DNA from: Arenicella chitinivorans
GTDB taxonomy: Bacteria; Pseudomonadota; Gammaproteobacteria; Arenicellales; Arenicellaceae
Assembly (NCBI RefSeq): GCF_014651515.1
Contig: NZ_BMXA01000001.1
Location: 620,001 to 684,000, forward strand
Length of the DNA stretch: 64,000 nucleotides
Direction: 5' to 3'
This document shows positions 1-64,000 of the stretch, piece by piece (position 1 is the first letter of the stretch; every line of letters begins with the position of its first letter). Made by a program: the position numbers and the translations under genes. The notes beneath the pieces were generated by a model. The model saw only the letters and a list, made by a program, of their open reading frames with translations, searched no databases and was not told where the DNA came from.

Positions 1-1
1 A

Positions 2-1291
2 CCGGTGGATGTCGACACGGCGCGACTTCATCGTAACTTAGTGGCCATGTTTCAGCTAGAAGCTGATCAAAAGGGTTTGGATCTACGATTGGAACTCGAC
101 CCTTCTCTGCCGTCATTTGTGCGCTTGGACAAGGGCCGCTATCGGCAAATTCTTAATAACCTCGTTTCCAATGCAATCAAGAACACGGAGTCGGGTTCGG
201 TGCGCATTAAACTGTCGTTCATTCCCAACCCTAACGGCGCGCAAACAGGTGAGCTTTGTATTGATGTGGTTGACACGGGTGTGGGGATACCACCCGAACA
301 AATTGAAAAAATTTTTAATGCGTATGAACAATTGGGCGAGCCGCAGTGCGGTGTTGGGCTTGGTTTAGCCATCTGTTCTCAGTTGTGCGCATTGATGCAC
401 GGCAGTATCCGATGTCGCAGCCAAGTTGGTCATGGCAGTGTCTTTGAGGTGCGATTACCAACGGACGTGTCCAGCGCTAATGTGGCTGATGCGCAAGCGG
501 CGGTTACGTTTGCTGATCCGGCCAAGGCCCCTAAGCCACGTATCCTGGTGGCAGAAGATAATCCGATTAATCAAAAGGTATTAGCAGCCCAACTGGCACA
601 GCTGGGTCAACATGCTGACATGGTAGACAACGGCGCAGAAGCGCTACAGCGATTACAAACCCATGATTATGATTTGGTTTTGATGGACATCATCATGCCG
701 ATCATGGACGGAGAGCAAACAATCAAGGCAATTCGTGAGGCAGAGCCTCGCATTGCTGGCCATTATTGCGTAGCACTAACCGCATCCAATTACCAAGATC
801 AAAAACAACGATTGCTGGATATGGGATTCGATGAGTTTCTCGGCAAACCGCTGAGTTTAAACGAATTGGCAAACATGTTGGCACAGGTCCCGATGCCGCA
901 GGGTGCTTTGGCGTCAAGCGACCGCGGCCATCAAAGCGCGTTCGACTCAAGTTACTTTAAAACTCAGTTTGGCGATATTTGGGAAACCGTATTTGTCGAA
1001 ATTGCGGATACCTTTCTTGCTCACACAAGCGCCAGCTTAGTTGCCTTGCAGGCCGCCATCGAGGCGGGTGAGTCTGATTCGATTTCGAAAATAGGTCATT
1101 CGCTGAAAGGTGCTGCCGCCAGTATGGGGGAATCAACACTGTCGGCCTTGTTTGAGCAGGTAGAGCGTGAACCAGACTCGATCCAGCTCACCGACTGGCA
1201 GGAGGAAATCGAGGCTCAATGGGCTCTAGTCTCATCCGTAATTCGGGAAGAGGTAGCGCGGATTACAAGGAAACAACAGGCGGTAGGTTGA
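2..1291 (+). CDS. Hybrid sensor histidine kinase, C-terminal part (HATPase-REC-HPt), 5'-truncated by window edge
   Basis: The reading frame is open to the left edge, so the sensor and HisKA domains lie outside the window. About 430 residues remain. The ATPase domain shows an N-box (RQILNNLVSNAIKN, ~47-60), a G1 box (DTGVGIP, ~90-96) and a G2 box (GVGLGLAIC, ~116-124). A receiver domain follows from ~178, with acidic pair E184-D185, phospho-acceptor Asp in LVLMDIIMP (~228) and Lys in GKPLS (~281). A C-terminal HPt domain carries the phospho-His in IGHSLKGAAASMG (~365). The layout matches BarA/EvgS-type phosphorelay kinases. The stop lies 3 nt before the flippase start, so it is probably co-transcribed with the polysaccharide genes and may control them (inference). 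Its partner output regulator is not visible. Confidence 0.9.
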   Translation, partial: PVDVDTARLHRNLVAMFQLEADQKGLDLRLELDPSLPSFVRLDKGRYRQILNNLVSNAIKNTESGSVRIKLSFIPNPNGAQTGELCIDVVDTGVGIPPEQIEKIFNAYEQLGEPQCGVGLGLAICSQLCALMHGSIRCRSQVGHGSVFEVRLPTDVSSANVADAQAAVTFADPAKAPKPRILVAEDNPINQKVLAAQLAQLGQHADMVDNGAEALQRLQTHDYDLVLMDIIMPIMDGEQTIKAIREAEPRIAGHYCVALTASNYQDQKQRLLDMGFDEFLGKPLSLNELANMLAQVPMPQGALASSDRGHQSAFDSSYFKTQFGDIWETVFVEIADTFLAHTSASLVALQAAIEAGESDSISKIGHSLKGAAASMGESTLSALFEQVEREPDSIQLTDWQEEIEAQWALVSSVIREEVARITRKQQAVG

Positions 1292-1294
1292 ATT

Positions 1295-2608
1295 ATGGGC
1301 TGGATTAAATCACTGCAGACGCGGGTGGCAAACAACGTCTTTCTGACCAATTTAGGTTGGCTTGGGGCGAGTGAAGTCGTCGTGCGTGCAACGCGGTTAA
1401 TCACCGCCGTGGTGTTGGCAAGAATGTTGGATCCGCTCGCATTTGGACTGGCTGCGCTGGTGCTCACGGTCAATGAGCTCATTCGGGTGTTTAGCCGTAA
1501 TGGTATTGGTGCCAAAATTGTGCAATGCGATGAGAGTCAATTGGACGAGGTGTGTAACACCGCATATCGGCTGAATCTGCTGTTTTGCTTCAGTCTGTTT
1601 GTGTTTCAGGTATTGATAGCGTATCCGCTGGCCGATTGGTATGACGCACCAAGTTTGGTGCCAATGTTACAAATTCTGGCACTGACCTACTTATTAATGC
1701 CGTTTGGTATGGTGCATGCGGCGTTAGTACAACGGCAACAACGGCTTAAATCCGTTGCCATGATTGATGGTGGGCAGGTAGCCACAGATAATCTGATTAC
1801 CGCTATCTTAGCGCTCTGTGGTCTGGGGGCATGGGCGATTGTGTTACCGAAATTTCTCACTACCCCAATTTGGTTAATTGGCTATCGGCGTGCAATTGTT
1901 TGGCGGCCGAGTGGGGCGGTGTTGAGCTTACCGCTGTGGCGTGAGGTGCTGGAGTTCGGACGTTATTTCCTAAGCATCGAGGTGCTTAAAACCGCACGTC
2001 TGAATCTAGATAACATGCTGATCGGGCGTTTATTGGGAATGGAGGCGCTTGGTATTTATTACTTTGCCCGGAACGCGGGTCTTGGGTTCAGTTTGACACT
2101 GATCAAAGCAGTTAACTCCGCGCTGTATCCGAATCTCTGTGAAGTTCGAAACAATGTGGCGGCCCTGCGTGCACGATTTGGTCGAAATATGAAACAGATT
2201 GCCTTAGTGGTGGTGCCGTTATTGCTGTTGCAGGCAGGTTTGGCGTATTGGTATGTTCCGATCGTATTCGGTGAGCAGTGGGCGCATGCGGTGCCCTTGT
2301 TGGCGGTATTGTGTTTGTCTGCTGTCCCACGCGCCTTTGGTGAGAGTGCCTCGGCCTTGGTGTTAGCGGCAAATCGGATACAGCATGATTTCATTTGGAA
2401 TATGGTGCTGACGACGCTGTTCATCAGTGTGGTGGCTTTTGCATCGACTGTCAGCCTGATGGCTGTTGCAACGGGTATTCTCCTGATCTATCTGCTGAGT
2501 AATCCGCTGTACTTGATTTATGCATGGCGCGTTTGTTGTCCGGCGGAGTCAAGCACTCAAACCGCAGAACTTAAACCCTTGGCGAAAGAGGCGGGTTATG
2601 GACACTAA
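1295..2608 (+). CDS. Wzx/WzxC-type polysaccharide flippase (MOP superfamily)
   Basis: A 437-residue, highly hydrophobic protein with about 12 predicted membrane segments. It begins with the N-terminal pattern of lipopolysaccharide/exopolysaccharide flippases (NLGWLGASEVVVRATRLITAV, then VLARMLDPLAFGLAALV). Family members move undecaprenyl-diphosphate-linked repeat units from the cytoplasmic to the periplasmic face of the inner membrane. The gene starts 3 nt after the kinase gene, and its 3' end overlaps the next glycosyltransferase gene by 11 nt, indicating one transcript. The Wzy-type polymerase, Wzz-type and Wza-type genes on the opposite strand complete a Wzx/Wzy-dependent pathway. WzxC-like versus another polysaccharide exporter of the same superfamily cannot be separated by eye. 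Confidence 0.85.
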   Translation: MGWIKSLQTRVANNVFLTNLGWLGASEVVVRATRLITAVVLARMLDPLAFGLAALVLTVNELIRVFSRNGIGAKIVQCDESQLDEVCNTAYRLNLLFCFSLFVFQVLIAYPLADWYDAPSLVPMLQILALTYLLMPFGMVHAALVQRQQRLKSVAMIDGGQVATDNLITAILALCGLGAWAIVLPKFLTTPIWLIGYRRAIVWRPSGAVLSLPLWREVLEFGRYFLSIEVLKTARLNLDNMLIGRLLGMEALGIYYFARNAGLGFSLTLIKAVNSALYPNLCEVRNNVAALRARFGRNMKQIALVVVPLLLLQAGLAYWYVPIVFGEQWAHAVPLLAVLCLSAVPRAFGESASALVLAANRIQHDFIWNMVLTTLFISVVAFASTVSLMAVATGILLIYLLSNPLYLIYAWRVCCPAESSTQTAELKPLAKEAGYGH

Positions 2609-3623
2609 TTCTCAGCATACGCACGCAGCGCATTCACCAGTTGTGACGGTCGTGATGCCCGTTTACAATGTCCGGGACTACATCCGGACCGCCGTTGAAT
2701 CGGTGTTGGCCCAGACCTATGACGACCTCGAGTTGATTGTGGTCGATGATGAGTCCCCGGATGACTCGATTGCGTGTATCCAGAATTTGATTGACGCCGA
2801 TCCTCGGATTCAGCTTGTCCATCAAGAAAACCGCGGACTGGCAGGGGCTCGAAACACCGGGATTCGCCAGGCGCGTGGCGAGTTTATTGCGTTTCTGGAC
2901 TCCGATGACTACTGGCATCCCGACAAGTTGCGACACCACGTGACGTTTATGCAGGCGCACCCTGAAGTCGGCGTGTCGTTCAGCGCGTCAATGTTTGTGA
3001 ACGAACAGGGCCAGTCACTCGAAAAAATGCAGACACCGGCGATTAAATCTGGGTATACACCGCGCGATGTATTCTGTCGTAACCCCATCGGAAATGGTTC
3101 CGCGCCAGTGATTCGAAATGGCGTATTGCAGCAGCTGGCGTTTCGTGGCAAGGATAAACATGGTCGGCAGACCGAGTATTGGCAGTACTTCAATGAGTCC
3201 CTAAAACAGTCCGAGGACATTGATTGCTGGACACGACTTGCATTGTTGACGGCCACTGAATTCAGCTTGATTGATAAGCCTCTGACCTATTATCGCTTGA
3301 ATAATGCTGGATTGTCAGCCGATGTCGCCAGTCAGTATCAGACTTGGCTCAAATTCATTGATGGTCTCGCCGAGCTGGCACCGGAATTCGTCAAGCGGCA
3401 TACGCCCGCGGCCAAGGCATTTCAGTGTCGATATATTGCGCGTCGCTGTATTTCGCAGGCGCAAGGCAGGCAAGCGTTGTCTTGGTTTGTGAAAGCATTA
3501 CGGTACAGCCCTGGTGCGTTAATGACAGAATCAAAACGTACCTTGGTGACGGCTGCTGCCAGTCTAGTGATGGCTTGTTTACCCGAAGCTGGTCAGCGTA
3601 AATTGGTGGCGCGATTTCTATAA
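2598..3623 (+). CDS. Family 2 glycosyltransferase
   Basis: GT-A fold glycosyltransferase of 341 residues. The N-terminal signature VVTVVMPVYNVRDYIRTAVES is followed by the nucleotide-sugar Asp region (LELIVVDDESPDDS) and the metal-binding DxD-type motif FIAFLDSDDYW. The ATG at 2598 is chosen because it follows an AAAGAGGCGG-type ribosome-binding site and gives an 11-nt overlap with the flippase gene; an upstream in-frame ATG at 2520 would add 26 residues lying inside the flippase. It probably adds a sugar to the lipid-linked repeat unit in the cytoplasm; the sugar is not predictable. The gene converges with the next GT2 gene, whose stop is 25 nt away. Confidence 0.9.
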   Translation: MDTNSQHTHAAHSPVVTVVMPVYNVRDYIRTAVESVLAQTYDDLELIVVDDESPDDSIACIQNLIDADPRIQLVHQENRGLAGARNTGIRQARGEFIAFLDSDDYWHPDKLRHHVTFMQAHPEVGVSFSASMFVNEQGQSLEKMQTPAIKSGYTPRDVFCRNPIGNGSAPVIRNGVLQQLAFRGKDKHGRQTEYWQYFNESLKQSEDIDCWTRLALLTATEFSLIDKPLTYYRLNNAGLSADVASQYQTWLKFIDGLAELAPEFVKRHTPAAKAFQCRYIARRCISQAQGRQALSWFVKALRYSPGALMTESKRTLVTAAASLVMACLPEAGQRKLVARFL

Positions 3624-3648
3624 CCGCCGCTTAGCTCAAGCGCGGGCA

Positions 3649-4584
3649 TTACGCGAGCAGGCTGCGCGCGTGCCAGTAGTACCACTTCAATCGAGTTACC
3701 TTTGATCTTGGATCTTTGAGTATCTTCTTCGCCGCCGCAAAGTTTCCACTACGGAGATTGCGTCGCACAAGATCGAGTAAATGCCCGGCTATGTATGCCC
3801 GCACACTGGGTGCCATGTCCGCTGGAATGGTACCTGCGTCGAGTTTGCTTTGTAGGCGTTCAGAGAACGGCATTTCCCCGACTGCAGATTCGGTTTGCAT
3901 TAGAGAACCACTCACTTCCTGAAAGTAGTGCGCACACACATCGGGGCTGTATGCAATCTGATGCGATAATGCTAACTCGCAGAACAGAGATTGATCTTCG
4001 CCCATATTTTCGCCTAATGGAAATCCTCCCAAAAGCTCAAACACGTCTTTGCGCACACAGAGACTCGAAGTGTTAAATGGTAGGTCGCCTTGCGCTGCGC
4101 TGAGAAAAAAATCTGGCAGAATTTGCTTGCGGTTTGCTGGGTCGAGACCACGTAATCGTGGGCTCTTTTTTTGGCCTGATGTTTGCCAAACGAACTCGTA
4201 TGCGGTGCCGAAGGCAGCACACGCAGGGAAGGCTAAAAAAAGCCGTTCAATGGTGGCCAAGAAAGTAGGTTTGTAGCTGTCGTCTGCATCGAGAAACACA
4301 ACCAAAGGGTGTGAGGCTAAGCTTACGCCGGTGTTTCGGGCCGCAGAGACCCCCGCATTTTTCTGGCGATGCAGTTTTATCCGCCGATCCGAGAACTCAG
4401 CTTGCAATTCGGTGGCACAGCTTACGGAGTCGTCTTGCGAGCCATCGTCCACCAAAATTATCTCCACGCGATTCGGTGCAATGTCGGCTTGATCTAGTAC
4501 TGACACCACAGCACGTCGAATGCTGGCCGCTTTGTTATATACCGGTATTACCACAGAGAATGAGGTTGGCGTGGTTGTCGACAT
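3649..4584 (-). CDS. Family 2 glycosyltransferase
   Basis: A 311-residue GT-A glycosyltransferase. It opens with SFSVVIPVYNKAASIRRAVVS, then IILVDDGSQDDS, and the catalytic-site motif LVVFLDADDSYKPTF. It is the last gene of the minus-strand polysaccharide operon (Wza-like, Wzz-like, Wzy-like, sulfotransferase, GT2), starting 30 nt after the sulfotransferase stop. It likely adds one residue of the repeat unit. It is not a close duplicate of the neighbouring plus-strand GT2: the two share the family motifs but differ elsewhere. Donor and acceptor are unknown. Confidence 0.9.
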   Translation of the reverse strand: MSTTTPTSFSVVIPVYNKAASIRRAVVSVLDQADIAPNRVEIILVDDGSQDDSVSCATELQAEFSDRRIKLHRQKNAGVSAARNTGVSLASHPLVVFLDADDSYKPTFLATIERLFLAFPACAAFGTAYEFVWQTSGQKKSPRLRGLDPANRKQILPDFFLSAAQGDLPFNTSSLCVRKDVFELLGGFPLGENMGEDQSLFCELALSHQIAYSPDVCAHYFQEVSGSLMQTESAVGEMPFSERLQSKLDAGTIPADMAPSVRAYIAGHLLDLVRRNLRSGNFAAAKKILKDPRSKVTRLKWYYWHARSLLA

Positions 4585-4614
4585 TTTTGCTGGGCTCCGT
4601 TGGGTGGTTTTGGT

Positions 4615-5517
4615 TTAGCTGGCTAGTGGTTGACTGGCCTGACCACTATTGCGCAACAGATCATCAATACGCAAGACTTCTTCTTTAAAATACTGGTCCA
4701 AGTGTATTTTGGCGAACTCAGACAGTTGGTGTCGCTGTCCTTGGCGAATGTTTTGGTTGCGCAGTTTTTGCCACACTTGGTGTCTCAGCTTCGCAGGTAG
4801 CAGCAATTTGAATGGCGCTAGTAACAGTTTTTTAGCAGGGTTCTGCGCATTCAGAAAGGTATGCAACCAACCGAACTTGGGCACGCCAGAGGCGTTCAAA
4901 TGCGATTGTTTCGTGGGCAATGTATGTGGCTCCACGCCCAGAAAGTCACACACTCGGTTTACCAGCTGTTGTGGGTTGCTGTGTAATTGTCGATAGTCCA
5001 ACAGCAGTACGTTATCGTGACCGAACAGAGATTGATACTGTTCGATGTGATCCGCGATTAGCCCCAATCGACAATAATTGAATCCATAGTCAACGCCATT
5101 TAATGTACGTTGTTTGCCATTAATTTCGTCTTCAATCGCTTGGTCCAATGATTCAATTTCCAAACCTTCTCTAACTTGGTGGCCCCACATGGACAATGCG
5201 CGCTCAACTGGGTTGCGGATTAGGCAGATTATTTTACAGTCTGGGATTTCCGCGTGGATACGTTCCGCGCTCTCCGGGTAATACAAATAGGCCGTAGACG
5301 CTTCACCGAGTGCTTTCTCGTGGTGCTGATCGAACAATGCGACGTAGTCATCGTGATCCGTGATGACCGGAAAATTGAACTTTTGCTCGCGACAAAAATA
5401 GTGTGGTTCTTTCAACTCCGGCAAAAATACCTCGGGGTTACTGTTCAATAGGCCGTGCAAGGTCGTGGTACCAGACTTGGCTGCGCCAGCGATAATAAAA
5501 TTGGGTTTACGTGTCAT
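4615..5517 (-). CDS. PAPS-dependent sulfotransferase
   Basis: A 300-residue sulfotransferase-domain protein. The PAPS 5'-phosphosulfate-binding loop is AAKSGTTTLHGLL (about residues 12-24), and the 3'-phosphate-binding segment is CLIRNPVERALSMW (about 98-111). The ATG at 5517 is chosen: it gives an N-terminus running directly into the binding loop and a 10-nt gap from the upstream polymerase gene, whereas the longer in-frame start at 5616 would overlap that gene. The placement between the Wzy-like polymerase and a glycosyltransferase suggests that it sulfates the exopolysaccharide or its lipid-linked precursor (inference). A carbohydrate acceptor is more likely than a small metabolite because of context. 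Confidence 0.85.
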   Translation of the reverse strand: MTRKPNFIIAGAAKSGTTTLHGLLNSNPEVFLPELKEPHYFCREQKFNFPVITDHDDYVALFDQHHEKALGEASTAYLYYPESAERIHAEIPDCKIICLIRNPVERALSMWGHQVREGLEIESLDQAIEDEINGKQRTLNGVDYGFNYCRLGLIADHIEQYQSLFGHDNVLLLDYRQLHSNPQQLVNRVCDFLGVEPHTLPTKQSHLNASGVPKFGWLHTFLNAQNPAKKLLLAPFKLLLPAKLRHQVWQKLRNQNIRQGQRHQLSEFAKIHLDQYFKEEVLRIDDLLRNSGQASQPLAS

Positions 5518-5527
5518 AAAGTGTCTC

Positions 5528-6886
5528 TTATCGATTAGTCGAGAGCGATTCAGAAATGATGCGGAATCGGCCGAGTAAGTTATGTTGATAGGTGTCCACG
5601 TCTGCGAAGCATTCACGGATACCGACGCCGATCAACAACCAAGCTGGCCAAGTCATATAAGCCAGCGCCTCGATGTTTTCACTCATCGAGAAAAAGCCCA
5701 GGATGAGGCACATACCAAGGCCTAAACGAGAGCTCACCTGATACTGTGCTTTGATCAATAGGACCAGGCACGTGAGTACAAATGGTGTGAGGAATGCTAA
5801 GAAACCTATGAAGCCCTTAACAAACAGCAGCCCATACCAATTGTGGTGCGAGCCAATAGGCATGAACTCAACTAGGTGCGTGCCGGTTTCCACCACGCCA
5901 TGCCCAAACCAGAATGCTTCTGATTGCCAACGGTAAAGCGCGATATTGCCCAGGCTGGCACGGACACGTGTTGAGTCTGCACGCGCTTCTTTAATGTCGT
6001 TTAAGGTGGTTAGCAGGAATTCGGAGATGGGGTCGAACATCATCGCGACCGCCAAAATACCGCATGCGGTGGTAATGATTACCCAAGGGCGCGTTAATCG
6101 TGATAATCCCCACACTGCGAGCGGAATGAGTAGTAGTACGATAATGCCCATGCGCGAGCTGGCAAGGAAGATCATCGTCGCGTTTCCAATCAGGCCCACA
6201 GTCTTCCAGAAGCGATCTTTTTCGAACCATGCACATAAGAAATAGATATTCGCGACAAATCCGACGGCGGGCGCCCAGGGTGCAAAATACCGCCAGCGCG
6301 GGCGACCGTTAAATGGGTCGATCTCGTAGAGACGAATCGTGAAAAACTCGGGTCCGGCACCGCCGAATACCTTCAACGGCGATACATACAATGTTTCAGG
6401 CAAGCGCAGAATAAAGGCCATGATGAGTGCTGGCGTGGCGAGTAATGCAATCAGTCCAACGATACACGCGGCACGACAAATGACTTGGTAGCGCAGCTTC
6501 AATGTATAACCCAACACAATGAAAATGCTTAATAGTGCCCAGCCTTTAGCCCAGCCAATGGTGGATTTAATTATTTTGCCGAAACCCAGATTGAAGTCGA
6601 CGTGGGCGATCACCAGCGTGAGCTCGAGAATTAGCGCGCTTAGGCACCAAAGTGCGATCAACCATTTGGTGTTTCGGTGACTGAGCTTAATACCGCTGAC
6701 CCAACGCGCGATCACGACTGCAGCCAGTCCCCAACCGAGTACCGGAGCAATGAGGTATAAGGCACCGACCAAGTAAAATGCAAAGGTCAATGTGATGCAG
6801 CGCGTGATGAGACGTTCGTCGCTACTCAGCGTACCGAAATCGTGCCAACGTTGATAGCGTATCTTATCGTAGAGCTCGGCGATCAT
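5528..6886 (-). CDS. O-antigen ligase / Wzy-type polysaccharide polymerase
   Basis: A 452-residue integral membrane protein with about 10-12 hydrophobic segments and a large periplasmic loop. It contains the pattern common to the Wzy_C/O-antigen ligase family near the C-terminal loop (FWFGHGVVETGTH, then GSHHNWYGLLFVKGFIGF). These proteins polymerise or ligate undecaprenyl-linked glycans on the periplasmic side. The start lies 1 nt after the stop of the Wzz-like gene, so translation is probably coupled. With the flippase and co-polymerase in the same locus, a polymerase role is favoured over a lipid A ligase role (inference). Confidence 0.8.
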   Translation of the reverse strand: MIAELYDKIRYQRWHDFGTLSSDERLITRCITLTFAFYLVGALYLIAPVLGWGLAAVVIARWVSGIKLSHRNTKWLIALWCLSALILELTLVIAHVDFNLGFGKIIKSTIGWAKGWALLSIFIVLGYTLKLRYQVICRAACIVGLIALLATPALIMAFILRLPETLYVSPLKVFGGAGPEFFTIRLYEIDPFNGRPRWRYFAPWAPAVGFVANIYFLCAWFEKDRFWKTVGLIGNATMIFLASSRMGIIVLLLIPLAVWGLSRLTRPWVIITTACGILAVAMMFDPISEFLLTTLNDIKEARADSTRVRASLGNIALYRWQSEAFWFGHGVVETGTHLVEFMPIGSHHNWYGLLFVKGFIGFLAFLTPFVLTCLVLLIKAQYQVSSRLGLGMCLILGFFSMSENIEALAYMTWPAWLLIGVGIRECFADVDTYQHNLLGRFRIISESLSTNR

Positions 6887-6887
6887 A

Positions 6888-8267
6888 TCATTGCTCCTTG
6901 TTCCGTTCGGTGAAGTTGAGGTCGCTCATCAGACATTGGCGCACGTCTGCCAAAATCACAGCCAGCGACAACAATCCAAAGACCATAAACAGGGCGACGA
7001 TGATCAACTTGGCTTGCAGGCGATCGCGCTTAATGGTGCCGCCTGGTTCCGTCAATAGTTGTGTCAACGGGTAAGTAGCGTAGATGTCCAATCGACTGGT
7101 ATCGAGCTTTGCCAGTGCCGAACTGAATATAGCCTCAGCGATTTGGTGGTTACGTTTGAGATCGCTCAGATTGGCCGCTTCACGCGTGTGAGATTTTATG
7201 CGTTCACTGTAAAGTTCGCGTTGCTTGACTAAAACTTGAATCCGAGCTTTGGTACCTTCTATCGTGGCCAGTTGTTGATTTATGCTTTGTAGCGTGCCAC
7301 TCAGGTCCTCGGAGAGTAGGCCATAAAGTTGGCTGCGATCCAATGTGTTGAGGTCGGGTATGTTAGTCAGGTTGTTCGCCAGCGCGTTGCGAATTCCCGT
7401 CAACTCTTTACTCACTTGTCGACGCATTGGGTTTTGCGCACCGTACACCTCGCGCATGCTGGATTCCTTGGCTTGTGTTTCTGCCAAAGCTTGTAACGCA
7501 CTGCGCGTTGTGGGGTTAGCTTGCGGTAGTAATAAAGCTTGAGCTTGGGCCGGCGAAATGCCCAGTTGCCGTAGCTCGGCTTCCAGTTTCGCGGACTGTG
7601 AGGCAAGCTCAACTTCCGCGCGGCTCTGTTCCGTACGCAGTTGTTCCGCGTCGGTGAGCCAGGTCTGAAATTGACCATCGGAAAGAATGTTACCGTTGTT
7701 CTGATATTCAACAATGGCTTCGCGTGCCGCTCGTAAGCGTTTTTTTGCTTCCGATAAATTGCCTTCGACGCCTTGATAATGGCGCTCGATTTCATTGGTT
7801 CTCAACTCGTCGAGCACGGAATGAAACACGGTGTTATAGAGTTCAGCGCGGTGCGTCAGTTCTTCCGGTGACCTTCCCTTAAGAGAGAATTGCATGGCCG
7901 GAGTCTGATCGATCAGGCGGATTCTGGGTTTGCTAAACGCATTCGCAGGTACCGAATACGCTTTGGCGGCGCGTTGAATCACTGCATCACTCAACGCAAT
8001 TTCTTTATAGGTGTTTTTCGGGCTGATGGAAACACTGCCATAGGCGTTTTTACCACTGCTACGGGCTTCACCTAGATTGTCCAGGTTGATGGTTGATCCG
8101 CGCTCAGTGCCAGGTAGCAAGACCACCCAGTCGGTTTTGTACTTAGGGCGCTCGAAAACCGTGTTCAGAACTGCAATCACCGTAACCACAATGAAAATTG
8201 CCGCAATGCGAAACTTTACGCGCCAAGCACTCGCAAGGAATGCACGAAAAAACAGAGGCCAGTTCAC
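6888..8267 (-). CDS. Wzz/GumC-type polysaccharide co-polymerase (chain-length regulator), no kinase domain
   Basis: A 459-residue protein with a membrane segment at each end (about residues 17-37 and 423-442) and a long periplasmic coiled-coil region between, the architecture of polysaccharide co-polymerases. The C-terminal part has the pre-TM pattern LLTEPGGTIKRDRLQ in place of the usual P/G-rich motif. It ends after the second membrane segment, so it lacks the cytoplasmic tyrosine-kinase domain of PCP-2a proteins. The start codon is GTG, overlapping the upstream stop as GTGA. It probably sets chain length and bridges the Wzy-like polymerase to the export lipoprotein. Confidence 0.85.
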   Translation of the reverse strand: MNWPLFFRAFLASAWRVKFRIAAIFIVVTVIAVLNTVFERPKYKTDWVVLLPGTERGSTINLDNLGEARSSGKNAYGSVSISPKNTYKEIALSDAVIQRAAKAYSVPANAFSKPRIRLIDQTPAMQFSLKGRSPEELTHRAELYNTVFHSVLDELRTNEIERHYQGVEGNLSEAKKRLRAAREAIVEYQNNGNILSDGQFQTWLTDAEQLRTEQSRAEVELASQSAKLEAELRQLGISPAQAQALLLPQANPTTRSALQALAETQAKESSMREVYGAQNPMRRQVSKELTGIRNALANNLTNIPDLNTLDRSQLYGLLSEDLSGTLQSINQQLATIEGTKARIQVLVKQRELYSERIKSHTREAANLSDLKRNHQIAEAIFSSALAKLDTSRLDIYATYPLTQLLTEPGGTIKRDRLQAKLIIVALFMVFGLLSLAVILADVRQCLMSDLNFTERNKEQ

Positions 8268-9448
8268 AGGATGCCTCCAAGTAAAATCGGACCGAACAAT
8301 TCGCCGACACCGCGTGCCACGTCACGGAGGTTAGTGAAGCGTGAATCGTAACAAGCAACACCGTCATCAGGCATTAGGTAAGGGTTCACCGCATAGTCTG
8401 ATGCATTCGCAAGCAGTTGATTGATGGAGCGACGAATAACCACCTGTTGTGTGCTGCCATGATGCCGAGTGATCAATAAAATACTGCGCGATGCATTGGC
8501 ATTGTGTGTTCCTCCAATGCAATTGGCCGAGATCGCCGCATCCAGCAAACTGGCACCGTAGGCCAGCCTGGTGGCATCCGTACTAATCGCGGATTGTGCA
8601 TTACTCAGTGCCGGAGCGGTCAGATTGGACATCAGTACACGCATTCCCGGTGGTGTAATCGACGTCGGTCGGATCAGGTGAGTGTCTTCTTCACCGCGCG
8701 AAGCAACGTAGATTTCGTCCCCTTGTATCAATGTCGGTACAGTTTGATAGTGTTCACCATCGACCAGGTTGTGAATGTTGAGTAAGTAAAACACACCGTG
8801 GCGTTTTAGGATGACGTTTCGCAGATCGGCATCGGGGCGGATGCCGCCGGCCGCACGGAGTGCAGCGGCCAGGTTTCGTCCGGTTGTAAACGAGCCAGTT
8901 TCGTGCTGCACGGTATCTTGGGGTTTGGTCGCCGGCTGCCCATTAATAGTGACTTGTCCTTGACTGAACACCGCACCGAATACAGTTACTTGGATGCTCG
9001 AAGCGCGCACCAAGCTGACATCGAGCATGGTTTGATCATCATGAAACCAGCCTTGTCGCAACAGGCTCGATTGGAGTGCCCGGATCAAGTTTCTTCGATC
9101 GAGCCCAGCCGCGAGCAATGGGTCACTGAATGGGATCTCCATCTCTCCAGCGGCATTGATCTGATACAAACCATCGTAATTTGGCATGGTCTGAATTTTC
9201 ATTTTTACCCAATCGCCGCGAGAGAAGCGCGGGGTGCTCATCTCAACGTCGCTGGCTGTCACCAGTTGTTGTTGCTGCAAAGCGCGGAAAGTCGTCACCG
9301 TTTGATTGTCCAATCTCACTGAACGATGAAAGGTGTGGTCGGTCTCTTCGCCCGCGTTGTCGAGATGTTTCGGCATGACGCTACAAGCGCTCACTGATAT
9401 CAGCAGGCCGAAAATACTCGCAATACGAGGTAGATAAGTCGTAAACAT
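8264..9448 (-). CDS. Wza-type polysaccharide export lipoprotein (Poly_export/SLBB)
   Basis: An outer-membrane export protein of about 394 residues. The ATG at 9448 is chosen because it begins a clean lipoprotein signal peptide ending in the lipobox SVSAC (Cys at ~22); a longer in-frame start at 9502 would place 18 residues encoded by the AT-rich operator region in front. The Poly_export domain begins near DWVKMKIQTMPNYDGLYQINAAGEMEIP, followed by SLBB-like segments (VTVFGAVFSQGQVTING...). It is the first gene of the minus-strand EPS operon and overlaps the Wzz-like gene by 4 nt. It likely forms the outer-membrane channel for the polymer. Confidence 0.85.
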   Translation of the reverse strand: MFTTYLPRIASIFGLLISVSACSVMPKHLDNAGEETDHTFHRSVRLDNQTVTTFRALQQQQLVTASDVEMSTPRFSRGDWVKMKIQTMPNYDGLYQINAAGEMEIPFSDPLLAAGLDRRNLIRALQSSLLRQGWFHDDQTMLDVSLVRASSIQVTVFGAVFSQGQVTINGQPATKPQDTVQHETGSFTTGRNLAAALRAAGGIRPDADLRNVILKRHGVFYLLNIHNLVDGEHYQTVPTLIQGDEIYVASRGEEDTHLIRPTSITPPGMRVLMSNLTAPALSNAQSAISTDATRLAYGASLLDAAISANCIGGTHNANASRSILLITRHHGSTQQVVIRRSINQLLANASDYAVNPYLMPDDGVACYDSRFTNLRDVARGVGELFGPILLGGIL

Positions 9449-9703
9449 CCCTTGAATCCCCAAAGTGATAATTGATTGCGGTGAAATTATCATAATTATC
9501 ATTTATGTCAAGATTTTCAGTGAATATTTCACGAATAATTAGCATTATTATCATTGATTGGCAGTTTTAGGCACATTATCGATTGATGAATACGCTCTTA
9601 ATGCGACGAATCGCGTATTTAATGATAAATATGATCAATTGATGTTGACATAGTGATAAATATGATAATAATAGCAAAATAACTTAAACGCGTAGGGGGT
9701 AAC
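9449..9703. promoter_or_regulatory. Divergent EPS promoter region with repeated TGATAAATATGAT operators
   Basis: This AT-rich 255-bp gap separates the Wza-like operon (minus) from the WecG/TagA operon (plus). It holds three close copies of a 16-bp motif. TGATAAATATGATAAT lies at 9654-9669. TGATAAATATGATCAA lies at 9623-9638. The reverse-strand copy TGATAATTATGATAAT lies at 9486-9501. The two plus-strand copies are exactly 31 bp apart, close to three helical turns. Partial copies occur at 9465-9477 (GTGATAATTGATT) and 9544-9558 (ATTATTATCATTGAT). The GATAAT hexamers superficially resemble Fur boxes, but no iron genes are nearby. A dedicated repressor or activator of both operons is the inference. 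Confidence 0.55.
9645..9674 (+). promoter_or_regulatory. Predicted sigma-70 promoter of the WecG/TagA operon
   Basis: A perfect -35 hexamer TTGACA (9645-9650) is followed at 16-18 bp by an AT-rich -10 (AATAAT at 9667-9672, or TAATAG at 9669-9674). The 9654-9669 operator copy covers the spacer and -10, which would suit a repressor. A strong ribosome-binding site (TAGGGGG) lies just before the ATG at 9704. Confidence 0.5.
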
Positions 9704-10948
9704 ATGAGATTGTTAATTGGGAGTGTGGCGCTTTTGATCACCGGCACCAAATTGTGTTTTGGGCTATTGCAGGCTCTTTATAAGCAGCAAGCGATTACAT
9801 TGTTTACGAGAGTGGTAGCGGGTAGAGATAAGCAGCCAATTAAGCTCCGAGTATTTACTGCGGCAAATCGCCCATTGGCGAATGTGGACTTATGGTTCCA
9901 TTATTTGAAGGGTGATTTCGATCTGATCGGGCCAGTCGCCTTGGATATGACCGAGTTGGCACGCTTGACAGCGCGGCAGCGTGCTCGATTCAATGTGGCA
10001 CCCGGCGTGATATCACCTTATCGTGTGGCATTGAAACGTGGGTGCGCTGTTGATAGTGAATTCGACACCTCAATGCAGTTTGCGCAACAGCAATCACTGA
10101 CGTTGCGTGCCCGAGTGTTGCTGGCAGCTTTGGTGCCTTGGAAAGCCAATTCACCAGTAGCCGAATTTACAGTGCCGGACACGTTTTCTTTGTTTGGGGT
10201 TGGGATTCAAAACGCTACCATGCAGTCAGCGGTTAATACCTTGATAGAGCATGTGGCTACAAAGTCTCGGAACAAAGCGCTTACTAAGGTAGCGTTTGTT
10301 AACGCAGACTGTGTCAATAAGTATATCAAGGACAACCATTATCAACGCGCGCTGCAGGGATTTGATCACGTATTCGCCGACGGTGTGGGGCTACGACTTG
10401 CTGCACGGCGCCACGGAGCGCGCTTGGTGGACAATGTGAATGGAACGGACATGTTCCCGAATTTGTGCCACGCGCTCGCTGCGGCTGAAAAGCGCATATT
10501 CTTATACGGTGGGCAGCCAGCGGTGGTTGAAGAGACGGCACGTCGGCTCAAACGGGACTACCCTGGTCTGATCGTGGCAGGTTATCTGGATGGATACACG
10601 ACACCGAGTGCCGAAGCCGTTTGTGAAGAAATAAATCGTAATGATGTGGATATTCTGTTCGTCGCGTTGGGTGCGCCGAAGCAGGAGCAGTGGATTGCCG
10701 ACAATGCCGATCGCCTGAGTTTGGGAGTAGCGATCGGGGTTGGGGGCTTGTTTGACTTTTATTCTGGTGCTGTATCCCGCGCGCCAGAGTGGATACGAGC
10801 CTTGTCGTTGGAGTGGGTTTGGCGATTGGCGATGCAGCCTAAAGCCAAAGCTGGGCGGTATCTGATTGGCAATCCATTGTTCCTGTGCCGGGTATTAATA
10901 TCAAAAGCACAACGTCGAAGTCATGCCGCCACGTTGGAGGTCTGCTAA
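9704..10948 (+). CDS. WecG/TagA/CpsF family glycosyltransferase fused to a degenerate sugar-transferase domain
   Basis: A 414-residue protein in two parts. From about residue 162 it is a complete WecG/TagA/CpsF (GT26) glycosyltransferase: FGVGIQNATMQ, FVNADCVNKY, FADGVGLRLAARRHG, NGTDMFPNLC, RIFLYGG, VALGAPKQEQWI and GVGGLFDFYSG. Enzymes of this family add ManNAc(A) or a related sugar to a polyprenyl-diphosphate-linked first sugar. Residues ~30-147 resemble the C-terminal half of bacterial sugar transferases: YLKGDFDLIGP matches VIKGDMSLVGP in the next gene, RFNVAPGVISPYRV matches RLMVLPGITCIWQV, and the spacing continues to a hydrophobic end. The catalytic DE-containing stretch is deleted, so this part should be inactive. 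The stop overlaps the next ATG (TAATG). Confidence 0.85.
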   Translation: MRLLIGSVALLITGTKLCFGLLQALYKQQAITLFTRVVAGRDKQPIKLRVFTAANRPLANVDLWFHYLKGDFDLIGPVALDMTELARLTARQRARFNVAPGVISPYRVALKRGCAVDSEFDTSMQFAQQQSLTLRARVLLAALVPWKANSPVAEFTVPDTFSLFGVGIQNATMQSAVNTLIEHVATKSRNKALTKVAFVNADCVNKYIKDNHYQRALQGFDHVFADGVGLRLAARRHGARLVDNVNGTDMFPNLCHALAAAEKRIFLYGGQPAVVEETARRLKRDYPGLIVAGYLDGYTTPSAEAVCEEINRNDVDILFVALGAPKQEQWIADNADRLSLGVAIGVGGLFDFYSGAVSRAPEWIRALSLEWVWRLAMQPKAKAGRYLIGNPLFLCRVLISKAQRRSHAATLEVC

Positions 10949-11622
10949 TGCGCGCCTATCAAGTCAAAAGCTCCTGGAAACTACGCGTCAAATCTCGTGT
11001 TTGGAAGCTCAAATTCAAGTCTCACATGCTCATGAAACGTAGTCTGGACGTGTTGGTTGCTGGATTAGCACTGTGTTTACTGAGCCCGTTATTATTGTTG
11101 GTTGGCGTGGCTATCAAGTTGGAATCCAAGGGGCCAGTATTTTTCAAACAACAACGTGTCGGCGTAAATGGTACCGGTTTCACTATGTTTAAATTTCGTT
11201 CGATGGTGGTTGATGCTGAGGCACGCCGTACCGCAATTGAGCACGCTAACGAGATGCAAAATGGCGTGTTGTTCAAAATGAAGCGCGATCCTCGAATTAC
11301 GAGAGTCGGTGCGCTGATTAGGAAGGCCTCGATCGACGAGCTTCCGCAACTTATCAACGTGATCAAGGGGGATATGTCGTTGGTTGGTCCACGTCCACCA
11401 CTTGCCAGTGAAGTAGCGCAATACAGTCGTACCGACCGGGTTCGGTTGATGGTGTTGCCGGGAATTACTTGTATCTGGCAGGTGTGTGGACGTTCGGATA
11501 TCCCGTTTGAGCAACAGGTGGAACTGGATTTACAGTACATCGAATCGCAATCAATATGGGTCGACATTATGTTGTTGATCAAAACCATTCCGGCGGTCTT
11601 GACCGCGCGAGGAGCTTACTAA
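10948..11622 (+). CDS. Initiating undecaprenyl-phosphate sugar-phosphate transferase (bacterial sugar transferase family)
   Basis: A 224-residue enzyme with one membrane or re-entrant segment (about 33-56) and the full cytoplasmic catalytic domain. Visible motifs are GPVFFKQQRVGVNG, MFKFRSMVVDAE, ALIRKASIDELPQLINVIKGD with the catalytic Asp-Glu pair (D130, E131), MSLVGPRPP and PGITCIWQVCGRSDIPF. It transfers a sugar phosphate onto undecaprenyl phosphate, the first step of repeat-unit synthesis, just before the WecG-type enzyme encoded upstream would act. The ATG at 10948 gives a 1-nt overlap with that gene; an alternative ATG corresponds to residue 27. It is a short, WcaJ C-terminal-like form without the N-terminal CoA-binding-like half. 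Confidence 0.9.
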   Translation: MRAYQVKSSWKLRVKSRVWKLKFKSHMLMKRSLDVLVAGLALCLLSPLLLLVGVAIKLESKGPVFFKQQRVGVNGTGFTMFKFRSMVVDAEARRTAIEHANEMQNGVLFKMKRDPRITRVGALIRKASIDELPQLINVIKGDMSLVGPRPPLASEVAQYSRTDRVRLMVLPGITCIWQVCGRSDIPFEQQVELDLQYIESQSIWVDIMLLIKTIPAVLTARGAY

Positions 11623-11623
11623 C

Positions 11624-12523
11624 ATGTTGAATTTGATGAACGTGACGTCGACGCAAAACGAAGCTTGCGAATACGGAGCACCAACCGCGATCGTGTTAGC
11701 AGACAAGCTTCCCGGTCAAGAGATCGTCGAAGTCTTTGGTGAGATCGAGGCTGCCTCTCTGGTGGTGGCGGGTAAGTCTGTCGTGGAGCATGTGTTACAG
11801 GAGTTGCAGGAACTAAAGTTTCAGCAATGCATTGTGCTTGCTGGCAACAATGCTGAGCAGGTTTTAAAGCGGGTCGGCAATGATGGACGCTGGGGAATGA
11901 CCGTGAATGTGATGCAGTATGCCTGCTCCACTGAACAAGTACTACGCGAGTTTAAATCCGTTGGCGGTGAGCATGGTTTGCTTGTGATAGAAGCCGATAA
12001 GCTACGCGGCTTTTGCGTGGCGGAATTTTTACGGCTTGCGCACATGAATGAGCATACACTGTTGCAAGCGCAGTCTGCTGGGCACCGACCAGGTCTGACG
12101 CTACTGAAGCCAAGTAAGGCCGACTTCGTGATAAATAGTATGCCGATTGAGTTGCCGGGTGTGAAGGTTAACCTATTGCACACTGCGCGTGATTTCCATC
12201 AGGCCAATTTCGATCTCATGGCCGGAAAGTTTCACGGCTTGGAGCCCAGTGTACTGGTAAATCGCCAAGTCGGGCGACGCCAGCATTGGTCGTCGCATGT
12301 GTCTCGTGGCGTCGCAGGTAATTGGAGCGACGTGATGATTGAAAAGCACTGCCAGGTTGGGCGCGAGGTCCGTTTAAATTCGGTAATATTAAACCGCGAT
12401 GTTTACGTTGAGGATCATGCGTGTCTCGACCATACCATTGTAATGCCCAACTCAATGGTATCAGCGGAGCAGGTGTTGACGGATTCCATTATCCACGCTG
12501 GTACGGTATTTCAATTGTCGTAA
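11624..12523 (+). CDS. Nucleotidyltransferase-like protein with C-terminal hexapeptide-like region, probably catalytically degenerate
   Basis: A 299-residue protein. The N-terminal half follows the outline of sugar-nucleotidyltransferases (TAIVLADKLPGQ..., then LVVAGKSVVEHVLQELQELKFQQCIVLAGN) but lacks the GxGTRL signature and the PK motif that bind the nucleotide and phosphate. The C-terminal part, from about residue 215, has imperfect left-handed beta-helix-like repeats (SDVMIEKHCQVGREVRLNSVILNRDVYVEDHACLDHTIVMPNSMV). The gene starts 1 nt after the sugar-transferase stop and is the last gene of this operon. A regulatory or scaffold role in polymer synthesis is possible. An active NDP-sugar synthase is unlikely from the missing residues. 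Confidence 0.6.
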   Translation: MLNLMNVTSTQNEACEYGAPTAIVLADKLPGQEIVEVFGEIEAASLVVAGKSVVEHVLQELQELKFQQCIVLAGNNAEQVLKRVGNDGRWGMTVNVMQYACSTEQVLREFKSVGGEHGLLVIEADKLRGFCVAEFLRLAHMNEHTLLQAQSAGHRPGLTLLKPSKADFVINSMPIELPGVKVNLLHTARDFHQANFDLMAGKFHGLEPSVLVNRQVGRRQHWSSHVSRGVAGNWSDVMIEKHCQVGREVRLNSVILNRDVYVEDHACLDHTIVMPNSMVSAEQVLTDSIIHAGTVFQLS

Positions 12524-12589
12524 ATATCTACGTGCATCCAGCCCGATAACGTGGATACGTTGAGAAAATACGGTTTCTTTGAGGCCGGT

Positions 12590-12630
12590 TTTGGGTGTTG
12601 AGTCTCATCGGGTGCGACTCAGCACCCAAA
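12590..12630. terminator. Perfect hairpin between convergent genes
   Basis: Arms 12590-12604 (TTTGGGTGTTGAGTC) and 12616-12630 (GACTCAGCACCCAAA) pair over 15 bp with one G-T wobble and an 11-nt loop. It sits at the convergent ends of the nucleotidyltransferase-like gene and the EamA gene, whose stop codon lies in the loop. There is no separate U-tract, so termination in either direction is plausible but not certain. Confidence 0.45.
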
Positions 12631-13510
12631 CACCGAGAATCGTTATTGTCACACCAGCCAGATGGTAGAGCGTGAAAGATTCCTGCAGGATGGAAACGGC
12701 AAACACAGAGGTAAATCCGGGGCCAACCATGGCCACGATCCCGGTTTTATCTGCGCCGATCCGCGCCACGGCTGAGGTGGTTAGAAAAGTCGGAATGACG
12801 GTGCAGAACATGGCGATAATAAATACCCAAAACAACGCAGTTGGCGTTACGTTGGGCGCTGAGACGGAGCGTGTTGTGGCGTAGTGAACCAAAATGGCAA
12901 CGCTGGCGCTAATAAGCGCAATCGAGGTAAACAAACGACTGCCCATGTCCTTAATCAACGATTTGCTAAATAGTAAATAAAAGGCAAAACTCACGGCGCA
13001 CGCTAGAATGAGTAGCGAACCTTTTATGACATCACTGCCATACGAATCCAAATCATGACCAAAAATGATTAAAACGCCAGTGTAGGTGATCAGCAGCGAA
13101 ATCAATGTGCGTAAGGTAATTCTTTGTTGAAATAACAGCGCACCGAACAGAACAACAAAGGTCGGGTACACATACAACACCATGCGCCCTAATTGTGCGG
13201 TGACGTATTGCAGACCTAGAAGGTCAAGTAAGCTGGCGAAGTAGTAGCCGAACCAGCCAACGATAGCTGCTTGGCTAATGTTTCGCAGGGTCAAACGGCC
13301 GCGTAGCTCAGGGCTTCGTAGCAGCCACACCAGAATCACTAAATACACCGGCAGCGAGAACAGCATGCGGAAACCGATTAACGTTGTCGGGTCTGTGCCC
13401 TCGGCATACACCAGTTTGACAAAGATTGGGCGGATTGCAAACAGGGCGGCGGATCCCAAGGCAAACAGAAACCCGACCGAGACTGGACTGAGTGAGAAAA
13501 TACGCTGCAT
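12605..13510 (-). CDS. EamA/DMT-family transporter
   Basis: A 301-residue membrane protein with about 10 hydrophobic segments arranged as two EamA repeats. The first repeat begins VGFLFALGSAALFAIRPIFVKLVY and the second begins IKGSLLILACAVSFAFYLLFSKSLIK. Members of the drug/metabolite transporter superfamily export small metabolites; the substrate is not readable. The ATG at 13510 is preceded by AAGGAG at good spacing, and the longer in-frame start at 13591 is not needed. It is monocistronic or weakly linked to the PD40 gene upstream on the same strand, about 160 nt away. Confidence 0.85.
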   Translation of the reverse strand: MQRIFSLSPVSVGFLFALGSAALFAIRPIFVKLVYAEGTDPTTLIGFRMLFSLPVYLVILVWLLRSPELRGRLTLRNISQAAIVGWFGYYFASLLDLLGLQYVTAQLGRMVLYVYPTFVVLFGALLFQQRITLRTLISLLITYTGVLIIFGHDLDSYGSDVIKGSLLILACAVSFAFYLLFSKSLIKDMGSRLFTSIALISASVAILVHYATTRSVSAPNVTPTALFWVFIIAMFCTVIPTFLTTSAVARIGADKTGIVAMVGPGFTSVFAVSILQESFTLYHLAGVTITILGVWVLSRTR

Positions 13511-13614
13511 AACTTCAAAGCTCCTTGTAGGTCGCGAAGCATGCAGTAACTTGTTTCGGATGCCAAGCGATTTTGGCCCCTGAATTGTCAAATGCTGATT
13601 CGAGCAGGGCTGAT

Positions 13615-13640
13615 GAGCGCCGCCTTCAGGCTAGGCGCTC
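13615..13640 (-). other. Small hairpin between PD40 and EamA genes
   Basis: GAGCGCC (13615-13621) and GGCGCTC (13634-13640) pair over 7 bp with a 12-nt loop. No U-tract follows on the minus strand. It could be a weak attenuator or mRNA-stability element. Confidence 0.25.
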
Positions 13641-13673
13641 ACCAGAACTTGTGTAAATGCGCCGGAGCGGGCG

Positions 13674-15410
13674 TTACAGGCAAAAAGTAACCACTTTGGC
13701 TGCAGCGGTTTTGACTACGAAGCAGCTCTCGTCATCGCTCTTTTGTTCGATCATAAATAACTCTGTTACATCGTCTGTTACCTGTTCCGCGCTGTACAGA
13801 ATACGCTTGGAATTCGGGCTAATGCGAACATAGTTGTTAGGCAGGACCAAACCGCTTGCGACTTGACCGCCTGCGGGAAGAGGCGCATTTAGTTTGACTG
13901 GAAGTTGAGGTTCTTTGAGCGATACCGAGTACATTTCGGTTATATCGTCCGTATCTTGATCAGCCAGATACACCACGTACTCACTATTCGTGCTGATGAA
14001 AATTTGCTCTTTGACGTTGACCTTGTCGTGTGCGTTGACATTTAACATCGTCGCTTGCGAGCTGCCGTCCACCGGCGCTAGGTAGAGATCGGACTGATAA
14101 CTGGGTATTGACGTGTCCATTCGAAATACCACGCTGCTGCCGTCAGGCACAATATCAAAACTTTCTACCCGTTGATTTGCAACCAAGTCAGCGTGGAGCT
14201 TTACCGCTTCTGAACTAGGCCCAGCAACGGGGACAGAATACAACTCTTCGACCCTGTCAGTATCCAGATCACCGAGGAAAACCACGCGTGATGAATCCGG
14301 GGTGAACGCAAAATAGATGCTCACGCTACCACCCGGTACTGGAATGGGGTTAAGGAGTACCGGCTCACTGCTTCGATCCATCGGCACACTATAGAGACCA
14401 ACAAAATCAGAACGCGCCGAAGTGTACACAACTGCGGATCCGTCAGGACTAATTCGACTGTCCCACACCGATTCGCCGTCGGATACATGATTCAATTTGA
14501 CGGCAGCAGAGCTAGGACCGGTAATTGGTATTCGGTAAAGCTCGTAATGCGTTTTGGAGGCGTAGTCTGAGATGAAGGTGACCTGACTGCTATCTGGTGA
14601 TATTTTTATTTTGCTCGAAATGCTGGTGTTGTTGTCGCTCAGATTGGTGAGTCGAACAGGTGGTGAGGAGCCATCCGTTGCGACGCTGTAAAGTTCCGGT
14701 TTGGTATCGCCAACCTGTTTAGCTTTGTACAAAACGCGTGTACTGTCTGGGCTTATTGCTACTATACTGACCCCGATAACTGAGGAGCTATCGGAGGGGG
14801 GATCCATTGGGCCGCTCAGCTTAATACGTGCATTGCTTGGACCGGTGATTGGAACGGAATACAATTCACGTAGATTGTCGACCGACTCTTCTGAGATGAA
14901 TATCACGGTTTTGCTGTCGGGTGAAACATACTGCGATGCGATATCGCGGCCACCGCTTAATTGCGGTGATAAGGCGACCGGAGCTTCACTTATGTCGCTT
15001 TTTTGACTCTGTAAGAGTGAAGGCGAGTTGAATGGACTGCTCGACGTACTGTAAACAATGTATTCGCCGTCCGGGCTTATAGCGAAGTTACGAAGATTGC
15101 GAGAACCGGTTATATTAACGGCCGTACCTGGCGATTTATTGAGCTCCGCGTTGTACAGCTTGCGATAACCCGATGAACTGTTGACGACATCGTAGAACGC
15201 TCTATTGGTGTCCGCCAAAAAATCGAACATCTGTATGTAGTCTCTGTCACCCAATGGCAAATTTATTTTCTTGGGGTCACCGAATTCAGTGGCCAGCGAG
15301 TGACTGGCGACGAGTAAGCTTAGAATCCCAACCATGAGTGCGCGCCCGCGCCGAAAAAATTTAATGAGTCCCTTTTGGAACTCGCTCAGAACTATCATCA
15401 TTGCTTTCAA
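13674..15410 (-). CDS. Secreted TolB-like PD40 beta-propeller protein
   Basis: A 578-residue protein with a signal peptide (hydrophobic ALMVGILSLLVASHSLA, cleavage after about residue 41). It then has roughly nine repeats of the WD40-like PD40 type, each built around a motif such as ISPDGEYIVYS, VSPDSKTVIFIS, ISPDSTRVLYKA, ISPDSSQVTFIS and FTPDSSRVVFLG. Every blade also carries ELYSVPITGPS-like sequence. Such repeats fold into a TolB-type periplasmic or extracellular beta-propeller. No catalytic domain is visible. The C-terminus carries a Cys pair (SCFVVKT...VVTFCL) that could form a disulfide. Function is unknown; TolB itself is excluded because the TolB N-terminal domain is absent. Confidence 0.75.
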   Translation of the reverse strand: MKAMMIVLSEFQKGLIKFFRRGRALMVGILSLLVASHSLATEFGDPKKINLPLGDRDYIQMFDFLADTNRAFYDVVNSSSGYRKLYNAELNKSPGTAVNITGSRNLRNFAISPDGEYIVYSTSSSPFNSPSLLQSQKSDISEAPVALSPQLSGGRDIASQYVSPDSKTVIFISEESVDNLRELYSVPITGPSNARIKLSGPMDPPSDSSSVIGVSIVAISPDSTRVLYKAKQVGDTKPELYSVATDGSSPPVRLTNLSDNNTSISSKIKISPDSSQVTFISDYASKTHYELYRIPITGPSSAAVKLNHVSDGESVWDSRISPDGSAVVYTSARSDFVGLYSVPMDRSSEPVLLNPIPVPGGSVSIYFAFTPDSSRVVFLGDLDTDRVEELYSVPVAGPSSEAVKLHADLVANQRVESFDIVPDGSSVVFRMDTSIPSYQSDLYLAPVDGSSQATMLNVNAHDKVNVKEQIFISTNSEYVVYLADQDTDDITEMYSVSLKEPQLPVKLNAPLPAGGQVASGLVLPNNYVRISPNSKRILYSAEQVTDDVTELFMIEQKSDDESCFVVKTAAAKVVTFCL

Positions 15411-15622
15411 CCCATTATGATTACAAAGGGCGGTAGCGTGTCATACTTAACTTGATGCGCTCAATGGTACGTAAGTACCAACCGTTAGAGTATTGATGGT
15501 CAGGTTCTGAGATACTCGTAATTAACTAACTTGTTTGTCCGGGTCATGGTTGTATATAAGGGGGCTGCGACCGGAGGCTGTAGGACGCATTCACGCGGAC
15601 GTTTTGACGTCTCGAGCCCCGT

Positions 15623-17362
15623 ATGCAACTTGAAGAATTCCAACTGTTTGAGCAAACCAAAGCATTGTATAAACAATTGCCAGCAGTGATGGTGGGCACT
15701 TTTGGTGTTTACCTGCTGACGATGTTGTCGCTGTGGTCCAGTCAGGATCAAGCGCTGCTGCTGACTTGGCACGCTGCTGCCTTGATCGTGCTCACTCTGC
15801 GGTGGCGAAGTGTACAGCGTTACTTTCGCACGCGACCGGCGCCACAAACAATGAAGCCATGGCTGGATCGTGTGGTTTTTTGGGCTGCCTGCACGGGGTG
15901 CGTATGGGGCGTGGTGCCGTTATTGTTTGTACGCCAGGATGATCCGATCACGGCATTAGTTTTGGCGTTTGTGTTTCCAGGCTATCTCGCCGCCAGCGCG
16001 TCGTCACTGGCACTCTCCAATCGAGTGTTTCTGGCTTTCTCGCTCCCGATGTCCAGTATGTTTTTATTGGCCTGTGTATTACAGGGCGGAACGTTGCTGT
16101 ACCTGGTGGGTCTGATGATTTTTGTTTTTATGTGCATAATGGTGATGTTCGCACGCAATACCGAGGCTCTTTTTCGCGAGCGTGCCGCGTTTCAATACGA
16201 GAACCAGTCCCTCGTACAGCAACTCACCAAACAGAAAGAGACCGCCGAAAGCGCAGTGCGCGCAAAAAATCAGTTTTTAGCAGCGGCGAGTCATGATCTG
16301 CGCCAGCCTTTACATGCTTCTGGTATGTTTATTGACGCGCTTGCGCATCTTCAGCTCGGTGACGAGGCACAGCGAATCCTGGATAAGCTGTCACTTTCCA
16401 ATGGATCGCTTAACCGCTTGTTGCATGCATTGCTGGACATCTCCCGCCTCGACGCAAAAGTAGTGGAATTCCTGCCAAAGAGTTTCGATTTAAGTCTTTT
16501 CCTGCGACGTATATTCAATGAGTATGCAGAAGGCCACACGCATCCGAAAATTGAACTGCGGCTGTCGATTGTGCCGAACTTATTTACCTTTAGTGACCCG
16601 ATGCTGTTGGAGCGAGTGGTTCGAAACCTGGTTGAAAACGCATTGAAGTTTACACAGTCTGGCGAAGTGTGTATTGCAGCGGCAGCGGTCGATGACCACA
16701 TTGTGCTCAGTATTTCGGACACCGGTATCGGGATTCCGCAGTCACAACACGACCACGTTTTTCAGGAATTTACGCAGCTAAACAAAACCGCCCGTGATCG
16801 TCAGCGCGGACTGGGTCTGGGGTTAACCATAGTTCGGCAGTTATGCCAGCTGATGAACATTGAATTGGCGTTGGAGTCGGTCGAAAACCAGGGAACAAAC
16901 GTTTCACTAACCTTGCAGCAAACGGCCGAAGTCATTGGTGCTGAACGCGAAGAATCGGGGACGCCGATGCTGGAGGCCCGAGTTATTTTGGTGATTGATG
17001 ATGAGCAGGAAATTCGCGATGGGATGGTCCGCATGTTAACTCAATCAGGCGCGCGGGTTGTGGCCTCTGACTCTGTGTGCTTAGCCATTGACGAACTCAA
17101 TCGTGCCGACTGTATTCCTGACTGTATCGTGGCTGATTACCGCTTAAGTGAAGATCGAAATGGGATTCAGGCGATTGCGCAGGTTCGAGATGAATTTAAT
17201 CTGGCGATTCCTGCGATTTTAGTGACTGGGGACACCTCGCCCGAATCGTTGCTGTTTGCCCAAGCGGGTGGTCTGGCTGTGCACCATAAACCAGTAAGCC
17301 CGGCTGAGCTTCGTATGTCAATCTGGCGCGAACTGAATCAGTTAAGTGCGGATGAGGTTTGA
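15623..17362 (+). CDS. Membrane hybrid histidine kinase (HisKA-HATPase-REC)
   Basis: A 579-residue sensor kinase. The first ~180 residues carry six or so hydrophobic segments without a large periplasmic loop, so it senses within or near the membrane. A short coiled coil (about 185-215) leads to the H-box AAASHDLRQPLHAS with phospho-His 224. The N-box is LERVVRNLVENALKFT (~329-344), G1 is SISDTGIGIP (~363-372) and G2 is RGLGLGLTIV. A C-terminal receiver domain has Asp459-Asp460 and phospho-Asp505 (CIVADYRLSE). The gene converges with the NarL-type regulator gene, and the two 3' ends overlap by 21 nt. The HDLRQPLHA H-box class often works with such regulators, so they are probably partners (inference). 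Confidence 0.9.
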   Translation: MQLEEFQLFEQTKALYKQLPAVMVGTFGVYLLTMLSLWSSQDQALLLTWHAAALIVLTLRWRSVQRYFRTRPAPQTMKPWLDRVVFWAACTGCVWGVVPLLFVRQDDPITALVLAFVFPGYLAASASSLALSNRVFLAFSLPMSSMFLLACVLQGGTLLYLVGLMIFVFMCIMVMFARNTEALFRERAAFQYENQSLVQQLTKQKETAESAVRAKNQFLAAASHDLRQPLHASGMFIDALAHLQLGDEAQRILDKLSLSNGSLNRLLHALLDISRLDAKVVEFLPKSFDLSLFLRRIFNEYAEGHTHPKIELRLSIVPNLFTFSDPMLLERVVRNLVENALKFTQSGEVCIAAAAVDDHIVLSISDTGIGIPQSQHDHVFQEFTQLNKTARDRQRGLGLGLTIVRQLCQLMNIELALESVENQGTNVSLTLQQTAEVIGAEREESGTPMLEARVILVIDDEQEIRDGMVRMLTQSGARVVASDSVCLAIDELNRADCIPDCIVADYRLSEDRNGIQAIAQVRDEFNLAIPAILVTGDTSPESLLFAQAGGLAVHHKPVSPAELRMSIWRELNQLSADEV

Positions 17363-18025
17363 CGCCAGACCAGCCCGGACACAGGCGGTTCGATTGGTGA
17401 CGCCAAATGCACGAAACAAAGTGGAAACGTGTGATTTCACAGTCGACTCACTGATGCCTAAGATATTCGCTATGTCTATATTTGAGTGACCTTCATGCAT
17501 TAGCTCCAGCACGTCGAGCTGACGCTCACGAATATGCGGAACGCTCTGCCCGGCGGGAGCGTTCGATTCCAAGTGGTTGGCAGCACGGTGTTTCTCCATG
17601 CAATCAAGTTGAAAAAACTCAGCCAGGTGCTCGGGTACGTAACGCTGTCCCGACAAGACTCGGCGCAAGCCATACAGCATCTGCGCAGAGGGCAACTCTT
17701 TGGGAATAAAGCCACAAGCGCCAAGCTCGAGGGCTCGGCGGATATCTCTGCGGTCTTCCACGCCAGATATGACCACTGTTGGCACGGTGATTTTTCGGTG
17801 ATCGAGCGCTTGTAGAAAGCTAAATCCATCGATGGTCGGCATGTGTAGGTCAACCAAAATCAGATCCTGTCGCCGCACAAGAGGTTCGTCAGCTAGGACT
17901 GATCGTACATTGTACGACGTGGAGATTGTGACGTGATCGCTTACGCGTGACAAGATCATGGCCAGACCGTCCGCAACCAATTGATGGTCATCAATAATCA
18001 GAATTTTGGTGGTTCTGCTAGGCAT
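17342..18025 (-). CDS. NarL/FixJ-family response regulator (REC-LuxR HTH)
   Basis: A 227-residue regulator. The receiver domain has acidic residues D12-D13, phospho-acceptor D59 (LILVDLHMP) and K109 (FIPKE). The C-terminal LuxR-type helix-turn-helix runs from about 163 to 222 (IRERQLDVLELMHEGHSNIDIANILGISESTVKSHVSTLFRAFGV). An unusual ~35-residue linker rich in His, Asn and Ala joins them. It is encoded opposite the hybrid kinase with a 21-nt 3' overlap, so the two transcripts are antisense at their ends. Target genes are unknown. Confidence 0.9.
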   Translation of the reverse strand: MPSRTTKILIIDDHQLVADGLAMILSRVSDHVTISTSYNVRSVLADEPLVRRQDLILVDLHMPTIDGFSFLQALDHRKITVPTVVISGVEDRRDIRRALELGACGFIPKELPSAQMLYGLRRVLSGQRYVPEHLAEFFQLDCMEKHRAANHLESNAPAGQSVPHIRERQLDVLELMHEGHSNIDIANILGISESTVKSHVSTLFRAFGVTNRTACVRAGLASNLIRT

Positions 18026-18696
18026 GACTGCAAATGGAGGGTGAGTTTCTGAGTTTGTTTAGCTTGGACTACTTTGACGCAAGTGCGCAGATTTGGCAAT
18101 CGTACTTTCGTACTGTCGATGATGTCGCGCAACGGTGGGGTGATTCAGACCGATCGTTGCAGTAATCGCGACCCAGCGGGGCTTATCCATCAGATTGAAC
18201 TTTTCTGGCTTCTAAGTGGTGACATCAGCACGCGGATACAGGACTTGGGATCTAATCAATTAGTCTAATTTCTAGCGAGTTTGCGATTAAGTCGCTATCT
18301 AATCGGGTTAAAACCCGTTATTATCACCGCCTCCTGAGCGCCTCAAAACGGGGTGCGTCAGCTCCATTAAGGAATTCTCCTTAATTCAAGCTCAGTGAAA
18401 CCATCGATTTAAATTGATTATGCTTGTGTCAGCACCTCAGCAAATCCGGTCTTTGCAACGCGCGGTTCAGCTTCGTGGTGGTCATTTATCCACTTCGTTG
18501 CCCGCAAAGTTGCGAGTTGGGCTTGCCTACCGACTGACGCCAAACGCCGTTTCCACTGCGGTACGTGCATCAAATTTTCCTGGCCCGACATACTATGCCT
18601 CCACGGTGCCCTTCGAGCCGATGATGCAATTGCAAGAGGATTGTGCGCAGTCGATTTAAACAATGATTTCTTAATATCAAATATAGGTAAGATCAA
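18026..18696 (+). promoter_or_regulatory. Gene-free leader of sucCD with two inverted repeats
   Basis: No convincing gene was found in these 671 bp; the short open frames here lack ribosome-binding sites and recognisable sequence. Two inverted repeats stand out. CGGGTT-AA-AACCCG (18304-18317) lies just before a TATTAT box at 18319-18324. ATTAAGGA-ATTC-TCCTTAAT (18366-18385) lies 312 nt before sucC. Either may be an operator or part of a structured leader RNA. Confidence 0.3.
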
Positions 18697-19860
18697 ATGA
18701 ATGTTCATGAGTATCAGGGTAAAGAAATCCTGAGGAAATACGGGGTGGTAACACCACGCGGTATTCCCGCTTTCTCAGTCGATGAAGCAGTTGCTGCAGC
18801 CGAAAAACTCGGTGGCAATCTGTGGGTAGTCAAAGCACAGATCCACGCCGGTGGACGTGGTAAGGGCGGTGGTGTCAAAGTCGCGAAAAGCCTGGACGAA
18901 GTGCGTGAATATGCGGATGCCATTCTAGGCATGCAACTGGTAACACACCAAACTGGCCCGGAAGGTAAAGAAGTGAAACGTCTTTACATTGAAGAAGGTG
19001 CAGACATTGCAGACGAATTGTACGTTGGTGCGTTGGTTGATCGTGAAACACAAAAAGTTGTGTTGATGTGCAGTTCCGAAGGCGGTATGGATATCGAGAC
19101 CGTCGCAGAAGAAACACCTGAAAAAATTCTAAAGATCTACATCGACCCAACGGATGGGCTGGACCGTGCTGAGGCAGAAGATGTCTGCGCTAAAATTGGT
19201 ATTCCGGCAGAAGCTGTGTCTCAGGGGGCTGATTTTCTGGCAGGCTTATACGAAGCGTTCGTCAAGTCAGATGCCTCCTTAGCTGAGATCAACCCATTGG
19301 TGGTAACGGGCGACAAAAACGTGATTGCCTTGGATGCAAAGTTCAATATCGATTCCAATGCCTTGTTCCGTCAACCAGAAATCGTGGCATACCGCGACTT
19401 GGATGAGGAAGACCCCGATGAAATTGAAGCCTCAAAATGGGGACTGTCGTATATTTCTCTGGACGGTAATATCGGCTGTCTGGTGAATGGTGCGGGCCTC
19501 GCGATGGCCACCATGGACATCATTAAGCTGTACGGTGGCGAGCCAGCGAACTTTCTGGATGTTGGTGGCGGTGCGAATAAAGAACAAGTCACCGAAGCAT
19601 TCAAAATCATGCTGAAAAACCCCAATGTTAAGGGCATTCTGGTCAATATCTTTGGTGGCATCATGCAGTGTGACGTGATCGCTGAAGGCGTGGTTGCTGC
19701 GGCCCAAGAAGTCGGTTTGAATGTACCGCTTGTGGTGCGTTTGGAAGGCACCAATGTAGAGAAGGGTCGTCAAATTTTGGACGAGTCTGATGTGAAACTT
19801 CAAACGGCCACAACCATGGCCGATGCTGCAGAAAAAATCGCTGCAGCCGTAAACGCGTAA
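18697..19860 (+). CDS. sucC: Succinyl-CoA ligase (ADP-forming), beta subunit
   Basis: A 387-residue protein of the usual SucC length. It begins with [17 protein letters not shown], the standard start of the family. The ATP-grasp domain follows with [20 protein letters not shown]. The C-terminal ligase domain holds [20 protein letters not shown] and [14 protein letters not shown]. With SucD it forms the TCA-cycle enzyme that converts succinyl-CoA, ADP and phosphate to succinate, CoA and ATP. The ATG at 18697 overlaps no other gene, and sucD follows after 10 nt. The rest of the suc/sdh cluster is not next to it, so sucCD stands as a separate unit here. Confidence 0.97.
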
Positions 19861-19870
19861 GGGGTGCAGT

Positions 19871-20755
19871 ATGGCAATTTTAATTAATAAAGATACCCGT
19901 ATTGTTACTCAAGGTATTACTGGTAAGACTGGTGAATTCCATACGCAACAGTGTTTGGACTATGCCTTCGGTAAAGACTGTTTTGTGGCTGGTGTAACAC
20001 CTGGTAAAGGTGGTCAGGAAGTACTTGGCGTGCCCGTTTTGAACAGCGTAGCCGAAGCGAAAGCGCAACACGGTGTAAACGCGTCGGTCATCTATGTGCC
20101 ACCACGCTTCGCGGCGGCGGCGATTGATGAAGCGGTCGATGCTGAGTTGGACTTGGTGATTTGCATCACCGAAGGCATCCCGGTGGCGGACATGATCAAA
20201 ACTCGTGACCGGATGCGCAAAATGAACAGCAAAACGATTCTGGTTGGCCCGAACTGTCCGGGTGTGATCACGCCAGAAGAAGTGAAGATCGGCATCATGC
20301 CAGGCTACATTCATAAGAAAGGCAATATCGGTGTGGTTTCACGCTCCGGTACACTGACCTACGAAGCCGTTCATCAGCTCACTCAACTCGGTATGGGGCA
20401 ATCTACCTGCGTTGGTATTGGTGGTGATCCTGTGAATGGTCTGAAGCACAAAGACGTTATGAAAATGTTCAACGATGATCCAGATACACATGCCGTTGTG
20501 ATGTGTGGTGAGATTGGCGGCACCGACGAAGAAGAATGTGCTGCATGGATCAAGGAAAACATGACCAAACCCGTGGTGGGCTTTATTGCAGGTATCACTG
20601 CACCGCCAGGAAAACGTATGGGTCACGCTGGTGCAATTATTTCTGGTGGTCAAGGTACTGCTCAGTCTAAAATTGACGCGTTAGAGGACGCAGGCGTTCA
20701 CGTCACTCTGAACCCGTCTGAGATGGGCTCGACCCTGAAGAAAGCGCTGGGGTAA
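19871..20755 (+). CDS. sucD: Succinyl-CoA ligase, alpha subunit
   Basis: A 294-residue protein. The CoA-binding Rossmann domain has [16 protein letters not shown] at the N-terminus and [21 protein letters not shown] in the middle. The phosphorylated active-site histidine lies in [14 protein letters not shown] (H252). SucD forms the CoA-binding and phospho-His half of the heteromeric enzyme. It starts 10 nt after sucC and is followed by a clear intrinsic terminator, so sucCD is a two-gene operon. Confidence 0.97.
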
Positions 20756-20776
20756 ACACCACGCGATCAGTCAAGA

Positions 20777-20808
20777 AGCCGGGGTGCGAGAGTGCTCCGG
20801 CTTTTTTT
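20777..20808 (+). terminator. Intrinsic terminator of sucCD
   Basis: AGCCGGGG (20777-20784) pairs with CTCCGGCT (20795-20802), with one G-U pair, around a 10-nt loop. A run of seven T follows. Confidence 0.85.
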
Positions 20809-20859
20809 ATTGGCCTAACATTGATTCTGTAAACCATTAGAAATCAGGATTTTTTCCGC

Positions 20860-21330
20860 ATGAAATTTCATATCGATCGAGATGATTTGTCCGACGGACA
20901 GATAGTTAAACTCCTTGAATCACATTTGGCTGACATGTTGCTTCATTCGCCGCCGGAGAGCGTACACGCGCTGGTTCCAGCAGCATTGGCGGCTCCGGAA
21001 ATTTCCTTTTGGGGTGCCCGTTGCGATGGTCGTTTAGCCGGCTGCGGCGCGTTGAAGGAATTATCACCTAGCCATGCGGAACTGAAGTCGATGAAAACGG
21101 ATCCGCATTTCGCTCGGCAGGGCGTAGCGAGTGACATTCTTCAAGCGATGTTGGCAGAGGCTCAATGCCGTGGTTATCAACGTGTCAGTTTGGAAACCGG
21201 ATCGATGGCGGTATTTGAGCCGGCGCGCAGATTGTACCAAAAGTATGGCTTTGTGGAATGCGGGCCGTTTGGCAACTACCAACTCGATCCGCACAGTACG
21301 TTTATGACCAAAATCCTGTCGTCGACCTAG
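20860..21330 (+). CDS. GNAT-family N-acetyltransferase (YsnE-like)
   Basis: A 156-residue GNAT protein. The acetyl-CoA-binding motif A is MKTDPHFARQGVASDILQAML, preceded by GCGALKEL and AELKSM. The C-terminal part, RVSLETGSMAVFEPARRLYQKYGFVECGPFGNYQLDPHSTFMTKIL, is typical of YsnE-type acetyltransferases. The acceptor is unknown. It starts about 50 nt after the sucCD terminator and seems to have its own promoter. The DUF2834 gene follows 14 nt after its stop. Confidence 0.85.
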   Translation: MKFHIDRDDLSDGQIVKLLESHLADMLLHSPPESVHALVPAALAAPEISFWGARCDGRLAGCGALKELSPSHAELKSMKTDPHFARQGVASDILQAMLAEAQCRGYQRVSLETGSMAVFEPARRLYQKYGFVECGPFGNYQLDPHSTFMTKILSST

Positions 21331-21344
21331 CAGAGCCTCGCACT

Positions 21345-21674
21345 ATGTCTAAAACCGTCTATTTGTCTTTGCTTACTGCGATCGCGCTGCTCTTTACTGG
21401 GTTCTTTATTGGGACTGTCGTGCCGCCGTTGTTGGTTTCAGGCGACGTGGTCGCGGCTGCTTTGGCGGGGTTTGTGAATCCATTTGCTGCGGGATACGCC
21501 ACCGATGTGATTCTATGTTGGGTGGTGCTGTTGTTATGGATTGTTTACGAAGCCAAGGTTGATGGGGTCAGGCATGGTTGGATCTGCATTCTATTGGGAG
21601 CGGTTCCGGGTGTGGCAGTGGGTATGAGTTGCTACCTGATTTTGCGTCATCAAACTCGTAAGGCGCTACAATAG
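21345..21674 (+). CDS. DUF2834-type small membrane protein
   Basis: A 109-residue protein with about three hydrophobic segments. The central part, GFVNPFAAGYATDVILCWVVLLLWIVYEAKVDGVRHGW, matches the pattern of DUF2834 membrane proteins. The function of this family is not known. The ATG at 21345 is preferred over an upstream in-frame ATG at 21258 that would lie inside the GNAT gene. It is probably co-transcribed with the GNAT gene. Confidence 0.65.
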   Translation: MSKTVYLSLLTAIALLFTGFFIGTVVPPLLVSGDVVAAALAGFVNPFAAGYATDVILCWVVLLLWIVYEAKVDGVRHGWICILLGAVPGVAVGMSCYLILRHQTRKALQ

Positions 21675-21716
21675 CCGGATTACGTATCTGGTCGACTAAT
21701 CAATCGAGGAAGAAAA

Positions 21717-22202
21717 ATGACAATACAAATTTTTTGTGTGGGTGGAACCATCGACAAAATTTACTTCGATGCCAAAAGTAAATACGAAGTGGGTGCGCCA
21801 GCGATTGGCTGGTTGCTCGATGAATTGTCGATCCATTTCAACTATCAAGTCACGTCGCTGATGGCGAAAGACAGCCTAGATATGACCGACGCGGATCGCG
21901 CGGAAATCCGCAAGGCGGTTGAGTCTACTGACTCCGACCGGATTGTGATCACGCATGGAACCGATACCATGCCGGAAACTGCCCGCGCGCTGCACGGTAT
22001 CGTCGGCAAAACCGTGGTCTTGACCGGTGCGTTGGCGCCCGCCATTTTTCGTAATAGCGATGCTGCGTTTAATGTCGGTGGTGCATTGGCAGCGGTGCAA
22101 TCCAAACCAGCGGGAGTTTACATCGTGATGAACGGTGAAGTCTTCGATGGAAATCTGGTGCGCAAAGATGTGGCAGCAAACCGGTTTGTACGACTAGATT
22201 AA
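21717..22202 (+). CDS. Single-domain asparaginase family protein
   Basis: A 161-residue protein equal to the N-terminal domain of L-asparaginases. It shows the first catalytic Thr region (FCVGGTIDKIYFD) and the second signature IVITHGTDTMPETARAL with Thr-Asp. It then has KTVVLTGALAP and GVYIVMNGEVFDGNLVRKDV. It stops where the C-terminal asparaginase domain would begin. Short stand-alone forms of this domain exist in other proteobacteria, so this is probably not a truncation. Asparaginase activity is not assured. The ribosome-binding site GAGGAAG precedes the ATG. Confidence 0.8.
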   Translation: MTIQIFCVGGTIDKIYFDAKSKYEVGAPAIGWLLDELSIHFNYQVTSLMAKDSLDMTDADRAEIRKAVESTDSDRIVITHGTDTMPETARALHGIVGKTVVLTGALAPAIFRNSDAAFNVGGALAAVQSKPAGVYIVMNGEVFDGNLVRKDVAANRFVRLD

Positions 22203-22235
22203 AAAAGCCACTGACGGCGAATGCCGTCAGTGGCT
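22201..22235 (-). terminator. Intrinsic terminator of htpG
   Basis: A 13-bp stem (22206-22218 with 22223-22235) closes a 4-nt loop. On the minus strand it is followed by a run of six T (22201-22206), so it terminates htpG. It starts directly at the asparaginase-domain gene stop and could also act on the + strand, although no U-tract is present in that direction. Confidence 0.85.
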
Positions 22236-22261
22236 CTCATCATTGACATAGTCGAAGTGAA

Positions 22262-24139
22262 CTAGGCAACCAAGAGTCTATTCACCAGTTTCACATAATT
22301 GGCAGGGTCTTTGATCTGCGCGCCTTCACTCAGTGCGGCCTGGTCAAAAAGCACTTGAGCCCAGTCAGCGAAACTGTCGCTATTGGTATCCAGTTTTTTG
22401 ATCAGCGCATGCTCTGGGTTGATCTCCAGAATCGGCTTAGTGCTCGGTGCATCTTGCCCCATGGCTTTCATGATGCGTTCCATGTTCGCGCCGGGATCGT
22501 TTTCATCCGCTACCAGGCAGGCTGGTGATTCGGTGAGGCGATAGGTGAGTCGAACTTCTTTTACCGCTTCGCTCAACACGTCTTGCAATTTCTCAGTCAG
22601 CGAAGACAGTTCTTCTTTTTGCTCTTCTTGTGCTTTTTTCTCTTCGTCACTCAACGATAAGTCGCCTTTGGTGACCGATTTCAGCGGCTTGTCATTATAG
22701 GTGCCTAAGCTGTTGACCAGCCATTCGTCCACTGGGTCGCAGAGTAGTAGAACTTCAATCCCTTTCTTGGCAAACACCTCTAGGTGAGGAGAACCCTTGG
22801 CCGCTTGGTGGCTTTCTGCCGTGATGTAGTAGATCGCTTCTTGACCCTCTTGCATGCGACCGATGTAGTCGTCCAGCGACACGGTTTGCGCGGCGGAATC
22901 AGACTGCGTAGTCGCGAAACGTAACAATGGCGTGATTTTGTCTTTGTTGGCCATATCTTCGACCACGCCCTCTTTGAGCACTTGTCCGAACTCTGACCAG
23001 AATTCCTGATACTGTTCGGATTCGTTTTTTGCCAAACGTGTTAGTTCATCCAGTACCCGTTTGATCGAGCTTGCCTTGATTTTTTTAATGTCACGATCAC
23101 TTTGCAGAATCTCGCGTGACACATTTAGGGGTAGATCCTGAGAGTCAATTACACCCTTTACAAAGCGTAGGTAATGCGGCAATAGGTGTTCCGCGTCATC
23201 CATAATGAAGACGCGGCGAACGTACAGTTTGATGCCTTTCTTGTTGTCGCGGTTCCACAGATCAAATGGTGCTTTCTTGGGAATAAATAACAGTGACGTG
23301 TACTCCATATTGCCTTCTACCTTATGGTGCAAGGTAGAGAGGGGGGGCTCCATATCGTATGACAGGCTCTGATAAAAGTTTTGATATTCTTGGTCGCTAA
23401 TCTCGGATTTTGGTCTCGCCCAGATGGCGGTCCCACTATTGACCGTTTCGAACTCGCGCTCGACGTCTTCTTGTGGCTTACCGTCCTCATCGAGTGGCGC
23501 AGGAGCCAGCATTTTGATCGGCAGTGAGATGTGCTCTGAATACGTACGGATAATGTGTTTGAGACGGAAGTCTTCTAGGTACTCGGACTCCTCTTCACGC
23601 AGATGCAGCGTGATGTCAGTGCCAACACGGTCTTTTTCGATCGTTTCGATCGTGAACTCGCCCTTGCCGTCGGACTCCCATTGCGTACCTTCGCTGGTGC
23701 CCGCTTTGCGCGTCGTCAACGTGACCTTGTCGGCGACCATAAACACCGAGTAAAAGCCGACCCCAAATTGACCAATCAAGCTTACATCGGCGTCTTCCTT
23801 GCCACTGTTTTTGACCGCTTCAACAAATTTCTTGGTGCCCGAGCGCGCGATGGTGCCGATGTTCTCGATCACTTCGTCGTAACTCATGCCGATACCATTG
23901 TCGCTGATGGTCAATGTTTTGGCGTTTGAGTCCGTAGTGATTGTCACCGCTAGTTCTTCGTCGTCATTCAACAGTGAGGCGTCTGTTAACGCCTCAAATC
24001 GACGCTTGTCGATTGCATCAGAGCTGTTGGAGATCAACTCGCGCAGAAAAATCTCTTTCTGGCTGTAGAGAGAATTGATCATCAGATCCAGTAATTGACT
24101 TATTTCGGTTTGAAATGCGTGCGTTTGTTGTTTGCTCAT
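22262..24139 (-). CDS. htpG: Molecular chaperone HtpG (bacterial Hsp90)
   Basis: A 625-residue protein of normal length. The GHKL ATPase domain shows FLRELISNSSDAIDK (with the ATP-binding Asn), ISDNGIGM and GQFGVGFYSVFMVAD. The middle domain carries PLNVSREILQSD with the catalytic Arg. The C-terminal dimerisation domain follows. HtpG is an ATP-dependent dimeric chaperone in the cytoplasm that remodels client proteins with DnaK. A sigma-32-like promoter lies 49 bp upstream of the start, which fits heat-shock control, and a strong terminator follows. Confidence 0.97.
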   Translation of the reverse strand: MSKQQTHAFQTEISQLLDLMINSLYSQKEIFLRELISNSSDAIDKRRFEALTDASLLNDDEELAVTITTDSNAKTLTISDNGIGMSYDEVIENIGTIARSGTKKFVEAVKNSGKEDADVSLIGQFGVGFYSVFMVADKVTLTTRKAGTSEGTQWESDGKGEFTIETIEKDRVGTDITLHLREEESEYLEDFRLKHIIRTYSEHISLPIKMLAPAPLDEDGKPQEDVEREFETVNSGTAIWARPKSEISDQEYQNFYQSLSYDMEPPLSTLHHKVEGNMEYTSLLFIPKKAPFDLWNRDNKKGIKLYVRRVFIMDDAEHLLPHYLRFVKGVIDSQDLPLNVSREILQSDRDIKKIKASSIKRVLDELTRLAKNESEQYQEFWSEFGQVLKEGVVEDMANKDKITPLLRFATTQSDSAAQTVSLDDYIGRMQEGQEAIYYITAESHQAAKGSPHLEVFAKKGIEVLLLCDPVDEWLVNSLGTYNDKPLKSVTKGDLSLSDEEKKAQEEQKEELSSLTEKLQDVLSEAVKEVRLTYRLTESPACLVADENDPGANMERIMKAMGQDAPSTKPILEINPEHALIKKLDTNSDSFADWAQVLFDQAALSEGAQIKDPANYVKLVNRLLVA

Positions 24140-24187
24140 GATTAGTTAAAGATGTGAAGTTAAACTCAAAATTCGATGTGGGCAGTG

Positions 24188-24213
24188 ATGGGGTTGGTAT
24201 GATTAAATTCAAG
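24188..24213 (-). promoter_or_regulatory. Sigma-32 (RpoH)-like promoter of htpG
   Basis: On the minus strand, CTTGAA (24208-24213) is followed by 14 nt and CCCCAT (24188-24193). This fits the RpoH consensus CTTGAAA-N(11-16)-CCCCATNT. The -10 lies 49 bp before the htpG start codon. Confidence 0.6.
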
Positions 24214-24312
24214 TTCTCAAGAACACAAAATGCCACGAAATTGATTTCCAACCCGAGTGGAAACCGTAAATTAACAATTTTGCTAGGATTCATTTTTTTT
24301 TCGTGTTTTTCG

Positions 24313-24341
24313 TTGACGACCCAGGCATCTCTGAGTATAGT
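24313..24341 (+). promoter_or_regulatory. Strong promoter of the Pro-Arg-His-Leu tRNA cluster
   Basis: TTGACG (24313-24318), a 17-bp spacer and TATAGT (24336-24341) are followed by a GC-rich discriminator (CGCGCC). This is typical of stable-RNA promoters under stringent control. Confidence 0.7.
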
Positions 24342-24447
24342 CGCGCCTCAACGCTTTGCAGCGTGATTTGGCTCTAGGAAAGCCCTTGAGCAGCACCCGT
24401 TCCATCCCAAGTGTTTAACACGGAACAGAGTGTAAATCACACACCGT

Positions 24448-24524
<77 letters not shown>

Positions 24525-24631
24525 TTTTTACGTGTGGCAAAGTGGATTTACGGTGATTTCGTCGGTCTTTAGAGTTATTCGAAATAGAGTGAACGAAGTC
24601 ATTCGTAGATGGGGTAGTATGGTTAGGTTGA

Positions 24632-24708
24632 GTGCCCGTAGCTCAACTGGATAGAGCAACGGCCTTCTAAGCCGTAGGTTACAGGTTCGAGTCCTGTCGG
24701 GCGCGCCA
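24632..24708 (+). tRNA. tRNA-Arg (UCU)
   Basis: A 77-nt cloverleaf with encoded CCA. Anticodon stem ACGGC/GCCGT closes loop CTTCTAA with anticodon TCT; T-loop is GTTCGAGT. It decodes AGA/AGG. Confidence 0.97.
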
Positions 24709-24824
24709 TAAACCGATTGCTTAAATGTAGCCATACCGTGTCCCATTTTTGGTATTGCGTGCGCGGTGTATTCAGCCTTGTTTTACTCAAGCTGAATTGC
24801 TGGCATGTATCAGGTTAGTGATAT

Positions 24825-24901
24825 GGTGACTGTAGCTCAGTTGGTAGAGCCCCGGATTGTGATTCCGGTGGTCGTGGGTTCGAGCCCCATCAGTCACCCC
24901 A
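24825..24901 (+). tRNA. tRNA-His (GUG)
   Basis: A cloverleaf with encoded CCA and the additional G at position -1 (24825) opposite discriminator C, the identity mark of tRNA-His. Anticodon stem CCGGA/TCCGG closes loop TTGTGAT with anticodon GTG. Confidence 0.97.
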
Positions 24902-24950
24902 TCTAACGTGGCAGTCGGCGCTGAGCTGGCTGTTGCTGTATATCGTGTTT

Positions 24951-25035
<85 letters not shown>

Positions 25036-25353
25036 TTCACGATAACAATCTTTTTCTTCGCCTTTCCTTATTCGCGTTCTCTCTTTCTGGGCGACAGTTT
25101 GTGTCGATCGATGGAGTTCAGACTTGCGCGCGAATTGTGTCATTTTTTCAGGGCGCAACCGCTTCGAAACGACATGCGGCCGATGAGCGTCGAATTCCAC
25201 CTGCATTATCAAGCAACTTTTAACATTTGAAACATTTTATCCCGCTGCGTCTGGTGGTAGAATCCGGCCCCTGATTTATCGAGGTCCGTCAGTATGACAC
25301 TGATTTGAGACCCTCCGAAACTAATTAACTTAAACACTGACTGCGAGTAACGA
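25036..25353 (+). other. Gene-free spacer between tRNA-Leu and tig
   Basis: No convincing gene is present. The last 150 bp are AT-rich and probably hold the tig promoter; a TAGAAT box lies near 25258. No strong terminator was seen after the tRNA-Leu gene. Confidence 0.4.
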
Positions 25354-26670
25354 ATGCAATCTTCTGTTGAAAAAACCAGCGCCATTGGCCGCAAAATGAA
25401 CGTCGTCGTTCCGGCTGACAAGATCGAAACCGCGGTGCAAGCCAGATTAAAGCAGCTCTCTAAGCGCGTAAAAATTCAAGGTTTTCGCCCCGGCAAGGTG
25501 CCAATGAAGATCGTTGAACAGCAGTATCGTGGTACCGCAACGAACGATGTTTTAGGTGAGTTGATTCAAACCAGCCTACAAGAAGCCTTGCAAGGTCAGG
25601 ACGAAGTGCCAGCGGTACAGCCCGACATCATGCCTGAGGCACCGGTCGAAAAAGGTAAAGACTTTACCTTTACAGCGAGCTTCGATGTTTATCCAGAGTT
25701 TGAGAAGCTGGATTTAGAGGGTGTCAAAATTCTAAAGCCACAGAGCGCCGTTGAAGAAGCAGATATCGAACGTGTGGTCGAGAATATGCGCAAGCAACAG
25801 CTAAGCTGGAAAGAAGTCAAGCGCAAGTCCAAGAAGGGTGATCGTGCGATCGTTGACTTCGTGGGTCGTATCGATGGTGAAGAGTTCGAAGGTGGAAAAG
25901 CCTCCGATTACCCAGTTGTGCTCGGTGAAGGCCAAATGTTGCCCGATTTCGAAAAAGGCATCAAAGGCATGAAGGCGGGCGAAAGCAAAGACATTGAAGT
26001 TACTTTTCCGGCAGATTATAACGAAGAGCTCGGAGGTAAAACTGCCACGTTTACCATTGATGCTAAGACGGTGTCTGAGCCGGTGCTACCCGAAGTTGAC
26101 GAGGAGTTTGTCAAAAGCTTTGGTATTGAGTCAGGCGATGTCGCCGAATTACGTGCTGAAGTTAAAAGCAATCTTGAGACCAACCTCGAATCTCAATTGA
26201 GTGCCCAATTGCGTCAACGCGTTTTTGATGCCCTGACCGAGGCCAATAAGACTGAGGTGCCTTTGAAAATGGTTCGCGAAGAAGCGAGTCGTATGGTTAA
26301 AGAGCAAAAAAATCAAATGGTTCAGCAAGGTATCGACCCTAAGATGCTGGAAAATTTCCCAGATCCGGAGTTTGAGGTTCTCAAGCCGCAAGCGGAGAAG
26401 CGCGTTGCACTTGGCTTGCTGATGATGGAAATTATCCGTAAACAAGAGATCAAGCCCGACGAAGAGCGCGTGAATGCGCGCATCGAAAAAATGGCATCTT
26501 CGTATGAGCAGCCAGAAGAGTTCGTTCAGTACTACAAATCAAATCAGGAAGCGCTTGCGCAGGTTCAATCTATTGTCCTGGAAGAGCAGGTAGTCGACCT
26601 TCTAATTGAGAAAGCCGACGTTGAGGTTGAGAACGTGGAAGCGTCTACTTTGTTGAATATGCAAGCGTAG
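25354..26670 (+). CDS. tig: Trigger factor (ribosome-associated chaperone and prolyl isomerase)
   Basis: A 438-residue protein, close to the family norm of about 432. The ribosome-binding domain has the GFRxGKxP signature as VKIQGFRPGKVPMKIVEQQYR. The FKBP-type PPIase domain spans about 160-245 (GDRAIVDFVGRIDGEEFEGGKASDYPVVLGEGQMLPDFEKG). The rest is the helical chaperone arm domain. It binds near the polypeptide exit of the ribosome and shields nascent chains. It is the first gene of the conserved tig-clpP-clpX-lon series but has its own terminator. Confidence 0.97.
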   Translation: MQSSVEKTSAIGRKMNVVVPADKIETAVQARLKQLSKRVKIQGFRPGKVPMKIVEQQYRGTATNDVLGELIQTSLQEALQGQDEVPAVQPDIMPEAPVEKGKDFTFTASFDVYPEFEKLDLEGVKILKPQSAVEEADIERVVENMRKQQLSWKEVKRKSKKGDRAIVDFVGRIDGEEFEGGKASDYPVVLGEGQMLPDFEKGIKGMKAGESKDIEVTFPADYNEELGGKTATFTIDAKTVSEPVLPEVDEEFVKSFGIESGDVAELRAEVKSNLETNLESQLSAQLRQRVFDALTEANKTEVPLKMVREEASRMVKEQKNQMVQQGIDPKMLENFPDPEFEVLKPQAEKRVALGLLMMEIIRKQEIKPDEERVNARIEKMASSYEQPEEFVQYYKSNQEALAQVQSIVLEEQVVDLLIEKADVEVENVEASTLLNMQA

Positions 26671-26707
26671 ACTGCGGCATTACCGTCCGGCTGAGCCGAT
26701 CGAAAAG

Positions 26708-26741
26708 GAGCGTGTGATCTCGGGGTTGCACGCTCTTTTTT
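26708..26741 (+). terminator. Intrinsic terminator of tig
   Basis: GAGCGTG (26708-26714) pairs with CACGCTC (26729-26735) around a 14-nt loop, followed by six T. It separates tig from clpP. Confidence 0.85.
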
Positions 26742-26847
26742 ATTGTCAAATGACATTAGATCTCAGTTAACCTGCTAGCATTACGCCTATTCCGCACAAG
26801 GTGTCGCATTTCCCTTGTGTTTAAGTAAATCGTTATTACATCTAAGC

Positions 26848-26883
26848 CGAGACTCCCTAAATGTGAGTCTCGCAAGGTATACT
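26848..26883 (+). promoter_or_regulatory. Inverted repeat and -10 box upstream of clpP
   Basis: A perfect 8-bp inverted repeat, CGAGACTC (26848-26855) and GAGTCTCG (26865-26872), lies 5 bp before a TATACT box (26878-26883). It covers the expected -35 region, so it reads better as an operator than as a terminator. Confidence 0.35.
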
Positions 26884-26913
26884 CGCTTAACCATTTTGAA
26901 TTCGACTAATCGC

Positions 26914-27582
26914 ATGACACAAATTTACAGCAACTTAAATCAGCCTGGCCTGTCTTCCGGCCTATCTAACTCAGTGCAAGAGCCGCATGCCGCCGGTGGT
27001 TTAGTGCCCATGGTGGTGGAGAGTACCGGCCGCGGTGAGCGCGCATTTGACATCTATTCTCGATTGCTTAAAGAACGCGTGGTGTTCTTGGTCGGTCAGG
27101 TCGAAGATTACATGGCAAATCTAATTGTTGCACAGCTACTGTTTTTGGAATCCGAGAACCCCGACAAAGACATCAACCTGTATATCAACAGTCCGGGCGG
27201 TGCGGTAACAGCGGGCATGGCGATTTACGATACGATGCAATTCATCAAACCTAAAGTTAACACGGTGTGTATCGGCCAGGCAGCCAGTATGGGGTCGTTG
27301 CTTTTGACCGCGGGCGCCACCGGCGGTAGATACGCGCTTCCACACTCGCGGATTATGATTCACCAACCATTGGGTGGGTTCCAGGGGCAAGCATCAGATA
27401 TCGATATTCATGCGCGAGAGATTCTGCGCGTGCGTGAAGAGTTGAATCAAATTCTGGTTAAGCATACTGGTCAGCCTTTATCACGCATCGAGCAAGATAC
27501 TGAGCGTGACTATTTTATGGCGGCGGACGAAGCGAAAGAGTACGGTCTAATCGACGACGTCATTTTGCAACGACCTGATTAG
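26914..27582 (+). CDS. clpP: ATP-dependent Clp protease proteolytic subunit
   Basis: A 222-residue protein when started at the ATG at 26914; a longer in-frame start at 26815 would cover the likely promoter. The catalytic triad is S125 ([11 protein letters not shown]), H150 ([10 protein letters not shown]) and D199 (DTERDYFM), with spacings of 25 and 49 identical to those in E. coli ClpP. ClpP forms a tetradecameric serine protease chamber fed by ClpX, encoded downstream. An N-terminal extension of about 30 residues before [23 protein letters not shown] is presumably a propeptide removed on maturation. A small rhodanese gene lies between clpP and clpX. Confidence 0.95.
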
Positions 27583-27608
27583 TTTCTGCTAACTCGCATC
27601 GAGTCAAC

Positions 27609-27998
27609 GTGCAGCTGAATCAATCAAGAATCGCGCGTAAGCAGCGTCTTAAGTTACGTTTCAGTCGCTCGCTAATCGTCGCGTGTGTGACGGTGTCGCT
27701 ATATCTTGTCAGCGCTACTGGCATGGCCAGTGACGCAGTTACCTACATTGATGTGCGAAGTTGGGCAGAGTATCAGTTGGATCACATTGATGGGGATGCC
27801 CGGATTCCTATTTCGGATGTCGCGAAGGAAGTACCGCTACGGATTCCCGATAGGCGTACGCCAATTCGCTTATATTGTGCCCGAGGAGGTCGAGCAGAAC
27901 AGGCGAAAGCACTGCTAATCCAGGCTGGTTATCTGGATGTGGAAAATCTCGGTGGGATCGATGATGCACGCCGAGTGCGGGGTTTAGCGGCGCAGTAG
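27609..27998 (+). CDS. Secreted rhodanese-like domain protein
   Basis: A 129-residue protein starting with GTG. It has a signal peptide (hydrophobic SLIVACVTVSLYLVSATGMA, cleavage near residue 40) and a small rhodanese domain (TYIDVRSWAEYQLDHIDGDARIPI). The active-site loop is LYCARGGRAEQA with the catalytic Cys. It resembles periplasmic PspE-type single-domain sulfurtransferases. It sits between clpP and clpX, where most Gammaproteobacteria have no gene, 26 nt after the clpP stop. A functional link to the protease is not implied. Confidence 0.8.
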   Translation: MQLNQSRIARKQRLKLRFSRSLIVACVTVSLYLVSATGMASDAVTYIDVRSWAEYQLDHIDGDARIPISDVAKEVPLRIPDRRTPIRLYCARGGRAEQAKALLIQAGYLDVENLGGIDDARRVRGLAAQ

Positions 27999-28042
27999 GG
28001 CTTGCTTCCTAATCACACTGGCTGTGACGTTATATTCACATT

Positions 28043-28075
28043 CTTGAAATATCGCGTTCAGCCGCCACATATAAT
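28043..28075 (+). promoter_or_regulatory. Sigma-32-like (or sigma-70) promoter upstream of clpX
   Basis: CTTGAAA (28043-28049), 15 nt, then CCACATAT (28065-28072), one mismatch from CCCCATNT. The same region has TATAAT at 28070-28075, so sigma-70 use is also possible. It lies about 175 nt before clpX. Confidence 0.4.
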
Positions 28076-28249
28076 CAAGCGCGTTATCTGGTAGATATTC
28101 GATGACAAGTGCCAGATATCACGTTTCATTCAGGTCTTTAATTGGGTTACAATTTAGTGACGACGGGTCATCTTACCGAAGCAAGATCGATAATTTTACG
28201 CATTTGCGCCGATGTATACGGCGAGTAGCATCTATCCTCAGGGGTGAAT

Positions 28250-29521
28250 ATGAGTGACGACAATAAAAGTAACGACGATAATAAGCTACTTTATTGTTCA
28301 TTTTGTGGAAAAAGCCAGCACGAAGTTCGTAAGCTGATCGCGGGACCTTCGGTCTTTATTTGCGATGAGTGCGTGGACTTGTGTGAGGATATAATCCGCG
28401 AAGAAGCCATTGATGATATTTCTAAGGCGGAGGAAAAAGAAACTTTCCCGACGCCAGAAGAAATTCATACCGGCTTAAATGACTATGTGATCTCCCAGGA
28501 AGACGCAAAGAAAGTGCTTTCAGTGGCGGTGTATAACCACTATAAACGAATCCGCAGTCAGGAAGTAGAAGACGACGTGGACATCGCCAAGAGTAATATT
28601 TTGCTGATTGGCCCAACAGGGTCTGGTAAAACACTGTTGGCTGAAACGTTGGCCAAGCAACTGAATGTGCCGTTTACTATCGCCGATGCCACCACATTGA
28701 CCGAAGCCGGTTATGTCGGTGAAGATGTTGAAAACATCATTCAGAAACTATTGCAGAAGTGCGACTATGATGTTGAGAAAGCACAGATCGGCATTGTTTA
28801 CATTGATGAAATCGATAAGATTTCACGCAAATCTGACAACCCGTCAATCACTCGAGATGTCTCAGGTGAAGGGGTTCAGCAAGCATTGTTAAAGCTGATC
28901 GAGGGAACCACTGCGTCAGTCCCGCCTCAAGGTGGACGCAAGCATCCACAGCAAGAGTTTCTGCAAGTCGATACGCGAAATATTCTGTTTATCTGCGGCG
29001 GTGCATTTGCCGGTTTGGACCAAATTATTCGTGACCGTTCGGAGAAAAGCGGGATCGGTTTTAGTGCGGAAGTTCACAGTAAATCGAGCAACCCATTTAT
29101 CTCTGAGCACCTTAAAAAGCTTGAGCCGGAAGACCTAGTTCGTTACGGATTAATTCCGGAGTTCATTGGTCGTCTACCGATTATTGCCACGCTTGAAGAG
29201 CTGGATGAGGACGCATTGATGACGATCTTGACGCAGCCTAAGAATGCGCTGGTGAAACAGTACCAACGGCTTCTGAAATTGGATGGTATCGAGTTGGAAA
29301 TACGTGAAGACGCCTTGCGCGAAGTTGCCCAGAAGGCGCTGAAGCGAAAAACAGGGGCTCGCGGTCTGCGTTCGATTCTCGAGAATGCGTTGCTCGATAC
29401 TATGTATGAGCTGCCATCCAAAGAGGGCGTGCAAAAGGTATCGGTCGATGCCAGCACAATTACCGAAGGTGCGAGACCGTTATATATCTATGAAGAAGCT
29501 GACGCCGAGAAGTCAGCGTAA
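28250..29521 (+). CDS. clpX: ATP-dependent Clp protease ATP-binding subunit ClpX
   Basis: A 423-residue AAA+ unfoldase. The N-terminal zinc-binding domain has C16/C19 (YCSFC) and C38/C41 (FICDEC). Walker A is [12 protein letters not shown] and Walker B is [12 protein letters not shown]. The pore loop is [10 protein letters not shown], the RKH loop is [10 protein letters not shown] and the ClpP-docking IGF loop is [11 protein letters not shown]. It unfolds substrates, including ssrA-tagged proteins, and threads them into ClpP. The ATG at 28250 follows an AGGGGTG ribosome-binding site; a GTG six nt upstream is less likely. Confidence 0.97.
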
Positions 29522-29656
29522 CAACTTCGTCAGCGCATCCAGTTGGGTGCGCTGCGCTGCGCTGTGATTTCAGCGCAGTGGACTTGGTGGCGGTTTGTTG
29601 CCACCCAGCTTATCGCCCAATGCAGGGAGCTTCTAGGCGAATAGTGTATTGGACCA

Positions 29657-29683
29657 CTTGAAACCCTTGCTGAGTGCTCCCAT
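29657..29683 (+). promoter_or_regulatory. Sigma-32-like promoter upstream of lon
   Basis: CTTGAAA (29657-29663), 14 nt, then TCCCAT (29678-29683), one mismatch from CCCCAT. It lies 92 nt before the lon start, and lon is RpoH-controlled in E. coli. Confidence 0.45.
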
Positions 29684-29774
29684 ACATGTCCTATACTTGT
29701 AACAAGCAAGCGGTGATCTGAACGTTCGCCGACTTCACGTACAAACAAACGTACTAATTTAAAGGTTTCTAACT

Positions 29775-32192
29775 ATGTCAGAAGAATCCACAGCAATCGA
29801 TTATTCAACGCCGTTTCCGTTATTGCCCTTGCGCGACGTGGTGGTGTTCCCACATATGGTCATTCCACTGTTTGTAGGGCGAGAGAAATCGATTATTGCG
29901 CTCGAGCGTGCCATGGAAAACGGCAAGCAAATCGCTCTGGTGGCGCAGCATGATGCCTCCACGGAAGAGCCAGGTGAGAAAGATATTTATCAGGTTGGTG
30001 TGCTGGCAAATATTTTGCAATTGTTGAAGTTGCCCGATGGCACAGTCAAAGTGTTGGTGGAAGGTAAGCAGCGTATTCACTTGCAGAAGATCATGGAAAC
30101 TGAGTGCTTCTCAGCCGTGGTTGAGCCGTTGCCAGCCAGTTCTGTGGAAGAGAATGAAGCGCGCGTGGCAATTCGTACGCTTACGAGTGAGTTCGAGAAC
30201 TACAGTAAAATCAATTCCAAAGTAGCCCCTGAGGCGCTTGGTCAGTTGCGTGCTATCGAAGAATTGGATCGCTTGGTAGATACCATTGCCGGATTCCTTG
30301 AGCTGAAACTCGAAGACAAGCAGTTTCTGTTGGAGTCGGATGATCTCAACGAGCGTCTCGACCATGTGCTGTCGTTTATGGAATCAGAACTTGACATGCA
30401 CCGTGTTGAGAAGAAGATTCGCGGTCGCGTGAAAAAGCAGATGGAAAAGAGCCAGCGCGAGTACTACCTGAATGAACAGATGAAAGCCATTCAAAATGAA
30501 TTGGGTGAGTCGGAAGAAGGGCAGAGCGAGCTAGAAGAAATTCAAGCTAAAGTCGACGCGGCAGGTATGCCGAAAGAGGCACGCGAGAAGGTCGATTCTG
30601 AGATCAAGAAATTAAAGATGATGTCGCCGATGTCAGCTGAGGCGGCTGTGGTACGAAACTACATCGACTGGATTGTACAAGTTCCGTGGAAAAAACGATC
30701 CCGTGTGCGCAGTGATATCGAAGGCGCGCAAAAGATTTTAGACGAAGACCACTTTGGTCTGGAGAAGGTCAAAGAGCGCATTCTTGAATACCTTGCCGTT
30801 CAACAACGATTAAAGAAAATGAAAGGCCCGATCTTGTGTTTGGTCGGCCCCCCTGGGGTCGGCAAGACGTCGCTCGGTAAATCTATTGCTAAATCCACCA
30901 ACCGTAAGTTTATTCGTATGTCCTTAGGTGGTGTGCGTGACGAGGCAGAAATACGTGGTCATCGTCGGACCTATATAGGTTCCATGCCGGGTAAAATTGT
31001 GCAAAATATGGCCAAGGTCAAGACGCGGAATCCGCTGTTCTTGCTCGATGAAATCGACAAGATGGCAGCAGATTTTCGTGGTGATCCGGCCTCAGCGATG
31101 CTTGAGGTTCTGGACCCAGAACAAAACGGAACCTTTGCTGACCATTATTTGGAAGTGGATTACGATCTATCAGAAGTCATGTTCGTAGCCACCGCCAATA
31201 GTCTAGACATCCCTGGGCCTCTATTAGACCGCATGGAAGTGATTCGTCTGGAAGGGTATACCGAAGACGAGAAGTTGAACATTGCGCAACGCTATCTGGT
31301 CGCAAAGCAGACTAAGAATAATGGTTTGAGACCAAGCGAGATCGAGATCAAGGCCGACGCAATTCTAGACGTAATTCGGTATTACACGCGAGAAGCGGGC
31401 GTACGTGGTCTCGAACGTGAGATCGCCAAGATTTGCCGCAAGGTGACTAAGCAGTTGGTCATGAACGGTAAGCTTGAGAAAGTCGTTATCGACTCGGCCA
31501 ACGTGGGCGACTACCTTGGCGTGCGCAAGTTTAGCTTTGGTCTGGCAGAGGAAGAGAATCGAGTCGGGCAGGTCACAGGTCTGGCTTGGACCTCGGTTGG
31601 CGGTGAGCTCTTGTCAATTGAGTCTGTGATAGTGCCAGGAAAAGGCAAGCAGACTTATACCGGAAAACTCGGCGACGTGATGCAAGAATCGATTCAAGCT
31701 GCGGTGACCGTGGTTCGCTCACGCTCTCACGCCTTGGGCTTGGACAAAGAATTCTTCTCCGAGCGCGACTTCCATATTCATGTTCCGGAAGGCGCGACGC
31801 CAAAAGACGGCCCAAGTGCAGGTATTGCGATGTGCACAGCGTTGATTTCGGCGGCGACCAATACACCAGTTCGAGCAGATGTCGCGATGACCGGCGAAAT
31901 AACGCTGCGCGGTGAAGTGCTTCCGATTGGTGGTTTAAAAGAAAAACTTCTAGCTGCCCATCGCGGCGCAATCAAAACAGTGATTATTCCGCAGGAGAAT
32001 GAGAAAGATTTGGTCGAAATCGCGGATGAAGTTAAAGCGGATTTGAACATCGTACCAGTCAAATGGGTCGATGAAGTGCTCGAAGTTGCCTTAGCTGAGC
32101 ATCCCAAAGTAGGTGCAGGTGACGAGGAAAATAAATCCTCGGTAACTAGCGCTAAAGGCAAAAAAGAACCGGAATCCGCGGCGCATCATTAA
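29775..32192 (+). CDS. lon: ATP-dependent Lon protease
   Basis: An 805-residue LonA protein. The N-terminal substrate-binding domain begins PFPLLPLRDVVVFPHMVIPLFVGR. The AAA+ module has Walker A GPPGVGKTSLGK and Walker B LFLLDEIDKM. The C-terminal protease domain has catalytic Ser681 in PKDGPSAGIAM and Lys724 in GGLKEKLLAAHRG, spaced 43 as in E. coli. It degrades misfolded and regulatory proteins. A charged C-terminal tail (DEENKSSVTSAKGKKEPESAAHH) extends past the protease domain. A strong hairpin follows the stop. Confidence 0.98.
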   Translation: MSEESTAIDYSTPFPLLPLRDVVVFPHMVIPLFVGREKSIIALERAMENGKQIALVAQHDASTEEPGEKDIYQVGVLANILQLLKLPDGTVKVLVEGKQRIHLQKIMETECFSAVVEPLPASSVEENEARVAIRTLTSEFENYSKINSKVAPEALGQLRAIEELDRLVDTIAGFLELKLEDKQFLLESDDLNERLDHVLSFMESELDMHRVEKKIRGRVKKQMEKSQREYYLNEQMKAIQNELGESEEGQSELEEIQAKVDAAGMPKEAREKVDSEIKKLKMMSPMSAEAAVVRNYIDWIVQVPWKKRSRVRSDIEGAQKILDEDHFGLEKVKERILEYLAVQQRLKKMKGPILCLVGPPGVGKTSLGKSIAKSTNRKFIRMSLGGVRDEAEIRGHRRTYIGSMPGKIVQNMAKVKTRNPLFLLDEIDKMAADFRGDPASAMLEVLDPEQNGTFADHYLEVDYDLSEVMFVATANSLDIPGPLLDRMEVIRLEGYTEDEKLNIAQRYLVAKQTKNNGLRPSEIEIKADAILDVIRYYTREAGVRGLEREIAKICRKVTKQLVMNGKLEKVVIDSANVGDYLGVRKFSFGLAEEENRVGQVTGLAWTSVGGELLSIESVIVPGKGKQTYTGKLGDVMQESIQAAVTVVRSRSHALGLDKEFFSERDFHIHVPEGATPKDGPSAGIAMCTALISAATNTPVRADVAMTGEITLRGEVLPIGGLKEKLLAAHRGAIKTVIIPQENEKDLVEIADEVKADLNIVPVKWVDEVLEVALAEHPKVGAGDEENKSSVTSAKGKKEPESAAHH

Positions 32193-32214
32193 CTTCTTAT
32201 TGAAAATCAACACG

Positions 32215-32241
32215 ATCTGGCGTTTTATTAAAACGCCAGAT
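32215..32241 (+). terminator. Hairpin after lon
   Basis: Perfect 12-bp arms (32215-32226 and 32230-32241) with a 3-nt loop; the T-rich arm faces an A-rich one. There is no extra U-tract downstream, so termination strength is uncertain. Confidence 0.55.
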
Positions 32242-32619
32242 TAAACTAAGTTAATGGCCAAATGGCTGGAAACCCGCGTAGTTATTGGGTTTATAGGAAA
32301 TTTTTTTGTAAGTCAATATTGTTTTTTGCAGGTAAAAGGAACATCATACCCGCTGTGGTAACGGCAGCGATCACGTAACAGGAACAGTCTGCCGTATGGA
32401 GATTGCGCTCTTCCACGGTGCGACTCGGCCATAGACAGGAGATCATTGAAGGCGGATTGATTCCATATTTTAATGTAGCTCTCCCGCGTTTCGTGTGTCC
32501 ACTGTGTGTGGTGCGTCTGCGAAATTAGAATATGTGTCAAACTACCTATTTTTCATGCGAGACACAACAATCTACCTAAATACATAACTAATAAACCATA
32601 TTACCTTGAGGAATTAAGT
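32242..32619 (+). other. Spacer between lon and hupB without a clear gene
   Basis: No convincing gene is present. A 75-residue reverse-strand open frame (32313-32540) has no recognisable motif. The hupB promoter and leader are expected in the AT-rich last 150 bp; no clear -35/-10 pair was found. Confidence 0.4.
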
Positions 32620-32892
32620 GTGAATAAATCAGAACTAATCGAACTAGTCGCCGCCAAAGCGGACATTTCTAAATCATCTGCTGGCGATGCGCTTGACGCA
32701 GTTCTAGAAGGCATCACTGGTGCGCTGAAAAAGGGCGACAGTGTTACTTTTGTTGGTTTTGGTACTTTCTCAGTGAGTGAGCGTGCTGCACGTGACGGCC
32801 GCAATCCTCGCACTGGCGAAACGATCAAAATCCCAGCTTCTAAATTAGCCAAATTCAAAGCTGGTAAAGCATTGAAGGATGCATTGAACTAA
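32620..32892 (+). CDS. hupB: DNA-binding protein HU-beta
   Basis: A 90-residue HU protein. It begins [22 protein letters not shown] and carries the DNA-binding arm signature [41 protein letters not shown]. The start is GTG at 32620, preceded by GAGGA at 7 nt; the frame stays open upstream, but that part does not look like HU. HU is a small dimeric nucleoid protein that bends DNA. The place after lon is the classical gammaproteobacterial one for hupB. In E. coli ppiD follows directly, whereas here several genes lie between. Confidence 0.96.
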
Positions 32893-32921
32893 GGCATTCG
32901 CTTTATCTGTATTAAGATTGG

Positions 32922-32965
32922 TCTAAGGAAGATGTTTGCAAGACACTATAAACATCTTTCTTAGA
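32922..32965 (+). terminator. Long hairpin after hupB
   Basis: A 16-bp stem (32922-32937 with 32950-32965, one G-U pair) and a 12-nt loop, 29 nt after the hupB stop. The downstream sequence is pyrimidine-rich rather than a pure U-tract. Confidence 0.6.
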
Positions 32966-33339
32966 TCGTCCCTTCCTTCGACACGGTCTCTGGTCGATCA
33001 CGCTCCTTTCTTCTCCTTTCTCCTCCGCACTTCCTGCGACGCAGCTCGCCTGATTTGTCAGGTACCATTGAGGTCTTGAGCCCGTTTTAAACGCCGTTAG
33101 TTCAATGCAACTGGAAGAGCGTGCATTCTTGTTGCCTGTAAACGTCGCTTATTGAGTAATGCTTGACGAGAGTAAGTCAGCGTTTTTCTAGTACGGTAAC
33201 CAGCAAATTTGTGAGTTGTTCAGGTTTTGTAAAAAATAGTTAGAAACATATTGCATATATCTCATAATCGATTAAACTAGCGCCGCTTTCGAGGGCAGCA
33301 GACACTCAAGAGGCGGCAAAAAAAAGTTGTAACTTTTAC
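32966..33339 (+). other. Gene-free spacer between hupB and tRNA-Val
   Basis: About 375 bp with no supported gene. It starts with a pyrimidine-rich stretch (around 32990-33040) and is AT-rich before the tRNA promoter. A weak tRNA-like patch near 33095-33170 does not fold into a complete cloverleaf. Confidence 0.4.
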
Positions 33340-33367
33340 TTGCAAGGCTCCAAACATCTGCTATTAT
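33340..33367 (+). promoter_or_regulatory. Promoter of the Val-Asp tRNA pair
   Basis: TTGCAA (33340-33345), a 16-bp spacer and TATTAT (33362-33367), followed by a GC-rich discriminator (CGCCCTCCC) typical of stringently controlled stable-RNA promoters. Confidence 0.65.
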
Positions 33368-33391
33368 CGCCCTCCCAAATCGACGAGATTC

Positions 33392-33467
33392 GGGCGCTTA
33401 GCTCAGTTGGTAGAGCATCGCCCTTACAAGGCGAGGGTCAGTGGTTCAAGTCCACTAGCGCCCACCA
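33392..33467 (+). tRNA. tRNA-Val (UAC)
   Basis: A 76-nt cloverleaf with encoded CCA. Acceptor GGGCGCT/AGCGCCC; anticodon stem TCGCC/GGCGA closes loop CTTACAA with anticodon TAC. Confidence 0.97.
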
Positions 33468-33483
33468 GATTTAGTAAAAATGC

Positions 33484-33560
33484 GGAGCGGTAGTTCAGTT
33501 GGTTAGAATACCGGCCTGTCACGCCGGGGGTCGCGGGTTCGAGTCCCGTCCGCTCCGCCA
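33484..33560 (+). tRNA. tRNA-Asp (GUC)
   Basis: A 77-nt cloverleaf with encoded CCA. Acceptor GGAGCGG/CCGCTCC; anticodon stem CCGGC/GCCGG closes loop CTGTCAC with anticodon GTC. It shares a promoter with tRNA-Val. Confidence 0.97.
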
Positions 33561-33575
33561 CTTTTACTGAAGATT

Positions 33576-33611
33576 AAAAAAAACGACTGCAGATCGCAGT
33601 CGTTTTTTTTT
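33576..33611 (+). terminator. Intrinsic terminator of the Val-Asp tRNA operon
   Basis: CGACTGC (33584-33590) pairs with GCAGTCG (33596-33602) around a 5-nt loop. Eight A precede the stem and nine T follow. Confidence 0.88.
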
Positions 33612-33710
33612 GCCCGCTTAATCAAGACAATGTCTATCGGCGGAGCGTATTCATCTAATCATGCACTCTGTTTGCTATCTTCGGTACTCTTCATACTCGC
33701 GGAGAGCACC

Positions 33711-34568
33711 ATGGCGAAAGTACTCATTCCCAAAGTGACTGATTTGGGTGAATTCTCAGTTTCTCGTGTGCTGCCTAATCCAGAGCAACGCATGGTTGGC
33801 CCCTTTGTTTTCTTTGATCATATGGGACCGGTGAAGTTTGATCCCGGTGCTGGGGTGAATGTGAGGCCACACCCGCATATCGGGCTAGCGACCGTCACGT
33901 ATCTCATAGAGGGCCAAATCCTGCATCGCGATAGTTTGGGTAACTGTCTGGAGATTTGTCCCGGCGACGTTAACTGGATGGTGGCTGGTCGTGGTGTAAC
34001 GCACTCAGAGCGTGAATCGATCGAGGTGCGCTCCCGATCACACTCACTGAATGGTCTTCAATGCTGGGTCGCTCTGCCGCGAGAATTCGCAGAAATTGAA
34101 CCCAGCTTTATGCATATCGAGCGCAATGACCTGCCGCACAAAACCTTCAACGACGTTATTATCCGTCTAGTGATTGGTGAAGCATATGGAATGCAGTCAA
34201 AAATCAAGACGTTTTCGCCAATGTTTATGGTGGATGTTCTGGCCGGGAAGGGGGAGCACATCGAGCGTCCGAATCCGGACCATGATTGCCTCGTGTATGT
34301 TGCGCAGGGCGGCATTAATGTCGATGGCGTCGTTGTCGGTGAAGGGGCAACGGCAATGCTGTCCCCACAGGCTAGTATCGTCGCTTTACGGTATTCTCGA
34401 GCGGTACTGCTCGGGGGCGAAGCATGGTCCGATGCACCACACTTGGAATGGAATTTTGTGTCTTTTGATCGAGATCGAATCGACCAAGCTAAGCGCGACT
34501 GGAAAGCCGGCGACTTTGCGCCCGTAATCGGGGACGCCGAAGAGTTTATTCCTTTGCCTGATGATTAA
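33711..34568 (+). CDS. Pirin family protein
   Basis: A 285-residue bicupin. The metal-binding residues of pirins are visible: His pair in VRPHPHIGLATVTYL and His-x-Glu in GRGVTHSERE. The general layout EFSVSRVLPNPEQRMVGPFVFFDHMGPV is typical. Some bacterial pirins show quercetin 2,3-dioxygenase activity, others act as redox-sensitive partners; the role here is open. The ATG at 33711 follows GGAGAG, and a longer in-frame start at 33630 begins only 19 nt after the tRNA terminator and is not preferred. Confidence 0.88.
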   Translation: MAKVLIPKVTDLGEFSVSRVLPNPEQRMVGPFVFFDHMGPVKFDPGAGVNVRPHPHIGLATVTYLIEGQILHRDSLGNCLEICPGDVNWMVAGRGVTHSERESIEVRSRSHSLNGLQCWVALPREFAEIEPSFMHIERNDLPHKTFNDVIIRLVIGEAYGMQSKIKTFSPMFMVDVLAGKGEHIERPNPDHDCLVYVAQGGINVDGVVVGEGATAMLSPQASIVALRYSRAVLLGGEAWSDAPHLEWNFVSFDRDRIDQAKRDWKAGDFAPVIGDAEEFIPLPDD

Positions 34569-34629
34569 GCTGTGACGAATCGCTGCCGTGAGTTAACAGC
34601 AGTCAGTGAGCAGCTGCTATCGAGTATAA

Positions 34630-34661
34630 GCTGGCCAGTCACCACGAACCGGCCAGCTTTT
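34630..34661 (+). terminator. Bidirectional hairpin between pirin and M16 peptidase genes
   Basis: GCTGGCC (34630-34636) pairs with GGCCAGC (34651-34657), loop of 14 nt, followed by TTTT on the + strand. The minus strand reads a similar stem followed by TTATA. It sits between two convergent stops. Confidence 0.55.
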
Positions 34662-34671
34662 AAAGCTTCGT

Positions 34672-37431
34672 TTACTCTGCGTTGATTGCGGTTGCGTCTG
34701 TGACTGGCTCACCTTCCGCATTTAACACGATTACCTTACCTAGGCCTGCATCCCGCACGCTCTGCTCAATTGACGCTCGATCTCCAACCACCAGCCACAA
34801 CATCGCATTGGGTTGTAGATACTGTTTCGCCGCGTCGTTGATTTGCTGCAGGTTCAATGCGCGCAGATCGTTAACATAGTTGTCCCAGTAATCATCCGCC
34901 AGGTCATAGCGAACCATCGCCGTCAGATCAGCTTCAACTGCGCCTGCGGTTTCCCAGCGACCTGGCAGCGTTAAGATGCGCTTATCAAGCGCCGCGGCGA
35001 GTTCGTCATCAGTGGCGGGTCGATCAGATTGGATGGACGCTAGTTCGTTTCGAATCTCCAGCATCGATGCGGCGGTCTGGTCCTTTTGAACTGGTGCATA
35101 GGCAATATACGGACGTTCCGACTGCGTGCTGCGTATCACACTGCGAGCACCGTAAGACCAGCCTTTGTCCTCGCGCAGATTCATATTGATACGTGACGTA
35201 AAACTTGCGCCCAGTACCTCGTTCATCATGCTCAAGGGTAGCTCATCGTCAAAGCCGTATTCCGGCACCATGCTGGTCGCGAAAATCACCGACTGCTCAG
35301 CGCCAGGTCGATCAACCAGGTACACCACCGGTTCGGTCAACGGGGCAATGCGAGAGATATCTTTAGTCGGTACCTCGCCAGTGGGTAGTTTTGCCAACGA
35401 CCCTTCCAGTAAGGGTACTAATTTTTCCATACTGATATCGCCGGTCACCACTAGGGTGGCATTGTTAGCCTTAAACCAGGTTTGGTGGTATTGCGCAAGG
35501 TCAGCCACGGTCATTTGCTCCACGCTTTGCTCGGTACCAGAGCCCGAGAATGGTGCGGCGTAGGCATGATCTGCGCCATACAGCAGCGTCGGCAGTAAAC
35601 GCAGTCCAGCTCCAATCGGCGTATTTTTCTCCTGAGCAATGGCCGCCAGTTGGCGTTGTTTGAGTCGATCCAACTCCGCCTCTGGAAAGTTTGGATGCAG
35701 AATCATGTCCGCATAAATCTCCAGTGACGGTTCGAGATGCTCCGTCAGGGTATTTAAATTGACGGAACAAGAATCGAGACTCGCGCCGCTCGAAATGCCG
35801 GTACCCATGCGCGCAAGTCGAGCGCTGATATCCAGTGCGCTAAATTTGGCGGTGCCTTCGTCCAACATATTCATAGTCATGTTGGCAGTGCCCGGCTTGA
35901 CGGTTCTGTCGGCGGCATAGCCGGCATCGACCAGCAATTCCATACGTACCACGGGAACATCATGACGTTCTGCTAATCGCACTTTTAAGCCATTACTTAA
36001 GGTGGCGTGCTGAATGGTGTCAAACGCTACCACTGGCGGCGTGCCTGGCGAGGGCAGGCCGGCACTGCGGTCTACCGTGCTCGGTTTGCTGGCGAGCGTT
36101 GGGAATGGCACAACTCGCAACTTGTACTCACCGTCACTCAACCACGCACGTGCGGTGTTTTGCACTTGTTCAGCGGTTGCTTCCAGGTAGCGCTTATTGT
36201 GTGCTGACATGGTCTCAAGCGAGCCGGTGAATACTTGGTGTTTTGCCAGGATGTCTGCTTTGGTGGCGACACGTTCCAAGCTCCGCAAATAACTGGCTCG
36301 AGCACTGGATTTCACACGCTCCAACTCGTCTTTGCTCGGACCTTTGGCCAGGAAAGTGGCCAATTCCTGATCAATAATCTGGTCGATTTGATCTAATTTT
36401 TCTGCTTCCAGTGCTGTCACGATCACGCCAAATAAGCCTCCGATCTCGGAATTAAATGAGAAGGCCTGGATGTCAGACGCCAAACGATCCTGATACACCA
36501 AGCGTTTGTACAAGCGCGACTCTTTATCATTCGACAGTACGCCGGACGCTAGATCAAGGTAGTCAGCCTCCGCTGAACCCCATTCTGGCACGTTCCAGAT
36601 TTTATATAGACGCGCCTGTGGCACTCGGTCATACATGGTTTGCTCACGTTGGCCGCGACGTTTAGCCACCCATTTTTTGTGGCGTACCAGTGGTGGCCCT
36701 GGTTCGATGTCGCCGAAGTATTTTTCAACTAGGGTTTTGGCTTGTTCCGGGTCGACATCGCCGGCCAGCGTGATGGTGGCATTGCTGGCCCCATAACGGG
36801 TTTTAAACCACTCATGCACATCGTCGAGTGAGGCGGAGTCAAGGTCTTCCATTGAACCGATCACCGGCCAGGAATACGGATGTCCAATCGGGTAAGCGTT
36901 TTCGAAAATCGTGCTAAACGCCTTGCCATAAGGCTGGTTCTCGCGTTGCCGTTTTTCGTTCTGTACCACCGAGCGCTGCTCATCGAGCTTTTCCTGCGTC
37001 ACGGCGCCTAACAAATGGCCCATGCGATCAGATTCCAGCCATAGGGTCATTTCCAGTGCATTTTTTGGTACCACTTGATAGTAATTAGTGCGATCCTGAT
37101 TGGTGGTGCCGTTGATGCCAGTTGCGCCAGCGCGATCGAGTGCCTTAAACCATTCGTCGTCGTAGTTCTCTGAACCGTTAAACATCAGATGCTCAAACAA
37201 ATGCGCAAAGCCGGTACGCCCAACTTTCTCGTCCTTGGAGCCAACGTGGTACCAAACATTGACTGCCACGATTGGTGCCTTGTGATCTTCATGTACAATC
37301 AGGGTCAGACCGTTGTCGAGTGTGTATTTGGTGTAGGGAATATCCAGATCTTCATTGGCAGCCATAGCGGGCGCAAGCAGCGCCAGTGCGGCAAGCCAGA
37401 TGAAGTGATGCAGAGATTTCTTAATAGTCAT
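34672..37431 (-). CDS. M16-family zinc metallopeptidase, double-domain, exported
   Basis: A 919-residue pitrilysin-type protein with a signal peptide (IWLAALALLAPAMAA, cleavage near residue 25). The inverted zinc motif HLFEH is at H77-E80-H81, with the third ligand Glu near residue 159 (VVQNEKRQRE). The second half, from about residue 470, is the inactive partner domain (TIQHATLSNGLKVRLAERHDVPVVRMELLVDAG) and lacks HxxEH, so one chain makes the two halves of the chamber. It should degrade peptides in the periplasm. It converges with the pirin gene. Confidence 0.93.
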   Translation of the reverse strand: MTIKKSLHHFIWLAALALLAPAMAANEDLDIPYTKYTLDNGLTLIVHEDHKAPIVAVNVWYHVGSKDEKVGRTGFAHLFEHLMFNGSENYDDEWFKALDRAGATGINGTTNQDRTNYYQVVPKNALEMTLWLESDRMGHLLGAVTQEKLDEQRSVVQNEKRQRENQPYGKAFSTIFENAYPIGHPYSWPVIGSMEDLDSASLDDVHEWFKTRYGASNATITLAGDVDPEQAKTLVEKYFGDIEPGPPLVRHKKWVAKRRGQREQTMYDRVPQARLYKIWNVPEWGSAEADYLDLASGVLSNDKESRLYKRLVYQDRLASDIQAFSFNSEIGGLFGVIVTALEAEKLDQIDQIIDQELATFLAKGPSKDELERVKSSARASYLRSLERVATKADILAKHQVFTGSLETMSAHNKRYLEATAEQVQNTARAWLSDGEYKLRVVPFPTLASKPSTVDRSAGLPSPGTPPVVAFDTIQHATLSNGLKVRLAERHDVPVVRMELLVDAGYAADRTVKPGTANMTMNMLDEGTAKFSALDISARLARMGTGISSGASLDSCSVNLNTLTEHLEPSLEIYADMILHPNFPEAELDRLKQRQLAAIAQEKNTPIGAGLRLLPTLLYGADHAYAAPFSGSGTEQSVEQMTVADLAQYHQTWFKANNATLVVTGDISMEKLVPLLEGSLAKLPTGEVPTKDISRIAPLTEPVVYLVDRPGAEQSVIFATSMVPEYGFDDELPLSMMNEVLGASFTSRINMNLREDKGWSYGARSVIRSTQSERPYIAYAPVQKDQTAASMLEIRNELASIQSDRPATDDELAAALDKRILTLPGRWETAGAVEADLTAMVRYDLADDYWDNYVNDLRALNLQQINDAAKQYLQPNAMLWLVVGDRASIEQSVRDAGLGKVIVLNAEGEPVTDATAINAE

Positions 37432-37577
37432 AAGTGCACGTGTTGAGGTTAATGGTATTTAGGTGAGTTCCCGCAGTGCAGTGGCTGCATTCGGGCGTCA
37501 TTCAATGTTAAAGATTGAGCAAGATTAGCATGCTCTGGTGGAAAGTTAAGTGGCGTTAATCGCTTGGTAAGACAGCA

Positions 37578-39404
37578 ATGTTAGTAAGCGCGTTTATTTA
37601 TCTGTTGGCCGCCGTGGTGGCGGTGCCGTTTGCCAAGCGCTTGGGGCTGGGTTCGGTGCTCGGGTATTTGCTGGCAGGGATTCTGATCGGGCCGAGTATG
37701 CTGCACTTGGTCGGTGATCAGACCGATGTCATGCATGTGGCTGAATTTGGTGTCGTCATGATGCTGTTTCTGGTTGGCTTGGAGCTGCAACCGAGTCGTT
37801 TGTGGAGCCTGCGTAAACCGATTCTGGGTTTAGGTGGACTCCAGGTGCTGCTGACCGCCAGTGCAATTACGCTGGCACTGCGATTTTCGTCGTCAATGCC
37901 GTGGCAGACCTGTGTCGCTATTGGCTTGGCCCTAGCGTTGTCGTCTACAGCGATCGTGATCCAGTCGCTATCTGAGCGTGGTCAGCTGGATACGCCAGCT
38001 GGTCGGAATGCCTTCTCGGTGTTGCTGTTTCAGGATATTGCAGTGATTCCAATTCTAGCCTTGTTCCCGTTGCTGGCCACCATGCCGGTCTCGAATGAGG
38101 TCGCGCACCACTCGAGCAATTTGTTAAATGGCTTGCCAACCTGGCTACAAGTGATCGCCTCACTGGGGAGCATTGCCCTGATTGTATTGATTGGTCGGTA
38201 CGCGTTGCGACCAATCTTTCGTTTTATTGCTGACACCGATATGCGCGAGCTGTTTACCGCATTTGCGCTGTTGTTGGTTGTTGGTATTGCGCTTGCAATG
38301 TCGGCTATTGGCTTATCCGCGGCCCTGGGTACCTTTTTGGCCGGTGTGGTGTTGGCTGAAAGCGAGTTTCGACATGAAATCGAAGTGGATATCGCACCGT
38401 TTAAAAGTCTGTTGCTAGGGCTGTTTTTCATCACCGTAGGCGCGAATATTGATTTTTCGGTGGTGGCGTCTAACCTGGGACTGATTGGTGTGTTAGTGCT
38501 GGCTCTGATCGCTATAAAAGCACTGGTGTTATTAGGCTTGAGTCAAATCTTCCGAATGGGCAAAATGCCCGCGCTGCTGTTTACCGCGGCGTTGGCTCAA
38601 GGTGGCGAGTTCGCCTTTGTCCTAGCATCTGCTGGACTGCAGTTTTCCGTGTTCGATGCCCACACAACGAGTCTGATGACCATTGTTGTGGCATTGTCAA
38701 TGTTAATGGCGCCGTTGTTATTCGTGGCTTTTGAAGCCTATGCAAATCGCGTTAATCAAGAAGCCAATTTTGACCACGAAACAGAAGATGTACCGCCGAC
38801 GTGTGACGTTATCATTGCGGGTTACGGGCGTTTTGGACAAATTATCGGTCGGTTTCTTTCCAGTGCGGGCTATGATTTAACGATCCTAGACCACAGTGCT
38901 AGCCAGATTGAGCTAGTAAGGCGTTTCGGTAGCACGGTTTATTACGGCGATGCAGCTCGTGCAGACTTGTTGGCAGCGGCGGGCGCCGCGAGTGCCAAGC
39001 TGTTGGTTGTGGGGGTGGATAACGTCGACAAATCGCTCGAAATCGTACGTACTGCCAAAAAACATTTTCCGACTATGAAAATCGTGGCGCGCGCAGTGGA
39101 TCGACGCCACACTTATGAATTGCTTGCTGAAGAGGTCGAAGCAATCCGGCGAGAGGTCTTTCATCCTGCGCTTGAGCTTGGGGTGGACGCATTAAAAATA
39201 CTCGGTCGAGACGGCGAAGAAGCTGAACGCATGATGCAGATATTTAGTGAGCACGATCAAGCCACGTTATTAAAGCTGGCCGATGTTTGGGGAGACGACC
39301 AATCTTACGGGCGTGCAATTCGGCAACATGTCGAGGATTTACGCACTATCCTGATGGAAGATGCCGCACGCGATGCCGCACGATCGGACGACACACCCGA
39401 CTGA
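37578..39404 (+). CDS. CPA2-family cation:proton antiporter with TrkA-N domain (KefB/KefC type)
   Basis: A 608-residue protein. About 12-13 membrane segments fill the first ~390 residues, with GSVLGYLLAGILIGPS, MLFLVGLELQPSRLW and LALSSTAIVIQSLSERGQL typical of monovalent cation:proton antiporter-2 proteins. A cytoplasmic TrkA-N (RCK) domain follows with the nucleotide-binding motif IAGYGRFGQIIGRFL and GDAARADLL. Family members export K+ in exchange for H+, often gated by NAD(H) or glutathione adducts. No KefF/KefG partner gene is adjacent, so gating is uncertain. Confidence 0.92.
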   Translation: MLVSAFIYLLAAVVAVPFAKRLGLGSVLGYLLAGILIGPSMLHLVGDQTDVMHVAEFGVVMMLFLVGLELQPSRLWSLRKPILGLGGLQVLLTASAITLALRFSSSMPWQTCVAIGLALALSSTAIVIQSLSERGQLDTPAGRNAFSVLLFQDIAVIPILALFPLLATMPVSNEVAHHSSNLLNGLPTWLQVIASLGSIALIVLIGRYALRPIFRFIADTDMRELFTAFALLLVVGIALAMSAIGLSAALGTFLAGVVLAESEFRHEIEVDIAPFKSLLLGLFFITVGANIDFSVVASNLGLIGVLVLALIAIKALVLLGLSQIFRMGKMPALLFTAALAQGGEFAFVLASAGLQFSVFDAHTTSLMTIVVALSMLMAPLLFVAFEAYANRVNQEANFDHETEDVPPTCDVIIAGYGRFGQIIGRFLSSAGYDLTILDHSASQIELVRRFGSTVYYGDAARADLLAAAGAASAKLLVVGVDNVDKSLEIVRTAKKHFPTMKIVARAVDRRHTYELLAEEVEAIRREVFHPALELGVDALKILGRDGEEAERMMQIFSEHDQATLLKLADVWGDDQSYGRAIRQHVEDLRTILMEDAARDAARSDDTPD

Positions 39405-39464
39405 GTCGCGGCACTCGAGGGCAAAGCTGAATTAAATCACCTTTTTTGTAGCGACGGCCTGGAC

Positions 39465-39470
39465 TATAAT
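39465..39470 (+). promoter_or_regulatory. Predicted -10 box of ppiD
   Basis: A perfect TATAAT, 49 bp before the ATG of ppiD. The matching -35 is weak (T-rich stretch at 39442-39447, 17-bp spacer). Confidence 0.45.
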
Positions 39471-39518
39471 GGCGCGCTGCAAATATTAGAACTATCCTAC
39501 CTGACATAAGGAACCGCT

Positions 39519-41417
39519 ATGTTAACTGAAATCCGTGACCGCTCCTCAGGCTGGTTTGCTTGGATCATTGCCGCCATTATTATCATTCCAATGGCTTTCT
39601 TCGGCGTGCAACAATACGCTGACACTCAAGCACGTCCAACGATCGTCGAGATCGGTGATGCGAAAATTACGCAACCTGATTTTCAGGCTCGTTTGTCGCA
39701 GATCCAGAATCAGCGCCTAGCCCAAAACCCGGAGCTGGCCAGCACTGGTATTCTCAATAGTAAGGAATTCAAAACCAGCGTATTGCAGTCCATGATGAAT
39801 CAGGAGCTGGTGAACTATGTGGCCAACAAGTTCGGCTACGAAGTCAGTGACAAACAGGTCACCAACGAAATCCTACAAGACCCCACTTTCCAAACCGATG
39901 GTCAGTTTGATCAGGATTTGTTTAATGCGCAAATGGCGCGTTATGGGCGTGGCGGTGGCCGCACCTATAAGACAGAACTTAAGAGCTCTCAGCGTCTGGG
40001 TCAGGTTGTCTCTGGCTACGAAGAGTCTGCACTGGTACTGCCGGGCGAAGTGCGTCGCTTACTGGAGATTCAGGCCGAACAACGCCGCTTCGACTTAATT
40101 ACGGTCAGTCAGTCGGATTTTCGTGACCAAATCGAAGTATCTGACACCGACATCGAACAGTATTATCAAGACAATATCGATCAATTTCAAAATCCAGACC
40201 GCGTCTCCGTTGAGTACGTTGAGCTAGACATTCAACGCGTGGCAGAAGGCATTGAAATAGAAGAAGCGGTGTTGCAAGAAGCCTACGAAAGTTACAAATC
40301 TGGCTACGAGTCTGATGAAACGCGCACCACACGACACATTCTGTTGAGCACCAATGATGGCGAAAGTGAAGCTGCGCAACTTGCTAAAGCGGAAGAGTTG
40401 GTAACGCAGCTGCGTCAAGGCGCGGATTTCGCTACCCTGGCAACCGAGAACTCGGACGATCCTGGTTCTGCCAGTAATGGCGGTTCATTGGGCGACGTGG
40501 AACGTGGCGAAATGGTGCCTGAGTTCGACGAAAAAACGTTTGCCCTAACCGAAGGTGAGATTTCTGATCCGGTAAAAACGCAGTTTGGTTATCACATCAT
40601 TCAAGTCGAAAAAATTAATGCCACTGAACCCGAGCCGTTTGCTGCCAAGCGTTTTGAGTTGCAGGAAGAAGAGCAGCTGCGTCTTGCTGAGGAGCGTGTT
40701 GCTGAACTGGCTGAACAAATGCGCAACTTGTTGTTCGAAAACCCCGAGAGCCTGGCCAAAGCAGCCGAGATGGCCGAGTTGGAAGTACGAAGCTCAGATC
40801 TGTTTTCGCGTACCGAAGGCACGGGCATTGCCAGTAATGAAGTGGTTCGTGAAGCCGCCTTCAGCGACGCGGTCCTGACTGATGGCTACAACTCAGAACT
40901 GATTGAGCTGACTGATGGTGTTTACCTGGCGTTACGTAAGAAAGAATTTAATTCTGCCGCGCCTAAGCAACTGGACGAAGTTCGCGCGCAAATCAAATCT
41001 GCGTTGATTAACGAGCGTGCTATCGCACTAGCTAAGCAAACGGGTGACGACTTACTAGCGCGCGCCAATTCAGACTGGTCTTCCTTGGCACAGGACAGCG
41101 CGGTCAAGGTCGAAACCTACACCGTCTCGATGCTGGACACCGAACGCAAGGTGTCGCCAGCCGTCATGAGCGAAGTTATAAAAATGCGCCTCGATGATAC
41201 CGCCACCAAGGTGAAGTCATTCACCGGCTTGAATGGTGATTTTCATATCGTGCGTTTAACTCAGATTGCGCCTGGCGATTTGGCCAATGTGAGTGATGCG
41301 ATCAAAGATGCGACCCGTCGAATTCTGCGTCAGCGTAATGGTACCGCCATGGTCGAAGCGTACATTGATGGCTTGAGTGACCAGCTGAATCTGGAAATTA
41401 ACGAAGACCTGTTGTAA
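39519..41417 (+). CDS. ppiD: Peptidyl-prolyl isomerase PpiD (SurA-N / parvulin, membrane-anchored)
   Basis: A 632-residue protein. A single N-terminal signal anchor (WFAWIIAAIIIIPMAFFGVQ, residues 12-31) holds it in the inner membrane with the bulk in the periplasm. The SurA-N-like chaperone domain follows, then a parvulin PPIase domain near residues 265-365 (TRHILLST...ADFATLATENSDDPGSASNGGSLGDVERGEMVPEF...FGYHIIQVEKI). It assists folding of newly translocated proteins at the Sec translocon. The E. coli order lon-hupB-ppiD is stretched here by tRNAs and three genes. Confidence 0.95.
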   Translation: MLTEIRDRSSGWFAWIIAAIIIIPMAFFGVQQYADTQARPTIVEIGDAKITQPDFQARLSQIQNQRLAQNPELASTGILNSKEFKTSVLQSMMNQELVNYVANKFGYEVSDKQVTNEILQDPTFQTDGQFDQDLFNAQMARYGRGGGRTYKTELKSSQRLGQVVSGYEESALVLPGEVRRLLEIQAEQRRFDLITVSQSDFRDQIEVSDTDIEQYYQDNIDQFQNPDRVSVEYVELDIQRVAEGIEIEEAVLQEAYESYKSGYESDETRTTRHILLSTNDGESEAAQLAKAEELVTQLRQGADFATLATENSDDPGSASNGGSLGDVERGEMVPEFDEKTFALTEGEISDPVKTQFGYHIIQVEKINATEPEPFAAKRFELQEEEQLRLAEERVAELAEQMRNLLFENPESLAKAAEMAELEVRSSDLFSRTEGTGIASNEVVREAAFSDAVLTDGYNSELIELTDGVYLALRKKEFNSAAPKQLDEVRAQIKSALINERAIALAKQTGDDLLARANSDWSSLAQDSAVKVETYTVSMLDTERKVSPAVMSEVIKMRLDDTATKVKSFTGLNGDFHIVRLTQIAPGDLANVSDAIKDATRRILRQRNGTAMVEAYIDGLSDQLNLEINEDLL

Positions 41418-41431
41418 TCGAGGTCGCAATC

Positions 41432-41468
41432 GTGGTTGTGGCGCTAAGTCTGATTTAGCGCCAACCAC
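41432..41468 (+). terminator. Strong hairpin between ppiD and fabV
   Basis: GTGGTTGTGGCGCTAA pairs with TTAGCGCCAACCAC across a 7-nt loop, with a 2-nt bulge. There is no U-tract. It may terminate ppiD or stabilise the message. Confidence 0.45.
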
Positions 41469-41504
41469 TTGCTATCTAGCTCCACAAACTAGTAAGGAAC
41501 AGCG

Positions 41505-42689
41505 ATGATTATCAAACCCAAAGTTCGAGGCTTTATCTGCACCAACGCACACCCAGTAGGCTGTGCTGAAAACGTGGCGCAGCAGATTGAGTACATCAAG
41601 CAGCAAGATATGTCTGGCACCAACGATACGCCAAAGAATGTCCTGGTGATCGGCGCCTCAACCGGCTACGGTCTAGCCTCGCGAATCACCGCTGCTTACG
41701 GCTACGGTGCAAAAACCTTAGGCTTGTTTTTTGAAAAGCCACCAACTGAGAAGCGCACCGCATCGGCAGGGTTCTACAATTCAGCGGCGTTCGAAAAGCA
41801 AGCCAAGGCCGATGGCCTGTATGCCAAAAGCATTAACGGCGACGCATTTTCGAATGAAGCCAAACAGCAAGTAATCGACTTAATCAAGGCTGACATGGGC
41901 CAGGTTGATCTGGTGGTCTATAGCTTGGCGTCACCTCGACGCACTGACCCCATCAGTGGTAACACCTACATGTCGACCTTGAAGCCAATTGGCCAGTCGT
42001 ACACCGCTAAGAACCTGAACACCGACACGCAAATTGTCGGTGAGGTCACCGTCGAGCCAGCGTCAGAAGAAGAAATCGCCAACACCATCAAAGTCATGGG
42101 TGGCGAAGACTGGTCGTTGTGGATCCATGCGCTGCATGAGGCAGGTGTGTTAACCGACAACGCAAAAACCGTTGCTTACACCTACATCGGAGAGAAGCTG
42201 ACCAAGCCAATCTACGGCCATGCCACAATCGGTAAAGCCAAAGAACACTTGGACACCACTGCCGCTGAGTTGAACGCCAACTTGCCAGTGCAAGCCAACG
42301 TGTCTGTGCTTAAAGCCGTGGTAACGCAGGCGAGTTCTGCGATTCCTGTCATGCCACTGTATCTCTCAATTCTGTTCAAGGAAATGAAGGCAGAAGGCAC
42401 GCATGAAGGGTGTATCGAGCAATTGGACCGTCTGTTCAAAGAATGCATCTACTCGGACTCACCACGCCTGGATTCAGACAACCGTTTCCGTGTCGATGAG
42501 CTTGAGTTGACGCCAGAGATGCAGGCCAAAGTCGAAGCAATTTGGCCACAGGTTACGACCGAAAATTTGCATGAGTTGTCTGATTTCGATGGCTATAAAA
42601 AAGAGTTTCTGCGCTTATTTGGTTTCGAAATTGACGGTGTGGATTACGACGCCGATGTCAGTCCGCTAGTTGATGCCGAATTTTTGTAA
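41505..42689 (+). CDS. fabV: Enoyl-[acyl-carrier-protein] reductase FabV
   Basis: A 394-residue member of the large SDR-type FabV/trans-2-enoyl-CoA reductase family. It begins [19 protein letters not shown]. The cofactor motif is [16 protein letters not shown], and the active-site region is [26 protein letters not shown] with the Tyr-x8-Lys arrangement. It reduces enoyl-ACP with NAD(P)H in the last step of fatty acid elongation. FabV enzymes are naturally less sensitive to triclosan than FabI. The start is preceded by TAAGGAA. rsmJ follows closely. Confidence 0.96.
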
Positions 42690-42711
42690 TCTAAGATAGT
42701 GCATTTGCCGA

Positions 42712-43509
42712 GTGGATTCGCTCGGCCAGCAACAGATGTCACACTTCTGGTTCCAGCTAAAAAGCAGCAGTCTGTCAATCGACAGTACGCTGGAACCAGC
42801 TCTAACAGAGGCGCTTTTAGCGCCTCTTCGTGTTTCTGGTATCGAGCTCAACCAGCGCTCCGAGTTCTGCGATATTGAACTGGCTCTAACCCAGCAGGGC
42901 GTCAGTCTTAGCTGGCAAAAATCCAAACGGGAACGACTCACTATCGACTTAAATATGCCCGCCGAGGTCACTAGCCAACGTTCGTTTCCAGCCCCCAAAC
43001 AGGGTGCATTCAATCAAGCCCTTGGGCGCAAAACACGCCACGTGCTGGATGCCACCGGCGGCTGGGGCGGGGATGCGCTGTTGATGTGTCAGCAGGGCTA
43101 CCAAGTCACCATTCAGGAACGTGATCCACTGATGGCCGTGGTGTTGTCTGCTGCGTTTGGCGCACTCAAGCACACCGACTGGGCAGTCAAAAATCAGGTA
43201 ACAACGCCAACCGTGTTGTGGCGCGACTCGGGTGAGGAAACCAATGAGATTGTCAGTGACATTGATTGCGTTTACCTCGACCCAATGTTCCCCCCCAAGC
43301 GTAAGAAATCAGCCGCTGTGAACAAACAAATGCAATTCTTGCAATGGTGGGTTGGAGCCGATGAAGATGCCACACAGATGGCACAAACCATGATCGACAG
43401 CCAATACCCGCGCGTAGTCGTCAAGCGCCCCACACACGCAGAACCCCTGGTCGCAAACCCCAGTACAAATTTCAGTAGCAAGTTGGTGCAGTACGACGTG
43501 TACCTTTGA
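42712..43509 (+). CDS. rsmJ: 16S rRNA (guanine(1516)-N(2))-methyltransferase RsmJ
   Basis: A class I SAM methyltransferase of up to 265 residues. The SAM-binding motif is HVLDATGGWGGDALLM, followed by VTIQERDPLMAVVL. The RsmJ-specific catalytic segment is VYLDPMFPPKRKKSAAVNKQMQFLQWWVG, and RVVVKRPTHAEPL lies near the end. It methylates G1516 of 16S rRNA. The start codon is uncertain: GTG at 42712 or ATG at 42736, neither with a strong ribosome-binding site. It marks the end of the core block before the accessory region. Confidence 0.9.
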   Translation: MDSLGQQQMSHFWFQLKSSSLSIDSTLEPALTEALLAPLRVSGIELNQRSEFCDIELALTQQGVSLSWQKSKRERLTIDLNMPAEVTSQRSFPAPKQGAFNQALGRKTRHVLDATGGWGGDALLMCQQGYQVTIQERDPLMAVVLSAAFGALKHTDWAVKNQVTTPTVLWRDSGEETNEIVSDIDCVYLDPMFPPKRKKSAAVNKQMQFLQWWVGADEDATQMAQTMIDSQYPRVVVKRPTHAEPLVANPSTNFSSKLVQYDVYL

Positions 43510-43864
43510 GCTTGAGCACGATTGGACTACCTAAGTCCGTTGTTTTGGTTATCTAAAAATTTTTGGGTAAACAAACAGCATATCTGTATGGTTTTCGTAG
43601 AAGCGGTCGCTTTGCCCCAAACTCGCGTTCACTGTGCCACTCTTGATATTGGAAAAGCAAAGAAAAACAATACCCTATATATTCCATTGAGAATGTTATT
43701 GCGCACTGCTAGGATTGATATGGCGCAGGCGCACTTTAAACCAAGGGAATACGAAGGAATGAGGAATAGTAGAGGTAAAACAGAGGGATACGAAAGTTTC
43801 TCGAAATATCAATTTGGGCGAAATCGAGCGCGCTCAATAATAAGCTGTTAATGCGCGAAGCGAT
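43510..43864 (+). other. Low-information spacer at left edge of accessory region
   Basis: An open frame at 43522-43851 (TTG start) has no recognisable motif and no ribosome-binding site; it is not called as a gene. The base composition drops relative to the core on the left. Confidence 0.35.
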
Positions 43865-44269
43865 ATGGTTGATGACTACTTTAAAGGCAAAGGCCAAAAC
43901 GAACAGAAATACACCGAATCCGTAGGATCACCTTCTTGGGACGGAAGCAAGTTTCATCATCCTCTGGCCCAACAAATTTGGGAAGTATTTCCAAGCAGAT
44001 TAAAAAAAATTGTTTTCAACGAAGTCCAGAGTGGAAATACTATTGATTCAGTCCTAATAAATCACAATTTGAGCATCACTAAAGTGGCCCTAACAACAGA
44101 GCCTATTACTGATTTCAGCAAGATAGAAAAAATCAAAATAAGACAGATGGGTCAAAGAAGTGATTTTGGCCGTTATCTCTATGATGGAACATCATATACG
44201 GTAGAAGACTTAGAAAGCGGCTGCTATATATCATTTAAAGATACATCTTATGTTGAAGAAAGCTATTAG
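43865..44269 (+). CDS. Hypothetical protein, possible gene-cassette product
   Basis: A 134-residue protein without recognisable family. Charged and mostly soluble, with no signal peptide or membrane segment. It starts at ATG 43865 and ends at 44269. Its stop is immediately followed by an attC-like sequence (44270-44330), and its start follows a GTTAATGC-type core at about 43849, so it looks like a promoterless integron-type gene cassette. The AT-rich composition contrasts with rsmJ. Confidence 0.5.
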   Translation: MVDDYFKGKGQNEQKYTESVGSPSWDGSKFHHPLAQQIWEVFPSRLKKIVFNEVQSGNTIDSVLINHNLSITKVALTTEPITDFSKIEKIKIRQMGQRSDFGRYLYDGTSYTVEDLESGCYISFKDTSYVEESY

Positions 44270-44330
44270 CATTAACAAGTTTGCAAAGTTTGCTTCGTTC
44301 GTTCACTCACTGCGCGGGACGGCGTTATAC
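44270..44330 (+). other. attC-like recombination site
   Basis: The 3' end of the small hypothetical gene runs into CATTAACAAG at the left and GGCGTTATAC at the right, with imperfect inverted sequence between. This is the R''...R' layout of integron attC sites (AAC at one end, GTT at the other, about 60 bp long). The next gene starts 22 nt past it. The core matches are imperfect, so the call is tentative. Confidence 0.4.
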
Positions 44331-44351
44331 AAATACGGTGGTGCTTGATAG

Positions 44352-44843
44352 ATGCAACTAGAATTTTGGTTTGAATTTGGTAGTACGTATTCATACCCGG
44401 CTGCAATGAGAATTGAGCATCTTGCTGGTGCGCATAATCTAGAGTTGCTATGGAAGCCATTTTTGCTCTGCCCTATATTCAATAATCAAGGGTGGAACGA
44501 CTCTCCATTCAATACACATCATGCTAAAGGTAAGTATATGTGGAGAGATATGGAGCGGATTTGTGAAGCAGAAAGTATTCCACTCAAAAAGCCTTCCGTA
44601 TTTCCGAGGAATGGCCTTTTAGCTTCTCGGATAGCATGTACATACGCGGCAGAGAAATGGATTCCTGATTTTATACGATCAGTCTATAGCGCGAATTTTG
44701 CAATGGATCTGGATATTTCCGATTCAAAAGTCATAAAGTCGTGCATTCCATCGGTTGCGGGGTGCAAAGATACCGTTGTTGATCAAGCTTCGACTCCAAG
44801 TGCGAAAGTATTGACTAAACATGGACAGCCACTGTCTGACTAG
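44352..44843 (+). pseudogene. 2-hydroxychromene-2-carboxylate isomerase-like (DsbA/thioredoxin-fold) protein, C-terminally truncated
   Basis: The 163-residue product matches the first three quarters of HCCA-isomerase/DsbA-family proteins: FWFEFGSTYSYPAAMRIE, WKPFLLCPIFNNQGWNDSPFNTHHAKGKYMWRDMERIC, FPRNGLLASRIACTYA and FIRSVYSANFAMDLDISD. Homology stops at residue ~156, and the last residues (HGQPLSD) are translated from the repeat beginning at 44811. The C-terminal active-site segment around GAP(S/T)FFV is missing. An in-situ truncation by the REP-like composite repeat is the simplest reading. It may have been the next gene cassette. Confidence 0.7.
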
Positions 44844-44897
44844 ACTAAATGACTAAACAAAACATGGACAGCCACTATCTAAAAAGTTGGTTTGAAT
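44811..44897. repeat. Composite REP-like repeat, unit 1
   Basis: An ~85-bp unit with two copies of ACATGGACAGCCACTRTCT (44819-44837 and 44862-44880) separated by GACTAGACTAAATGACTAAAC and ending AAAAAGTTGGTTTGAAT. The inner GACAG-CCA-CTGTC is a small hairpin. It interrupts the isomerase-like gene. A further single core copy lies at 44909-44927. Confidence 0.85.
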
Positions 44898-44926
44898 GAA
44901 AAGACTAAACATGGACAGCCACTGTC

Positions 44927-45005
44927 TTGACTAAACATGGACAGCCACTGTCTGACTAGACTAAATGACTAAACAAAACATGGACAGCCACTGTCTAAAA
45001 AGTTG
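44927..45005. repeat. Composite REP-like repeat, unit 2
   Basis: The same unit as at 44811, with core copies at 44935-44953 and 44978-44996. It ends as AAAAAGTTGA and passes straight into a metalloprotease-like coding fragment. Confidence 0.85.
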
Positions 45006-45233
45006 ACGGTAAAATGTGATGGCGGTTGTGATGGTGACCCTCCGTATTTGGGATATAACCGGAGTTTTCTTGGTATTCGAAGTAAGAGTGCATTTGTCTG
45101 TACTAACCTTGGCAACGATAAGTCTTGGGGTAGAACGGCTGTACATGAGTGGGGACATAGTTGTGGTTGGGGGACAAACTCTAACCCTCATCCTAGTGGC
45201 TCGGGTATCCCAAGTGGTTGGGACGTTCTTTAA
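45003..45233 (+). pseudogene. HExxH zinc metalloprotease-like fragment
   Basis: A 76-codon open frame whose start (TTG) lies in the end of repeat unit 2, so its natural 5' part is missing. The readable segment contains SWGRTAVHEWGHSCGW, a zinc-peptidase HExxH motif (HEWGH) with a further downstream His (NSNPHPSGSGIPSGW). It is the C-terminal piece of an unknown peptidase-like protein. It ends cleanly at a TAA before a new small open frame. Confidence 0.5.
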
Positions 45234-45247
45234 TATTTGGTAAATAA

Positions 45248-45304
45248 ATGATTAAAACTAGAATTATTATTGTTTTATTGCATATTGCAGTGCTGGGTAA
45301 CTAA
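45248..45304 (+). pseudogene. Start of a small exported protein, cut by repeat unit 3
   Basis: ATG at 45248 opens MIKTRIIIVLLHIAVLGN, a typical signal-peptide start, 15 nt after the peptidase fragment stop. The stop codon is supplied by the beginning of repeat unit 3. A two-gene unit (peptidase plus small exported partner) may have existed here before the repeats broke it (inference). Confidence 0.35.
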
Positions 45305-45383
45305 ACATGGACAGCCACTGTCTGACTAGACTAAATGACTAAACAAAACATGGACAGCCACTATCTAAAAAGTTGGTTTGAAT
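45300..45383. repeat. Composite REP-like repeat, unit 3
   Basis: The third copy of the ~85-bp unit, with cores at 45305-45323 and 45348-45366, ending AAAAAGTTGGTTTGAAT as in unit 1. Confidence 0.85.
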
Positions 45384-45548
45384 TGTTTTAGCCTATCTGA
45401 AGGCAATTTTTCTTAAAAAAATGGACGGACGGCTAGTCAATTTGTACTAGACGGGTGGACATACCGCCTGGCTATGCTCTTGGGTAAACACAAGGCGAGC
45501 ACTATCCTCACTGACGTGATGATGACTAGTGTTCGGGTGCTTATGCGT

Positions 45549-46508
45549 TTAGGGTCGGCTAAGCGAGCAAGGCGGTTTTTCGACTGGGATGCCACGACAC
45601 ACACGCCGATCGATATGGTCACTCCCAACCCAGCTCTGAAACCGTTTTTCAAATTCCGTGGTGAGTATCATCCAAGATGCCATGTCTAAGTCGAGTCGCT
45701 GTAGAATGGACGGGAGCTGGTCTGGAATTGATCCGCGTTTGTCAGGTCGGATACACCTCCCGGTCCAGTCGACTAAAGCAAAGTAGTCTTTTAATCTGTA
45801 AGGGATGCCTATTCCATGCTCCGTTATTCCAACAAATTGTTCTAATCCGGAGCAATCTGAAATACCTTGTTTCAGCATTTCGATTCGATACTTGATGGCA
45901 GTGTGAGCGGATTTTTCCGGCGAGTTTGCCATTTTGGCTCGAATGGGATTTAGGTCCACATAGGCCATACAGGACAGCAGCGCACGCTCATCCAATAAGG
46001 CCTGACTCTTAAACCTTCCCTCCCAGAATCGCCCAGTACACTTGTCTTCTTTGTTGGCTTGCCGAGCAATGGACTCGTTCACAATGCGCATAAACCAAGA
46101 TATATCCATTAAGCGCTTTCGCCAGCACTTGATATCTCGCCGCAGCACCGCCCATTGTTGTTCACTGAGTGGTTCGCCTGCTATGAACCGCTGTGAAAAC
46201 GGCGTGCCGCAAAAGAGGCGACTCCATCGTTCGACCACTTCACGTTCAGACCACGCGTTTGCGATATCGGGTCTGACATGCAGTACGACATGGAAGTGAT
46301 TGCTCATCACTGCATAAGAGCATAATTTGATTGCAAATATGTCGGCAGTGCGACGAAGCTTTAGTTCCAACCAATCACGACGGTGTTCATAGCTCTTTGC
46401 AGTCACTCGGTCATAACCGCAAAGATAGGCACGCCGAACACAGCGAGAAACACAATGATAAAAGGGCGTGTCACTGAGCGACACTAATTGTTTGCGTGGG
46501 AGCGCCAT
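45549..46508 (-). CDS. REP-associated tyrosine transposase (RAYT, Y1 HUH family)
   Basis: A 319-residue IS200/IS605-like Y1 transposase of the RAYT type. It begins MALPRKQLVSLSDTPFYHCVSRC. The HUH motif is SNHFHVVLHV, and the probable catalytic Tyr lies in CMAYVDLNPIRAKM. RAYTs are single-copy host-linked transposases that act on short REP hairpins. The ATG at 46508 follows AGGAGG at 5 nt; an in-frame start at 46526 is possible. Variants of TGGACANCCACT flank the gene: a partial TGGACATACC about 90 bp after the stop and TGGACATCCACT about 70 bp upstream of the start (reverse strand 46576-46587). Confidence 0.85.
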   Translation of the reverse strand: MALPRKQLVSLSDTPFYHCVSRCVRRAYLCGYDRVTAKSYEHRRDWLELKLRRTADIFAIKLCSYAVMSNHFHVVLHVRPDIANAWSEREVVERWSRLFCGTPFSQRFIAGEPLSEQQWAVLRRDIKCWRKRLMDISWFMRIVNESIARQANKEDKCTGRFWEGRFKSQALLDERALLSCMAYVDLNPIRAKMANSPEKSAHTAIKYRIEMLKQGISDCSGLEQFVGITEHGIGIPYRLKDYFALVDWTGRCIRPDKRGSIPDQLPSILQRLDLDMASWMILTTEFEKRFQSWVGSDHIDRRVCRGIPVEKPPCSLSRP

Positions 46509-46575
46509 CCTTGCCTCCTGTTTCAATCCGTTGAGTTAATAAGGTCTCATAGACTTAGGTAGAGTTCAAGAGATA

Positions 46576-46587
46576 AGTGGATGTCCA
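46576..46587 (-). repeat. REP-like core TGGACATCCACT next to the RAYT gene
   Basis: Reverse-strand TGGACATCCACT, one base from the TGGACAGCCACT cores at 44.8-45.4 kb. The flanking bases (TTATCT) also match the repeat tail. It overlaps the start codon of the next small gene. Confidence 0.7.
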
Positions 46588-46925
46588 AAGAGATACTTAC
46601 AGAGAGTTATAGTTGGCATACCGCAGCGACGCATCGAATATCGTATCTGCATCATGCGGGATTTACCTGGGATCCTAAGGAATATTACTGGACGACCAAG
46701 CAGATACTAACGTCAAATCAAACACACGATAGCGGAGACTCGATAACGGGTAAACTATGCGCGAACCGCCTTCTGAACAACGAGATTTATGAAACAGTGT
46801 TTCGTGATCTCAAATTCACCTACGAGGAGCTTTTACGCATGGGGTTGCAAACACGCTACCAGTGCTCGCTTTGCACGGCGGGAAGCGAGTGTAATACGCA
46901 GTGTCGAAAAAACCACTCATGTTGA
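46581..46925 (+). CDS. Hypothetical Cys-rich-tail protein
   Basis: A 114-residue product with no family recognised. The C-terminal 25 residues hold six Cys and a His (YQCSLCTAGSECNTQCRKNHSC), which could bind a metal. The start ATG lies inside a REP-like core, so the original start may have been elsewhere. No ribosome-binding site is clear. Real-gene status is moderate. Confidence 0.4.
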   Translation: MSKEILTESYSWHTAATHRISYLHHAGFTWDPKEYYWTTKQILTSNQTHDSGDSITGKLCANRLLNNEIYETVFRDLKFTYEELLRMGLQTRYQCSLCTAGSECNTQCRKNHSC

Positions 46926-46976
46926 GTCCCGTTGGTGAGTTTTTGTTCGCATTGGGTGCCAGTAGTGGTAACTAAA

Positions 46977-47813
46977 TCAGTTCAACGGTGAGCGGTGCAC
47001 GGTTGGTGTTTGCGAGTGGTAGAACGACGATGAGATCTGTTTGCCACAAGAGTCAAGTTTCGCGAGAATTGTCTGGGTCTTAATACTGTTCACCGCGTCG
47101 ACGTCCCTACATGCGAGCGCAGAGTTTCGATTCCCGTGCAGTGTGAAGATCTGACTATTTGGCTCCTTGCTTTCGATTGTCTCGGGTAGATAGAGCATAT
47201 GCTTCGGTGGGACCCAAACATCGGCGAGGCGGATCTCCTTAGTAGCAGGTTGGTAGCGGGCGAGGGAGATTACGAGGTGCTGCTTTGCTTGGGAGCAGAA
47301 CACGTGTGGAAATGCGTGGTGTTCAAAATCAACCCAATTATGGGGTAAGAGATCACGGTTGCGACTAGCAGGAAGATAAGGTGATTGGAACATGGCCCAT
47401 ATCCCGTAAGTGTAAGTGTGAATCTCGATGGTACTGAAGTTAAGATTGAAACACTCTCCGGGAGAAATAAGCTTGCCACCGAAGAAAGCAAGAATTTCAC
47501 TATTTGCCACCAACGGGGCGTATACGAGTTGATCTACTAGCGTTCCAGTATCATCAGTGAACGAGAGCTCATTAATCGTATTATGAAATTTGTCCACCTT
47601 TGTTTTGATGACGTTCGCTACATACCGCGTTCCAAGTTCAGTTAGCTGGTGAGTAGGTCGGGCAACATTACTACCAGATTTGGGGCGCTCAGGCGATAGC
47701 TTAGGTACGCCATCAATATTATGAAGCCAAGTGTCGTGGGCAGGATTTTTATCTACCGGGCCATCGGCGATATATAAAACGGGGTTAAAATTTGGTTTTT
47801 CCTTATCATCCAT
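46977..47813 (-). CDS. Hypothetical protein in accessory region
   Basis: A 278-residue product with no motif I recognise. There is no signal peptide or membrane segment; the middle is rich in aromatic residues and His (HNWVDFEHHAFPHVFCSQ), and the N-terminus is charged (MDDKEKPNFNPVLYIADGPVD). A ribosome-binding site-like AAGGAGA is present 9-15 nt upstream of the ATG on the minus strand (TAAGGAGATAAAA), which supports a real gene. It lies between the Cys-rich small gene and a REP-like core, and converges with the former. Confidence 0.6.
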   Translation of the reverse strand: MDDKEKPNFNPVLYIADGPVDKNPAHDTWLHNIDGVPKLSPERPKSGSNVARPTHQLTELGTRYVANVIKTKVDKFHNTINELSFTDDTGTLVDQLVYAPLVANSEILAFFGGKLISPGECFNLNFSTIEIHTYTYGIWAMFQSPYLPASRNRDLLPHNWVDFEHHAFPHVFCSQAKQHLVISLARYQPATKEIRLADVWVPPKHMLYLPETIESKEPNSQIFTLHGNRNSALACRDVDAVNSIKTQTILAKLDSCGKQISSSFYHSQTPTVHRSPLN

Positions 47814-48184
47814 TTTTATCTCCTTAGCTGATACCGGTGTTAGAGTAATGACTATAACCCCCAGCGGCGTCCTAATTTTCCATTTGTATCAGAAATATTA
47901 GTTTTTATTGGAAATATGGGAAGTTCGGCATGGACAGTATGTAGGCAGAGCCGAGTGGGTGTCCACGGTAGGGAATTGCACTCAAAATTGTGAATCAAGT
48001 GAATGCCCTTTGAATGCGAATGGCAGTGCGAGCGTACATTGAAAATTTCATACTTGGGTTAAGACACAATTTCCATACAAAATGGCAAGTTCAATTATTC
48101 GTGGTTTTTTTTAATATCTATGGCTAAATCTCATTGGTGTGTGACATGAAAGGTTCGGTAAAAACTGTGTTGAGGCTGTCGCAG
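47814..48184. other. Intergenic region with a REP-like core
   Basis: About 370 bp with no gene. It holds the REP core AGTGGGTGTCCA at 47954-47965 (reverse strand reads TGGACACCCACT), whose GTGG-GTGT-CCAC forms a hairpin. A related CATGGACAG sequence lies 20 bp to its left. The rest is AT-rich and probably carries the promoters of the flanking divergent genes. Confidence 0.5.
47954..47967 (-). repeat. REP-like core TGGACACCCACT
   Basis: AGTGGGTGTCCACG on the + strand; GTGG and CCAC form a 4-bp stem around GTGT. It shares the TGGACANCCACT consensus with the other copies. Confidence 0.7.
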
Positions 48185-49777
48185 ATGCGTCTCTATAAGC
48201 TTCTGAATCTACTGCCGCTTATTCTGATTTGTGTAGCGACCTCGTCATGCTCGTATATGCATAATGTGCTGGTTCAGATTGAGTACCGGCGGCTGCAAAG
48301 TCAGGAACCAAGCATGACCAACTTGAGACATCTCATTGCTAGTGAAACTGTTTTTATTTACGGCACTTTGGATGATATTGACTCGATATATACTGATAAA
48401 ACTTTCGCCGTCGCAGCGATATCGAATCAATTTCTAAAATCTGAGCTTGTAGACGTAATGCACGGTGTACGCGCTAACACGCACTATGGTCTGAACCTTC
48501 CTCCGGGCGAATACCAATTTCTTGTTTTTACAGACCTGAATTCGAATGCGCGCTACGAACCCACTGAGGTGGTCGGGGAACGCGCAGTATGGATTCCCGA
48601 TGAAGTCACACAAACGGTTATCGGAGACCTCGACATTCCACTTGAAGAACCACTGAAAAAAAAATACACAGTGACTTTTACTGCCGCAGTTTCAAGCGGT
48701 GAAACACCCTCGCTGTTTTACCCTGCAGGCACAATCCGAGATATAAACGATCCGCTGTTCGACCGCGACGTAGCCACTTTGGGTTTGTATCATCCGGCTG
48801 CATTTCTCGAGAAAGCAAGAACCATGTTTTATGCTTTGGAAGAAGATGTGCCATACAAGATTCCTGTAATCTTTGTCCACGGAATAGGGGGTACCCCGGC
48901 CGAGTTTAAACACATTCTCGAAAAGATGGATCGCAGACGATTCCGGCCATGGTTTTTTTATTATCCGTCCGGCAGCGACCTAGATCAGATGGCCTTGTTT
49001 TTTCAAAACATTTTTCTATCTGGGCGGGTCATCCCGGTAGACGAGAAGCTTCCCATTTGGATTGTGGCTCACAGTATGGGCGGACTTGTAGTAAAGGAAG
49101 CGCTAAATATTCAAAAAAAACCTAAGAACCGTATTGTGTTTATTTCCATGGCATCGCCTTTTGGCGGGCATCCCGCCGCAGCAAAGGGTCACAAGATGGC
49201 GCCCATGGTTCTGCCTGCTTGGCGAGATTTGGACCCAGACGGCGAGTTCATAAAAAATCTGTATCGGAGACCGACAGATCCACTGGTCGAGCATCGACTG
49301 CTCTATGCCTATAAAAAGCCCAACAGGTCGAGGTTGCGGGAGAATAGTGACGGGGTTGTTAGCTTATCGAGCCAGTTGAGAGCAGAGGCGCAAAAGGCAG
49401 CGTTTACACAAATTGGCTTCAATTCCTCACACTCAGAAATGCTTGCGCAGGATACGGTAGTTGATTATGTAATTGACGAACTATCACAAGCGAAAACGAA
49501 TCTGCCTCCGGCACATTATTACTATCTCCTCGCCGATGGATTCGATGTGAGCAATAACCATGCATATTCTGACCAGCAAAAACACAGCCTGCGGTACTTG
49601 GGAGCCTATATGCATGCGCTGGCAGACCGAAAAATAGCGCCATTGAATGCCGATCAGAAGCGGTTTGTCTCAACCGCGCTGGGCGAGAGAAAGCCCGTTA
49701 ACCATATCGAAAAGACATGGTGCAAGTTTGTGAGGCTAAATCAGTTGTCTATCGCTGGATGCGGACTACAAAAGTGA
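48185..49777 (+). CDS. Alpha/beta-hydrolase (lipase-like) lipoprotein
   Basis: A 530-residue protein. From the ATG at 48185 it has a lipoprotein signal peptide MRLYKLLNLLPLILICVATSSC (Cys 22), preceded by GAGGCTG; in-frame starts at 48146 (ATG) and 48134 (TTG) would lengthen the N-terminus. An N-terminal beta-rich domain of about 170 residues (LPPGEYQFLVFTDLNSNARYEPTE) precedes an alpha/beta hydrolase domain. That domain has the oxyanion-region motif FVHGIGGTPAEF and the nucleophile elbow IVAHSMGGLVV. Later Asp and His (SDGVVS, NSSHSEML) could complete a triad. It is probably an envelope lipase or esterase. It stands alone between REP-like copies. Confidence 0.75.
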   Translation: MRLYKLLNLLPLILICVATSSCSYMHNVLVQIEYRRLQSQEPSMTNLRHLIASETVFIYGTLDDIDSIYTDKTFAVAAISNQFLKSELVDVMHGVRANTHYGLNLPPGEYQFLVFTDLNSNARYEPTEVVGERAVWIPDEVTQTVIGDLDIPLEEPLKKKYTVTFTAAVSSGETPSLFYPAGTIRDINDPLFDRDVATLGLYHPAAFLEKARTMFYALEEDVPYKIPVIFVHGIGGTPAEFKHILEKMDRRRFRPWFFYYPSGSDLDQMALFFQNIFLSGRVIPVDEKLPIWIVAHSMGGLVVKEALNIQKKPKNRIVFISMASPFGGHPAAAKGHKMAPMVLPAWRDLDPDGEFIKNLYRRPTDPLVEHRLLYAYKKPNRSRLRENSDGVVSLSSQLRAEAQKAAFTQIGFNSSHSEMLAQDTVVDYVIDELSQAKTNLPPAHYYYLLADGFDVSNNHAYSDQQKHSLRYLGAYMHALADRKIAPLNADQKRFVSTALGERKPVNHIEKTWCKFVRLNQLSIAGCGLQK

Positions 49778-49927
49778 CGCCAACAAACCAGGAATCCTGC
49801 TGATACACGCTCGATCTGTAGGGGGCGCTAGTCATGGCTTTCCAGTCAGTCATCCACACTGCATGAGAACAGGGAGATTTAAATACAGGTACTGAACCAA
49901 GCCGTATCCCACGGTGAGTGGTAATAA

Positions 49928-49952
49928 AGTGGGTGTCCACGAATGGAGAGGG
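49928..49952 (-). repeat. REP-like core in 25-bp direct repeat, left copy
   Basis: It starts AGTGGGTGTCCACGAATGG and continues GAGAGGG; the identical 25 bp occur at 50125-50149. On the reverse strand the core reads TGGACACCCACT. Confidence 0.85.
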
Positions 49953-49960
49953 CGCTGGGA

Positions 49961-50126
49961 AGAGGATAGAGGGAGAGGATAGAGGGAGAGGATAGAGGGA
50001 GAGGATAGAGGGAGAGGATAGAGGGAGAGGATAGAGGGAGAGGATAGAGGGAGAGGATAGAGGGAGAGGATAGAGGGAGAGGATAGAGGGAGAGGGAGAG
50101 GGAGAGGATAGAGGGAGAGGATAGAG
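49961..50126. repeat. 13-bp minisatellite AGAGGATAGAGGG
   Basis: Ten perfect tandem units AGAGGATAGAGGG run from 49961 to 50090, followed by two AGAGGG part-units, one full unit and a partial unit that merges into the right direct repeat. The tract is purine-only on one strand apart from a single T per unit, so it may adopt unusual DNA structure and vary in length by slippage. Confidence 0.95.
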
Positions 50127-50149
50127 TGGGTGTCCACGAATGGAGAGGG
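50125..50149 (-). repeat. REP-like core in 25-bp direct repeat, right copy
   Basis: Identical to 49928-49952. The GAGAGGG end of the repeat resembles the minisatellite unit, so the tract may have grown from this sequence by slippage. Confidence 0.85.
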
Positions 50150-50286
50150 TCGTTATAGGTTTTTAGTCAGTTCATCTAAGGGGCGTCGATGAATGCAGTT
50201 AACAAAAGGAGTTTTCTTGCGAAGGGTTAAGGGCTGTCAAGCGTACTAGAAATAGAATACATATCGAAACTCTTCAAGGTGCCGCG

Positions 50287-51786
50287 GTGGATACCAATGA
50301 TGTAACTGTTAACGCAAATGACCAAGGTCATATAACCCCAACCACGCGAGAGAGGAATGTGCCAATATTTTTTAAGCCACGGTTAAAAATTGTATTAGTG
50401 ATTGGTTTAGTGGTGCTGGGGGGCATTTTCTTGCTGAGTGAGGAACGCGTTGAATCAGGAGCGAAGCCGTTTTTATCCGCCATTACTCGGGGTGATATTG
50501 AAAGTACGATTACAGCCGCTGGGAGCTTGCAGCCTAGTTCCTATGTGGACGTTGGGGTTCAGGTGTCGGGTGAAATTGATAAGCTCTATGTTGACGTCGG
50601 TGATGTTGTTACGCAGGGGCAACTTTTGGCGGAAATTGATGCGACCGTGCAAACCAGTCGGGTTGCTGCTAGCCGTGCGAGCTTGGACGCATTGAAAGCG
50701 CAACTGGCTGCTCGTCAGGCTTCGTTAAAGTTAGCACAGGCCAATGCCGACAGGCAAACTCGATTGATTAAAGCGCAAGCCACCAGTCAGGCAGATTTTG
50801 ATGCTGCAATAAGCGCACTGGTACTGGCGCAATCAAGTTTAGCTCAACTCGAATCGCAAATTTCTCAGAGTGAAGCCAGTTTGGCTAGTGATGAGGCTAC
50901 GTTGGCATTTAGTCGCATCGAAGCGCCGATGAGTGGTACCGTTATTTCAATAAGCATGAAAGAAGGGCAGACTCTGAATGCGACCCAGCAGGCGCCGACC
51001 TTGTTGAGGATTGCCAATTTAGCAGTCATGACCGTAGAGGGTGAAGTTTCTGAAGCTGATGTTAATAAGTTAACAGCAGAAATGCCCGTCTACTTTACTA
51101 CTTTAGGTGGTGGTGAGCGCCGATGGCACGGCCGTTTGCGACAGATATTGCCCGAACCAGAAGTGACGAATAATGTGGTGCTTTACACCGCCTTGTTTGA
51201 TGTGGACAACCATGACGGTGCTTTATTGCCAAACATGACTGCACAAATATTTTTCGTCACCGCGTCGGCGCAAGATGTGATTCGTGTTCCTGTTGGCGCA
51301 CTCGATTTTGACGACACCGACAATCTACTTAACCTCAAGCTGCCTGCCCAAATCATTGGTGAGCCACGCACCCGATCAAGTGCGGAATCCAATTTGTCAG
51401 AGGGGTTGGCTTTACGCAGTCCTTTGACTGACGCCAGACCAGATAAAGTACCGGAGCGCGGTGCACCTATAACACCGGAGCAACGAGCCCAGTTTCGAGC
51501 TAGGCGTGCGGCAGCTGGTGGCCGCGGCGCCGGCAACCGCCGTCGAGCACCGTTGGTTGGCAACAACCAAAGTGAGGCACGCCCAGCGACGGTTGTGATT
51601 GCTCATGACGATGGGCGCTTCGAACGCCGTCCAATTACGATCGGCGTCACTACCCGAGTGTCGGCTGAGGTGATTGATGGGCTAGAGGTGGGAGATAAAG
51701 TGGTTGCCGGTGTCATCACGTCTAACGGCACGACGCAAAGCAGCGCTCGCAACACGCCACGTGTGGGCGGTGGAAGGCCGTTTTAA
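50287..51786 (+). CDS. macA: MacA-type periplasmic adaptor subunit
   Basis: A 499-residue adaptor starting with GTG (50287), with AAGGTG upstream. One N-terminal membrane anchor (LKIVLVIGLVVLGGIFLL, ~33-50), then the lipoyl half-motifs DVGVQVSGEIDKLYVDVGDVVTQGQLLAEID and RIEAPMSGTVISISMKEGQTL around a long coiled-coil hairpin (~115-205), then beta-barrel and membrane-proximal domains. A low-complexity Arg/Gly/Ala-rich insert lies near residues 395-430 (EQRAQFRARRAAAGGRGAGNRRR). It links MacB to an outer-membrane channel for efflux of macrolides, lipids or peptides. macB follows after 18 nt. Confidence 0.92.
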   Translation: MDTNDVTVNANDQGHITPTTRERNVPIFFKPRLKIVLVIGLVVLGGIFLLSEERVESGAKPFLSAITRGDIESTITAAGSLQPSSYVDVGVQVSGEIDKLYVDVGDVVTQGQLLAEIDATVQTSRVAASRASLDALKAQLAARQASLKLAQANADRQTRLIKAQATSQADFDAAISALVLAQSSLAQLESQISQSEASLASDEATLAFSRIEAPMSGTVISISMKEGQTLNATQQAPTLLRIANLAVMTVEGEVSEADVNKLTAEMPVYFTTLGGGERRWHGRLRQILPEPEVTNNVVLYTALFDVDNHDGALLPNMTAQIFFVTASAQDVIRVPVGALDFDDTDNLLNLKLPAQIIGEPRTRSSAESNLSEGLALRSPLTDARPDKVPERGAPITPEQRAQFRARRAAAGGRGAGNRRRAPLVGNNQSEARPATVVIAHDDGRFERRPITIGVTTRVSAEVIDGLEVGDKVVAGVITSNGTTQSSARNTPRVGGGRPF

Positions 51787-51804
51787 GCGGCGAGGAGTTG
51801 GTTT

Positions 51805-53778
51805 ATGAATAATCCAATTGAATTGCCTAACATGGTGCCGCTGATTTCATTGCGTCATATTTCGCGCACCTTTACCACGGGTGGCGGTGTGCAGGTGCAG
51901 GCACTTAAGCACGTCTCATTGGATATCTATGCGGGTGAGTTTGTGTCCATTATCGGGCAATCTGGCTCAGGCAAGTCAACCTTGATGAACATCCTCGGTT
52001 GTTTAGACAGGCCCACAAGTGGCACGTATCAATTTGCGGGGCAGGACATACGTTTGTTCGACGCTGATGGCTTGGCGTGGTTGAGGCGAGAAGCATTTGG
52101 GTTCGTGTTCCAAAGCTATAATTTACTCGGGAATTCAAGCGCTCAAGAAAACGTTGAGGTGCCTGCCATCTACGCAGGTGACGCTGCAGATGAACGACAA
52201 AAGCGAGCTAAGCACCTGTTGGGTTCATTGGGTATCGGCGATCGAGCTGACCATCGCCCGAGCCAATTGTCGGGCGGCCAACAACAAAGGGTATCAATTG
52301 CTCGAGCTTTGATGAACGGGGGGCAGGTGATCTTGGCGGATGAGCCCACCGGTGCCCTTGACTCGCAAAGTGGCATTGACGTAATGAACTTATTGCGTGA
52401 GTTGGCAGATCAGGGGCACACGGTGATTTTGATTACACATGACCATGAAATTGCTAACAATGCTGATCGCCGTATAGAGTTGCTTGATGGCGAAATATTG
52501 CACGATAGCGGTACCGTCCATTCAGCCAGACTACAGAACGCAGTTAGTTTGTATGAGCAGATGCGCAACAGTTCGAAACCGCGAAATCGTTTCTCAGAAG
52601 TATATGAAGCGGCCAACATGGCTTTTCGCTCGCTTCGCGCCAACGTGTTTCGTACTGCGTTAACCCTGCTGGGTATCGTGATCGGCGTCGCCTCCGTCAT
52701 TGCGATGTTAGCGATTGGTGAAGGTGCTCAAAAGGACGTTATTGACCGAATCAATTCCCTCGGGGCGGATATGTTGACAGTCAGTCCCTTGGCCCGTCGG
52801 GGTAGCGAATCGGAGACATTGACGCTTGAAGACGCGTTGGCCATCGAACATGGAGTATCTAATGTGAAAGCCACGTTGCCGGAGATAACCGGTAGTGAAA
52901 CCTTGCGTGCGGGCAGCCTCGACTACACATCATCCATTACTGCGACCACATCCAACTTGCCAGAGACTCGCAGTTGGCCCTTGGCGCAAGGCGTGTTTTT
53001 CAGTGACCAAGACAGCACAGATTTTGCGCCTGTTGCGGTAATCGGCAGCACGGTAAAAGAAAGTCTGTTTTCAAATAATGACGACCCCTTGGGGCAATAC
53101 CTATTGATTAAAAATGTGCCGTTCCAAATCATCGGCGTCATGAGCTCCAAGGGCTCATCCGGTTTCGGGGGGCGAGATCAAGATGATGTGGTGTTGGTGC
53201 CGCTAAAGACCGGTGGACTGCGTTTGTTTGGGCGAACTTATCTTCGATCCTTGACGATTGAAGTGAAAGACCCTGAGCTAATCGATCAAACTGAGCAACA
53301 AGTCCGCAATTTGCTTACCCAACGTCACGGGACTGAGGACTTTCGGCTCAGAAACAGTGCAGAATTACTCGAGAACGTAACAGCATCGCAGCAGACATTC
53401 ACCACATTGCTGGGTTCAGTAGCGGCTATTTCACTCTTGGTCGGTGGTATCGGGGTGATGAATATTATGCTGGTGTCAGTGACCGAGAGAACACGAGAGA
53501 TAGGCATCCGTATCGCTACGGGTGCACGCCAAAATGATATTTTGCTGCAGTTTTTAACCGAAGCGATCGTTGTTTCTGCGTTGGGTGGGCTGTTAGGTGT
53601 GGTGATAGGCTTTGGGGTGGGTGTGTTAATTGAGAATTTTGGTACTTCCGTGGTGTTTAGCTCTGGTCCAACCGTGTTGGCGTTTAGTTGCGCCGCAGGG
53701 ATCGGGCTGATTTTTGGTTTTGCGCCTGCGAGCAAAGCCGCGAAACTGGATCCAGTTGTCGCATTGGCAACTGATTAA
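51805..53778 (+). CDS. macB: MacB-type ABC transporter (ATPase-permease fusion)
   Basis: A 657-residue protein. The N-terminal ABC ATPase has Walker A IGQSGSGKST, the signature LSGGQQQR and Walker B VILADEPTGAL. The C-terminal half has the MacB topology: one membrane segment (ALTLLGIVIGVASVIAML), a periplasmic MacB core domain and three membrane segments of the FtsX type near the end (ISLLVGGIGVMNIMLVSVTERTREIGIRIATGAR). It is a mechanotransmission efflux pump that works with MacA and a TolC-type protein, both encoded in the same operon. Confidence 0.95.
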   Translation: MNNPIELPNMVPLISLRHISRTFTTGGGVQVQALKHVSLDIYAGEFVSIIGQSGSGKSTLMNILGCLDRPTSGTYQFAGQDIRLFDADGLAWLRREAFGFVFQSYNLLGNSSAQENVEVPAIYAGDAADERQKRAKHLLGSLGIGDRADHRPSQLSGGQQQRVSIARALMNGGQVILADEPTGALDSQSGIDVMNLLRELADQGHTVILITHDHEIANNADRRIELLDGEILHDSGTVHSARLQNAVSLYEQMRNSSKPRNRFSEVYEAANMAFRSLRANVFRTALTLLGIVIGVASVIAMLAIGEGAQKDVIDRINSLGADMLTVSPLARRGSESETLTLEDALAIEHGVSNVKATLPEITGSETLRAGSLDYTSSITATTSNLPETRSWPLAQGVFFSDQDSTDFAPVAVIGSTVKESLFSNNDDPLGQYLLIKNVPFQIIGVMSSKGSSGFGGRDQDDVVLVPLKTGGLRLFGRTYLRSLTIEVKDPELIDQTEQQVRNLLTQRHGTEDFRLRNSAELLENVTASQQTFTTLLGSVAAISLLVGGIGVMNIMLVSVTERTREIGIRIATGARQNDILLQFLTEAIVVSALGGLLGVVIGFGVGVLIENFGTSVVFSSGPTVLAFSCAAGIGLIFGFAPASKAAKLDPVVALATD

Positions 53779-53791
53779 TAGAGGATGTCGT

Positions 53792-55195
53792 ATGAAGCGA
53801 TCACTGGTATTCGTTAGTCTTTGCATTGCGTTGTCAGCGTGTTCGACCACGCCGATGCCTCAATTGGGTGAGCGAGATGTGCCCGCGGGATGGCAGTATG
53901 CTCACGAGACTGAACAAGCTTGGCCCGAAAAAAAATGGTGGCAAGGTTTCGGCAGTAACGAACTGAGCGAGGTCATGGCGCATTTGGATAAGCGTAATTT
54001 TGATATTGACACGATTAACCGGAATCTCGAAAAAGCGACACTGCAGTTAAAAGAACAGGGCTTCAAGATGTATCCAACCCCGGTGTTGTCATTGGGTGTC
54101 GATGATCAGTACAGTGGTAGTCAAGTTTCGGGTGGATCGTACCGTGATGATACCCAGTCAGCTGTTGCTCTAAGTTTGGGGCTATCGTACACGGATGTCT
54201 TGAGTAAGCCGACTCAATATAACGCAGCATTAGCAAGTTATGACCGCTCGGTGGCGGAATTGGCTGAGGCTCACCTGAGCATTCGTGGATTAGCGGCATC
54301 CACGTATTTTCAAATATTATACATTCGAGATTTAAAGGCAGCGGCGCAACAAAATTTAGTTAATGCGACGTCGGTAAATACGATTGTTGAAGCTCGATTG
54401 GCCGCGGGCACCATCACACGAGTTGATGCCTTGCAGCAAGGTATTGTCGTGCAGCGAGAAGAAAGCAATCTGAGGGAACTAGAACAACGAGAGCTTGCAG
54501 CACGGGCTTCCTTGGCAAGCTTGTTGGCTATGTCAGTGAGTGATTTAAAGGTCTCTGAAGCGTCGTTGAACGGCGTCGTAGTCCCCAGTATTAATGTTGG
54601 TGTGCCGCTAGAGCTTTTGTTTCGTCGGCCAAATCTTGCCGCAGCTGAAGCAAATTTGCGTCTATTTAGGGCCAACGTGGATTTGGCTCGGCACCAGTTT
54701 TTACCTCAATTGTCGATCGATGGTGTCGTTAATTTGTCCAGTGATTCCATTGCCAGTTTGGTGGATCAGAGCAGCCTAACAGTCACGGTATTGGGCAGCC
54801 TTACTCAGCTTTTGTTGGATAACGGGGCACGTAGCCGAAGCGTGAAAATCATCCGTCTGGATTTAGAGAGTGCCTTGGCCGAGTATCGAAAAGAGGTTAT
54901 TTCGGCGTTGAATGAAGTCGAAGTCTCATTTAATAACATCGATTTATTAAAGTCGCTTTTTGTCGTTGCAGAAAACGATTTGGCGCGTGCCGAAGAAGCG
55001 TATCGAATAACCCAGTTACGGTATGAAGAGGGCGTTGAGCAATTCCAAACCTTGCTGAGTATTCAAGATGCCTTATCGGTGGCTCGAACCCGTTATTTTG
55101 AAGCCAAATTAGCTCAACTTAATGCTGCTATTGCATTGTACCAATCGCTCGGTGGTGGTTGGCAACGCAGCGACAAAAATACAATGCTTCACTAG
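53792..55195 (+). CDS. Outer-membrane efflux lipoprotein (TolC/OprM/NodT family)
   Basis: A 467-residue protein with a lipoprotein signal peptide ending in ALSAC (Cys near residue 16). Two outer-membrane efflux protein repeats follow, with LSLGLSYTDVLSKPTQYNAALASYDRSVAELAEAHLSIRGLAASTYFQIL and a second repeat ending QLRYEEGVEQFQTLLSIQDALSVARTRYFEAKLAQLNAAIALYQSLGGGW, typical of OprM-type channels. The ATG at 53792 follows GAGG, 13 nt after the macB stop. With MacA and MacB it completes a tripartite efflux system. Confidence 0.92.
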   Translation: MKRSLVFVSLCIALSACSTTPMPQLGERDVPAGWQYAHETEQAWPEKKWWQGFGSNELSEVMAHLDKRNFDIDTINRNLEKATLQLKEQGFKMYPTPVLSLGVDDQYSGSQVSGGSYRDDTQSAVALSLGLSYTDVLSKPTQYNAALASYDRSVAELAEAHLSIRGLAASTYFQILYIRDLKAAAQQNLVNATSVNTIVEARLAAGTITRVDALQQGIVVQREESNLRELEQRELAARASLASLLAMSVSDLKVSEASLNGVVVPSINVGVPLELLFRRPNLAAAEANLRLFRANVDLARHQFLPQLSIDGVVNLSSDSIASLVDQSSLTVTVLGSLTQLLLDNGARSRSVKIIRLDLESALAEYRKEVISALNEVEVSFNNIDLLKSLFVVAENDLARAEEAYRITQLRYEEGVEQFQTLLSIQDALSVARTRYFEAKLAQLNAAIALYQSLGGGWQRSDKNTMLH

Positions 55196-55364
55196 GCGAA
55201 CGGCGAGGCCAGCGCACGAGTACGCCCCTGGTTGAATATCCACACAGGGTCACGATGAGTAACTTCAACTAAAACACTTCAATAATCCGGTCCTCGCATT
55301 TTATAATCATGGCGTGTCTTGCTCCGAGTCTAGAGCAATTTCTTGGTCGATACAGCAGCGAGGT

Positions 55365-56087
55365 ATGTCAGTGTCACTCCCCACCTTTTTTCATGCTGAG
55401 CTCAATGTCGCGGATGCGCTGCTTGAGCTGAGTCCGCAGGAATCCCAGCACGCGGCAAAGGCAAGGCGGTTGAGAGCGGGGAGCCAAGTACGCGTACTTA
55501 ACGGTCGCGGTCTCATTGCCGATGCGCAAATTATCACAGTTGAACGTTCCAAAGTAACGCTCAAGATCGTGTCCGCCCAGGAGTTTGAACCACCACGTTA
55601 TCGTCTGTGCGTTGCGACTGCGGTACCCAAAGGTGATCGACAGAAAGTCATGCTGGATATGATGTGCCAACTGGGTGTAACGCAAATACTGCCGTTGGAA
55701 TGCGAGCATTCGGTGACGCACTTTAGCCGCAACATGTATGATAAATGGCTCCGAGCGACCATTGAGGCTTGTAAGCAGTCTCAAAATCCGTGGTTGCCCG
55801 AAATACTTCCCGCGCAATCTTCGGTCTCACTGACGCCTTCAGAGTCTCATTCTTTGTTCTACGCCGATGGTGATGGTCAGTTGTTGATGGATGCTGTGGA
55901 TGCGTCGTGTGAAGAAATGACGATTGTAATCGGTCCTGAAGGTGGTTTTTCTGCACCTGAGTTGGCGCACTTTCAAACTGCCGGAATGCAGTCAATTCGG
56001 CTTGGGGATCACATTCTGCGTACTGAAGCGGCATCCATCGCAGCAGTCAGTCAATGGGGGCAAATTCGCATGAAATTTGAATGTTAA
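55365..56087 (+). CDS. rsmE: 16S rRNA (uracil(1498)-N(3))-methyltransferase RsmE
   Basis: A 240-residue SPOUT methyltransferase. The N-terminal PUA-like domain is followed by the trefoil-knot region: VATAVPKGDRQKVMLDMMCQLGVTQILPLECEHSV, IVIGPEGGFSAPELAHF and SIRLGDHILRTEAASIAAVSQWGQ. It methylates U1498 of 16S rRNA. The ATG at 55365 gives the usual start shortly before the PUA domain; a longer frame begins at 55314. It is separated by 170 nt from the efflux operon. Confidence 0.93.
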   Translation: MSVSLPTFFHAELNVADALLELSPQESQHAAKARRLRAGSQVRVLNGRGLIADAQIITVERSKVTLKIVSAQEFEPPRYRLCVATAVPKGDRQKVMLDMMCQLGVTQILPLECEHSVTHFSRNMYDKWLRATIEACKQSQNPWLPEILPAQSSVSLTPSESHSLFYADGDGQLLMDAVDASCEEMTIVIGPEGGFSAPELAHFQTAGMQSIRLGDHILRTEAASIAAVSQWGQIRMKFEC

Positions 56088-56208
56088 AAACAGGTTACGG
56101 CGATACGCTTTTGTTGTGAAAGGATTTCACTTGTGGCAAGGTCTTGATTTATACCCAGAAACTTAGCGCAAAGCGATATGTTGTTATGCGTTTTTATGAG
56201 GACACGAC

Positions 56209-56790
56209 TTGTCGTCATTTCAAGAATTAGTTGATATCAATATCGGCGCCTTACAGGAAGGCAATTTGTTTTTGTCGTCTCTTCCAGCTAAGCAATTTAC
56301 GCAGTCGTTGCGGCCCACATTTGAATCCACGATTGGTGCCCACTTTCGTCATGTGCTCGAGCATTATCGTTGCTTTTTACGCCAGTTGCCGAGTGCGTGT
56401 GTTTGCTATGATGCGCGCGAGCGTGATCAGATTCTCGAACGTGATTTGGGTTATGCGGTGCGGACGATTAACGACCTTGTTCACGCGTTAGGTACCCTTA
56501 GTGAATCGTCAACACTACAGATTAAAGATGGCCCCAGCGGCCTGGTTCTGACCACTACCACGCAACGTGAATTGTTGTTTTTACAGTCACACACCGTCCA
56601 TCATTATGCCATTGCGGCTGCCATGGGGCGTCAACTCGGTACCGATGCAGCTCCCGGATTTGGTGTTGCGCTGGCAACCCAGCAGCACGTTAGCGCGCTG
56701 TCAAAATCCGGTCATATTGGCATGGTATCAAAGGGGATTGACTCATCGAAAAGCCGTGATCGTAGCGGCATGCTCGGAACCAAAAACTGA
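56209..56790 (+). CDS. DinB-like superfamily protein
   Basis: A 193-residue protein with the four-helix DinB pattern: the His-containing segments TIGAHFRHVLEHYRCFL and FLQSHTVHHYAIAAAMGRQLG provide three metal-binding-type His. The start is TTG at 56209 with GAGGACA upstream. The stop overlaps the next ATG (TGATG), so it is coupled to the NRDE gene. Its enzymatic role is unknown; some members are thiol-dependent transferases. Confidence 0.7.
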   Translation: MSSFQELVDINIGALQEGNLFLSSLPAKQFTQSLRPTFESTIGAHFRHVLEHYRCFLRQLPSACVCYDARERDQILERDLGYAVRTINDLVHALGTLSESSTLQIKDGPSGLVLTTTTQRELLFLQSHTVHHYAIAAAMGRQLGTDAAPGFGVALATQQHVSALSKSGHIGMVSKGIDSSKSRDRSGMLGTKN

Positions 56791-57542
56791 TGTGTACTAT
56801 GACCTGGTTCGTTCGTGACCAAGGCTACGAACTGTTTTTCAATCGCGATGAACGTAATTCACGCCACCGCGCACTGCTGCCCGCCGTGACCCTGTTGGCG
56901 GGTGTGCAGGTTGTAGCTCCAACCGACACGGACGCGGGCGGCACGTGGATCGCAGCGAACCAATTCGGTGTTACGGTGTGTTTGCTCAACCACTATCAAT
57001 TTGAACAGATTGAGTCTTACAAAGACTGGACGAGTCGCGGTCAGATCGTGCGTCACTTTTCCAGTGCGGCTCAGGTTGGCGATGTGGCCACACACTTTTC
57101 AACTTTGCCGCTGAGCGATTATCGCGCGTTTAGACTCTTTGTGATTGAGCCGTCTGGCGCTAACTGTTTGTGTGTATGGGATGGGCACGCGCCACGCATT
57201 GAACACAACGTTAGCTCGCCAAAATCGTCGTCTTCCGTGGATGCGTCGCATGTAAAAGGCCTGCGTAGAGCACTATTTCGTAACCTCGGTTTGGCTGAGT
57301 TGGATTCGACCCGGGCGTATCTGGCATATCACGCCAGTCACTTACCATCGCGCTCCAAAGAATCTGTTTGTATGCATCGCGAGGACGCCAGTACTGTCAG
57401 TTTGACGCATGTGGCGGTGACCGCAGAGCAAGTTCAGGTGCGCTATGCCGATGGGGCGCCCTGCAAGGCGTTATTGGGTGAACCCGTTGGAATTGCGAGA
57501 CAGTCGCTGCACTATGATCCGTCAATCCGCGCGTTTTCTTAG
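56790..57542 (+). CDS. NRDE-family (TANGO2-like) protein
   Basis: A 250-residue protein beginning MCTMTWFVRDQGYELFFNRDERNSRHRA, which contains the NRDE signature that names the family and an N-terminal Cys after Met (Ntn-hydrolase-like position). GGTWIAANQFGVTVCLLNHY is also typical. In animals TANGO2 is linked to haem and lipid trafficking; bacterial roles are unclear. It is translationally coupled to the DinB-like gene and followed after 6 nt by the ATP-grasp gene. Confidence 0.82.
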   Translation: MCTMTWFVRDQGYELFFNRDERNSRHRALLPAVTLLAGVQVVAPTDTDAGGTWIAANQFGVTVCLLNHYQFEQIESYKDWTSRGQIVRHFSSAAQVGDVATHFSTLPLSDYRAFRLFVIEPSGANCLCVWDGHAPRIEHNVSSPKSSSSVDASHVKGLRRALFRNLGLAELDSTRAYLAYHASHLPSRSKESVCMHREDASTVSLTHVAVTAEQVQVRYADGAPCKALLGEPVGIARQSLHYDPSIRAFS

Positions 57543-57548
57543 CGTGAC

Positions 57549-58628
57549 TTGACTGCCACCCATTTGGATTTAAGAGCATTGAATTTCTATCGTACTCGCC
57601 AACGTATGCATTCTCGGTTTCGCCGTGCCGCACGTTGGGAGTTTTGGCCGATGAGCGTGTTTTATCTGCCGGTAGTTGTCTATATCTTGTACTTAAGTGG
57701 GCGATATCGACGCTTGAGTTTCCTGTCTGTCAACCCAGGTTTGCCGATGAGCGGGCTGATTGGTGAGCGCAAAGCGGATAGTCTGCGGCAACTGCAGGGC
57801 GTGCCGGAATTAGCCCAGTTTGCTGTGCTGGAGCTACGTGGCGATTTAACTGATCAGTTGGGCGCGGTTACGCAGTTGATGCAAGCTCAGGGGTTTGATT
57901 ATCCGGTGGTTCTTAAACCCGATTTTGGTCAGCGTGGTCAGGATGTTGCTGTGATACGTACGCCGGCATTGATGCGTGAGTACTTGACCCATGCCAAAGG
58001 TCGGTTGATCGTTCAGGAATATGTTGGTGGTTTGGAATTTGGCGTGTTTTACATGCGGTTTCCAGCGGCGGATGCAGGGCGAATTTATTCGATCACAGAA
58101 AAAACGTTTCCCGTCGTCATCGGTGATGGTGAGCGTACCTTAGAGCACTTGCTTATGGCGAATCCGCGCACGCACTACATGGCTGATTTTCTGTTGGACC
58201 TGCATGCCGATCGGCTGGACTGGGTGTTGGCTAACGGAGAGTCCTTTCAAGTGGTTGAGATTGGTTCGCATTGTCGTGGCTCGGTATTTCTGAACGGGAA
58301 CCATCACATCACACCGGCACTGACGGACGTGATCGACCGCGTATCGCGGCAAATAGACGGGTTTAACTTCGGGCGCTATGATGTGCGCGTACCCGACCTA
58401 GATAGTCTGCGCAACGGACGCGATGTCAAGGTGCTCGAGGTCAACGGTGTTACCTCGGAGTCGACCAATATTTATGACCCCGACCACAGTCTGGTCGATG
58501 CGTATCGTATTCTACTTAAGCAATGGCGTCACGCGTTTGAAATCGGTGAGCAGGCCATTGCCAATGGCGCGGAGCCGGTGACTTTCCGCCAATTTGTATC
58601 ACATTTAAAACAGACCTATTTTTCGTGA
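57549..58628 (+). CDS. ATP-grasp ligase-like protein with N-terminal membrane segment
   Basis: A 359-residue product. One membrane segment near residues 33-50 (EFWPMSVFYLPVVVYILYL), then an ATP-grasp fold: FDYPVVLKPDFGQRGQDVAVI (ATP-binding Lys), RLIVQEYVGGLEFGVFYMR and the Mg-binding end RYDVRVPD...VKVLEVNGVTSESTNIYDP. ATP-grasp enzymes join a carboxylate to an amine, thiol or similar via an acyl phosphate. The start is uncertain (TTG 57549 or ATG 57606). It lies 12 nt upstream of an OlsB-like acyltransferase and in line with an OlsA-like one, suggesting it acts on a lipid or its head group (inference). Confidence 0.7.
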   Translation: MTATHLDLRALNFYRTRQRMHSRFRRAARWEFWPMSVFYLPVVVYILYLSGRYRRLSFLSVNPGLPMSGLIGERKADSLRQLQGVPELAQFAVLELRGDLTDQLGAVTQLMQAQGFDYPVVLKPDFGQRGQDVAVIRTPALMREYLTHAKGRLIVQEYVGGLEFGVFYMRFPAADAGRIYSITEKTFPVVIGDGERTLEHLLMANPRTHYMADFLLDLHADRLDWVLANGESFQVVEIGSHCRGSVFLNGNHHITPALTDVIDRVSRQIDGFNFGRYDVRVPDLDSLRNGRDVKVLEVNGVTSESTNIYDPDHSLVDAYRILLKQWRHAFEIGEQAIANGAEPVTFRQFVSHLKQTYFS

Positions 58629-58640
58629 GGCGTACCCTGT

Positions 58641-59456
58641 ATGGCGATCAAACCAAAACTCTTTAAACAGATGACCAAGCTGATCGCCGGAAGCATGTCA
58701 GCGGGTCGCTATGATGTACGTTTAGCAGCGAATGATGACGAGATCCAACAAGCGCAAAAGCTTCGCTATCAGGTGTTGTACAAAGAGAGCGGCGGTCGAG
58801 TCACGCGCGACATGCTGAACAGTGAACGCGAAGAAGATGAATGGGACGATATCGCTTATCATGTGGTGGTGGTCGATACCAAGGACGATGAGAAAGTCGT
58901 CGGCACCATGCGTTTGGTGAGTAGTGAAGCCTTGGCTGAGGGACAACGCTTTTACACCGAGCATGCATTTGATTTGAGCGGGTTACGAGCGCACTACGGT
59001 AAGCTGCTTGAGCTCAGTCGAGCGTGTGTCTCACCGGCTGGCCGAGGTGGTGCGATTCTGATGTTGATCTGGAAATACACGATGCAGTTTATCGAGCAAA
59101 ACGGGTATGACGTGATGCTTGGCTGCGCTAGCTTTAAAGGCACGGATTACCACCAGCACACCGAAATCCTGTCCTACTTATACACGAAGCATCTGGCAAC
59201 CGCTGAGTTGATGCCGATCCCGCAACCCGACGTTGAAAGTGTGGCGATCAAAAGTTTTCTATCCGAGCCCGGTAAAGGCAAAGAGCGTGGTAAAGTACCG
59301 ACCATGTTGAGAGGGTACTTGAAAATCGGTGCACATATCAGCGATCATGCGATCATTGATCCGGTATTCAATACCACCTTTGTTGCAATCTATGTAGACG
59401 CTAGCTACATGTTCGGTTCTAACCATGCGCTCGTAAATAAGTCCATTGACCACTAA
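58641..59456 (+). CDS. olsB: OlsB-like GNAT N-acyltransferase
   Basis: A 271-residue acyltransferase of the acyl-ACP-dependent GNAT class. YDVRLAANDDEIQQAQKLRYQVLYKESGG and LLELSRACVSPAGRGGAILMLIWKYTMQFI are the usual motifs, and YDVMLGCASFKGTDY is typical of OlsB and related hemolysin-like proteins. OlsB puts a 3-hydroxy fatty acid onto the ornithine amine in lyso-ornithine lipid synthesis. A ribosome-binding site GTGAGGCG precedes the ATG. The 3' end overlaps the next gene by 11 nt, and that gene is OlsA-like. Confidence 0.78.
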   Translation: MAIKPKLFKQMTKLIAGSMSAGRYDVRLAANDDEIQQAQKLRYQVLYKESGGRVTRDMLNSEREEDEWDDIAYHVVVVDTKDDEKVVGTMRLVSSEALAEGQRFYTEHAFDLSGLRAHYGKLLELSRACVSPAGRGGAILMLIWKYTMQFIEQNGYDVMLGCASFKGTDYHQHTEILSYLYTKHLATAELMPIPQPDVESVAIKSFLSEPGKGKERGKVPTMLRGYLKIGAHISDHAIIDPVFNTTFVAIYVDASYMFGSNHALVNKSIDH

Positions 59457-60261
59457 TACCACTGCCTATACTGCGACACCCCTACAAAAAAACTATTTGG
59501 TAGGCGGCGTCCGACTGTTTTGTATTCTGTTGTGGATTCTCTGTATGCCGGTGGTGTTTGTTGTTAGTCGGATCTTGAGAATTCCAGGTCATATGCGCCT
59601 GATCCCTCTGTTTCACGCTGGTTTATGCCGAATACTCGGTATCGAAACTGTGGTCTCAGGGGAATTATGTGCTGCACGTCCTACACTGTACGTGAGCAAT
59701 CACAGTTCATATTTAGATGTGTTTGTGTTGGGTTTTTTACCAGCGTATTTTATCGCCAAGTCTGAGGTTGCGGGCTGGCCAGTGTTGGGACGTCTTGCTA
59801 AGTTGCAGCACACTTTATTCGTCGAACGCCGCGCCGGCAAAGCCAAACATCAACTTCACACCATGCAAGCTCATCTAGCTGAAGGCAACAGTCTAACGTT
59901 ATTTGCCGAAGGCACCAGTACCGACGGTGCTCACGTCGAACCATTTAAGTCGAGCCTATTTGCCGCCGCAAATCTGGGTGAGTCGGAGCGCCGCGTGGCC
60001 ATACAGCCGATCACCGTGGCCTACACACACTATAATGGCGAACGGATCGTGGAGCAGCGTGTGCGAGACCACTACGCCTGGTACGCACGGATGCCATTTG
60101 CGCCGCATTTTATGGGGTTGATGCCATTGAAAAAAGTGGGTGCGAAAATCCACCTTCATCCGGTCTGTTATCTGGACGAGTTTGAAACTCGGAAGTTGTG
60201 TGCCGACCATTGCCAGCAACAAGTAGCTGACAAGTTGGACGAATTAATCCAGACAGACTAG
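59446..60261 (+). CDS. olsA: OlsA/PlsC-like lysophospholipid-type acyltransferase
   Basis: A 271-residue PlsC-domain protein. The first catalytic motif is NHSSYLDV (HxxxxD) and the later one is FAEGTSTDGAHVEPFKSSLF (EGT-S). A membrane segment lies near 25-42. OlsA acylates the hydroxyl of lyso-ornithine lipid. The only plausible start is TTG at 59446, within the end of the olsB-like gene, so translation is coupled. A general 1-acylglycerol-3-phosphate acyltransferase is the alternative. Confidence 0.78.
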   Translation: MTTNTTAYTATPLQKNYLVGGVRLFCILLWILCMPVVFVVSRILRIPGHMRLIPLFHAGLCRILGIETVVSGELCAARPTLYVSNHSSYLDVFVLGFLPAYFIAKSEVAGWPVLGRLAKLQHTLFVERRAGKAKHQLHTMQAHLAEGNSLTLFAEGTSTDGAHVEPFKSSLFAAANLGESERRVAIQPITVAYTHYNGERIVEQRVRDHYAWYARMPFAPHFMGLMPLKKVGAKIHLHPVCYLDEFETRKLCADHCQQQVADKLDELIQTD

Positions 60262-60295
60262 CCTGCGACACCGGTGGGCATTGAGAGGTGTATTT

Positions 60296-60745
60296 ATGAA
60301 TTCTTATCTGACCCGCATATTTTTTGTTTTGAGTCTCTGTTCTGCTGCGACGGCATCGGCGGTGGAGCCCGTGTACACCAGCTTGTTCTCAAACAAGGCA
60401 ATCAAAGGGTATGATACCGTCGCCTACTTTACGCAAGGCAAACCGGTCAAAGGAACGGAATCTTTCCAATTTAAGTACATGGGGGCAGTGTGGTTATTCG
60501 CGAACGCCGACCATCTGGCCATGTTTGAAGCGGCACCTGAGAAATACGCCCCACAATACGGTGGTTACTGTGCCTACGCGGTGGCGCACAATCAAACAGC
60601 CTCGATCAAGCCAGAATTATTCACTATCCATGATGGCAAGTTGTACTTGAATTACAACGACTCGATCAACCAACAGTGGTCAAAAAATAAAGCTGATTTT
60701 ATCGCGCAGGCCAACCAGAATTGGCCTGCATTACTTAAACAATAG
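60296..60745 (+). CDS. Exported YHS-domain protein
   Basis: A 149-residue protein with a signal peptide (MNSYLTRIFFVLSLCSAATASA). The body is a YHS-type domain: AIKGYDTVAYFTQGKPVKGTESFQFKYMGAVWLFANADHLAMFEAAPEKYAPQYGGYCAYAVA. The domain may bind metal, but no enzyme activity is known. The ATG at 60296 follows GAGAGGTG; an in-frame TTG at 60281 is less likely. It sits 34 nt after the olsA-like gene and may be its last co-transcribed member. Confidence 0.85.
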   Translation: MNSYLTRIFFVLSLCSAATASAVEPVYTSLFSNKAIKGYDTVAYFTQGKPVKGTESFQFKYMGAVWLFANADHLAMFEAAPEKYAPQYGGYCAYAVAHNQTASIKPELFTIHDGKLYLNYNDSINQQWSKNKADFIAQANQNWPALLKQ

Positions 60746-60799
60746 ACCCACGCGCTCAGCGTCGGATAACAGTTTCGTTATGGATTCGTCGGATGACGG

Positions 60800-60827
60800 T
60801 TGTCATCTCGACAAAATAGTATATATT
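60800..60827 (+). promoter_or_regulatory. Predicted promoter of tRNA-Pro (GGG)
   Basis: TTGTCA (60800-60805), a 16-bp spacer and TATATT (60822-60827), 15 bp before the tRNA. Confidence 0.55.
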
Positions 60828-60842
60828 CCACCTATCGTTGAT

Positions 60843-60919
60843 CGGGGTGTAGCGCAGTCTGGTAGCGCACCGCTCTGGGGGAGCGGTGGTCGCAGGTTCG
60901 AATCCTGCCACTCCGACCA
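60843..60919 (+). tRNA. tRNA-Pro (GGG)
   Basis: A 77-nt cloverleaf with encoded CCA. Acceptor CGGGGTG/CACTCCG (one G-U), anticodon stem CCGCT/AGCGG closing loop CTGGGGG with anticodon GGG. The first 23 bases are the same as in tRNA-Pro(UGG) at 24448. Confidence 0.97.
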
Positions 60920-61137
60920 ATTTTCTTTGTAGACTCACAGCTTTTGCTCGATCTCATTTGAGCAGGCCAGCAGAGGGACGTCAGCTGAGTTGTGCTTGCT
61001 GCATTTTCATCTGTCCTCGAGCCAATGTGGTACTTGGTGCAATCGCTGTAATATCAAAAAGGCATGAATTTTTTAGCAGTAGAATCATAGAACAGGCTAA
61101 AATCGTACCGCGTTCGTTTTAACTCAGTGATCCCAGA

Positions 61138-61896
61138 TTGCATATTCTAATTACCAATGATGTTGGGTTTGATGCCCCCGGATTGAAACATCTGAAATCC
61201 GCTCTAGAGCAGCAGCACCACCGTGTGACCGTTGTGGCGCCGAGGGCTGATCACAGCGGCTGTGGCATGGGTTTAAGTTTGCGTCGAACGATCTCTGTTG
61301 AGCAAGTCGACGATACGCTTTTTATCGTTGACGGTACGCCGGTAGACTGCGTATTTTTAGCGTTGAATCGTCTTCCAATCGGCCCCGTTGACCTGGTTAT
61401 CAGTGGTATCAATAATGGCGCCAATCTGGCGGATGACGTATTTTATTCCGGCACGTTTGCCGGTGCGATGCAAGCGCGACATATGGACTTGCCAGCCCTT
61501 GCTTTATCGGTCACCCAGCGGCACCCGGGTCATTATCAAACTGCGGCCCATATCGCTGTGCAAATGAGTAATGCCTTGCCGCATTTAAAATACCGTTCAT
61601 TGCTTGCTGTGTTGAACGTGAATGTGCCGGATTTGCCGGTGGGCGATCTGCGTGGCTTAAAGTCCACCTTGTTGGGCGAGCGCGAGAACGCACTCCGCTC
61701 TGAGGTAATAGAGCAAGATGGTAAAAAATCATCCTACCGATTGTCGGCCACGGGCGAGTTTCGGCGTGTGAAGCGCTCTAAAATGCAGGACTTCGAGGCA
61801 GTCGAGCAAGGTTTTGTGTCCATTACACCCTTAAGTGCACGTTACTCAGACAGTGCGCATCTAGAAGACCTGCAAAATTGGCTAGATACGCTGTGA
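61138..61896 (+). CDS. surE: SurE-family 5'/3'-nucleotidase, with a variant metal site
   Basis: A 252-residue SurE-fold protein starting with TTG. The family outline is clear: ILITNDVGFDAPGL, VVAPRADHSGCGMGLSL, VDGTPVDCVFLAL and LVISGINNGANLADDVFYSGTFAGAMQARHM. The canonical start is ...NDDG with two metal-ligand Asp; here the second Asp is Val (codon GTT at 61159-61161). The other ligands (Ser in DHSG, Asn in GINNG) are present. The C-terminal PPG...GTD region is also altered. It leads the surE-pcm-yqaA-nlpD run. Activity may be reduced or changed. Confidence 0.88.
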   Translation: MHILITNDVGFDAPGLKHLKSALEQQHHRVTVVAPRADHSGCGMGLSLRRTISVEQVDDTLFIVDGTPVDCVFLALNRLPIGPVDLVISGINNGANLADDVFYSGTFAGAMQARHMDLPALALSVTQRHPGHYQTAAHIAVQMSNALPHLKYRSLLAVLNVNVPDLPVGDLRGLKSTLLGERENALRSEVIEQDGKKSSYRLSATGEFRRVKRSKMQDFEAVEQGFVSITPLSARYSDSAHLEDLQNWLDTL

Positions 61897-61898
61897 GC

Positions 61899-62579
61899 AT
61901 GATGAGTTATCGCGACCAATTAGGCAAACCGCAGTACTCTGGGATTGGCATGACGTCGGATCGCACGCGGCGTCGCTTAATAGAGCAAATCCGCAATATG
62001 GGCGTGGACGATCCCAGAGTTCTTGAGATCATGCAGGATCTTCCCCGGCATATCTTCGTGGATGAAGCGCTTGCCAGTCGCGCCTATGAAAATACTGCGT
62101 TGCCAATTGGTCATGGTCAAACCATTTCGCAACCGTATATCGTCGCCCTGATGACGCAGACCCTATTTAATAAACCACGCGCCAAAGTGCTCGAAATTGG
62201 GACTGGATGTGGTTATCAAACTGCGATGCTGGCGCCATTCAGCGAGCAGGTAGTCAGTGTCGAACGGATTGTGAAATTACATCGGCAGGCGCGAGACCGG
62301 TTGTACGATCTTGGTGTGCGCAACGTCGTTTTCCGCCACGGTGACGGCTTCGCTGGATTGACTGACTTCGCGCCCTACGATGGCATCCTGGCAGCAGCGG
62401 TGTCAGAAGATGTACCCGCAGAGTTGGTTGATCAACTGGCGCCGGGTGGTCGGATTGTAATGCCGGTCGGTCGTGGTGATCGTCAGAACCTAGTGGTCAT
62501 CGACAAGACAAACCACGGTTTGGTACAAAACGAAATTGAAGCGGTTCGGTTTGTGCCGCGTTTAGCTGGGTTGGGGTAA
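61899..62579 (+). CDS. pcm: Protein-L-isoaspartate O-methyltransferase
   Basis: A 226-residue protein. The SAM-binding motif is VLEIGTGCGYQTAMLAPF, preceded by ENTALPIGHGQTISQPYIVALMTQ and followed by VVSVERIVKLHRQARDRL. It repairs damaged aspartyl residues by methylating L-isoaspartate. The ATG at 61899 is 3 nt after the surE stop; ATG 61902 and an overlapping GTG at 61893 are alternatives. Confidence 0.95.
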   Translation: MMSYRDQLGKPQYSGIGMTSDRTRRRLIEQIRNMGVDDPRVLEIMQDLPRHIFVDEALASRAYENTALPIGHGQTISQPYIVALMTQTLFNKPRAKVLEIGTGCGYQTAMLAPFSEQVVSVERIVKLHRQARDRLYDLGVRNVVFRHGDGFAGLTDFAPYDGILAAAVSEDVPAELVDQLAPGGRIVMPVGRGDRQNLVVIDKTNHGLVQNEIEAVRFVPRLAGLG

Positions 62580-62584
62580 TCCAA

Positions 62585-63178
62585 TTGAAATTGTTTGAAC
62601 CAATGTACCGCCAGGTGCTTAAATTAGCGCGTCATCCACAGGCTGAACGTTATCTGGCCGGTGTCAGTATGGCGGAGTCTTCGTTTTTTCCAATTCCAGT
62701 CGACGTGATGCTGGCGCCGATGGTATTGGCGGCCCCGCAGCGAGCTTGGCGTCTGGCCACCATTACCACCCTGATGTCTGTGATTGGCGGAATGATCGGT
62801 TACTTGATCGGTCGTTTTATTTTCGACTCGTATGGCGACCAGATTTTGACCTTCTTTGATGCGCACGAAACATTCGAGATTATCCGCGGCAGTTATCACG
62901 AGCATGGGCTGTTTATCATCCTTTTGGCAGGGTTTACCCCGATCCCCTATAAAGTTTTCACCATCGCGTCCGGCGTGATGAGTATCGCTTTTCTGCCATT
63001 TGTGTTGTTGTCTTTGGTGGGCCGTGGTGCTCGATTCTTTTTGGTGGCGGGTTTGATAAAGCTCGGTGGCGACCAACTGGAAGATACCATTCACAAGAAA
63101 ATCGAGTGGCTGGGTTGGGCGACCGTGATTCTTGTGGTGGTCGGAATCTTGGTGTACACCATGACACATGGATCATAA
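62585..63178 (+). CDS. yqaA: YqaA-family membrane protein (DedA/VTT-like)
   Basis: A 197-residue membrane protein of the SNARE-associated/VTT type. It shows GVSMAESSFFPIPVDVMLAPM and later ILLAGFTPIPYKVFTIASGVMSIAFLPFVLLSLVGRGARFFLVAGLI, the (F/Y)xxxR-like region of the family. It has about four membrane segments. The start is TTG at 62585, giving the usual MKLFEPMYRQVLKLARHPQAE N-terminus. It sits between pcm and nlpD, a placement common in Gammaproteobacteria. Some DedA-type proteins act as lipid flippases; the role of YqaA is unproven. Confidence 0.88.
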   Translation: MKLFEPMYRQVLKLARHPQAERYLAGVSMAESSFFPIPVDVMLAPMVLAAPQRAWRLATITTLMSVIGGMIGYLIGRFIFDSYGDQILTFFDAHETFEIIRGSYHEHGLFIILLAGFTPIPYKVFTIASGVMSIAFLPFVLLSLVGRGARFFLVAGLIKLGGDQLEDTIHKKIEWLGWATVILVVVGILVYTMTHGS

Positions 63179-63181
63179 ACC

Positions 63182-64000
63182 ATGTCGCAAGCGAGTAGAC
63201 TGATACTGATTAGCTTGCTTGTTTGTTTTACCGCTGCGTGTCGGCCACCACCCAAGGTGGCGGTGGAAGAGCGCAGTGTGCTAACTGTACGTCAGGAAAC
63301 CGAAGCGCTTGGGGGGCAGTTGATCCGCTTTGTGCAACCAGGTGACACACTTTACAGTATTTCCTTTGCGCTGGGGTTGGATGTCAACAAGCTGGCTGCT
63401 TGGAATCGCATACAAGACACCAGCAAACTTCGTGTTGGACAACGTATTCGACTCACTGAGCCGATTGGATTTACCTACCCAATCACCAAGAAAGCGGTTA
63501 AACGAACGCCATCTAAGCGCAAGAAAGCCAGCGCATCGGCGTCGTCCCATAAGCCAGTGGTGACGCCCAAGGCTCCGGCGACAAGAAACGACTCTGTGCC
63601 AGAGAAAACGACCTCAACAACGGTTTCGACCTCGACGTCTAAGCCAACGACAGGCACGTTCAGTTGGCAATGGCCAACTCGAGGAACCGTGGTTGAGACA
63701 TTTAATGCGGCGAAGGGGCAACAGGGAGTCGATATCCTAACTAATGCCGGCGAGGCAGTGGTTGCTACTCAAGCCGGTGAAGTGGTTTACGTTGGAAATA
63801 GCCTTAAAGGGTATGGCAATCTAATTATTGTAAAACACTCGGATACGTATTTAAGTGCCTATGCCCACAACGAACATATCTACGTGCAAGAAGGCCAGCG
63901 AATCCAACAGCAACAGAAAATTGCCAGTGTGGGACGCAATAACAAACGACAGACTGCCTTACATTTCCAGATTCGCAAACACGGTAAACCTGTTGACCCG
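63182..64000 (+). CDS. nlpD: NlpD-like murein hydrolase activator (LysM + LytM), 3'-truncated by window edge
   Basis: The frame is open from ATG 63182 to the right edge (273 codons). It starts with a lipoprotein signal peptide ending FTAAC (Cys near 20). A LysM domain follows (FVQPGDTLYSISFALGLDVNKLAAWN...LRVGQRIRL, ~50-98), then a Ser/Thr/Lys/Pro-rich linker and a LytM (M23) domain: TFSWQWPTRGTVV...QQGVDILTNAGEAVVATQAGEVVYVGN and LHFQIRKHGKPVDP. The first zinc-ligand His is Gln (QQGVDI), as expected for NlpD/EnvC-type activators, which stimulate amidases rather than cut peptidoglycan. It starts 3 nt after the yqaA stop. rpoS usually follows but lies outside the window. Confidence 0.93.
   Translation, partial: MSQASRLILISLLVCFTAACRPPPKVAVEERSVLTVRQETEALGGQLIRFVQPGDTLYSISFALGLDVNKLAAWNRIQDTSKLRVGQRIRLTEPIGFTYPITKKAVKRTPSKRKKASASASSHKPVVTPKAPATRNDSVPEKTTSTTVSTSTSKPTTGTFSWQWPTRGTVVETFNAAKGQQGVDILTNAGEAVVATQAGEVVYVGNSLKGYGNLIIVKHSDTYLSAYAHNEHIYVQEGQRIQQQQKIASVGRNNKRQTALHFQIRKHGKPVDP

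Follow-up and report, generated by a model that had tools for sequence, protein, structure and literature searches.

The Y1 (HUH) transposases of subclass 2.3 have been described as proteins of about 325 aa with an NHYH-type HuH motif, WE and YVDLNP motifs and a median HuH-Y distance of 110, encoded in several copies per genome in Chromatiales and Alteromonadales, and the parts of that survey used here report REP-like sequences to be absent (Quentin et al. 2018, PMC6006769). In TIRtrons, also called TIRYT, a RAYT-like gene lies between terminal inverted repeats (TIRs) unrelated to GTAG REPs, and some of these TIRs are clustered, according to the sections used (Di Nocera et al. 2013, PMC3733652). 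Within the same parts of the survey by Quentin et al., 26 TIRtron examples are assigned to subclasses 2.1, 2.2 and 2.5, and none to 2.3 (PMC6006769). Our search of the open-licence literature found no report tying subclass 2.3 to a repeat or describing end-anchored copies at a Y1 element.

The 64,000-nucleotide stretch of Arenicella chitinivorans DNA analysed here (the window) contains a Y1 transposase gene with a TTG start codon, whose 325-aa product carries NHFH at residue 76 and YVDLNP at residue 189, with a HuH-Y distance of 113. The best Foldseek match of its AlphaFold2 model was 4er8, which has the HUH Y1 fold. The catalytic motifs are conserved in the family, as judged from an alignment of 61 of 100 translations; YVDLNP is present in 99 of the 100, and the HuH motif reads NHYH in 51 and NHTH in 28, the latter lying outside the NHYH motif given for subclass 2.3 in the sections used (PMC6006769). 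This genome holds seven long copies of the transposase, one of them with two stops, and named relatives are mostly from marine gammaproteobacteria. By length, motifs, HuH-Y distance, copy number and hosts, the window transposase, read from its sequence, fits TnpA(Y1) subclass 2.3, with which it shares the WE motif and gammaproteobacterial hosts as well as the multicopy state (PMC6006769, in the parts used). A PDB sequence search with the family alignment returned one insignificant match only (E 0.48), phage records gave no match to the window protein, and the element in the window showed no tnpB. The catalytic superfamily and the existence of a mobile unit are shared with IS200/IS605, but the protein here has Y---NP rather than Y---Q and is twice as long, and its ends are inverted, in contrast to the same-strand hairpin ends of IS200/IS605; Y---Q, a length of about 150 aa and same-strand hairpins at the two ends were all lacking. 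The features of the locus are as follows.

44814..45384, plus strand: array of right-end-anchored partial copies, with seven cores in all
44814-44897, 44930-45013 and 45300-45383, plus strand: 84-nt array units, the first two separated by a shorter one
45014..45299, strand not given: unrelated DNA within the right-end array
45339..45362, plus strand: predicted innermost right-end TIR, TGGACAGCCACT (45351-45362) plus about 12 nt of outer sequence
45549..46526, minus strand: Y1 (HUH) transposase gene, 325 aa, subclass 2.3 type (ORF, family hits, motifs, AlphaFold2 model, Foldseek)
46576..46599, minus strand: predicted left-end TIR, TGGACATCCACT (46576-46587) plus about 12 nt of outer sequence, with a presumed outer limit
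47954..47965, minus strand: solitary left-type core TGGACACCCACT, from the core search
49928..50149, minus strand: two left-type cores (49928-49939 and 50125-50136, 197 nt apart) that share outer sequence
49961-50126: 13-nt tandem repeat between the left-type cores at 49928 and 50125

Eleven exact copies of the core TGGACANCCACT lie around this one gene when both strands of the window are counted, compared with a mean of 0.03 and a maximum of 1 in 100 dinucleotide-preserving shuffles. They are divided as the first-pass annotation had stated, into seven TGGACAGCCACT on the plus strand (starts 44822, 44865, 44912, 44938, 44981, 45308 and 45351), one TGGACATCCACT on the minus strand at 46576-46587 and three TGGACACCCACT on the minus strand (starts 47954, 49928 and 50125). 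The annotation began the plus-strand group 3 nt too low, at 44819, and gave the other starts exactly; its remark that no copy lies elsewhere in the window was borne out by an exact pattern search, and a second check confirmed the letters of six of the 11 copies. It had also taken the variable base N to define classes of copy, and N, which in this genome is C or T at the left end and G at the right, does track those classes, but these are mainly end types, left versus right. Genome-wide (4,031,349 bases in 17 contigs), the exact 12-mer core is enriched, with 48 occurrences against 2 for the reversed pattern. Within 2.5 kb of one of 15 transposase-matching places lie 32 of the 48, the zones of this size around 11 of the 15 places making up about 1.6% of the genome, and the remaining 16 are more than 2.5 kb from any such place. 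Recurrence beside further copies of the gene upholds the annotation's attribution of the core to a RAYT-like Y1 transposase and ties it to more than this island; the annotation had proposed looking for covariation of core and RAYT, and across relatives the cores covary with the locus. Among the 18 genomes of the genus searched, the exact 12-mer is plentiful in Arenicella chitinivorans and occurs at most four times in each of the 17 others.

In a motif scan of 97 of 109 loci (12 were dropped for short flanks, and the loci are non-independent, as several share one genome), GACANNCA ranked top among all gapped 6-base patterns. It stood upstream on the same strand in 81 loci, inverted downstream in 84 and in both places in 72, against 5, 11 and 1 for the exchanged orientation; locus L057 is contained in L082, so this sequence is counted twice here and in the letter-agreement, unit-explanation and nested-insertion counts below, and without L082 the values are 80/96, 83/96 and 71/96, with wrong-orientation controls of 5, 11 and 1. 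Held-out loci of the same family, which share under 95% identity with the first set across 500 nt and were found with a profile built from that set, gave 21, 22 and 19 of 26 (controls 1, 7 and 0). GACANNCA is short, and the seven of 26 are held-out loci with a downstream copy in the wrong orientation. The letters at the two ends of one locus agree at 69% of variable positions, compared with 50% when permuted and 60% in the highest of 5000 permutations. The motif scan supersedes a score-only comparison of flanks, a weak test in which the best inverted match reached a score of at least 12 in 37/103 own pairs, 38/306 mismatched pairs and 6/103 shuffled pairs.

With each end defined as the core that lies closest to the gene inside set distance limits, a definition also used in the stacking tests below, the ends have a common layout, in which about 9-13 nt of locus-specific outer sequence is followed by GACANNCA reading into the element. 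The TIR edge is placed only to about 9-13 nt (68/101 pairs, with L082, L048, L049 and L050 dropped), and the alignment of some paralogue pairs stops no more than about 12 nt from either predicted edge. In the window the left-end core stops 50 nt before the TTG start, and the innermost right-end core is inverted relative to the gene and lies 187 nt beyond its stop. We are confident that the locus is a one-gene mobile element of about 1.27 kb bounded by two inverted TIRs, with the core forming the inner part of each TIR, and the core is the predicted recognition sequence of the subclass 2.3 transposase. This is in contrast to the published account of subclass 2.3, which in the parts used lacks REP-like sequences (PMC6006769), as the genes here have conserved inverted ends with the core GACANNCA. 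The arrangement resembles that of TIRtrons (PMC3733652, in the sections used): here too a RAYT-like gene sits between TIRs that are not related to GTAG repeats. The TIRtron motif GGGGWSAS, which some of the TIRs share, can be aligned by eye with GGACAS here; in the same comparison by eye the consensus RGACANNCA overlaps GGACAS, without the G4 run of GGGGWSAS.

The first-pass annotation had read the copies as a REP-like family with a GTGG-GTGT-CCAC hairpin. A canonical REP family with its RAYT, in which GTGG-footed hairpins are mobilised as dispersed repeats, would accommodate specific inverted repeats around a RAYT-like gene, the ability of C-type copies to form this hairpin, strong hairpins at the core in a few clades and one short inverted pair at a single genomic place. 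However, the 3-bp hairpin stem is kept in just 13/81 left and 10/77 right ends, mean fold z-scores at the ends are -0.55 and -0.14 (L082 and L048 dropped), the 48 genomic copies are clustered rather than numbering hundreds, and the transposase gene is multicopy. We consider this reading highly improbable, and the part of the annotation's interpretation that is not borne out is a REP family in the strict sense. The stem counts and fold z-scores do not support a REP with a conserved GTGG hairpin, and a dispersed REPIN family was rejected for this genome, where the exact short inverted-pair pattern was found at one place only. The element is like REPtrons (TnpAREP with GTAG/GTGG REPs) in its HUH Y1 fold and in a gene lying between its own specific repeats, inverted at both ends in 71/96 loci, and unlike them in lacking a conserved GT[AG]G-foot hairpin, in having few rather than many dispersed copies and in its multicopy gene.

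Stacked outside many of these ends are further, partial copies of the same end. An extra copy of the end's own outer edge was found on the outward side at 62/154 ends (L082 and L048 dropped), compared with 3 on the inward side, 0 in the wrong orientation and 49/3080 (1.6%) at random sites, some of which may fall inside arrays; the test covers ends of subclass 2.3 type. Held-out loci gave 9/40 outward, 2 inward, 0 in the wrong orientation and 11/800 at random sites. Within 1 kb, left-type TIRs numbered 48 on the left versus 1 on the right, and right-type TIRs 63 on the right versus 8 on the left (L082 excluded). At 92/154 ends there is no outer-edge copy, which, with the eight right-type copies on the left side, speaks against copying from the ends. 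No more than 9 nt extend past the assumed edge in 64/120 units (62/118 without L082), and in 18/120 at least 40 nt are unexplained by the local end. The TIRtron description, in the sections used, does not mention outward end-anchored stacking (PMC3733652), and the core here is GACANNCA.

A TIR-bounded element whose ends are copied by its own transposase is probably the best explanation of the whole, and we give about even chances to extend-and-rejoin copying, a mechanism proposed from sequence patterns, as the source of the arrays. Tentatively, and with slightly less assurance, we suggest a local replicative mode in which each inverted end of the element is copied outward by the Y1 HUH enzyme, independently of the other end, through nicking at that end alone, extension and premature rejoining. 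The enzyme would cut the inward-reading strand of single-stranded DNA at the outer edge of the TIR (the position and strand of the cut being presumed) and remain linked through its tyrosine to the 5' end of the TIR, leaving a 3'-OH on the flank. A polymerase would extend this 3'-OH into the element, and the extended 3' end would rejoin the tyrosine-linked TIR early, so that a partial copy, from the edge to a variable inner point, would be added outside that end. Repeated events would build arrays, with left-type copies to the left and right-type copies to the right. Phosphotyrosine links of TnpAREP were resolved in vitro by an added oligonucleotide with a 3'-OH, in the part of the report used (PMC8266576).

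Replication slippage or template switching at protein-stalled forks, beside a real element with real TIRs and without rejoining by the transposase, would also yield short, perfect or near-perfect tandem copies such as many of the units are. One breakpoint is nevertheless fixed at the TIR edge, with copies outward (62 ends versus 3 inward; random sites 1.6%), for which slippage by itself offers no explanation; we consider this reading unlikely. Slightly less likely is aberrant transposition, in which a true end is joined to a false second end and the truncated piece is inserted beside a resident end. One-ended transposition of IS91 and Helitrons leaves one constant and one variable end, as seen here, but at these loci it would concern both ends, each on its own outer side and locally. 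Aberrant transposition would suit the foreign DNA between some units (45014-45299 in the window, also L032 and L035) and the repeated IS3-like piece joined to a right-end unit in L035. On the other hand, the units of three clusters in this genome bear the 3' sequence of the local element and not that of the other clusters, and end copies keep to their own sides, which free insertion would not demand. The foreign DNA, and two fragments in L039 in which a left core runs straight into the gene near codon 246, would not arise from a purely local reaction and count against extend-and-rejoin copying.

Maintenance of the arrays by selection as multiple binding sites, for example to control the transposase gene, is very unlikely: several left-end cores do lie 50-350 nt ahead of the gene in some loci, but stacking is present behind the gene as well, and in many of the shortest outward units (11-19 nt) the core is incomplete or missing, so that they look more like remnants of copying than like binding sites. 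Insertion of a full element into an older copy would leave left-anchored pieces to the left and right-anchored pieces to the right of the full copy, and the two should then join at a single coordinate. They did not do so in the loci checked, and we hold nested self-insertion to be the least probable of the readings considered. At L057 the halves mismatch (1-400 left, 985-1287 right), at L104 258-1268 lies to the right without 1-257 to the left, and in L043 and L044 long pieces on the right have no counterpart on the left.

The core GACANNCA at predictable distances from the gene supplies subclass 2.3 with a candidate DNA partner, and its conservation makes binding and cutting by the enzyme testable with short oligonucleotides. 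The end-anchored stacking resembles a DNA record of single-end reactions and suggests a specific way in which a transposase may seed short repeats, which bears on the origin of REPs. If true, outward copying would directly give rise to families of clustered TIRs or REP-like repeats and, where adjacent DNA is now and then captured, to small arrays that carry genes. Array size is unequal in two records of P. shioyasakiensis, whose region is just 85-91% identical. Perfect right-end units of 131 nt and 205 nt were also found, and these point to recent events.

The core pattern TGGACANCCACT occurs exactly 11 times in the window, against 0.03 in shuffled sequence, and the 11 sites listed in the first-pass annotation were recovered, with the group on the plus strand requiring a correction of 3 nt. 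Across the genome there are 48 copies against 2 of the reversed pattern, and at most four copies were present in each of the 17 other genomes of the genus searched. Fifteen places in the genome match the window transposase; 32 of the 48 copies are no more than 2.5 kb from one of these, and the other 16 are farther away. The gene concerned is:

45549-46526, minus strand: ORF of 325 aa encoding the Y1 transposase

In this genome, where a core lies no more than 2.5 kb from a copy or fragment of the gene, it is on the opposite strand to the gene in all 22 cases with G and on the gene's strand in 8 of the 10 with C or T. The classes previously distinguished by the variable base N are therefore mainly left ends (upstream of the gene) and right ends (downstream, with the core inverted), and across loci the first N is G in 10/67 left versus 25/67 right ends (Fisher p 0.005).

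These ends are terminal inverted repeats (TIRs) with the core as their inner part. When gapped and ungapped 6-base patterns were ranked at 97 transposase loci from several genomes, GACANNCA came first, found upstream on the same strand at 81, downstream and inverted at 84, and in both positions at 72, with 5, 11 and 1 respectively when orientations were exchanged. One locus, L057 from a genome of the same genus, sits letter for letter inside L082 from an uncultured Arenicella MAG, and without the duplicate L082 the counts are 80, 83 and 71 of 96, with controls unchanged. Core positions peak 50-125 nt before and 200-325 nt after the gene match. A held-out set comprises 30 loci identified afterwards, with identity below 95% to those of the first set; flanks were long enough in 26 of them, and the pattern was upstream in 21, downstream in 22 and on both sides in 19 (controls 1, 7 and 0). 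At the 67 loci with both ends in fixed ranges, the left and right ends carry the same letter at 69% of variable positions, versus 50% with permuted partners (maximum of 5000 permutations, 60%). In the window, a 114-aa ORF without family match (46581-46925) has its start within the left-end core and points away from the transposase gene.

The window protein carries NHFH and YVDLNP spaced 113 residues apart and scores too low for the curated thresholds of both Pfam Y1_Tnp and NCBIfam REP_Tyr_transpos; the latter is matched by 61/61 alignment members with E up to 0.001. Its AlphaFold2 model (mean pLDDT 85.0, pTM 0.86) has a sole PDB match with E of at most 0.001, the E. coli TnpAREP structure 4er8 (10% identity; target-length TM-score 0.53). 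In length, motifs, number of copies and hosts, the transposase agrees with subclass 2.3 as described by Quentin et al. 2018 (PMC6006769), an assignment made by these features and not by tree placement; according to that paper, neither automatic nor manual searching turned up REP-like sequences for this subclass or for subclass 2.1. The middle residue of the HuH motif is not hydrophobic in some translations of subclass 2.3 relatives (NHTH in 28/100, NHSH in 2/100).

The gene is present in this genome as seven long copies (62-100% identity), of which one contains two stops; a further eight matches are shorter. Its five copies closest to that of the window align from near the left edge and end 141-291 nt before the right edge, where called, because their 3' regions differ. 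A discrete mobile unit is outlined by some within-genome paralogue pairs, whose alignments extend to some 12 nt from the predicted edge on either side: L102/L103 (92.6%), L103/L105 (95.2%), L132/L137 (90.5%) and L090/L091 (98.0%, the motif rule calling a right end in L091 only); most other within-genome pairs do not align to both. MITE-like short forms, in which a left end of ~62 nt is joined directly to a right end of ~27 nt, were seen at two loci:

L088, ~2.0 kb before the element: MITE-like short form
L100, ~2.1 kb after the element's start: MITE-like short form

Hairpins occur at some loci, and the family is not defined by them. The 3-bp stem of the hairpin proposed in the first-pass annotation is retained at 13/81 left and 10/77 right ends, and folding of the inward stretch gave mean z of -0.55 for 80 left ends and -0.14 for 76 right ends, so that a conserved hairpin is not upheld. 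Strong hairpins pairing the core with an inverted partner are found at left ends of L119, L124, L142 and L154 and at right ends of L152, L159 and L161.

Copies of the ends are stacked outward. In the window and at two further sites in the genome (on contigs C2 and C6), each downstream repeat reproduces a part of the local element; the repeats share its right end, their inner start points differ, and some carry part of the transposase gene; elsewhere, 46/91 loci show some similarity between element and surroundings, partly not end-anchored. With L082 excluded, left-type TIR copies within 1 kb number 48 on the left side (28/80 loci) and 1 on the right, and right-type copies 63 on the right side (31/76 loci) and 8 on the left; with L082 included these become 49 (0.15 predicted by shuffled left-end queries) and 1, and 64 and 8. 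An extra copy of the outer 11 nt lies within 300 nt outward at 62/154 ends, compared with 3 inward, none outward in the wrong orientation and 49/3080 random sites (held-out ends: 9/40 outward, 2 inward, none in the wrong orientation, 11/800 random). The innermost unit measures 11-243 nt (median 25). Neighbouring copies keep an identity of 0.90 as far as 9 nt outside GACA; the value is 0.56 at 11 nt and about 0.3 from 16 nt onward, and perfect matches stop at 9-13 nt in 68/101 pairs. Some units are perfect, among them one of 131 nt in L223 and one of 205 nt in L219, the latter followed by a 12-nt edge repeat. Two Pseudoalteromonas shioyasakiensis records have 2 versus 6 upstream cores at one site, adjoining an isocitrate dehydrogenase gene and acetolactate synthase genes; as the regions are 85-91% identical, this shows divergence and not within-strain change.

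HUH Y1 enzymes yield a 5' phosphotyrosine and a free 3'-OH. The enzyme might cut at the TIR edge on the inward-reading strand, whereupon the flank's 3'-OH would be extended into the element and the extended end rejoined to the tyrosine-linked TIR, leaving outside the end a partial copy with constant outer and variable inner breakpoint, each end acting independently. In an assay of Corneloup et al. 2021 (PMC8266576), adding an oligonucleotide with a 3'-OH resolves the TnpAREP-DNA link. Such extension and rejoining would account for where the units lie, how they are oriented, their range of lengths and their local origin. Alone it leaves out the DNA unrelated to the element between right-end units (window 45014-45299; L032 ~5430-7300; L035 6235-6451 and 6535-6983) and two fragments at L039 (5042-5600) with a left-type core fused straight to the transposase gene close to codon 246. 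Arrays may instead arise by slippage or by aberrant one-ended transposition; nested insertion disagrees with what the checked loci show. A TIR-bounded element combined with a copying mechanism seems to us a reasonably probable explanation overall, the element taken by itself being very probable and the copying mechanism about as likely as not.

None of the papers listed in our literature searches reports TIRs for subclass 2.3 or end-anchored stacking. Some TIRs of the TIRtrons described in 2013 (PMC3733652) carry the motif GGGGWSAS, which can be overlaid on GGACAS of the present TIRs. DNA between right-end units includes, by eye, a HEWGH-motif fragment and IS3-like pieces, as well as a 511-aa ORF; one IS3-like piece was found twice, each time with the same 83-nt right-end unit. 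In the window, the final codons of a DsbA-like ORF (44352-44843) lie within the right-end array, which seemingly replaced its end. A 547-aa ORF (48134-49777) has an alpha/beta-hydrolase region (DUF676) and a C-terminal DUF413 stretch, and a 13-nt tandem repeat, AGAGGATAGAGGG, runs for 12.8 copies (49961-50126) between two left-type cores.
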